A stretch of DNA of 29,177 bases from a virus, in the IMG/VR virus record IMGVR_UViG_3300030108_002614, positions 8,392 through 37,568 of that record; one strand, 5' to 3'. The notes beneath the pieces were generated by a model that was not told where the DNA came from, made no database searches, and saw nothing but the letters and a program-made list of their open reading frames with translations. Positions 1-29,177 of the stretch are shown in pieces (position 1 is the first letter of the stretch; every line of letters starts with the position of its first letter). The translations under genes and the position numbers were made by a program.

Positions 1-923
1 ATCTCTTTGTTAGATATAGCTCCTTTGGTTTGTGAAACAATACCCATAGTAAAGTTCATAGAAAGTTGATTTAAGGCTGTTTTCATTCCTAAATCAGTTG
101 GGTCAATGTTAAAAAGTTCGCCAAGACCTAACTCTGTAGCAAATTGTCTCATACCCAAAAAAGCTCTTTGTGTAGGTCCAAAATTTTCTGGTCCAAGTTT
201 ATCCGCCAAATAATTTGCATAATCTACTTGTTCTATTGTTGCTTTTGCTGCTATTGCTTTTTCACTATAAGCTTCAACATTCTTTCCTATGTTTTTAATT
301 ATTTCTTCATCAATCGGAGTGACCCCACCTATCTCTTGTCTGATTTGTATAGGCTTAACTTCTTTTCCTTGAAAGTTTGAAATCAAATTATTTATTTCTT
401 CTGCGTTTGCGTTTGTGTCAGCAAGTCTTGTGGTTTGTTTATTGCCATCTGCATCAATATATTCAATCGTGACATAATCTAATTTTTTATTAGCATTTTC
501 AATTACTTTCATGTTGTAATCGTTAAGATACTTTTCTGCTAATCTTTCATCTTCCATAGCTAATTCCATAGCTTTCATAGCCACTTGTTGTCTTTCTTGT
601 CTTGCTGTTTCTTCTCTGCGTCTTGACTCGTCTACTATATTGTTGAAACCAGCAGCTAATCCGGTAAATGCAGAAGCACCTCCGGTGTTAGGAGTTTGCA
701 ATAAACCTTTGCCTAATTGTGATGCAGCCTCATAAATATCCATTGGCTGTTGAGGCTCTATCATTCCGCCTAAGCGGTCTTCATACTTAGCTTTATTGGT
801 ATCGAAATCTTGTTTTTGTTGAATTAATCTTGCTAATTCTTGTAAACCAATATCAGTAGAGTTAGGTGCTCCACCCTCTTTGTAAAACATTTGCTGAGGT
901 ATGTTTTCTCTGCTTATCGTCAT
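1..923 (-). CDS. probable internal/structural virion protein, 3' end beyond window
   Basis: The leftward frame opens at an ATG at 921-923 and stays open to the window edge (307 codons), so the C-terminus is missing. The start overlaps the stop of the upstream gene in an ATGA, which implies translational coupling. The N-terminus begins MTISRENIPQQMFYKEGGAP, an opening style shared with the next gene (a short stretch ending GGAP). Residues about 60-80 are Gly/Ala/Thr-rich, and about 85-130 are rich in E, R, K and Q and probably a charged helix (RRREETARQERQQ). No catalytic motif is visible. Its place at the distal end of the virion block, after two similar low-complexity proteins, suggests an internal or ejected virion protein. 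That role is inferred from position; I do not recognise the family. Confidence 0.7.
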   Translation of the reverse strand, partial: MTISRENIPQQMFYKEGGAPNSTDIGLQELARLIQQKQDFDTNKAKYEDRLGGMIEPQQPMDIYEAASQLGKGLLQTPNTGGASAFTGLAAGFNNIVDESRRREETARQERQQVAMKAMELAMEDERLAEKYLNDYNMKVIENANKKLDYVTIEYIDADGNKQTTRLADTNANAEEINNLISNFQGKEVKPIQIRQEIGGVTPIDEEIIKNIGKNVEAYSEKAIAAKATIEQVDYANYLADKLGPENFGPTQRAFLGMRQFATELGLGELFNIDPTDLGMKTALNQLSMNFTMGIVSQTKGAISNKE

Positions 924-2104
924 ATTCCAAAAATAGGTCCGGGTAATAAATTCAAGTCTAAATTAGTGCTTGAAGGATTAAAAGTTGCATTGCTGCTTGG
1001 AGCTTGCTGTCCAAAAATAGGTCCTACTGCTGTGTTTGGATTAAAAGGCGTAAACATGTTTGTAGGCGTTGGACTGCCAAAAGTTGATGGAACAAAAGCT
1101 GGGCTTGTACTAAGAGCTGGATTATTAAAATCTACATTATAATTTGAAGCCACAGCTGGATAACTTTGAGTTTGAGGAGTTTGAGTTTGAGTGCGAGAGC
1201 CATAGTTATAATTTGTTTGAGCACCGGGCTTTAACAAGCTACCAATACCTCCAAAAGCACTAAGTCCGGTGCCAAGAGCCGCTTGCAAAGCACTTGGTTT
1301 AGGAGCAAAGCCTGTTGTTGTTTGTGTTCTTGAAGTTGGCACAGTCTGTATAAAAGGCAACAACGATTGATACTGCATCAAAGGAGTTTGTTGTCTTTGC
1401 AACGCATTCCTTCTTTGAGCATCTAAAACATTTTGTGCTTGTTGCTGTTGTACTAATCCAGAAGTTAAACCATATTGACCTAAATTCATTAAACTACCAA
1501 CACCAAATCTTTTAGCCTCTTGTTGTCTAGCAAAATCTTGCATGCCTAATCTTTGAGCTTCGCCAAAACCTCTGCTTCTAATTCCGCTAATTGCTTTGCC
1601 CAAACCTCGACCTATGGCTTCTGCTCTATCAACGCCACCGAGCCTAGCTCTTGAGCCAAAAGCAGCTAATCCGCCTCTGCCAATATCTCTAGCTCTTGCA
1701 CGAATATCAGCTAAGTCGCCTTGTTCTAAAATATCGCTTATGGTTTGCTGTACTACAGCATCTTCATAAGGGTCCATAAATTGTTGAGTTCTTCCTTGGT
1801 CGTAAGCTCCATAAGTATCTCTTAATAAACCTAACGACTCTAAGCCTCTGTCAGAAGCAGCTAATTGTTCTGGAGTTAGTTCTGCGACTTGCTCATCAAT
1901 TACTACAGGCTTGCCTTCTTCATCATAAAAAGTTCTTTCTGCGGCTCGCATAACACCGGGTATAAATCCACCTCTACCGCCCAAACCAAAAAATAATTGT
2001 TTGCTTACAGGGTCAAGCTCTCCGGTTAATCTACTAATACCAGATATGTAGGGCATAGGTGCTCCACCGGCTTGCATTTTTATAGGATTAAATTGGCTGG
2101 GCAT
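920..2104 (-). CDS. putative internal virion protein, Gln/Ala-rich, 394 aa
   Basis: ATG start at 2102-2104 lies inside the end of the upstream gene (17-base overlap). The N-terminal part (MPSQFNPIKMQAGGAPMPYI) precedes a region rich in G, R and A (about residues 110-190, e.g. ARDIGRGGLAAFGSRARLGG), then a Gln-rich stretch around 220-245 and a Pro/Asn/Thr-rich tail. The tail holds two copies of GPIFG. Low complexity and position among virion genes suggest a structural or DNA-ejection protein, but no family is recognised. It carries the peptide LSTSPAF, encoded by a 23-base stretch identical to one in the 607-residue gene at the other end of the window. Function unknown; coding status is well supported by length, coupling and codon use. 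Confidence 0.75.
   Translation of the reverse strand: MPSQFNPIKMQAGGAPMPYISGISRLTGELDPVSKQLFFGLGGRGGFIPGVMRAAERTFYDEEGKPVVIDEQVAELTPEQLAASDRGLESLGLLRDTYGAYDQGRTQQFMDPYEDAVVQQTISDILEQGDLADIRARARDIGRGGLAAFGSRARLGGVDRAEAIGRGLGKAISGIRSRGFGEAQRLGMQDFARQQEAKRFGVGSLMNLGQYGLTSGLVQQQQAQNVLDAQRRNALQRQQTPLMQYQSLLPFIQTVPTSRTQTTTGFAPKPSALQAALGTGLSAFGGIGSLLKPGAQTNYNYGSRTQTQTPQTQSYPAVASNYNVDFNNPALSTSPAFVPSTFGSPTPTNMFTPFNPNTAVGPIFGQQAPSSNATFNPSSTNLDLNLLPGPIFGI
1093..1115 (-). repeat. 23-base identity with 28694-28716
   Basis: These 23 bases are identical to 28694-28716. In both places they are in frame and encode LSTSPAF. The copies sit near the C-terminus of the 394-residue virion protein candidate and near the N-terminus of the 607-residue protein. 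Confidence 0.9.
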
Positions 2105-3767
2105 AATTACTAAACTCGCTCATCATTTGATACATTAAATCTGTACCTCGTTCTCTGTCTTCTTCTAAAGAAGGTACCAAAGTAATTATTCCGCCTTCGT
2201 CTTTTTTCATATCAAAAGCTCCAGCTCCTCTTACGCTTTGACCTGTCATTACAAATTCGCCATCACTTAACATAGCAGGAATATTGTCACTTGTTTCTGT
2301 GCCTTCTCCATTAATGTCTCCAGACATTCTTTCAAAATCTTCTAAGGCTACATCTCCGCCTTCGGCAAAAGCCATTACAGGACCGCCATAAGCTTTTCTT
2401 TCAATAGGAGCTCCACCAGATAATTCTGGCAACTCAGGTAATAAACCAAACTCAACAGGATTAGGTTGTTCTTTGCCCATTCTCCTAGCTATCTCTGCTT
2501 CTATATTGTATCTGCCCAATGAATCAAATTGAGTTAGTGGAGTCATTGGTACTCCATAATCTTTTTTGGTTTCATCGTAAGCTTTTTTAGCAAGGAATGC
2601 AGCAGGTAAACCAGCAGCCAAAAGACCGCCAATACCAAGTCCGCCACCTAAGCCTCCACCTAAACCGCCTTGTTGTCCACCGCCCATTAGACTTCCTAGA
2701 CCGCCACCGCCACCGCCTAATCCTAAAAGACTGCCTAGACCGCCACCGCCACCGCCTAAACTTCCAAGACCTTTCATAGCACCAGAAATTTTTGCTCCAG
2801 CACCTTTAAGAGCTGGCAACAAACCGCCAGAGCCTTTAATAGCAGAAGCTGTAAGACCTAATTTACCTAAAGCAGAACCAGCACCAAAACCGCTTAGTGC
2901 ACCGAGAGCAGCTCCTTTTAATCCTTTACCGGCTAATAAATTTCCGCCAGCACCAACCAAAGCTGGAAGTAATCCTACTGATAAGCCACCTGTAAATGGA
3001 GCTGCTATTAGTCCTGCATAAGGTGCTACTTTCTTAACAACCTTTTTTATGCTTTTAAACAAACCAAATTCTTCTAATCCTGTGTTCGGGTTTAAAGATG
3101 CAATTCCGACACCAGCAATACGACTTGCTGGGTCTACGCCAGCCATTGTCATTCTTTCTTCTAAAATGTCAGCTAATATTGGGTCATTCTCTAAAACATC
3201 TGGAGGAATTACAACGTCTCCGGGTTCTAAATGTGCAAGCTCAGTGTCTGGACCTCTTCCCATTTGGGATAAAGCTTCCGCTTCTGGCATTACCATTACT
3301 TCGTCAAATTCTGTGCCGGTTGCATCGTACATTGGCTCTAAGCCAAGTCTTTGTCTCAAGTCCATTAAATCTAAACCGCCTTCACCTTCAAACTGATAGT
3401 CTCTGCCATCAATATCTACATCATAATTTCTTCTTTCTCTATCTAATTTTCTCGATAACTCCATGCCTTCAATATCTCTTGGAGACATTCTTTCTGCTGG
3501 GCTTGCTAAAGAGCCTCCTAATGCCTCAATTTGTTCCATGAGTTGCATAGCTCCCACTCTATCTGTATCAGGATTTTCTCGTCTTATATCTGGCAAGAGT
3601 TTCATTCCTTCTTGCCTTGGAGGTATGAGCCCATCACGTCTAATGTCTGGCATAAGTTGCATTCCTTTGTCTGAGGCTATATAAGGCGGTTCTCTACGAA
3701 TAGGTTGATTAACTTTACCAACACTTTCGGCAAAATTTTCTATTCTTTGTCTTAATCTTTCGTTCAT
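2088..3767 (-). CDS. putative internal/ejected virion protein with Gly-rich hydrophobic core, 559 aa
   Basis: ATG at 3765-3767, four bases after the upstream stop. Residues 1-110 are polar and contain degenerate repeats of the type MxLxPDIRR. A segment HLEPGDVVIPPDVLENDP (about 180-200) and the following SLNPNTGLEEFGLFK are features I associate with marine podovirus virion proteins. Then comes a long Ala/Gly/Leu-rich hydrophobic region (about 240-390) with two GGGGGGLGSL runs, suited to membrane insertion. The C-terminal part contains SDNIPAMLSDGEFVMTG, a motif seen in many uncultured marine phage structural proteins. An ejected or tape-measure-like role is inferred from composition and place. 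A 26-base direct repeat encodes the Gly runs. Confidence 0.75.
   Translation of the reverse strand: MNERLRQRIENFAESVGKVNQPIRREPPYIASDKGMQLMPDIRRDGLIPPRQEGMKLLPDIRRENPDTDRVGAMQLMEQIEALGGSLASPAERMSPRDIEGMELSRKLDRERRNYDVDIDGRDYQFEGEGGLDLMDLRQRLGLEPMYDATGTEFDEVMVMPEAEALSQMGRGPDTELAHLEPGDVVIPPDVLENDPILADILEERMTMAGVDPASRIAGVGIASLNPNTGLEEFGLFKSIKKVVKKVAPYAGLIAAPFTGGLSVGLLPALVGAGGNLLAGKGLKGAALGALSGFGAGSALGKLGLTASAIKGSGGLLPALKGAGAKISGAMKGLGSLGGGGGGLGSLLGLGGGGGGLGSLMGGGQQGGLGGGLGGGLGIGGLLAAGLPAAFLAKKAYDETKKDYGVPMTPLTQFDSLGRYNIEAEIARRMGKEQPNPVEFGLLPELPELSGGAPIERKAYGGPVMAFAEGGDVALEDFERMSGDINGEGTETSDNIPAMLSDGEFVMTGQSVRGAGAFDMKKDEGGIITLVPSLEEDRERGTDLMYQMMSEFSNYAQPI
2695..2759 (-). repeat. 26-base direct repeat encoding Gly runs
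   Basis: Two copies of the same 26 bases (2695-2720 and 2734-2759), offset by 39 bases (13 codons), lie in frame in the 559-residue gene and encode the two GGGGGG-L-G-S-L blocks. The in-frame offset points to expansion by slippage or unequal recombination. Confidence 0.85.
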
Positions 3768-3771
3768 GTCA

Positions 3772-4080
3772 TTAACTTGTAGTGACGCTTACTGCACCTA
3801 AGCTTATTGTACCACTAATTCCAGAAGTTAAAGCTTCAGATGAGTATAAATTTCTTAGTCTAGTGCCATCAAAAGCTTGATGTATTGCGTTTGTAGTATT
3901 AAAAATTATTGCTCCTGTAGCAAAATTTAAAACCTCAACCTCTGCTTGTGTAAAAGATGGTATTTTTTCTGGGTCTACAGCAGATAAGTTTATTTCTAAA
4001 ATTCTTACCAATCTGTTAAATAATTCTGGAGTGACTTCATTAGCTGCTATAGGCAAATTGGTTTCTAATATTTTAGACAT
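3772..4080 (-). CDS. small virion-block protein, 102 aa, unknown role
   Basis: ATG at 4078-4080 overlaps the upstream stop by one base (TAATG). The protein is MSKILETNLPIAANEVTPEL..., with a helical N-terminal half (about 15-55) and a C-terminal part with FNTTNAIHQAFDGTRLRNLY. That resembles the short beta motif (NTT...Q...DGT) common in phage fibre or spike proteins. It sits between the gp10-like stabilisation protein and the internal-protein candidates in a coupled string, so a small tail or structural role is likely. No membrane segment or signal peptide is seen. Function remains unassigned. Confidence 0.7.
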   Translation of the reverse strand: MSKILETNLPIAANEVTPELFNRLVRILEINLSAVDPEKIPSFTQAEVEVLNFATGAIIFNTTNAIHQAFDGTRLRNLYSSEALTSGISGTISLGAVSVTTS

Positions 4081-5990
4081 TACCTACGCCCTGATGGGTT
4101 TACATCTAATCTTGTAGCTCCTAATCTCCATTTAAAATCTTTTTGTCTTGCTGTTGGCGACAAATCATCGTCAGACTCAAAACGTAAAACAAATTGTCTA
4201 CCTCTTGTTCTGACATCATTTCTTGATGTTGTGTTCTCTATTTGAGAAGTAGAGTCAGTAGTAAGACTGTCGCCCGGACTATTTCTTTTTTTCAAAACAA
4301 CATTAATTGCAGGATTAGGAGATGTGCCTAAATCTGATAAAAAGTTTATGTCTGGAATAATTTTTTTTATAAAAGCAAATTGTTCGCCATCGGCTACATC
4401 AAAATCTCCGGACTCAATAAAAACATTTGACATTGGGCTTTCATCATCGTTTGAACCGCTTTCATGGTCATACAAAAAATTATTAGAGCTTACTATGCCA
4501 GAAGCTATAGGATTAGAATTATCGTAATCATCTAACCAAGCGTATCTTGTTAGAGAGCCAAGGCTCCAAACATTTTCTTCGTAGTTATAAATAACATATT
4601 TAGAAATTTCTCCACTGCCTTCTGAGAGCGATGGATAAAAAAACCACACTTCTGAAAATTGAGCGTTCAATCCGGCATAACATTTATAGGCTTGAGACAC
4701 ATCTAAGTCATCAAAAACATGGTTTTGTAATGTACAAGGTATTTTGTTTACCACACCATTGTAAATGTAAAACCCAGATTGACTCATAAAAAACACGCCA
4801 CCACTAGAATTTACAAAACCTTTTGGAGAAATTAAACCAACACCTTCGTTGATTAAATTCAATGAGAAAGTAAGAGGTGGACCAATAAACTGCATACTAT
4901 AAATAGCTGTGTCTGTCCAAATGACAACTTCTTGTCTAGTTTTTGTACCAGCAATAATTTCAGAACCACTTGAAAGCCTTAAACTTCCAGCTGTATTAGT
5001 AGTTTTTGGTTCAAACTCTAATAAATTTTCTTGGTCAGAAAAAGCAATGAACATGGCATCTGCTTGACCTGTTCTTGCTGTGCCAGCATCGTTTAAAGTG
5101 TCAGCTCCCAAAACAATTAAGTGTCTATCAGTTTCAGAAGTTAAAACTTGTAAACCTTTAGTAGGAACTAAATTTGCACCAGAAGTAGTTGATAAATCTA
5201 CAGCTCTAGCATTTAAACCATCTGACTCAACCCATCTGTATATGCTTCCAGCTCTAGGATTTATAATTAAGTCTTCGCCATAGTTGTCATGTGACCAAAG
5301 CCTTAATTGATTACTTGCTGATAAAGAAGAGGTGCTACCAAAAGTTCCTTCTCCCCAGCCATTTACACTCCAACCTGTTCCAGACAAAAAAGTATCTGTG
5401 CCAATATTTAATTGATACTTTCCAACTACACTTGAGCCGCCATTGCCAGAGTCGTTTGCATTTGCTGTGACTGTAGAGCCGCTGGTATCTTTAGCTGTAA
5501 TAGTGTATGAATTAACAGAAGCAATAGTTGCTATTTCATATTCTTGATTTAAAACAGCAGCGGTAATATTTCCGCTTCCACCTAAAGCGGCAGCTCCGCT
5601 AAAAGTCACAAAATCTCCTGCGGCAGCACCATGATTTGTGTCTGTCACAGTTAAAGTCGAAGAGCCATTACTTGCCGCAAAAGTGACATCTCCCGCAGCT
5701 GTTGTTAGCCTTAAAGGAGTAATATCGTTGTAAGCATTTCCTTCTTTTATATAATATTTTGTTGTAGTGCCAATACCTAAATATTTAGTACCTTCAACAG
5801 AAGTCCATGCAATTAAAGCTCTAGCTTTTCCCAAAAAACTATTTGCTGAGTTTTTAATCCAGCCGCCTATTTTTTCTACTTTGTTTTTTCTAAACCTTAT
5901 AAAATTACCATCAACCCAGCCGCTTTCGTTAGAAAGTTCTGTTTCTTCTTTGTTGATACCAGCTTTAAAATTGAATTTTGTAAGAGCCAT
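4080..5990 (-). CDS. P22 gp10-like packaged-DNA stabilisation / tail hub protein
   Basis: 636 residues opening with MALTKFNFKAGINKEETELS and continuing with GWVDGNFIRFRKNKVEKIGG. This opening is typical of a family of podovirus structural proteins related to the P22 gp10 stabilisation factor, which plugs the portal-adaptor channel and anchors tail parts. The rest is beta-rich, with Gly/Ser/Thr repeats around 120-190 that look like an Ig-like insertion, and short aromatic segments expected of a propeller-type fold. The start has no Shine-Dalgarno; a small hairpin ends six bases before the ATG. It lies downstream of two adaptor-like genes, consistent with connector assembly. Assignment to the gp10-like group is from family knowledge and layout; structural protein status is firmer than the exact role. 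Confidence 0.7.
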   Translation of the reverse strand: MALTKFNFKAGINKEETELSNESGWVDGNFIRFRKNKVEKIGGWIKNSANSFLGKARALIAWTSVEGTKYLGIGTTTKYYIKEGNAYNDITPLRLTTAAGDVTFAASNGSSTLTVTDTNHGAAAGDFVTFSGAAALGGSGNITAAVLNQEYEIATIASVNSYTITAKDTSGSTVTANANDSGNGGSSVVGKYQLNIGTDTFLSGTGWSVNGWGEGTFGSTSSLSASNQLRLWSHDNYGEDLIINPRAGSIYRWVESDGLNARAVDLSTTSGANLVPTKGLQVLTSETDRHLIVLGADTLNDAGTARTGQADAMFIAFSDQENLLEFEPKTTNTAGSLRLSSGSEIIAGTKTRQEVVIWTDTAIYSMQFIGPPLTFSLNLINEGVGLISPKGFVNSSGGVFFMSQSGFYIYNGVVNKIPCTLQNHVFDDLDVSQAYKCYAGLNAQFSEVWFFYPSLSEGSGEISKYVIYNYEENVWSLGSLTRYAWLDDYDNSNPIASGIVSSNNFLYDHESGSNDDESPMSNVFIESGDFDVADGEQFAFIKKIIPDINFLSDLGTSPNPAINVVLKKRNSPGDSLTTDSTSQIENTTSRNDVRTRGRQFVLRFESDDDLSPTARQKDFKWRLGATRLDVNPSGRR

Positions 5991-5995
5991 AAAAA

Positions 5996-6019
5996 TAAAC
6001 TTCTAAAATAAGAAGTTTA
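5996..6019 (-). promoter_or_regulatory. AT-rich hairpin before the gp10-like gene
   Basis: Perfect 9-base stem (TAAACTTCT / AGAAGTTTA) with a 6-base loop. Read leftward it is followed by ATTTTT and then the ATG of the gp10-like gene. It could be a weak intrinsic terminator or attenuator, or a stem that shapes translation of the SD-less start. Confidence 0.4.
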
Positions 6020-6036
6020 ACACAATAACCTAAAAC

Positions 6037-6465
6037 TTAGGCTAGTCTAATTATTGCACCTGTCGCTGTAGGTGCAGGGAATACAACAGTAAAATCTCCA
6101 GCAGTTGATGTTTTATCTCCGCCAAAGTCTATTGCACAAACAGCTTTATCAGATTGAGTGTCGTTATAAATTAAACAACCTCTAGCTGTGACTGTAGCTG
6201 TTCCAAAAGTCAAATCTGCAAAATCACAAACTGCTGTAGTTCCTGACGTTGATGGAGTCACACTAGTTAAAGCAGCTCCTCCAGCAGTATAATTTGTTCC
6301 GGAAGCTTGTCCTGTTGTCACATAGGCTGTTGTGCCAGCACCTAAAGTAGCACTACTTGTATATAAAGCTAATTTAAAACTATTACCAGAACTAGCAGTA
6401 AAATTATGAGTTCCGACTAAAAGCTCTTGTTTAAAACTTGTAGCTATTGCTGATGTTATTGCCAT
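6037..6465 (-). CDS. small beta-rich virion protein (decoration/tail-associated), 142 aa
   Basis: I place the start at the ATG at 6463-6465 (MAITSAIATSFKQELLVG) because AAGGAGC lies just upstream. A longer frame to 6501 would overlap the upstream gene without an SD. The protein is Thr/Ser/Gly/Ala-rich and predicted beta, with segments such as FKLALYTSSATLGAGTTAY and a C-terminal FGGDKTSTAGDFTVVFPAP. Very similar proteins recur in marine podovirus-like genomes as unnamed virion proteins. A decoration or tail-associated role is inferred from composition and from its place between connector genes. Confidence 0.75.
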   Translation of the reverse strand: MAITSAIATSFKQELLVGTHNFTASSGNSFKLALYTSSATLGAGTTAYVTTGQASGTNYTAGGAALTSVTPSTSGTTAVCDFADLTFGTATVTARGCLIYNDTQSDKAVCAIDFGGDKTSTAGDFTVVFPAPTATGAIIRLA

Positions 6466-6466
6466 A

Positions 6467-6751
6467 TCAAAGCTCCTTAATAATTTTAGCCATGTCTTCA
6501 TGACCTTGTTTTCTGAGTAAGTTTACCACAGTTGTTCTATCCGAAGATATACTGTTTTTTATGGTCATAAGAATTACAGTATAAACATGATTGCGAAAAG
6601 CGTAAGCTTGTTGTTTTACATGCTCTGGAGCATTTTCAGAAATTTCACATATTTTTTTAGTTGCTTGCTCTGCCCAAAACTCCGGAGCATGACCACGATT
6701 TTGAGTTGTATGGACACTAATTTTTCCTAATTCAAAAAGAGAGTCTGACAT
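6467..6751 (-). CDS. small helical conserved phage protein, 94 aa
   Basis: ATG at 6749-6751 overlaps the upstream stop (TAATG), with AAGGA just ahead. The protein is all-helical in character: RGHAPEFWAEQATKKICEIS, then SDRTTVVNLLRKQGHEDMAKII. I recognise this layout (RGHxPEFWAE near the N-terminus, SDRTT...QGHxDMA near the C-terminus) as a conserved small protein of marine phage virion blocks, but it has no assigned function. The stop is one base from the next start, so the gene is coupled to the beta-rich protein that follows. Confidence 0.75.
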   Translation of the reverse strand: MSDSLFELGKISVHTTQNRGHAPEFWAEQATKKICEISENAPEHVKQQAYAFRNHVYTVILMTIKNSISSDRTTVVNLLRKQGHEDMAKIIKEL

Positions 6752-7470
6752 TATCCTTTATAAGGTTCTGGCGGTGTTTCTTCTTCTATGACAGCTATAT
6801 TTTCTTTTTTTAAAACATCTCTTATTTTGCTATTAGGCTCTATTACCCATTGATTGTTATGCGGTACTGCAACTATCGGGTCAGCTAATCTATGATAGCC
6901 ATAAAGTCTTTCTTTTAAAGGAACACTTGCATCAAGCAGAGAACTTCTTGGGCTAACACCAATCATCATGCCGCCTTCCATTACTTTTGAGCACCAAAAT
7001 TCTACACATGCTCTGCCAGCCTCTGCAAAGTGCATGTCGCCTTTATAAGAAAAATCTATACCATACAATTCTAATGTGCCTACTTCATGATAGTAAGCAA
7101 AAGCAATGGCATAAGCCACTGTATTATTAAAATAAGCACTTTTTGTATAATTACAAACTGCTTCTATTGGATATAATTCAGCACTTGGAACTCTGTCGTC
7201 TAGTTCGCAAGTGTAAACAGGCACAGATAAATCAGGCAAAACTCTTCTCATTACATGAGTTTGCTTGCCTGCATCTTCGCTGTCTAAAAATCTACTTGGT
7301 GGGTCCATCATAAAAACTCTACTGCAATTAAACACACCGCAAGCAGAATTTATACCCCAAACTTCATCCCATTCTTTGCTGTTTTCAGCACCGATTACAA
7401 AATCTATTTGTGATATACCAAGCCCTAGTAAGGCAACTCTTGCACCTTTTAAACTTTCAATTTTTTGCAT
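6751..7470 (-). CDS. Rossmann-like DUF115/MptE- or GT42-sialyltransferase-like protein, 239 aa
   Basis: ATG at 7468-7470 overlaps the upstream stop (TAATG) and has GGAG eight bases ahead. The N-terminus has a nucleotide-binding type strand-loop (VALLGLGISQIDF, residues 12-24), then DEVWGINSA (35-43). The later block YFNNTVAYAIAFAYYH (113-128) leads into LELYGIDFSY (133-142) and HFAEAGRACVEFW (147-159). The order GxGxS, then N-aa, then a helix followed by a Y/SGIDF strand, parallels DUF115/MptE-like and CstII-type sialyltransferase folds. A nucleotide-sugar or nucleotide-dependent activity is therefore possible but unproven. It is unusual to find such an enzyme-like fold among adaptor genes, though I associate homologues with marine phage virion blocks. 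Confidence 0.6.
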   Translation of the reverse strand: MQKIESLKGARVALLGLGISQIDFVIGAENSKEWDEVWGINSACGVFNCSRVFMMDPPSRFLDSEDAGKQTHVMRRVLPDLSVPVYTCELDDRVPSAELYPIEAVCNYTKSAYFNNTVAYAIAFAYYHEVGTLELYGIDFSYKGDMHFAEAGRACVEFWCSKVMEGGMMIGVSPRSSLLDASVPLKERLYGYHRLADPIVAVPHNNQWVIEPNSKIRDVLKKENIAVIEEETPPEPYKG

Positions 7471-8117
7471 TAAGATACTCCAATCCGAAGACTGTCGTAT
7501 CTGTATTCATCTTTAACTTTTCTACCTTCCGAAAGATTTTTCATTCTAGCAACAGCCTCTTTAAATCTCGTTTCAAATGTAGCAATAACATCTGGAGACT
7601 CTTTAAGGAATATTGCTCCTTCTGCAAGACAGCCGCTAAGTAAAGCGTCTGGATAATCTTTTGAAAGAGTTGTTTGTCCACTATCACTACCATCTGCCAA
7701 CGAATTTGGTTTAAATAAGTAGTGTAATTCTATACTAAAGTTTGCATTTGGAACAGGCGTAATCGTAAAAGACTCGTCTGAAAAAATAGCATAATATTTT
7801 GGTGTGCCTGTCACTGTAGTGTCTGGAGAATATTCTTTTAAAAAAGAAGCATGTTTAAAATCTAAGTATGTATAAACATTACTTGAAATTATAGCCAAAC
7901 TCATAGGTGCAAAAAAATCACTAGGCGTAGCTAAAAACCTACTTCCAGAAGATAAAGTTCCTGTGACATTTTTTCTTTGTTCCGGGAGCTGTACAAATTC
8001 AAAAATTCTATCTTCTGCTGATTTAATAATGTTATCTAAATTATTTACAAAAGTAGTTTCGCTTGACTCTAAATAATCTTGTATTGCTGTTTTTAATGTT
8101 GCCTTAGTGAAACTCAT
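7470..8117 (-). CDS. phage head-tail adaptor-like protein, 215 aa
   Basis: ATG at 8115-8117, no SD; a TATAAT lies seven bases upstream. The N-terminal part (TKATLKTAIQDYLE...NLDNIIKSAEDRIF) has the helical layout of phage adaptor/tail-tubular-A-type proteins. A beta segment (residues about 50-140, with the ATPSDFFAPMSLAI patch typical of the family) is followed by a C-terminal helix (FETRFKEAVARMKNLSEG). Such proteins dock under the portal ring and join it to the tail. A second adaptor-like gene lies two genes upstream, as in related marine phages. Exact subfamily uncertain. Confidence 0.65.
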   Translation of the reverse strand: MSFTKATLKTAIQDYLESSETTFVNNLDNIIKSAEDRIFEFVQLPEQRKNVTGTLSSGSRFLATPSDFFAPMSLAIISSNVYTYLDFKHASFLKEYSPDTTVTGTPKYYAIFSDESFTITPVPNANFSIELHYLFKPNSLADGSDSGQTTLSKDYPDALLSGCLAEGAIFLKESPDVIATFETRFKEAVARMKNLSEGRKVKDEYRYDSLRIGVS

Positions 8118-8137
8118 AATAAAGATTATACAACAGT

Positions 8138-8452
8138 TTAAGTTGTAATTTGTATTGTGCCCAAACCGCTTGTCACAGCAAAAGTAGTTAGTTCTTTTCC
8201 AAGTTTTCCTTTGCCTGTATTTGTATAAACAGAAAAAAAGTTATTATCATCACTTAAATCAGGTCTTGCATTTTTTAATGCTTGTGCGTCCACTACTACA
8301 GGTCGTCTATCTAATTGTGGATGTTTTGGGTCAAATTGGTCTGGTCCAACCATTAGACCATCCCAAGTCATTCTCATATCTTTTAATTTATATCTAAAAC
8401 CAGATACATCACAAATTCCATAAGCGTTTTTATTGCTGGCAAATTTGCTCAT
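8138..8452 (-). CDS. conserved small phage protein, 104 aa
   Basis: ATG at 8450-8452 overlaps the upstream stop in ATGA. It opens MSKFASNKNAYGICDVSGFR and continues with YKLKDMRMTWDGLMVGPDQF and DPKHPQLDRRPVV. I recognise this as a conserved, unnamed protein of marine phage virion blocks. The single Cys in the CDVSGFRY patch is too little for a zinc site on its own. Its place between two adaptor-like genes suggests a connector or tail component. No membrane segment. Confidence 0.7.
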   Translation of the reverse strand: MSKFASNKNAYGICDVSGFRYKLKDMRMTWDGLMVGPDQFDPKHPQLDRRPVVVDAQALKNARPDLSDDNNFFSVYTNTGKGKLGKELTTFAVTSGLGTIQITT

Positions 8453-9147
8453 CTTGCTGAATTATAACTTCTTAAATCTGGTGCAATATTATATGAAGAC
8501 CTGTCTTGGTCTTGTGAAGTAGCTCTTTCAAACTCTTCTTCGTAAATTTGTTTTAACAAAACTGTTCTTTCTGGAGCTCTTTTCATAGAAATGTAGTAAG
8601 CAAGACCAGCTGCTAAACAAGGATAAAACCTAAAAGGCATTTCTAATGTATTTGCTCCTGCATCAGCATCATCCATTCTAGTAAGCACGTTTAAATGTAA
8701 AGTGTATGTAGTAGATTTATCCGGAGTAGGATATAAAGTAATTTTTGGAGAAAGCTGTTTATCCACAAAATATTGTGAAGGCTTTCCTGATGTGCCTTTG
8801 TTAGCTAAACCAGCATATTGCGACCTACTAATTTTTGCCAAAGGCAAATCAGTATTTTCGCTATTTACTGTTTCTCTAACAAAAGCATCCAAAACATCAA
8901 TAGTTGCAGTACCATCTACAGAGTCAATGGTGTAAGTTTCAGTATCTTTTACCAAAGTAATAGTTTTTTCTGCAACTGTCCATTGGTTTAAGCCTCTGTT
9001 AGCCCATTCTGCTAAAAGCAAATTTAAGCTTCGTCTAGCGGTTTTTAAATCATAACCTGTTCTGAGTTCTAAGCCACAGCGTTCAAACGCTTCTTCTACA
9101 AACTCGCCTACGTCAGGTTCAAAATTTTTACTATTTGATACTGCCAA
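8449..9147 (-). CDS. head-tail connector/adaptor protein (P22 gp4-like layout), TTG start, 232 aa
   Basis: The frame begins with TTG (9145-9147) as MAVSNSKNFEPDVGEFVEEA. There is no early in-frame ATG, and the conserved block FEPDVGEFVEEAFERCGLEL begins right away, so TTG is probably the real start. No SD is present. Helices 10-60 include RTGYDLKTARRSLNLLLAEW and NRGLNQWTV; a middle beta region and the C-terminal helix (YEEEFERATSQDQDRSS) complete the layout of podovirus connector proteins that bind the portal. Ends in an ATGA overlap with the next gene. Confidence is good for a connector role and lower for the exact family name. Confidence 0.7.
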   Translation of the reverse strand: MAVSNSKNFEPDVGEFVEEAFERCGLELRTGYDLKTARRSLNLLLAEWANRGLNQWTVAEKTITLVKDTETYTIDSVDGTATIDVLDAFVRETVNSENTDLPLAKISRSQYAGLANKGTSGKPSQYFVDKQLSPKITLYPTPDKSTTYTLHLNVLTRMDDADAGANTLEMPFRFYPCLAAGLAYYISMKRAPERTVLLKQIYEEEFERATSQDQDRSSYNIAPDLRSYNSAR

Positions 9148-9152
9148 TTTTA

Positions 9153-9554
9153 TTAATATTTTTTAATCAGTTCTAAAATTACCATGTAGCTATCGCCACT
9201 TGAATGACCTGTTGTTGTAAAGTCAATGTCGCCTGTTTTTCCGGAACCAGCATTATTAGGTATTGCTGAAAAATTATCGTAATACTCATCTCCTGTTGAA
9301 TCAGCAGGTAAACCTATTGCTAAAACATTAGTAGATGCGTCAAATTCAATTTTTACAGACATGCCTACAGTAGCCCAATATATTCTTTGTATATGTACTT
9401 CTGTGCATTCCTTTCCTGCTGAGTTTTTTGCCAAAGCAGAAACATCAACTTTTTTGACAGCAGACTCGCCACTGCCATCGCTGACATTGGTAAATCTCAT
9501 TACAGCTGTTCTTTCGCCATCTTGTATGGTTTGTGATAATACTGTGTCTGCCAT
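9153..9554 (-). CDS. small beta-rich structural protein, 133 aa
   Basis: ATG at 9552-9554, with CGAGG six bases upstream as SD. It opens MADTVLSQTIQDGERTAVMR and contains EVHIQRIYWATVGMSVKIEF, then a Gly/Thr/Ser-rich C-terminus (GKTGDIDFTTTGHSSGDSY). Predicted mostly beta, soluble. It sits second in the leftward string that starts at the promoter near 10139. Similar proteins occur in marine podovirus virion blocks, but I know no assigned role. Confidence 0.7.
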   Translation of the reverse strand: MADTVLSQTIQDGERTAVMRFTNVSDGSGESAVKKVDVSALAKNSAGKECTEVHIQRIYWATVGMSVKIEFDASTNVLAIGLPADSTGDEYYDNFSAIPNNAGSGKTGDIDFTTTGHSSGDSYMVILELIKKY

Positions 9555-9567
9555 ATTTTACCTCGAA

Positions 9568-10050
9568 TTATGCAGTTGGAGAGTCAGAAGAAATTCCAAA
9601 GAATTTTAATGCAATAACTCCACCAGCACCTGCTGTTCCAGATATTACGACTTCTACTTCATCAGCTGTTTCAGTAGCGGCAGTAGTAGTACCACCAGAC
9701 ATACCTAAAACACCATTACAAGGAAAGAAACCTTTAAATCCTGTTGAATTTATAGCAGATGAAATACCATCTATAAAACCATCAGTATCTGCGTCAGTTC
9801 CTACATCAACCAAGTTTACTGCGTTAGCAGCAGCACTTGTCACAGTCACAGCACAAGCCATAGGAATAAAGTTTGAAGGTATTCCAATAGAAGCTTCTTT
9901 GTGGGAAGTACCTGTAGCAGCTACTGTAATAGAAGTGCTATATGTACTCATTGTCATTTCGTTTGTTAAAGCACCTGTAGTTGAGTTTTTAATAATGGTT
10001 TTATAACCATTTTCAGAACGCACAGGACCATTAAATGTTGTGTTTGCCAT
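9568..10050 (-). CDS. virion protein, possible head decoration, 160 aa
   Basis: Start chosen at the ATG at 10048-10050 (MANTTFNGPVRSENGYKTII) because AAGGAGG lies six bases before it. The longer frame to 10080 has no SD. The protein is Thr/Ala/Gly/Ser-rich and predicted beta. The opening MANTTFNGPVRSENG is characteristic of abundant marine phage proteins of unknown role. It is the first gene after the divergent promoter region, so it is probably strongly expressed, as expected for a virion protein. A head-decoration role is a guess from composition and location. Confidence 0.75.
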   Translation of the reverse strand: MANTTFNGPVRSENGYKTIIKNSTTGALTNEMTMSTYSTSITVAATGTSHKEASIGIPSNFIPMACAVTVTSAAANAVNLVDVGTDADTDGFIDGISSAINSTGFKGFFPCNGVLGMSGGTTTAATETADEVEVVISGTAGAGGVIALKFFGISSDSPTA

Positions 10051-10087
10051 GTTATCCTCCTTGAGGAAAGACTTTATCATCTTGGCT

Positions 10088-10136
10088 TGTCTGCTAGGTC
10101 AGTTGATAAAGTTGTTAATAAATACCTAGATTGACA
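10088..10136. repeat. imperfect dyad in the 5' leader of the leftward virion operon
   Basis: CTAGGT (about 10095-10100) and ACCTAG (about 10125-10130) can pair around a 24-base AT-rich loop, with GTC/GAC outside them. It falls in the predicted roughly 80-nt leader between the leftward -10 box and the SD at 10056. It may be an RNA structure or protein-binding site; weak evidence. Confidence 0.3.
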
Positions 10137-10138
10137 TG

Positions 10139-10147
10139 ATTATATCA
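10139..10147 (-). promoter_or_regulatory. leftward extended -10 promoter for the virion operon
   Basis: Read leftward, TGATATAAT (TG-n-TATAAT) occupies 10139-10147. No good -35 stands at the usual distance, so it would act as an extended -10. It gives a leader of about 80 nt before the SD of the gene starting at 10050. The box overlaps a short dyad (ATGAT-TAT-ATCAT). Confidence 0.5.
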
Positions 10148-10175
10148 TTTTTGGTCAAAATTAAAGTAAATATTT

Positions 10176-10208
10176 GTTTGTAAATAGTTGCAAAAGTTTG
10201 TAAATAGT
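10176..10208. repeat. 13-base direct repeat, possible operator
   Basis: GTTTGTAAATAGT occurs at 10176-10188 and again at 10196-10208, exactly 20 bases apart, about two helical turns. The copies flank and overlap the spacer of the rightward helicase promoter. They could bind a repressor or activator on one DNA face. Confidence 0.55.
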
Positions 10209-10218
10209 GTACTATAAC
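10188..10218 (+). promoter_or_regulatory. rightward promoter of the helicase cassette
   Basis: TTGCAA (10188-10193), 19-base spacer, TATAAC (10213-10218), followed about 35 bases later by GGAGG and the ATG at 10254. The 31-base block aligns without gaps with the block before the candidate small RNA (21960-21990): the same TTGCA, and 13 of 17 bases identical across AAATnGTGTAnTATAnn. That second copy strengthens the call. Confidence 0.6.
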
Positions 10219-10253
10219 TATATGATTAATAAAAAATTATGGAGGAAATAATC

Positions 10254-10523
10254 ATGAAATTAACTAAAGCAGAAATAGTAAAGAAGACTGAAGATTTTAA
10301 CGATGAAATAACAGTTTTGTTAAACAATGCAAAAAAAACTAAAAGATGGATAGATGACGCTGTTTGGTGTGATTTCGACAATCCGAAGTGTGTATTGGTT
10401 GCAGAGATGATAAAAATGGAGAAAAAATTCAGTCAAGAAATCAAAGCAGCAGAAAACAAAATGTCGGAGTTTAGGAAGTTCCAAGAAGAAAATCCATTTG
10501 ATGATGCACCTATGGCGACATGA
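10254..10523 (+). CDS. small charged coiled-coil protein of helicase cassette, 89 aa
   Basis: Start placed at the ATG at 10254 because GGAGG (10241-10245) sits eight bases before it; an in-frame ATG at 10239 overlaps that SD. The protein is rich in K and E (MKLTKAEIVKKTEDFNDEIT), probably two helices, with a hydrophobic middle patch IDDAVWCDFDNPKCVL. No domain is recognised. It is the first gene of the rightward cassette, 15 bases before the SNF2-type helicase, so a helper or regulator of that enzyme is plausible but not shown. Confidence 0.7.
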   Translation: MKLTKAEIVKKTEDFNDEITVLLNNAKKTKRWIDDAVWCDFDNPKCVLVAEMIKMEKKFSQEIKAAENKMSEFRKFQEENPFDDAPMAT

Positions 10524-10538
10524 TTGACGTGAGAGAAA

Positions 10539-12461
10539 ATGGATAACTTCGATTTAGATTGGTCTCCAAAGCAAAAACTACCTGATGGCAGGTATGTAGA
10601 AGAAGCAGAGCTTAATAAAAATAACAGTGAGCTTTTTTGGTCTGTCTGGAGAGAAGAAAAAATTGCTCTTAAAAAGTCAGGGTATGCTGTGTCAAAAGAT
10701 AATGACGATGTTTGGATTGTTAAAAGATACTCTGATGATTTAAACATTTTAGAAAAATCACAAGCTGTAGACTCTGATAAAAGTTATCCGGTGCCAGCTG
10801 GTCTTGATTACTATGGTTATCAAAAAGCCGGCATTGAGTATTGCTTAGACAAAGATAACATTTTGATTGGCGATGAAATGGGCTTGGGCAAAACTGTTCA
10901 AGCTATTGGCGTTATCAACGTCAATAAACCAAAAAATGTTTTAATTGTTTCGCCAGCTTCTTTAAAGCTTAATTGGAAAAAAGAATTAGAAACTTGGTTG
11001 GTAGACCAAAGAGATATTCAAGTTATCATGTCTGGTAAAGACAGCCTTAATGATAAGCAAGATATTGTAATTATCAATTATGATGTCTTGCAAAAGTATC
11101 AAGATTTGCTTGATAAGAAATGGAGTCTTGTCATTATGGATGAGGTTCACTATCTAAAAAATCCTGATGCCCAAAGAACTAAAGCAGCTTTAAGCGTTCA
11201 AGCAGACAAAAAAATTATGCTGACAGGAACTCCTATTCCTAACAGACCTATTGAGATACAAGCAGTAGCTGGCTATTTAGACAACAAATCATTTGGTAAT
11301 AGATTTGGGTTTGGTAAAAGATATGCTGGATTACACAAAAAAAGAGTCAGCAGAACTAGAGAGGTTTGGGATTGGAGTGGAGCTTCTAATTTAGATGAGT
11401 TGCAAAGAAGACTTAGACAAAGCTTCATGATAAGAAGAAAAAAAGATGAGGTTTTAAAAGACTTACCAGCTAAAGTAAAACAAATTATTGAACTGCCTTA
11501 CGAGCTTTACAAAAAAGAAATCAAAGCAGAGTATTCAGCTTTTGAAGATTACAACAAAAAAAACCAAAATCCTAATGTAGACCCTTACAGTCTGGATGCA
11601 GAACAATTTTCTTCTAAAGTAGATTTTATAAGCATGTCATCTGAAAGAAGAGCAACTGCTGAGAAAAAAGTTAAAGCGGTTGTTGAACACCTTGAGTCAT
11701 TCAATGAGCCGGTTGTTGTAATGGCACACCACAGAGATGTTATTGCTCAGTTAGAAATAGAACTTAAAAAGCAAGATAAAAAAGTTGTGGTGCTTACCGG
11801 AGAAAAAAATCAAGTAGAAAGAAATGAAGCAGTTGAGGCTTTTCAAAATGGTCAAGCTGATGTCTTCATTGGCAGCATTAAAGCTGCTGGTGTTGGTCTT
11901 ACTCTAACCAGAGCATCTAAAATGGTTTTTGCAGAGCTTGATTGGGTGCCATCTGACATAGCTCAAGCAGAAGACAGAATACACAGAATTGGTCAAGAGT
12001 CTTCTGTCTTAATACAATATATTGTTGTTGAAGGCTCTCTTGATGCAGTCTTCGCTAAAAAGATTGTTGATAAAACCAAAGTAGCTGCTAGAGCTCTTGA
12101 TAATGTAGTGGTTGAGAAAAAAATCGAGATACCAGAGCTTATCGAAGAAAACAAAGAGCTTAACAAGGTAATCAAAAAAGCTAGAGTAAAAGTCAAAGCC
12201 AATCAAATAGCTGAGTCTTTATCATTAGAAAAAGTAGAGTTGCTTCAAAAATTCATGAAGTTTCTTTCTTCAAGATGTGATGGTGCCCTAGCACAAGATG
12301 GTGTTGGCTTTAATGGTGTTGATAAAGACTTCGGTGCTTCTTTAGCAAGACAAAATAGCTGGAGCATGGCTCAACAAAAAATTGCTTACAAAATGCTTAA
12401 AAAATACAAAAGACAATTAGATGAGCTTGATGATGAAGGTTATAACATTCTTTACAATTAA
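10539..12461 (+). CDS. SNF2-family (SMARCAL1-like) DNA helicase/translocase, 640 aa
   Basis: Superfamily 2 motifs are in order: Q-tip region LDYYGYQKAGIEYCL (89-103), Walker A GDEMGLGKT (111-119), DEVH (201-204), LTGTP (228-232), a second RecA-like lobe with VVVMAHHRD (392-400), GVGLTLTRA (451-459) and QAEDRIHRIGQ (476-486). This is the SNF2/SMARCAL1-like set, so an ATP-driven double-strand DNA translocase or annealing helicase, acting in phage DNA replication, repair or recombination. The C-terminal tail (about 585-630, VGFNGVDKDFG...SLA, then KMLKKYKRQL) is an extra module I have seen on other phage DNA enzymes. It follows a small charged gene in a short rightward operon and is the only replication-type gene in the window. 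No polymerase or primase is visible. Confidence 0.93.
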   Translation: MDNFDLDWSPKQKLPDGRYVEEAELNKNNSELFWSVWREEKIALKKSGYAVSKDNDDVWIVKRYSDDLNILEKSQAVDSDKSYPVPAGLDYYGYQKAGIEYCLDKDNILIGDEMGLGKTVQAIGVINVNKPKNVLIVSPASLKLNWKKELETWLVDQRDIQVIMSGKDSLNDKQDIVIINYDVLQKYQDLLDKKWSLVIMDEVHYLKNPDAQRTKAALSVQADKKIMLTGTPIPNRPIEIQAVAGYLDNKSFGNRFGFGKRYAGLHKKRVSRTREVWDWSGASNLDELQRRLRQSFMIRRKKDEVLKDLPAKVKQIIELPYELYKKEIKAEYSAFEDYNKKNQNPNVDPYSLDAEQFSSKVDFISMSSERRATAEKKVKAVVEHLESFNEPVVVMAHHRDVIAQLEIELKKQDKKVVVLTGEKNQVERNEAVEAFQNGQADVFIGSIKAAGVGLTLTRASKMVFAELDWVPSDIAQAEDRIHRIGQESSVLIQYIVVEGSLDAVFAKKIVDKTKVAARALDNVVVEKKIEIPELIEENKELNKVIKKARVKVKANQIAESLSLEKVELLQKFMKFLSSRCDGALAQDGVGFNGVDKDFGASLARQNSWSMAQQKIAYKMLKKYKRQLDELDDEGYNILYN

Positions 12462-12463
12462 GA

Positions 12464-12487
12464 AGGGCACCCTGATTAGAGTGCCCT
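12464..12487 (+). terminator. hairpin after the helicase gene
   Basis: Perfect 7-base stem AGGGCAC/GTGCCCT with a 10-base loop, three bases after the helicase stop. It is followed by ATAATTTATAA rather than a clean T-run, so termination here may be inefficient and backed up by the second hairpin at 12552. Confidence 0.55.
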
Positions 12488-12508
12488 ATAATTTATAAAC
12501 AATATTTA

Positions 12509-12536
12509 GGGGGGAGTAAATATGAATATGGAATAA
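12509..12536 (+). other. strong SD with a 4-codon mini-ORF
   Basis: GGGGGGAG at 12509-12516 is followed six bases later by ATG AAT ATG GAA TAA. The SD is stronger than that of many genes in the window, yet the frame has four codons. It lies between two hairpins. It may be a remnant of a deleted gene or a leader; nothing longer is coded here. Confidence 0.4.
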
Positions 12537-12551
12537 TTATAAGGAAAAAGA

Positions 12552-12575
12552 AAGGGCAGGTAAATACCTGCCCTT
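12552..12575. terminator. bidirectional terminator between helicase and capsid genes
   Basis: Perfect 10-base stem (AAGGGCAGGT/ACCTGCCCTT) with a 4-base loop. Read leftward, i.e. after the capsid gene, it is followed by TCTTTTTCC, a good T-tract. Read rightward it is followed by CTTTATAA, a weaker one. It separates the convergent capsid and helicase transcripts. Confidence 0.75.
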
Positions 12576-12615
12576 CTTTATAATAGTTGAATAATAAACC
12601 CTATTATTGGTTCAT

Positions 12616-13533
12616 TTAAGCTCCTTGGGAACCATAGATACCTCTCCAATTAGAGAAGCCAAAAGAATATCTTTCTCTAGCTTTGTATCTAATGTTGCCT
12701 GTACTAAAGTCAGGCTCCATGTTGGTTTCCATTCCGGTTCTTTGGAACATTTTTAGACCTTCTCCTTGCTCTGTAATAGAAGTCAATAAGAAGAAAGCGT
12801 CTGGGTCATTAAGGTAATGATTTACTGTGTAGCCACCGGGTAATACACCTGTATTTTTGATAGCGTTTAAATCATTATCCGCAGTACCGACTCTTTGTGG
12901 AGAGTTCAATATTCTGTCAGCAACAAAAGTTAATTGTGGTGGTATCACCAATTTTGTTGCATTCACAGAAATAGTTAAACCTCTGTCGTCTGTAAATGTA
13001 GATATATCAATTAAAGCATCCTCTAATGAAGTTTCATTTAAGTCAGCCATAGTGCTAGCTCTATTAGCAGCAGTTCCACCACCTGCTAAGGGGTGGGCTG
13101 TGTTAATTAGAGAAACACCATCTCCGCCTGTAAATGAAGAACTAAACGCATTGTTTAATACGTTTGCTCCTTTTACTTCTTTAGTGTTAGCCATACTTCT
13201 AGCTAATGCTTTAGTATATCTTTTACCAAGTGAGTCATATAAATTATCCTCAACAGCTTCTTCTGTCAAAGCAAAAGCCAACGCAATAGTATCATGCGTG
13301 TATCTTGCAGTGTAAGACTCAGAAGCGTTGTCGAATACAACTCCTTGCCCTTCGGATTTATCCGGAGCCGAACCAAAACCAACGATTAATACTTCTTCCT
13401 CGAAAGCTCTTGAAGAGTCTTCAATAGAAAAAATTTCAGCATATTCTTGGTCGTAAGTATCATACTCCATACCAAAAAGTGCGTTTAAACCCGGTTCTAA
13501 TTCAGCTGCTAGTTGTGCTCTTGAAATTGCCAT
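12616..13533 (-). CDS. major capsid protein (HK97-like fold expected), 305 aa
   Basis: ATG at 13531-13533 with GAGAGG ahead. It opens MAISRAQLAAELEPGLNALF. The N-terminal helix, the E-rich arm, the middle GGTAANRASTMADLNETSLE...TFTDDRG block, and VIPPQLTFVADRIL followed by a C-terminal RYKARERYSFGFSNWRGIYG are typical of phage major capsid proteins of this size. Length (305) suits a small HK97-fold protein. It follows scaffold, a decoration-like protein and another small gene, the usual order. It is the last leftward gene before a strong terminator, so capsid expression is separated from the virion genes further left. Confidence 0.85.
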   Translation of the reverse strand: MAISRAQLAAELEPGLNALFGMEYDTYDQEYAEIFSIEDSSRAFEEEVLIVGFGSAPDKSEGQGVVFDNASESYTARYTHDTIALAFALTEEAVEDNLYDSLGKRYTKALARSMANTKEVKGANVLNNAFSSSFTGGDGVSLINTAHPLAGGGTAANRASTMADLNETSLEDALIDISTFTDDRGLTISVNATKLVIPPQLTFVADRILNSPQRVGTADNDLNAIKNTGVLPGGYTVNHYLNDPDAFFLLTSITEQGEGLKMFQRTGMETNMEPDFSTGNIRYKARERYSFGFSNWRGIYGSQGA

Positions 13534-13549
13534 TATTTAATACCTCTCA

Positions 13550-14137
13550 TTAAGCTAAACCAGCACCTTTCTGACCCATAATGTGATTTTGTATCACACA
13601 TAGGACATTGGTGTTAGCTGTTGCAACGTCTGAATTATCGGGGTCCTGTGAAATATCAATCGCTTTTAGTGGAAGCGTAGCTGTAGTAGCTCCGGTTGTC
13701 ACGTCTAACTCAGTGTTAGAACGTCCGGATTTTTCATCTCCTACATCTGCATTATCCACTATGTCGAAATTTCCAAACAAGTCAGCGACAGGAAAAGTGT
13801 CATCTGCTTGTACTTCAAAGACAACATTTGGGTCGTCAATCACAGAAGCTATAATATCCGAAGCAGAAATACTACCCGGATAGTAGTTTTTAAAGACTTG
13901 TTCGCCTGTAGTTGGGTCTGTGTACGAAACACCATTGAAAACACCAACGATAGGTACTGTACCACTAGCAGCGTGTCTACCTAGTACACCAGCAGTAAGC
14001 TGAGTGACTATATCTCCTTGATATATAGGAGTTGTAGCACCACTTGCTATTCTATATCTGGATTGACCTCCAGAATAGGGAGCACCACCCATCATGCGAA
14101 CAGGCTTTAAGCCAAAGGCAGCGTCTTTGTTCGCCAT
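13550..14137 (-). CDS. head-associated structural protein (decoration-like), 195 aa
   Basis: ATG at 14135-14137 with AGAGG upstream. It opens MANKDAAFGLKPVRMMGGAP and contains RIASGATTPIYQGDIVTQLT and VGVFNGVSYTDPTTGEQVF, an all-beta pattern. I recognise this as a conserved marine phage protein always beside the capsid gene. The small-barrel look and location suggest a head-decoration or capsid-stabilising protein. It lies between the 160-residue protein and the major capsid protein, in the same transcript. Confidence 0.7.
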   Translation of the reverse strand: MANKDAAFGLKPVRMMGGAPYSGGQSRYRIASGATTPIYQGDIVTQLTAGVLGRHAASGTVPIVGVFNGVSYTDPTTGEQVFKNYYPGSISASDIIASVIDDPNVVFEVQADDTFPVADLFGNFDIVDNADVGDEKSGRSNTELDVTTGATTATLPLKAIDISQDPDNSDVATANTNVLCVIQNHIMGQKGAGLA

Positions 14138-14168
14138 AATAGTTTACCTCTTAAAAATTAAATTAAGT

Positions 14169-14651
14169 CTACTTTTTTCCAAAAGTGACTTGAGACTCTC
14201 TTTTGCTATCGTACTTAACGTATCTGCTATCTTTGTTAGAGTCATTAAACATTGTGTTATCTAATGCCTCGTTAGCTTTAGAAGTTTTACTTTCGTAATA
14301 AGCTCTTCTTTCTGCAATAGTTTCTACCGGTATTTTAGCTAAAAACAGTCCTTCATTATGTACTACTCCAGCCAATCGACCTCTATCTTCGCCAAGTGCA
14401 GGCAAATCCCATCCATCAGGTAAAGATGATGCTTGGACAAATTCCCAGCCTTCTCTCATTCTATATGAAATGTTATTTGCATCTTCTTGACCAAGGAACG
14501 AACCTCTTATCCATCTGTACTCATAACCATCAGGAGGAGGAGGTGTGTCTAGTTTCTTGACAGGAGACCAAGGTTTTCTACGAGTTGTATTATCGTGAGA
14601 CTCGGTTTCACGCTGGTTTCTCATGGTGTTTAACTCTTTCTTTTCAGCCAT
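14169..14651 (-). CDS. conserved head-block protein, 160 aa
   Basis: ATG at 14649-14651 overlaps the stop of the scaffold gene by one base, with GAGAGG ahead. The N-terminal third is polar and basic. A conserved core follows: PPPPDGYEYRWIRGSFLGQ, then NISYRMREGWEFV. The C-terminal tail is charged. This core recurs in marine phages between scaffold and capsid genes. Possible roles are capsid assembly or a small head protein; no function is known to me. Confidence 0.7.
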   Translation of the reverse strand: MAEKKELNTMRNQRETESHDNTTRRKPWSPVKKLDTPPPPDGYEYRWIRGSFLGQEDANNISYRMREGWEFVQASSLPDGWDLPALGEDRGRLAGVVHNEGLFLAKIPVETIAERRAYYESKTSKANEALDNTMFNDSNKDSRYVKYDSKRESQVTFGKK

Positions 14652-15589
14652 TAGCTTGCCTCTCTTTGTTGTATTTTTTGCTTTTGTTTAGCAACCTGTT
14701 TCAACCAATCTTCTTCAGACATGTTGTAAGGTTTCAACCCTAGGACACGCTCTTTTTCAGACTTTGAAAAAGTTATTCCACTTTTGTTGCCTTGTGTTTT
14801 TTGCCTACTTCCTACAGAAGCAGAAGCGACTCTTTGCACAGTGGGTCTCACTTCTTTTTCCTCGGCATTTGTTTCATTCATTAAATCTGGATATACATTA
14901 TACACCCTTTTATCTAATTCATTGTAATACTCATCTGAGTCAGCTTCAAAGCCCTCATTAATAAGATTAATATGTGTAAAGTTTGCATATTGAGTAGCTG
15001 CTACATTATTGGTATCTGAGTCTACACCATACCAAGGATTTTTGCTTTTCCACAACAAAGCTTCTTCTGTAGGGACAACAACTTGTTGCCCTTCTGTTTG
15101 CTCAGGCTGAACTTGTTGTGTTTGTTGAACTTGTTCTTGTTGTATAGCCCTGTTTTTAGCCAACCTTATTTGTTCTTTTTGTATTTGAATTTCGCCTTTT
15201 AAAGTATCTGCCTTAGAAATTAACTCAGCATCATTTGCTTCGTAAGCTTTTTTAAACAGCTCGTTAGCCTGTCTTTCTTTTGCTTCAACTGCTTGTTCTT
15301 CTGCACTTAAAACACTTGTATTAAGTTGCTGAGTTTGACTTTCTAAGTCTTTAATTCTTTGTTCTCTTTGTTGAGCAAGTTGTTCTGCTTGTTGAGCCCT
15401 AGTTTCTGCTTCTCTAGCTCTTGCATTTAACTTGTTAATTCTTTTTGATACGCCTTTAGTGTATTCACTAAGTTCATCATCAGAAGAAACTGTTTGTTGC
15501 GTTTGCTCTTCTTGTTCAACAACAGCATCATCAACAACTTCAATTTTTATTTCTTCTTCTTGTTCTATTTTGTTTTCTGTTTCGCTCAT
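14651..15589 (-). CDS. capsid scaffolding protein, 312 aa
   Basis: The protein is acidic at the N-terminus (MSETENKIEQEEEIKIEVVD) and then forms a long Gln/Glu/Arg/Lys coiled coil (about residues 55-170, e.g. RAQQAEQLAQQREQRIKDLE). A short basic C-terminus follows (SGITFSKSEKERVLG...EDWLKQVAKQKQKIQQREAS), where scaffolds usually bind the capsid protein. Composition, length and position between the portal and the capsid gene match podovirus scaffolds. The start overlaps the co-chaperonin stop, implying coupled translation. No protease gene was seen nearby, so the scaffold is probably released rather than cleaved; that is inference. Confidence 0.8.
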   Translation of the reverse strand: MSETENKIEQEEEIKIEVVDDAVVEQEEQTQQTVSSDDELSEYTKGVSKRINKLNARAREAETRAQQAEQLAQQREQRIKDLESQTQQLNTSVLSAEEQAVEAKERQANELFKKAYEANDAELISKADTLKGEIQIQKEQIRLAKNRAIQQEQVQQTQQVQPEQTEGQQVVVPTEEALLWKSKNPWYGVDSDTNNVAATQYANFTHINLINEGFEADSDEYYNELDKRVYNVYPDLMNETNAEEKEVRPTVQRVASASVGSRQKTQGNKSGITFSKSEKERVLGLKPYNMSEEDWLKQVAKQKQKIQQREAS

Positions 15590-16026
15590 TATAAACTCAC
15601 TATATCATCTGGATTTAGAATTGTTGCAATGATTTCATCATCGTTAATAATTCTTACTTCCGCACCATCTTCTAATTTAAACCTAGCTCCAGCATATCTT
15701 CCAATCAACACCCATTGACCTTCTTTACACCAAGGTTCGCCATACTTGCCCTGCTCTGAATAACAAAGAGGACCCATTTTTACAACATAAGCAACTACAG
15801 TAGCCAGACTTTCTCTGTCTACAGTTTCTTTTGTCATAATAATTCCACCCTTACTTTTGCCTTTACCTCTGTAAGGTAAAACTAAAATTTTCCAACCTGT
15901 AGGAGTGGGCATTCTTTCGACCAAAGAAGCTTCCAGCTTTTCTGGGTCCAAGAATATTTCTTCTGGCTCCACATAAGCGGATTGAATTATATTCTTTTCT
16001 TCTTCTTTTTTTGCTGGCTCACTCAT
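15589..16026 (-). CDS. GroES-like co-chaperonin (Cpn10 fold), 145 aa
   Basis: I use the ATG at 16024-16026; an in-frame TTG nine bases upstream is less likely. After an acidic N-terminal extension of about 38 residues comes a Cpn10-like domain: PTPTGWKILVLPYRGKGKSK (41-60), then GGIIMTKET (60-68), matching the GroES mobile loop that binds GroEL, then VVAYVVKMG (77-85), and GQWVLIGRYAGARFKLEDG (103-121) with the final EVRIINDDEIIATIL. It would act with the host GroEL to fold capsid or other virion proteins, as T4 gp31 does. It sits directly before the scaffold gene and overlaps the preceding 62-residue gene by eight bases. The Cpn10 match is strong in order and motif; the partner is inferred. 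Confidence 0.82.
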   Translation of the reverse strand: MSEPAKKEEEKNIIQSAYVEPEEIFLDPEKLEASLVERMPTPTGWKILVLPYRGKGKSKGGIIMTKETVDRESLATVVAYVVKMGPLCYSEQGKYGEPWCKEGQWVLIGRYAGARFKLEDGAEVRIINDDEIIATILNPDDIVSL

Positions 16027-16207
16027 TTTTGTCAAAATAATTTTTTATAAAATCTTGCATATTATAAAGGGCATTTAACTGTCCTTGCAAATATTTATAA
16101 TGTTCCATGTCTTTTAAATTTCCAGACATTAAAGTTTCTTCTATATCTTTCAATTTAGTATTAATTTCTTTTTGTAGATTTTCTATAAAATCAATAACGT
16201 CTGCCAT
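16019..16207 (-). CDS. small helical protein, 62 aa, unknown
   Basis: ATG at 16205-16207, three bases after the preceding stop. The sequence MADVIDFIENLQKEINTKLK continues as an almost uninterrupted amphipathic helix with a coiled-coil look, ending NYFDKNE. Its stop overlaps the co-chaperonin start. It lies between the portal-linked basic protein and the GroES-like gene in a coupled string. A small assembly factor is possible; no family recognised. Confidence 0.6.
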   Translation of the reverse strand: MADVIDFIENLQKEINTKLKDIEETLMSGNLKDMEHYKYLQGQLNALYNMQDFIKNYFDKNE

Positions 16208-16210
16208 AAA

Positions 16211-16537
16211 TTATTTTTTCTTTTTTCTAGTAATTTTTGTTTTTTTTGTAGTTTTTTTACTGATATTGGCAGGCTTTAAAACAACTTTTTTTGTATCAAT
16301 TTGTTCTTCAATCTTTGACTCAATTTTTACTTCTTTTACAGGCTTTGGTTGAGTTTTTTCTACAACTTTTTTGCCTGATATTCTTGCCATTTTTTTTGAA
16401 ATTCTTTCAATACTTGCAATTTCTTTTGCTTTTTTAGCTGCTTCTGTTTTTTCTCTTTCAGCTATTTCTTTTGCCCTTTCAAGTTTTTTATTTTTTCTTA
16501 ACTCTGCAAGTTTTTCTTTTATATAAGATGTCGTCAT
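16211..16537 (-). CDS. small Lys-rich, histone-tail-like protein, 108 aa
   Basis: ATG at 16535-16537 overlaps the portal stop in ATGA. The N-terminal 55 residues form a charged helix (KEKLAELRKNKKLERAKEIA). The C-terminus is a Lys/Thr-rich disordered tail ending TKKTKITRKKKK. The strong positive charge suggests nucleic acid binding or contact with the acidic scaffold. It lies directly after the portal gene. No family is recognised. The low-complexity composition makes the exact start uncertain, but the overlap supports it. Confidence 0.6.
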   Translation of the reverse strand: MTTSYIKEKLAELRKNKKLERAKEIAEREKTEAAKKAKEIASIERISKKMARISGKKVVEKTQPKPVKEVKIESKIEEQIDTKKVVLKPANISKKTTKKTKITRKKKK

Positions 16538-19014
16538 GATTTCCTCATTTTAGCTTGTAATTCTGTAATTTTTAATTCAGCTTGTTGTTTCATTCTATCT
16601 ATAGCTAATTGCAGTTTATCATCTGCTATAGCTTTTTGCACATCAATCCTTTGTTGTTGCAGCTGTGACTCAACCATTTTGTTTTCTTGATTTTGTTCAA
16701 GCTTGGTTTCAAATTGTTGTTGCTCCATATCAAGCTCTTTATCTTTTAAATCAAGTTCTTGTTTTCTGATTTCTACTAATGGGTCTCCAGATGGTTGCTG
16801 AATACTTGCTAAAAACTGTTGAGTTAGTTGAGCCATAATTGGAGAACTAATTTGGTCTAACATCATTTGCATTTGTTGTTGTAAAGTCTTAGCTTCTTCT
16901 GGAGAAGATTGCTGCATAGCCATCTGCATTTGTTCAAACTGTTGTTGTAATTCTGGAGGAATTTGTTGTTGTGCTAACTGTGCTGACAAAAACTGCAAGT
17001 GTTGCATAACATGAGAAACTATTAAAGACTGAATACCTTGATTTTCTTGAACTGTTTTTAATAAAAACAAACTTTGATGAGCCGCTACATGTGCTTCATG
17101 ATTTTGTTCCGGAAAAGCTTGAGCTGGCTGCCCTAATAATAAACTACTATTTTCTAATCCAGCATCTACCGGCATAGGTGTCATATCTGGAGGTGGTTGT
17201 AGCAGGCTTTCAACATTATCTACTCCTAAAGCTGCATACATTCTTTTGTAAGCCTCATAAATACCTACAGGACCATGAACATCAGGATTGGTTGTGACCA
17301 TTTGTAAAAGCTCTTGTGCCATTGTAATTCTTTGGCTTTGTGAAAATATATTAGGGTCAGATATAGGAACAATATCAATTCTATCGTCAAAGTCTGATAA
17401 TTTAATTTGTCTTGGACCAGAACCTGTTTCAAAGTCATATTCTGGAGGCAAATATTCAGCAAATACGCCCGCTAATAAACTAAACTCTAATCTTTGTGAG
17501 TAATGTAATCTCTTATGAATTGCAGACATTACTTTTGTGCCTCTCTCTAACAAGGCAACTGTTGTGCCTACAGGCATAGCTTGGTTCATATCTCCTACGT
17601 TCATGTCTGAAATAGCAGCAAATCTTTTACCAGAGTCTACTAAAAGACCAAGCAGCTGCATCAATACATTACTAGGTTCTTTTATAGGAAGAGGTATTAA
17701 GTTTTCTCTAAGACTACCTCCGGTAGTGTCTATATCTCTAAACTCACCGGGCTGTAAAGGCTCTGCTTCATCTCTAATCCTCATGCCTCTAGCTTTAAAA
17801 CCGGCTGGTAAATTAGCTAAAGTTCCTGCATCTATTAATTGTCTTAAAATAGATGTAGAAGCCTTAGATAAGCCACCAATCATGTGTGAAAGACCTAAGC
17901 CATAAAATCCTAATCCCGGTAAAAATTTATATTGTATGAAAAAATTAATTTTGTTTTTTAAAGGGTCATTAGGATTGTAATTTCTTCTTATAGATAAAAC
18001 TTTGTAGGCATCTCTATCTATAGTGACTATGTAAGGAAGTTTAAGACCGGTTGGCTCGCCCATTTCGTCTACATCTTCAAAACCTTCTAAATCTAAAATT
18101 GTGTGAACTTCGTAAATTGTTCTGTTTCTATCCTCAGCATAACTTGGTTCTATACCTTGTATGTCATCAACTTCTTTTTCAACTTCTGTTTGTTCTCCAT
18201 ATATATCGTCTGGTAAATCTATATTTGAATAAAAGCCGGAAAGTTGTTGTTTTTTAATTTCATTTTTTGACATGCTTATTGCATGCGTAATTCTTTCTGC
18301 ACTTGTTAAATCAGCTGCTTCGTAAGGAACTATTAAATCCTCTGGAGGAACAAACTTAGATACAGCTCTATTTAAAACAAAATCAAAATAAACTTTTTTA
18401 AAAGCAGAGCCTGCAAGAGGCAAATAAAATAAAAGCTGGTCAAGTTCTGGGTCGTATTCTTTCATTACATTCATGATGTAATAATTCATAAACTCTTTTA
18501 CTCTGTCAGCTTGTGACTCAGTATCTGCGTTTCTTAGACCTAATATTTGTGTTTTAACAGGTCCTTTTGCAGGTAATAATTCTTTATATGCTTGAGCTTG
18601 AAATTGTGTGACAGCTTCTGCCAATATTGGATGGATTACTCCAGAGCTACCTTCAAAAGGTTGCGACCTTGACTCGTCAAATTTCATTCCTAAATATTTA
18701 AGACCATCTGTATAGGTGTCTTCCCAATCTTTTCTTGACTCTAAATCATTTTTAATTGAACCAATTAAATCTGTTGCTAATTTAGATAATATGTCGGAAT
18801 TTAAAAAGTCTGCTAAATTAGCATTAAAATCAGTTTGCACAGTTTCTTCTTGTGCAAAAATTTCTTCATCTGCCAAGACTCCTTCTTCTGTCACAAGAAT
18901 TTCAGCAGCTTCTTTAATAAGCTCTCCTCTTGGCTTATCTACTTCTACCGATGTAATGTTATTAGACTCAATAACATTTAGGTCATCTTCTGTGCCTAGT
19001 TTTTTTTCAATCAT
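16534..19014 (-). CDS. portal protein, P22-like, 826 aa
   Basis: Large portal with an acidic N-terminal arm (1-60), then the characteristic SRKDWEDTYTDGLKYLG and RSQPFEGSSGVIHPILAEAV (about 92-132) and QFQAQAYKELLPAKGPVKTQ. The middle contains the wing/stem region (e.g. YKFLPGLGFYGLGLSHMIGG and ASTSILRQLIDAGTLANLPA). The last 180 residues are very Gln-rich with coiled-coil character (QQIPPELQQQFEQMQMAMQQ). The long C-terminal extension suggests a P22-like barrel. The portal forms the dodecameric DNA gate at one capsid vertex and binds terminase and adaptors. It follows terminase and a small gene. The start lacks an SD. Confidence 0.9.
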   Translation of the reverse strand: MIEKKLGTEDDLNVIESNNITSVEVDKPRGELIKEAAEILVTEEGVLADEEIFAQEETVQTDFNANLADFLNSDILSKLATDLIGSIKNDLESRKDWEDTYTDGLKYLGMKFDESRSQPFEGSSGVIHPILAEAVTQFQAQAYKELLPAKGPVKTQILGLRNADTESQADRVKEFMNYYIMNVMKEYDPELDQLLFYLPLAGSAFKKVYFDFVLNRAVSKFVPPEDLIVPYEAADLTSAERITHAISMSKNEIKKQQLSGFYSNIDLPDDIYGEQTEVEKEVDDIQGIEPSYAEDRNRTIYEVHTILDLEGFEDVDEMGEPTGLKLPYIVTIDRDAYKVLSIRRNYNPNDPLKNKINFFIQYKFLPGLGFYGLGLSHMIGGLSKASTSILRQLIDAGTLANLPAGFKARGMRIRDEAEPLQPGEFRDIDTTGGSLRENLIPLPIKEPSNVLMQLLGLLVDSGKRFAAISDMNVGDMNQAMPVGTTVALLERGTKVMSAIHKRLHYSQRLEFSLLAGVFAEYLPPEYDFETGSGPRQIKLSDFDDRIDIVPISDPNIFSQSQRITMAQELLQMVTTNPDVHGPVGIYEAYKRMYAALGVDNVESLLQPPPDMTPMPVDAGLENSSLLLGQPAQAFPEQNHEAHVAAHQSLFLLKTVQENQGIQSLIVSHVMQHLQFLSAQLAQQQIPPELQQQFEQMQMAMQQSSPEEAKTLQQQMQMMLDQISSPIMAQLTQQFLASIQQPSGDPLVEIRKQELDLKDKELDMEQQQFETKLEQNQENKMVESQLQQQRIDVQKAIADDKLQLAIDRMKQQAELKITELQAKMRKS

Positions 19015-19018
19015 TTAA

Positions 19019-19231
19019 TTAATGCAAGACTCTTTGTTTTTGTTCAATAGCAAAAGCAATTATACTTTCTTCTAAATATTTGTCAGTTTCTATAGTATCA
19101 ATTATTTCTCCATCAATAAACAAACCTTGTGCGTCTGCTATACCTTGTGCTTTTTCTAAATTTTCAGCATAAATACTAGGTCCTTCGTAAGCAACTCCAT
19201 CATGTAAAAAGCTGGTTAAGAAAATTTTCAT
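19019..19231 (-). CDS. small protein between terminase and portal, 70 aa
   Basis: ATG at 19229-19231, one base after the terminase stop. It opens MKIFLTSFLHDGVAYEGPSI and continues with YAENLEKAQGIADAQGLFI, a mixed alpha/beta layout. No terminase small-subunit helix-turn-helix is seen and its place after the large subunit argues against that role. Close stop/start spacing with its neighbours puts it in the packaging operon. Function unknown. Confidence 0.65.
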   Translation of the reverse strand: MKIFLTSFLHDGVAYEGPSIYAENLEKAQGIADAQGLFIDGEIIDTIETDKYLEESIIAFAIEQKQRVLH

Positions 19232-19232
19232 T

Positions 19233-20720
19233 TTAGTAGTATATCATTCTATCTTTTCTCAAGCCCTGCATTTCTTCTTGATAATCTTCATGCAAAGATA
19301 CAAAGCCTCCTTGTCTAAATCTCATTAAAGCCATAGTAGAGCTATCGCAAAAATCATCATAGTCGCCAAAAGGAAAGGAAGCCATTTCTTCTATTACATC
19401 TTCTGCAAATTTTTCTTCTGGTGCCCAAACCATGCCAGATTCAAAAATAGGTGCAACGCTGTTCATTCTGGCTATTTTGTCTTGTCCTTTGCTAGGAGAG
19501 TATGATGTGACAGGTATGCCCATCCTTCTAAGCTCTTGAGCTAAAGGCGTTCCGGAAGCTTTAGCTTCAATCAATACACAATCTGGTTCCCAATATTTAT
19601 ATTCTTCGTAGGCTTGTTTTTTTAACTCAGGAAAATCAACTCTAAATCTTTTTGCGTCAAGTAAAATAATATTTGAAGAGCCATCATCTTCGCTTTCAAA
19701 AACTGCCCATGTAGTTATGGCACTATAGTCAGCAGTTTCTTTTTTTGAAAAAGCAGTATCATAACTTTGTATTACATAGCTGTATGGCGGAACTCTTTCT
19801 CCATGCCATGTTCTCCACCACTCTCTTTTTACTATACTACCTTCTTCTGCTGTAGGATTTTGTAGCCATTGAGAGTTCCATTTGCTGATAGGCAGAGATG
19901 CTTTAACACCAAGTAATTCTTCTTTTTTCCAAAACTCTCCCCACAAAGGATTGTTTGTTTTAGGCATTAAAGCTGGAAATTCAACTATATCCCATTGGTC
20001 AGCGTTTTCTTCTCCTTGTTTTTTTAAAAGTTTACCAACTAAATCTTTAGTGCTCCATCTGGTCATAACTATAATAATAGTTCCGCCCGGCTGTAATCTT
20101 TGTCTTGGACCAGATGTGTACCAATCATAACAAGACTCCAAAGCTTTTGGAGACAAAGCATCTTGCTCAGAATGAGGGTCGTCAATTATTAATAAATCAG
20201 CACCACGACCTGTAATTGCTCCGCCAACACCAGCATAGAAAGCTTCGCCTTCTTGATTGGTTGTCCATCGACCAGCACTTTTATTATCAGCTTGCAAGCT
20301 GAGGTTAGGAAATATAAATTTGTAATCTTCGCTATCAATTAAGTTTCTTACTTTTCTGCCAAACCTTACAGCCAATTCTGCTGTGTGAGTACATTGTATT
20401 ATTTTTAAACTGCCATTTAAGCCCATCAACCAAGCTGGTAAAAAAGTAGAAGCAAATTCTGACTTAGAGTGTCTTGGCGGTAAACAAACAATTAATCTTT
20501 TAAGTTTGCCCTGTGCAATTCTGTTAAATTTTTCTGCAATTATTTTGTGATGTTTGCCTTGTATAAAAGCATCACCCCACATGTGTTTTACAAATTTTAA
20601 AAAATCTTTTTGACAACCATCTTGTTTATCTATTTGTTCGTATCTTGATAAAAGAGTCATTGCCTCTTCTTTTTCTGAGGGAGATAAAATATCAAAGTCT
20701 TTAAACGATATATCTTTCAT
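19233..20720 (-). CDS. terL: terminase large subunit, 495 aa
   Basis: ATPase motifs: an LPPRHSKSE Walker-A-like loop (80-88), LLIIDDP Walker B (176-182), and a coupling region with TIIIVMTRW (214-222). The nuclease domain carries SYDTAF with D321, LIEAKASG with E385 and the DDFCDS patch (455-460), the RNase H-like acidic set. It drives DNA into the prohead through the portal and cuts concatemers. The ATG at 20718-20720 has no SD close by; instead a large inverted repeat lies eight bases upstream. No recognisable small subunit is next to it. The assignment is very secure. Confidence 0.95.
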   Translation of the reverse strand: MKDISFKDFDILSPSEKEEAMTLLSRYEQIDKQDGCQKDFLKFVKHMWGDAFIQGKHHKIIAEKFNRIAQGKLKRLIVCLPPRHSKSEFASTFLPAWLMGLNGSLKIIQCTHTAELAVRFGRKVRNLIDSEDYKFIFPNLSLQADNKSAGRWTTNQEGEAFYAGVGGAITGRGADLLIIDDPHSEQDALSPKALESCYDWYTSGPRQRLQPGGTIIIVMTRWSTKDLVGKLLKKQGEENADQWDIVEFPALMPKTNNPLWGEFWKKEELLGVKASLPISKWNSQWLQNPTAEEGSIVKREWWRTWHGERVPPYSYVIQSYDTAFSKKETADYSAITTWAVFESEDDGSSNIILLDAKRFRVDFPELKKQAYEEYKYWEPDCVLIEAKASGTPLAQELRRMGIPVTSYSPSKGQDKIARMNSVAPIFESGMVWAPEEKFAEDVIEEMASFPFGDYDDFCDSSTMALMRFRQGGFVSLHEDYQEEMQGLRKDRMIYY

Positions 20721-20728
20721 TTTTTAAC

Positions 20729-20770
20729 GAGCAAGGAAGTTGATAGTGAACGCTTGATACTTCCTTGCTC
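20729..20770. repeat. 12-base perfect inverted repeat before terL
   Basis: GAGCAAGGAAGT (20729-20740) and ACTTCCTTGCTC (20759-20770) pair perfectly around an 18-base loop, ending eight bases from the terL ATG. Neither direction has a T-tract, so it is not a standard terminator. It could be an RNA-processing hairpin, a terminase recognition (cos/pac) element or a protein-binding site. Confidence 0.65.
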
Positions 20771-20792
20771 TAGTCGTGTATGGACAACTAGA
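20769..20792. repeat. second dyad in the terL upstream gap
   Basis: TCTAGT (20769-20774) and ACTAGA (20787-20792) with a 12-base loop directly follow the larger inverted repeat, giving two tandem dyads in an 87-base gap. Read leftward, a TATACT (20796-20801) stands just upstream, a possible weak -10 without clear -35. Confidence 0.4.
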
Positions 20793-20807
20793 TATAGTAT
20801 AAATCAT

Positions 20808-21245
20808 TTAGTACCACTTTTTGCCTTCAAACAACAAAGCTTCTGCCTCTCTTCTGTTTACTAAACCTTGTAAAACCTGTCCTGCTGATTTATTCCATCT
20901 TTTGATTTCTCTTGGTACATCCTCAAAGCTCTCTTGGTTTAAGACTTTCAGTAAAGTTGATGATTTTAAGTTTGTAGGTCCAAGGTTGTAGACCCAGCTA
21001 CACAAAGCATCAAATTGGCTTTGATTGAGCTCGATATCTACAAAGTGATTTATATAACCCTCATACTCTGGCATTTCTTCTTTAAGCCATTCATCAGCTT
21101 GTTCTTGAGTACAAGTATCACCTTCTTTAACTTTTTTTGTTCTACCATAACCTATTGTCCAAACACCAGCCGGACACAGATAAGCTTCTAATTCACAGCC
21201 TTCAAATTTTTTAATTAAGGCTACCCCTTCTTGTGATATGTGCAT
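20808..21245 (-). CDS. GH24 lysozyme-type endolysin, 145 aa
   Basis: Start set at the ATG at 21243-21245 (MHISQEGVALIKKFEGCELE), with GGAG just upstream; a longer frame runs into the upstream gene. The T4-lysozyme-type triad is visible as E15, C24 and T30 in KKFEG...AYLCPAGVWTIGYG, the E-8-C-5-T form common in phage endolysins. The C-terminal part contains NQSQFDALCSWVYNLG and VNRREAEALLFEGKKW, also typical. It cleaves peptidoglycan. No signal sequence is present, so it needs the holin to cross the inner membrane. It is the last lysis gene, one base after the upstream stop. Confidence 0.93.
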   Translation of the reverse strand: MHISQEGVALIKKFEGCELEAYLCPAGVWTIGYGRTKKVKEGDTCTQEQADEWLKEEMPEYEGYINHFVDIELNQSQFDALCSWVYNLGPTNLKSSTLLKVLNQESFEDVPREIKRWNKSAGQVLQGLVNRREAEALLFEGKKWY

Positions 21246-21246
21246 A

Positions 21247-21615
21247 TTACTCCACTTCTGTAATAGTCCTGTAATAAACAACAACTTCTTTAAGTTCGCT
21301 TATGTACCTTTTCAATTCTTGCATGTTATAAGACATTAGTTCGTAATCAGGAACAGACATGGCTAAAAAAACCACTGTACCATTTTGTTTTTTCATTTCT
21401 TCTACAAACTCATCAAAGTTTTTTTTAGACACTACATACCAAAAAGGCTCTTTCAAATCTAAAGCAGTTGGCAAGTTTGGATGAATTATTTTTCTCTCCA
21501 GAGGAGAAGAAATCATTTCAACTTTATTTGGTATCAGACTGCAACTTAAAGTCATCAGCACTATCAATAATCCTGCTAATTTCTTCAATGTTGTTAAACA
21601 CTTGTTTTGTTCCAT
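21247..21615 (-). CDS. probable outer-membrane spanin lipoprotein (Rz1-like role), 122 aa
   Basis: ATG at 21613-21615 preceded by AAGGG. A basic N-terminus and hydrophobic segment (LAGLLIVLMTLSC) end in a Cys at residue 25, an imperfect lipobox. The mature part contains a Pro-containing linker and WYVVSKKNFDEFV, then VVFLAMSVPDYELMSYNMQE, close to the domain found next to Rz-like genes in many phages (FALTPxGYExLxxNMAEL-like). The first 92 bases overlap the i-spanin gene in another frame, as spanin pairs often do. It would link the outer membrane to the i-spanin in the final step of lysis. Family fit moderate. Confidence 0.6.
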   Translation of the reverse strand: MEQNKCLTTLKKLAGLLIVLMTLSCSLIPNKVEMISSPLERKIIHPNLPTALDLKEPFWYVVSKKNFDEFVEEMKKQNGTVVFLAMSVPDYELMSYNMQELKRYISELKEVVVYYRTITEVE

Positions 21616-21916
21616 TGTTTACCCTTGTTTGTATTAAATTTGGTTTTGCTATCGCAAGTTTTGTTAAATTATGCCTTCTAAAAATAGCCAAATAATTATC
21701 CATTTCTTTTTGGATTTTTTGGTTTTTTGCTTGTAAATTTAATAAGCTTTTTGATTGCAAAGCAAAGTCTTTTTGTAATTTGTCTAAGGTTTGTTTTTGT
21801 TGTGCGTCTCTTGTTTCGTATGCGATATTTAATTTTTTTAAATTTTGATTTTCATACCACATATACGAAAGACCAGCACTCATAACAAAAATAATTCCAA
21901 ATAAAAATTTACTCAT
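21524..21916 (-). CDS. probable inner-membrane spanin (Rz-like role), 130 aa
   Basis: ATG at 21914-21916. A single N-terminal membrane anchor (MSKFLFGIIFVMSAGLSYMW) is followed by a long periplasmic coiled coil (about 24-85, e.g. QKQTLDKLQKDFALQSKSLL), the standard i-spanin plan. The C-terminal end overlaps the start of the lipoprotein gene by 92 bases. It sits between the holin-like genes and the endolysin. Upstream is a 190-base gap with a candidate rightward small RNA. Sequence identity of Rz proteins is low, so the call rests on topology and context. Confidence 0.65.
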   Translation of the reverse strand: MSKFLFGIIFVMSAGLSYMWYENQNLKKLNIAYETRDAQQKQTLDKLQKDFALQSKSLLNLQAKNQKIQKEMDNYLAIFRRHNLTKLAIAKPNLIQTRVNNGTKQVFNNIEEISRIIDSADDFKLQSDTK

Positions 21917-21959
21917 AAAAATACTTTAACATAATTTTATAATTTTTAGTAAATTTATG

Positions 21960-21990
21960 TTGCATATAGTAAAAAATTGTGTAGTATAGT
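21960..21990 (+). promoter_or_regulatory. rightward promoter for the candidate small RNA
   Basis: TTGCAT (21960-21965), 19-base spacer, TATAGT (21985-21990). The block aligns gap-free with the helicase promoter (10188-10218): TTGCA is conserved, and AAATTGTGTAGTATAGT matches AAATAGTGTACTATAAC at 13 of 17 positions. All protein genes around it run leftward. Confidence 0.55.
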
Positions 21991-21995
21991 AATTG

Positions 21996-22085
21996 ATATT
22001 TAATGACCTCGTTATTTTTAAATATCATACTCGTTAGGAAACGTCAGGTTTTTTCAATTAATTTTCTCTGGCGTTTCCTTTTTTT
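21996..22085 (+). ncRNA. candidate small non-coding RNA, about 90 nt
   Basis: The 190-base gap between the i-spanin and holin genes holds a rightward promoter (21960-21990). A start near 21996 would put the 5' end at a perfect 10-base stem (TGATATTTAA 21994-22003 / TTAAATATCA 22018-22027). A linker leads to a 12-base terminator stem with one G-U pair (22036-22047 / 22068-22079) and a run of seven Ts (22079-22085). CTCGTTA appears twice, once in the first loop (22008-22014) and once in the linker (22030-22036), so both copies may be single-stranded. A 29-codon frame overlaps it but reads through the terminator. No known RNA family was recognised by eye. Confidence 0.55.
22036..22085 (+). terminator. 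Rho-independent terminator, rightward
   Basis: AGGAAACGTCAG and CTGGCGTTTCCT form a 12-base stem with one G-U pair and a 20-base loop, followed immediately by TTTTTTT. Read leftward the stem is followed by AACGAG, not Ts, so it serves rightward transcripts although the neighbouring genes run leftward. Confidence 0.8.
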
Positions 22086-22106
22086 ACAATAACTATAAAT
22101 ATTTCT

Positions 22107-22436
22107 TTAATCATATTCTTTTATTTTGGTTTTTCCGCCTCCTGTTCCGGCATACAGTCCAAACCATGCAGCTCCTGCTCCGACAACAACAGAAACAAAT
22201 CCACTTTGTTCTAAATTAGGCGTTTCTAATTGCATAAACCAAACACAAGTTTTGTAAAGTAATACAATATAAATTGTAATAAATAATCTTGGAAAAATAC
22301 GCCAAGAGTCAATAGCAACCGCTAAATCAATCCAGCTTTTAAATTTATTTGGTTCGTATTTTTTTTGAGTTGTGTCTAGTTCTAGTTCTAGTTTTACTGT
22401 TTTTTTGGGCTTTTCAATAGTAATATTTTCTTCCAT
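22107..22436 (-). CDS. holin-like protein, two membrane segments, 109 aa
   Basis: Start placed at the ATG at 22434-22436 (MEENITIEKPKKTVKLELEL), with GGAAG upstream; a TTG at 22464 would give a longer form. A polar N-terminus is followed by SWRIFPRLFITIYIVLLYKT (about 44-63, membrane segment 1) and GFVSVVVGAGAAWFGLYAGT (about 79-98, segment 2), then a short basic tail. The RxFPRLF...WFM...VVGAGAAWFG pattern matches holin-like proteins I know from marine and vibrio phages. It would form the inner-membrane holes that release the endolysin. It is followed by the small-RNA gap and then the spanins. Confidence 0.7.
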   Translation of the reverse strand: MEENITIEKPKKTVKLELELDTTQKKYEPNKFKSWIDLAVAIDSWRIFPRLFITIYIVLLYKTCVWFMQLETPNLEQSGFVSVVVGAGAAWFGLYAGTGGGKTKIKEYD

Positions 22437-22462
22437 GACGCTTCCATTTTTTTTTATCACTA

Positions 22463-22687
22463 TCAATTAATATATGTTAAATTTATTACTAAATTTAAAA
22501 AATATCCAACTACTCCTAATAAAGTAATAACCATAAAAACCAACACTCCTCTTATTGACTTGTTTACAGACTTTACTGCTGTTTCAATAGAGTCAAGTCT
22601 GCGATAATTTTCTTTCCAGCGTTGTTCGCATGCAGCTTCGTGTGCACTTAGTCTTTTATCTATTTCTTGTATTTTAACGTCTGACAT
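22463..22687 (-). CDS. XhlA-like lysis membrane protein, 74 aa
   Basis: ATG at 22685-22687 overlaps the upstream stop in TAATG. The N-terminal half is a charged helix (EIDKRLSAHEAACEQRWKEN) and the C-terminal half has one membrane segment (VLVFMVITLLGVVGYFLNLV, about 48-67). This coiled-coil-plus-anchor plan is that of haemolysin XhlA-type phage proteins, which act with holins. It lies directly before the holin-like gene. The assignment rests on topology and context, with no catalytic motif expected. Confidence 0.6.
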   Translation of the reverse strand: MSDVKIQEIDKRLSAHEAACEQRWKENYRRLDSIETAVKSVNKSIRGVLVFMVITLLGVVGYFLNLVINLTYIN

Positions 22688-22830
22688 TAAAAATAATTTT
22701 TTAAACTATTCCAATATTTTTTTAAAAATAAAATAATTTTATCGTAAAGACTAGTGTGGTTTACTTTTAAATATTGATTAGCAAAGACTCCAAGTATTGC
22801 TATTATTACTATCCATCCTAATGTTTCCAT
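22687..22830 (-). CDS. 47-residue single-pass membrane protein of lysis cassette
   Basis: Short leftward gene with ATG at 22828-22830 and GAGG six bases ahead; its TAA overlaps the next ATG (TAATG). It begins METLGWIVIIAILGVFANQY, a membrane segment, and continues with a basic amphipathic tail (LYDKIILFLKKYWNSLKNYF). SD, coupling and hydrophobic profile support a real gene. Its place directly before the XhlA-like and holin-like genes suggests a lysis helper, such as a pinholin or antiholin; that is inference. No family recognised. Confidence 0.65.
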   Translation of the reverse strand: METLGWIVIIAILGVFANQYLKVNHTSLYDKIILFLKKYWNSLKNYF

Positions 22831-22839
22831 AATTAACCT

Positions 22840-24063
22840 CTATGCTGTTCTTTTCCACATATATACGACTATATAGGGTTGTAAGTTATTGTGAGCTGAA
22901 CCACTACCTGTAGAACCTGACGCTCTAGTTCCTTGAGAAGTTGAACCAGAAGAACCTAGTGGAAATGTTCCATTAACTCCAGAAGATACTTTAGTTTCTA
23001 CTGTATGCGTGTGTGCTGGTAGTTCGCTTGTTGTAAGTGTATGAGTTTTAGCACCACCTGTTTCTTCTGCGGTATCAAAATCTGAATCAGATGAATCAAT
23101 ACCTACAGGAACTTTACCTGCACCAAAAGCTGCCCATGTTCCAAAACCTAATAAAGTACCGGGATTAGTGTTGTTTGTTGCATTTATATAAATTGAGCCG
23201 ACAGGATATACAGCAGCTAAAGTTGTTTTGGTATCTATTTGAGTTTGTATAGCAGAAGTCACACCATCTAAATATCCTAATTCTGTTGAAGTCACATCGC
23301 TAACTGAAACATCACCACTACCATCAGAAACCAAAGCTCTTGCTGTAGTAAGGTCAGCCATTTTACTAAAAGCAATAGCAGCACTTGCAGAAACGCTTGC
23401 ATTTACCACAGCGTTGCTTGCTAATTGGTCTGCACCTACAGCATCATCTGCAATCATAGCCTGTTCTACTGCATCATTAGCAATGGTTATGGCACCATTA
23501 GCTGCAATAGTAGCGTCTCCACTCATTGCCACAGGATTGTAGTTTGTGCCATCTGCTACTAAAACATGACCGCTTGTATTTGTGCCCATTTTTAAATCAT
23601 CGCCTTCTATTGTTAAATCTCCAGATAAAGACAGGTTATTAAAAGCGTCATAAACAACAGCACCAGAGCCTCCGCCATCAAGCATTAAAACTTTTGTGTT
23701 GCCATTTGCTACTGTAATAGATGCTCCAGAGCCCTGCGAAATTGTAATACTTTGACTTCCAGACGTAGCATTTTCTATTATTATTATTTTTGAAATAGTG
23801 TTAGGAGCTATAGTCAAAGTTCTAGTAGCTGACAAGCTTACGCCAGAAGTCACTTTTACATAAATAGCTCTATATTTATCACTTGTGCCATCTGCTACAG
23901 TCGCTGTCACATCAGCATCGCTTGAAAACGTAGCTTCTGTTTGATATGAAAAAGCATCTGTTATAAGGCTTAAATTTGTATTTGTAGTGACACCCCAAGT
24001 ACCAGATTGGTCTCCTGTGCCCATTTCATTTAGTCTTAAATTATTATTATATGTACTTGCCAT
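22840..24063 (-). CDS. tail fibre/collar-domain protein, 407 aa
   Basis: The N-terminal part (MASTYNNNLRLNEMGTGDQS, then TWGVTTNTNLSLI) is a virion attachment region common in marine phage fibres. The middle is a Thr/Ser/Ala repeat shaft with a coiled coil or beta character. The C-terminal 130 residues form a phage tail-collar domain: YPVGSIYINAT, LLGFGTWAAFGAGKVPVGID, the metal-binding ELPAHTHTV (HxH) and a final SAHNNLQPYIVVYMWKRTA. This domain occurs in T4 gp12-type short fibres and receptor-binding proteins, so host recognition is the probable role. The start has no SD; TATAAA lies five bases before the ATG, and TATAAT is at 24088. Confidence 0.85.
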   Translation of the reverse strand: MASTYNNNLRLNEMGTGDQSGTWGVTTNTNLSLITDAFSYQTEATFSSDADVTATVADGTSDKYRAIYVKVTSGVSLSATRTLTIAPNTISKIIIIENATSGSQSITISQGSGASITVANGNTKVLMLDGGGSGAVVYDAFNNLSLSGDLTIEGDDLKMGTNTSGHVLVADGTNYNPVAMSGDATIAANGAITIANDAVEQAMIADDAVGADQLASNAVVNASVSASAAIAFSKMADLTTARALVSDGSGDVSVSDVTSTELGYLDGVTSAIQTQIDTKTTLAAVYPVGSIYINATNNTNPGTLLGFGTWAAFGAGKVPVGIDSSDSDFDTAEETGGAKTHTLTTSELPAHTHTVETKVSSGVNGTFPLGSSGSTSQGTRASGSTGSGSAHNNLQPYIVVYMWKRTA

Positions 24064-24097
24064 AATCTTTTATAAATCTATACCAGCATTATATACT

Positions 24098-25063
24098 TTA
24101 TGCTACTTCTTCGTAAGCAGGATTTTGTGTTTCGTTTATGTCTGAGTAGTTAGGAGTCTGGCTTTCGTCTATGCTTGAATAGCCAGAAGACTGTGACTCA
24201 TCAATATCCGCATAAGATGGCGATTGAGTTTCGTTTATTTCTGAAAAACTAGGGCTTTGACTTTCATCAATTTTTCCATAAACCAAAACATTTGCTAGTT
24301 CAACAGATGTTGAAACAGAGTCTGAGCTCACATTTGCTTTTCCAAGAATTACAACATTGCCGGTAGCAAAAGTTGCTTCCAATCCAGAAACAGAAACTGT
24401 GTTTTGTGTTCTTACAGAAATATCTCCTTGTGTAAAACTTGCACCTTGACCAGATACAGAAATGTCAGCCTTAGCATTAGTAGACACATCTCCTAATCCA
24501 GATGTTGCAGATACTCCGGAAACAGAAGTATTTGCTTTGGCTGCTGGTGTGATGCTTCCTACGCCAGATGTTATTGCCTGACCTGTCGGAGATATATTAG
24601 CTTTTCCAATTAAATTAAGGCTGCCCAACCCTGATGTAGCAGCAATTCCAGAAACACTAGCATTTGCTTCTGCATCAATAGCAACAATAGAAACAGTTCC
24701 TACTCCAGAATTTAAACTTGGAGTGGAAGCAATAGCTTGAGCGTTTACAGCAGCTGTACCAATGCCACTTGTAGCAACTTGTGTTGCTGGCGTTATATTT
24801 GCTTTACCTGTAATAGAGCTTAAAGTTCCTAATGCAGATGTAGAAGCTTGTCCGGCTACAGACGTGTTGGCTTTTGCATTTGTTGTTATAGAGCCTGTGC
24901 CAGAAGTAGTGACTTGCGTTGCTGGTGTTATATTTGCTTTACCACTTGTAGAAAGCGAGCCTAAGCCAGAAGTTGTTGCAAGACCTGTGACACTTACACT
25001 AACACTAACAGAAGCATCTCCAGCTGAAAATGGAGCTTCTGAAAATGCACTTATACCAAACAT
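24098..25063 (-). CDS. repeat-rich fibre-type protein, 321 aa
   Basis: Opens MFGISAFSEAPFSAGDASVS, a start I know from marine phage tail proteins. About residues 25-260 are built of roughly ten repeats of about 22 residues (pattern TSGLGSL..GKANITP alternating with TSGxGSI..AKANTSV), suited to a beta-solenoid shaft. The C-terminus switches to five perfect 11-residue repeats of the type IDESQSPSFSE / INETQSPSYAD, then VA. Eleven is half of 22, so the tail may continue the same geometry. It lies between the two main fibre genes and is probably part of the adsorption apparatus. No enzymatic motif is present. The start has no SD; TATAAT lies five bases before the ATG. Confidence 0.75.
   Translation of the reverse strand: MFGISAFSEAPFSAGDASVSVSVSVTGLATTSGLGSLSTSGKANITPATQVTTSGTGSITTNAKANTSVAGQASTSALGTLSSITGKANITPATQVATSGIGTAAVNAQAIASTPSLNSGVGTVSIVAIDAEANASVSGIAATSGLGSLNLIGKANISPTGQAITSGVGSITPAAKANTSVSGVSATSGLGDVSTNAKADISVSGQGASFTQGDISVRTQNTVSVSGLEATFATGNVVILGKANVSSDSVSTSVELANVLVYGKIDESQSPSFSEINETQSPSYADIDESQSSGYSSIDESQTPNYSDINETQNPAYEEVA
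24777..24943 (-). repeat. near-identical 32-base repeats in the fibre gene
   Basis: 24777-24808 and 24912-24943 agree at 30 of 32 bases and are 135 bases (45 codons, about two 22-residue units) apart. The high DNA identity shows recent duplication or gene conversion within the repeat domain. Confidence 0.8.
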
Positions 25064-25139
25064 AATTAATTATAAAATTTTATTTTAAATTTTTTATATA
25101 ATTTTTTAAAACTTATGGCACCTAAGCTTAAAGTAGCTA
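25064..25139. other. very AT-rich gap, possible promoter
   Basis: A 76-base gap of nearly pure A/T for its left 45 bases. Read leftward it contains TATAAT at 25069-25074, five bases before the ATG of the repeat-rich gene. No gene or clear terminator was found. Confidence 0.4.
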
Positions 25140-25325
25140 TTATTTATTTCTAGAATGTTTACCATTCCCTTTGTTATTTCCTGAGTCGTATTGCGTTAAT
25201 TCTTTGAAATAATATTTTCTTATAGTATTAACCTTGTACCAAAAAATATTCATACCTCTAGGATTAGAAAGTTCTCCTATCATAATTACTATACAAGCTA
25301 GTAAAGGTATAAATATAAGTTCCAT
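25140..25325 (-). CDS. small membrane protein between fibre genes, 61 aa
   Basis: ATG at 25323-25325, one base after the upstream stop. It opens MELIFIPLLACIVIMIGELS, a single membrane segment or uncleaved signal anchor, and ends in a basic, Asn/Lys/Gly-rich tail (DSGNNKGNGKHSRNK). No SD is visible. Its location between two fibre genes is unusual for a membrane protein; superinfection exclusion or lysis functions are possible but unsupported. Confidence 0.5.
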   Translation of the reverse strand: MELIFIPLLACIVIMIGELSNPRGMNIFWYKVNTIRKYYFKELTQYDSGNNKGNGKHSRNK

Positions 25326-25326
25326 T

Positions 25327-26637
25327 TTATTCTTCTATTGGTTTAAGTGGTTCAATTATTACTTTTCCATTTTCATCAGTCCAACTTGTATCAATCATGT
25401 GTTGGTCTTGTCTTTCACCAATTACCATCCAAGATACAGTTGCAGTTGATTCTGAATTTTGTGATTCAATGGTAAGTACATTACCTGAAATACTTCCTTT
25501 GACTGCATCCCAGCTTGATTCGTTTGAAGTAAAACATTGAACATCTGTATTTAAAGCTACAAAAGTTCCTTCAGTCATACCTGCTACAGTATCAATATTA
25601 ATTGTTGCTGTACCATTTATTAAATCTACTTTACCTCTATAAATATTATCTGCTTGTGGACCTTCTACAAAAGAATGAATTAAATAATGTGTATCTTTTT
25701 TAGCTTCTAATGGATGGTCAATTTTAAATGACCCAGAACCTTTTGACAAAGAACCAGAAATACTAACATTTCCAGAATTATTTACAGTTAAACCACTTGA
25801 ACCTGAATTACCTAAACAAATTGTGTTGTCTCCTGAAGCCGAACCTGCATTACCATAAAGACCTTGTGTAGATATAGTTCCATTATTAGCTTTTACTTTA
25901 AGTTGGACCGGTACTGTATCGCCATTTCCATTAGCTTCAAATATTGATGCAACTGAGCCTGTATGACCATCCACAGTCATTGGTTTATTGAATGTAGCAG
26001 CACCAGCTTCGGAACTATCTATAGTAAGTGCTGTAATACTTGAGCCACCATCATTGACTTTAAAAAGCATATCGGCATCTGACCTTTCACTTTTTACAAT
26101 AAAGTTTGTGCCATCATTTTCTAAAGAACCAAATTGTGTGCCATCATCTTGTAAATTTATATCTCCACCACCACAATCTAAAACAATATCTCCTGCAACA
26201 TCAATAGTTAAATTGCCACTAGATAAATCTATTTCTGTACCATCAATAGTAATGTTGTCTACAGTAATACCACCATCGACATCTAGTGTTCCCGGAAGTG
26301 TGACATTACCACTAGCATCTTCATGCACAGCTTTACTTGCAGGCATGGTACAAAATACATCTTTAGTTCCTGAAGAAAAATTAACTGCGGAGTCTGAGTT
26401 AGAACTGCTTATGACTGTAGTTCTAGCCAATGTGTCTGGAGAAGCATCGGTCACTGTGCCTAAACCAACTTCAAATTCTGCTGCTGTTTGATGAGCGATT
26501 GCGTAGTAAGTAGTATTAGAATTACCAATTCCTGCTACAAAAGTTTCAAAGCCGGTTTCGGCTCCAGCTAAATTAACTGTGCCTGTTCCGGTTGTAGTAG
26601 TGGTTTCTTTTACTCTGTCGTTTAATACTAATGCCAT
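25327..26637 (-). CDS. tail fibre/spike protein, 436 aa
   Basis: The N-terminus MALVLNDRVKETTTTTGTGT with NLAGAETGFETFVAGIGNSN is the virion-anchoring domain of many phage fibres. The middle (about 110-180) has the DVDGGITVDNITIDGTEIDL repeat, a beta shaft. The C-terminal domain (about 300-436) contains GSFKIDHPLEAKKDTHYLIH and SFVEGPQADNIYRGKV, a conserved terminal module of marine phage fibres, followed by MVIGERQDQHM. This end may fold or trimerise the fibre, or bind the receptor. The start lacks an SD but has TATAAT 26 bases upstream. Confidence 0.8.
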   Translation of the reverse strand: MALVLNDRVKETTTTTGTGTVNLAGAETGFETFVAGIGNSNTTYYAIAHQTAAEFEVGLGTVTDASPDTLARTTVISSSNSDSAVNFSSGTKDVFCTMPASKAVHEDASGNVTLPGTLDVDGGITVDNITIDGTEIDLSSGNLTIDVAGDIVLDCGGGDINLQDDGTQFGSLENDGTNFIVKSERSDADMLFKVNDGGSSITALTIDSSEAGAATFNKPMTVDGHTGSVASIFEANGNGDTVPVQLKVKANNGTISTQGLYGNAGSASGDNTICLGNSGSSGLTVNNSGNVSISGSLSKGSGSFKIDHPLEAKKDTHYLIHSFVEGPQADNIYRGKVDLINGTATINIDTVAGMTEGTFVALNTDVQCFTSNESSWDAVKGSISGNVLTIESQNSESTATVSWMVIGERQDQHMIDTSWTDENGKVIIEPLKPIEE

Positions 26638-26679
26638 AGTCTTGTGTAAAGTTTATGCTTTGTATTATATACTTAATTA
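26638..26679. promoter_or_regulatory. divergent promoter gap
   Basis: In 42 bases, TATAAT (leftward, 26664-26669) serves the fibre gene and TATACT (rightward, 26668-26673) stands six bases before the ATG of the acidic gene, so the boxes overlap. The leftward block ATTATATACTT (26664-26674, as read on +) recurs exactly at 24088-24098 before the collar-domain gene. No SD for either gene. Confidence 0.5.
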
Positions 26680-26931
26680 ATGGAGTACATAATTGAAAAG
26701 TTTTTTGAGTGGGAAAATGGTCCTGCTGTGGTAGCAGTCAATGAGCAAGAAGATTATATGGTGGGTTTTTTTATACCTTACGATAGTGTCACTGACGATT
26801 GGGTTGTTGCTGATGGTGCTCAACTTTATGATTTTTATATAGATGGTATGCAGCTTACTGAGGGAGAATTTGAAGCTGAATTTGGCATTATTGGGGAAGA
26901 TTTGCCTGAGCTACCTATGGACAAAGTTTAG
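26680..26931 (+). CDS. small, very acidic protein, 83 aa, opposite strand to neighbours
   Basis: Rightward gene among leftward ones. The ATG at 26680 lies six bases after TATACT, without an SD, which fits a leaderless transcript. The protein (MEYIIEKFFEWENGPAVVAV...) has 21 Asp/Glu, only two Lys and no Arg, so a charge near -19, plus many aromatics and little Cys. That composition is like DNA-mimic anti-restriction or other inhibitor proteins, but no family is recognised. The stop overlaps the stop of the 607-residue gene by four bases, tail to tail. It may be an independent moron-type gene or partner of that neighbour. Coding status is supported by a clean frame, promoter-like sequence and codon use. 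Confidence 0.6.
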   Translation: MEYIIEKFFEWENGPAVVAVNEQEDYMVGFFIPYDSVTDDWVVADGAQLYDFYIDGMQLTEGEFEAEFGIIGEDLPELPMDKV

Positions 26932-28751
26932 TATTTTTCAAAATAATTTTTCCAAGAAGGATGTATTTTTTCTTCTGCTTCGCCAAATCTTTTTTGCATA
27001 ATTTCTACTAATTCATTTAAAATTTTTCTATCAGAAGCTTTTACTCTTTTTTGACCTTTTACTTTTGTTTGAAGTTCTCTCCAAGCTTCATAAAAATGAT
27101 GATTCTCTTCTGAGGCTTTTTGCATTTGGCTAGGACCTATAGAAATTTCTGCAACTATACTTTTTCCAGCATTCGGTCCTTTTTTAGCTTCAAAAACTAT
27201 ATTAAGTTTTCTATCTATGTAGCCATGTGGATTTTTTTGAAAGCCAGAGTCTATAACTTTATAATTTTTATGCAGCTCTTGAACAATTAAATCCGCAGAA
27301 GCAGTGTCTTCCGCAATAACTCTGGTTCTTAATAAATCTGTAATTCTGCCAATATTATCATTGTATTTTTGACCAGCCTTTTCAACCATTCTAGGAATTT
27401 GTTTAATTACTCCCTTTTGTATTTCTGGATATTCTACATCAAATTCAAGTTTTATTGACTCGCCCGGATTGACTGTGTATTCAAAAAGCTCATCCTTTTT
27501 GCCTTTGTAGTTTTCAAAATATTTATCAGTGACTCTTTTTCCTACAGCTTCTATTTCATCTACATATTCTTTTGCCATGCTGCCAGCAATTTTTCTTGCT
27601 TCGTTTGCAACTAACTCTACATCGTCTATAGTAGAAAATAATCCAGCATTGTTATTTCGAGTAAAAACATTTGCTACTTCATATTCAAGTTTTGGGCTTA
27701 TTTGTCTAAGAGGTGGCTCAAAAGTTGGGTTGCCGATTTTGGGTTGTACTTTTGTTGCGTCTTCAACTCTTTTTTGATTTTTTAGTTTTTTTCTTTCAAA
27801 GTCATAAATTTTAAAATTGTCTTTTGAATTAAAAACTTTAACCGGAACTTCATCTACATTGCCTCTGGAGCTTAATGCTTCAAAAGAAGATTTTCCACCA
27901 AGCAAGGTATAAGTATCATCTGGATTTTTTAAAACTTCTAAAGGCTGTCTAGGGTTGGCAGATACTCCTTTGTAAGTAAAACCTTCCTCTCCAATTTTTA
28001 AAAGTCTATCTGCTAAGTTAATTCTGTCTGGGTCATTTGACATTATAGGCTTGCCACCAACTCCAACATCAAACTTAATTTTGCTTAAAGGTAAATTAAA
28101 ATCAGAGCCTTTTGTATCTATACCGGAAACGTTTGGTTGTGGTTTTGAGTCTACGTTGCCAATTTTTCCTGCTTTATAGGCTCTTCTTAGCATAGGTATC
28201 ATGGTTAATGCTTCAAAAGGAGCTTTAATTAATGTGCCTGCGGCTGAAACTATAGGAGCAGCTGGACCTGATAAACCTATTGCTCCAAGCAATGCAGTAT
28301 CAAATAAACTGCCTATGCCTTGAAAAGTAGCATCAAGATAATTACCTTCACGCAAATTTTCTGGCAAAGATGGATATTTTTCTGCATCTACCATGTATTG
28401 TGGTAAATCAGCCATTGTGACAGTTTTATCTGGAAATACAGCCATTTGTCCTGCTGTATCTGGATAACTAGCACCCGGAAGAACATTTAGCCCTATATAA
28501 GTTTTTTGTGGACCGGTCATATTATACAAAGCGGATGCTACATCTGTTGTAATGTCTGTTGCTGCTTTTTGTTTTTGAAAATTTTGCATAGCTCTGTCCA
28601 TTTGGAATTGAGCTAAATTACCAAAAAAAGATGGCTTTTCTTGGTAGTTTTCTTTTTTTATTTCAGCTGATGGTTTTATTTCAGTTGGTGGAGCAAAAGC
28701 TGGGCTTGTACTAAGAAAAGGCTGTTCTGCAAATATGTCTCGTTCTGCCAT
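26928..28751 (-). CDS. modular protein with ParB-like and RelA/SpoT-like regions, 607 aa
   Basis: ATG at 28749-28751, no SD, with TGTTATAAT five bases upstream. Residues 1-60 are polar and include LSTSPAF (13-19). Residues 142-190 are hydrophobic (IGSLFDTALLGAIGLSGPAA). Around 246-310 the series ADRLLKIG, PLEVLKNPDDTYTLLGGKSS and FEALSSRGNVDEVPVKVF resembles a ParB/Srx-like domain. The C-terminal part (about 450-560) resembles RelA/SpoT nucleotidyltransferases: ITDLLRTRVIAED, NPHGYIDRKLN with Y511, and GKSIVAEISIGPSQM with E535, then HHFYEAW. It may be a virion-delivered or expressed effector making modified nucleotides. Domain calls are by eye; the activity is unproven. Confidence 0.65.
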   Translation of the reverse strand: MAERDIFAEQPFLSTSPAFAPPTEIKPSAEIKKENYQEKPSFFGNLAQFQMDRAMQNFQKQKAATDITTDVASALYNMTGPQKTYIGLNVLPGASYPDTAGQMAVFPDKTVTMADLPQYMVDAEKYPSLPENLREGNYLDATFQGIGSLFDTALLGAIGLSGPAAPIVSAAGTLIKAPFEALTMIPMLRRAYKAGKIGNVDSKPQPNVSGIDTKGSDFNLPLSKIKFDVGVGGKPIMSNDPDRINLADRLLKIGEEGFTYKGVSANPRQPLEVLKNPDDTYTLLGGKSSFEALSSRGNVDEVPVKVFNSKDNFKIYDFERKKLKNQKRVEDATKVQPKIGNPTFEPPLRQISPKLEYEVANVFTRNNNAGLFSTIDDVELVANEARKIAGSMAKEYVDEIEAVGKRVTDKYFENYKGKKDELFEYTVNPGESIKLEFDVEYPEIQKGVIKQIPRMVEKAGQKYNDNIGRITDLLRTRVIAEDTASADLIVQELHKNYKVIDSGFQKNPHGYIDRKLNIVFEAKKGPNAGKSIVAEISIGPSQMQKASEENHHFYEAWRELQTKVKGQKRVKASDRKILNELVEIMQKRFGEAEEKIHPSWKNYFEKY

Positions 28752-28756
28752 GTGGC

Positions 28757-28765
28757 ATTATAACA
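28757..28765 (-). promoter_or_regulatory. leftward extended -10 box before the 607-residue gene
   Basis: Read leftward, TGTTATAAT (TG-n-TATAAT) occupies 28757-28765, with GCCAC and then the ATG. Transcription would begin at or beside the start codon. No clear -35. The gene could thus be expressed apart from its neighbours. Confidence 0.5.
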
Positions 28766-28766
28766 A

Positions 28767-29177
28767 TTAATGTAAGCCTTGTACTTTTCTGTTTAAGATA
28801 GCTTTTACTCTGTGATTAGGAAAGCTGCCTTTGTATTGCGGAAAATATTCTTCAAGCTGCTTGGCTATTTTTCTGTAGCCTAAGCCTCTGTCTCTTAGTT
28901 TGTAAATAACTTCCAATACTTTTTGTTCTTCTTCGTTTGGTATAAGTTTCATTCTTCTTTTAATTCTGTTTCCGGACTTAACTTTTTCTTCTACCTTGTC
29001 ATAACCAAAAGGAGTAGAGCCACCAATGGAATAGCCTTTAGGTGCCCAAGCTAATTTGCCTTCTTTGAATTTGTCTACAGTAGAGCCATGTTCTATTTCT
29101 GCTACTGCTGATAAAACCATAACCATAATCTTATTAACCATCTCATTCATATCAAACTTAGAGTGCAAGCTCGACTT
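28767..29177 (-). CDS. large serine recombinase (C-terminal part only), 5' end beyond window
   Basis: The frame is open from the window edge to TAA at 28767, giving 136 residues; an internal TTG near 29168 is not a true start. The visible part begins KSSLHSKFDMNEMVNKIMVM and continues as VLSAVAEIEHGSTVDKFKEG, the long helix of serine recombinases. Then comes KGYSIGGSTPFGYD, typical of the start of the Recombinase domain, and a helical DNA-binding region (VIYKLRDRGLGYRKIAKQLE). The catalytic Ser domain lies outside. It could be an integrase, invertase or resolvase; if an integrase, this phage may be temperate. It sits 15 bases before the 607-residue gene. Confidence 0.8.
   Translation of the reverse strand, partial: KSSLHSKFDMNEMVNKIMVMVLSAVAEIEHGSTVDKFKEGKLAWAPKGYSIGGSTPFGYDKVEEKVKSGNRIKRRMKLIPNEEEQKVLEVIYKLRDRGLGYRKIAKQLEEYFPQYKGSFPNHRVKAILNRKVQGLH

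Follow-up and report, generated by a model that had tools for sequence, protein, structure and literature searches.

We propose that a gap in the lysis region of a marine phage carries a small-RNA gene that is transcribed in the direction opposite to the adjacent genes. Judged from sequence and predicted folds, positions 21994-22085 on the rightward (+) strand probably constitute a real phage gene of this type; the family that it represents would probably be new, although its kind is known. In this model, a sigma70-type rightward promoter (21960-21990), arranged back to back with a putative leftward promoter for the spanin, endolysin and terL genes, would drive synthesis of an RNA of about 90 nt ending at an intrinsic terminator at 22085. 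The element has the features of a phage-encoded intergenic small RNA, i.e. a predicted promoter and an intrinsic terminator of its own, a length between 50 and 200 nt and no conserved ORF, the small frames on both of its strands not being conserved among members. It therefore offers a concrete short target for strand-specific marine metatranscriptomes, namely a conserved, terminator-ended RNA beside lysis genes, and a way to ask whether relatives of Pelagibacter phages rely on RNA for the timing of lysis or of the early-late switch.

The element and its genomic setting

The window, i.e. the whole stretch of 29,177 nt that was analysed, is part of the 37.6-kb IMG/VR virus record IMGVR_UViG_3300030108_002614. 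Its terminase is 58-61% identical to the terminases of Pelagibacter phage HTVC027P and phage 023Pt_psg01, and the source is a marine phage related to Pelagibacter phages. From 12616 onward, the long ORFs run leftward. The element lies in the gap 21917-22106, between the gene for a small membrane protein and the Rz/Rz1 spanin pair and endolysin, with terL behind. The upstream neighbour (22107-22466, -) is a holin-like small membrane protein gene that matches phrog_10198, a family of unknown function (E 3.7e-23), and we infer the holin role of its product; the downstream neighbour (21524-21916, -) is an Rz-like i-spanin gene (phrog_739, E 2.9e-9). In the window, the element overlaps no lysis coding sequence, being placed between 21916 and 22107, and the only frame that it overlaps is an 18-codon remnant ORF (22058-22114, -) left by a deletion of ~515 bp relative to the relative L004. 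A preliminary description had placed the element on the strand opposite to all neighbours. This is correct for the adjacent genes, but there may be a real rightward ORF of 83 aa with an ATG (26680-26931, +), which fills the space between two leftward genes and was called at 36629 in the 56-kb relative G001 as well. Elsewhere in the window, two leftward terminator-like hairpins (12464-12576) separate the leftward capsid gene (12616-13533) from a rightward SNF2-type helicase gene (10539-12461) that is set inside the late region.

On the gene strand, the spanin gene is preceded by a putative leftward promoter, TGTTAAAGT-ATTTTT-ATG (21916-21950, -), which is divergent from the small-RNA promoter. 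With six bases between TGTTAAAGT and the spanin ATG, transcription from this site would give a leaderless spanin mRNA. Among the matches listed, 17 of the 50 regions upstream of Rz contain the motif TG[CT]TAAAGT, which, as judged by eye, falls within a coding frame in some of them (e.g. L010 and L048); in G001 it is rare, with two sites on the - strand, one of which is the spanin site, and none on the + strand. A separate 25-nt leader, GATAGAATGATATACTACTAAAATG (19229-19253, -), has two exact copies in G001, at 29188 (-) and 43664 (+), where it precedes a 70-aa gene adjoining terL and a 310-aa rightward gene, and a copy with two differences in G005; it resembles a phage-specific promoter from which leaderless mRNAs would be made.

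Read directly, the promoter pair TTGCAT-19-TATAGT, the 10-base 5' hairpin and the linker are all present as had been described. The -35-like hexamer TTGCAT (21960-21965, +) is followed by the -10 region TAGTATAGT (21982-21990, +), in which two hexamers can be recognized, TATAGT (21985-21990) at a spacing of 19 nt or, alternatively, TAGTAT at a spacing of 16 nt. Taken alone, this promoter is not beyond chance, with 14 promoter-like sites in 4 kb vs 15.3 expected in shuffles; TTGCAT-19-TATAGT itself is absent from this list because a 19-nt spacer is outside the scanned range of 16-18. The 5' hairpin (21994-22027, +) has a perfect 10-bp stem, in which TGATATTTAA (21994-22003) pairs with TTAAATATCA (22018-22027), and its loop (22004-22017) holds the anti-Shine-Dalgarno (anti-SD)-like core ACCUC. 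After the linker (22028-22035), the rightward intrinsic terminator (22036-22085, +) consists of a 13-bp stem formed by AGGAAACGTCAGG (22036-22048) and TCTGGCGTTTCCT (22067-22079) with two G.U wobbles, an 18-nt loop and a tract of seven Ts (22079-22085).

The second hairpin with its seven Ts is thus also borne out, with a stem of 12-13 bp, and its assignment as a terminator is based on the fold, a genome scan, a Markov control and compensatory pairs. The stretch 21985-22090 folds at -26 kcal/mol vs -11.3 +/- 2.6 kcal/mol for shuffles (z -5.65), and none of 200 shuffles folds as well. When a stem of at least 12, at least six G-C pairs and at least six Ts in eight positions were demanded, one site was found in G001 and none in 20 Markov genomes of equal size. 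Among the terminator-like sites of G001 and G000, the stem of the element terminator is the longest, at 13 bp, and this terminator is not preceded by any rightward gene; two other G001 sites fold more strongly (-18.4 and -18.2 vs -16.6). Outside the window, L190 has a further rightward hairpin followed by Ts, GCAGCTCTACCTCAGATTGAGATAGAGCTGC-TTTTTT, at 5353-5383 (+); it corresponds to G000 3815-3845 and may be coding on the other strand.

Conservation, covariation and strand

Relatives were sought in IMG/VR using terL, holin-like and spanin searches together with DNA patterns. Among the matches listed, the element is present upstream of the spanin gene in seven of 50 distinct upstream regions, the window included. 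Four of these are close members, i.e. the window, the nearly identical phage L002, L004 and L165, while L005, L006 and L007 form a diverged sub-group. In the other 43 regions, four of which are short (L014, L036, L042 and L047), the element was not seen. Promoter, 5' hairpin and terminator are kept on the same strand in both diverged sub-groups, with compensatory changes, and this supports the earlier proposal of a rightward RNA of about 90 nt.

A 32-nt promoter block containing TTGCAT is identical in the four close members, and their hairpins vary. The -10 region reads TAATATAGT in L004, TAATATATT in L165 and TATAAT with a 16-nt spacer in L005-L007, where the -35 hexamer is aligned with TTGCCT/TTGCCA. 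The promoter is stronger in relatives, with 11/12 in L006 (TTGCCA-16-TATAAT) and 10/12 in L005 and L007; the level of 11/12 is reached four times on both strands of G001. By blastn, L005-L007 align to the window on the promoter side only (21918-21988 at most), without hairpins or terminator. Their 5' hairpin is replaced by AUAAAUUU-CCUCCAU-AAAUUUAU, their T tract on the + strand is weak (TTTCTGC), and the other strand of their RNA is nearly as stable (-28.0/-27.6 vs -26.7/-24.5). Two further small ORFs are present between the holin-like gene and the element in L004-L007, both of which the window and L002 lack as a result of the deletion. The second of these ORFs represents a common family in marine virus contigs (at least 600 stretches).

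The conservation of the parts bears on whether the terminator might stand on its own. The element might be a bare rightward terminator, which would prevent stray antisense transcripts from entering the late region, with a chance promoter before it and no RNA function. The weak promoter in the window and the chance-level frequency of promoter-like sites are in line with this view. However, the promoter hexamers are present in all seven records and are stronger in L005-L007, and the 5' hairpin, a structure distinct from the terminator, shows conservation that includes a compensatory change. This retention of the promoter and the 5' hairpin makes a bare terminator less likely, and we consider it unlikely overall. 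The rightward RNA could alternatively be a small mRNA, as the ATG at 22003 (+) opens a frame of 29 codons in the window. However, no SD-like site is seen before this ATG, translation would start at the hairpin loop, in L002 an 11-nt indel puts the frame out of register, and L004 and L165 lack the ATG; a small mRNA is most improbable.

Other searches delimit how widely the element occurs. Examination of the sequence following the neighbouring small ORF, which comprised 79 distinct regions among 102 loci, yielded no further member; apart from the members, only L263 and L272 have opposite-strand hairpins after this ORF, and these are unrelated. Among 50,697 phage records, from which records very near the window were possibly excluded, no nucleotide relatives of 21500-22700 were detected. 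For the isolated relatives L182-L185, no spanin or endolysin is annotated in the stretches taken, and the covariance-model search of 55 sources gave no match up to E 1. A strict terminator-stem pattern had no match in species genomes, and thus no copy was found there. When 1.43 Mb of loci, overlapping ones included, were scanned with a descriptor that requires a CCTCC/ACCTC hairpin and a terminator after it, 14 distinct matches were obtained; six are the element (L001, which is the window, L002, L004, L005, L006 and L165) and eight lie elsewhere, and one random 1.4-Mb control gave two matches. The promoter scores of these matches, for which the hexamers scored differ from those named above, are 11 for L006, 9 for L005, 8 for the other four members and 0-8 for the eight non-members. 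A stricter version of the scan returned L004 and L165 only. No Rfam 15 family matches the window at gathering level, nor does any match 21900-22150 up to E 5 or L002, L004, L005, L007 and L165 up to E 0.5.

Compensatory changes among relatives, which had been proposed as a check, are found in both the 5' stem and the terminator stem. In an alignment of the four close members, 104 of 104 cells are standard pairs, with two double-changed pairs. All ten pairs of the 5' stem are kept in all four, with one compensatory change from A-U to G-C; the terminator stem has A-U/G.U exchanges; and a middle 4-bp hairpin of L002, L004 and L165, which by alignment and pair count is missing from the linker of the window, has a U-A/C-G exchange. 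Paired cells and covariation were matched in 25 of 500 shuffles of this alignment and double-changed pairs in 129. In a plain MAFFT alignment of all seven records, 93.2% of the 88 terminator-stem cells are standard, again with two double-changed pairs. None of 500 shuffles matched the cell counts or the covariation score and 402 matched the number of double-changed pairs; sliding this alignment by one column gave three double-changed pairs, yet only 64.8% of cells were paired. With seven records, the power of covariation is low. A covariance model built from the four close members and searched in 55 sources, a part of all loci, had L005 as its best match outside those four (E 0.063), at the homologous place and on the homologous strand; L007 (E 0.52) scored no better than two other places, and L006 was not found up to E 1.

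Wobble pairs distinguish the two strands. G.U pairs on the + strand, which read A.C on the gene strand, occupy five positions, of which four belong to the terminator stem and one to the middle hairpin. The reverse, A.C on the + strand and G.U on the gene strand, is seen at a single position, namely the base of the terminator stem in L005-L007. On balance, this asymmetry speaks for a rightward RNA. It also bears on a function of the gene strand, in which GGAGG in the hairpin loop would serve as the SD sequence of a small ORF before the spanin gene, or the hairpin would be a leftward terminator. In L006 and L007, GGAGG is followed at good spacing by an ATG, the L006 ORF having 29 codons and overlapping the spanin start, and the leftward hairpin of L005-L007 has TTTT behind it and one additional G.U pair at the base. 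However, the ORF comprises only 10 and 11 codons in L005 and L007, respectively, no ATG, GTG or TTG is seen by eye beside the SD-like site in the window, L002, L004 and L165, and on this strand the four close members have no T tract in addition to the A.C mismatches at five stem positions. A gene-strand leader or small ORF fits L006 but not the other members, and we regard it as quite improbable.

An action of the rightward RNA in cis deserves more weight. The element could be a cis-acting antisense RNA or a transcriptional road-block against leftward read-through from the tail and holin genes into the lysis genes, and would then reduce any early or premature expression of the lysis genes, through interference or cleavage by RNase III. 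In line with this idea, the element diverges from the putative spanin promoter, its terminator overlaps the 3' end of the upstream small ORF in L004-L007, and phage antisense RNAs over lysis genes are known, as described in part of a review for PAK_P4as15 and the endolysin gene (PMC12197685). However, overlap with a lysis coding sequence, by which membership in this class is defined, is absent in the window. Moreover, simple antisense needs neither a conserved loop nor conserved stems, yet here the stems compensate and the core of the loop persists. We assign a minor but appreciable probability to a cis-antisense RNA or to interference acting in the lysis region.

The loop core and a possible mode of action

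The preliminary description had drawn attention to CTCGTTA as a possible target-binding sequence, present twice in segments expected to be single-stranded and shared with the terL leader. The two copies exist (22008 and 22030, +), but the first is partly paired in the predicted fold; the window has five occurrences in total, the others being at 20731 (-) before terL and at two places elsewhere on the + strand. Conservation of the motif did not hold up. L002, the linker of which is 11 nt longer, retains only the loop copy, and the second copy in the window arises where these 11 nt are missing; L004, L165, L005, L006 and L007 have CTCGTTA in neither place. CTCGTTA was therefore rejected as a conserved binding motif. 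A role shared with the terL leader is likewise not supported: the copy in that leader has the same sense and is not a complement, and it is changed to CTCGAAG or CTCGAAA in L005-L007.

By contrast, a CCUC core in the 5' loop is common to all seven records and starts 46 or 47 nt after the start of the -35 hexamer. It takes the form ACCUCG in two records (the window and L002), ACCUCCU in two and UUCCUCC in three. This core resembles the anti-SD end of 16S rRNA, although the match is only five letters long in the window and L002 (ACCUCG, not CCUCC).

Provided that the small-RNA gene exists, an anti-SD mode of action is a tentative possibility. The CCUC core in the 5' loop would then act in trans by pairing with strong ribosome-binding sites. 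The likeliest targets would be the phage's rightward genes with AAGGAGGU-type sites, which would be damped, while the late and lysis genes, mostly with weak sites, would be spared; an additional cis action against leftward read-through is conceivable. A further-reaching version, which we hold to be rather unlikely, is that the RNA, made next to the lysis promoter, serves as a late-stage translational off switch for strongly SD-driven phage or host genes, with the weak-SD late genes and the leaderless lysis genes continuing to be expressed. If true, this would be the phage's own early-to-late switch at the level of translation.

The distribution of SD sequences in G001 is relevant to these ideas. 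Matches of at least six letters to the SD sequence precede 11 of the 19 genes in the rightward block (39.5-46.7 kb) vs two of the 34 leftward genes (9.4-38.8 kb), with gene and start calls being heuristic and "early" and "late" being inferred from position. Thus, an anti-SD RNA would hit the rightward block harder. Pairing energies between the loop and start sites were compared with two types of controls. With shuffled loops, the mean was reached by 21% in G001 and 16% in G005, and the top value by 16.5% and by none of 200, respectively. With controls that keep the core, the top value was reached by 42% (G001) and 6.3% (G005) and the means by 67% and 74%. Because the energies are not beyond these core-keeping controls, the anti-SD mechanism is at present hypothetical. 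Nor do individual targets stand out. The best start site in G001, that of a 79-aa gene at 52591 (AAGGAGGTCA, -16.0), is not convincing given that share of core-keeping controls at the top value, and the same applies to the best G005 site, that of an 80-aa gene at 16704 with 11 paired bases (-16.3), which is reached by the 6.3% of core-keeping loops.

Comparison with known small RNAs

Small RNAs of virulent marine phages seem hardly to have been described. Among the papers listed on pelagiphage small RNAs and, as considered by title, on Pelagibacter, phages and antisense RNA, no such RNA was found, which is not proof of absence; one study on structured RNAs of Pelagibacter reportedly treats host RNAs. 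In phage lambda, the 6S RNA adjoins the lysis genes and lies on their strand. The element is similar in that it would be a short terminated RNA near lysis genes, and differs in being on the opposite strand.

The lambda 6S RNA is among the phage RNAs named in part of a review, which also covers phage RNAs acting by pairing, i.e. PAK_P4as15 (over the endolysin gene), OOP and aQ of lambda, sar of P22 and c4 of P1 (PMC12197685). Of these, PAK_P4as15 may delay lysis and P1 c4 uses loops to pair around a ribosome-binding site (PMC12197685). Unlike the PAK_P4as15 antisense RNA as presented there (PMC12197685), the element of the window is located in a gap, clear of any lysis coding sequence.

With respect to the loop, the relevant comparison is with the Rhizobiales RNAs SmelA075 and SmelA099, for which part of a study describes anti-SD loops, CCUCCUCCC, on variable stems (PMC3927594). 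As in these RNAs, a hairpin loop of the element exposes an anti-SD core while the stem sequences diverge (PMC3927594), and in all seven records this core is in the apical loop and is conserved while the stems change. However, SmelA075 and SmelA099 have three or four loops with a fixed 9-mer, whereas the element is phage-encoded and has one loop with a variable CCUC core (PMC3927594). Several CCUCCUCCC loops are not present in the members, which have a single loop with a shorter core. Thus, the element at most works like a SmelA075-type RNA and is not a member of that group.

Finally, sRNA1 and sRNA2 of PAK_P3 are late intergenic small RNAs of ~100 nt from a virulent phage, as reported in part of one paper (PMC4933390). 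They were seen in RNA-seq (PMC4933390), whereas the RNA reported here is predicted from sequence. The likeness to these two RNAs lies in a length of ~100 nt, an intergenic location, a phage origin and few possible phage targets (PMC4933390).
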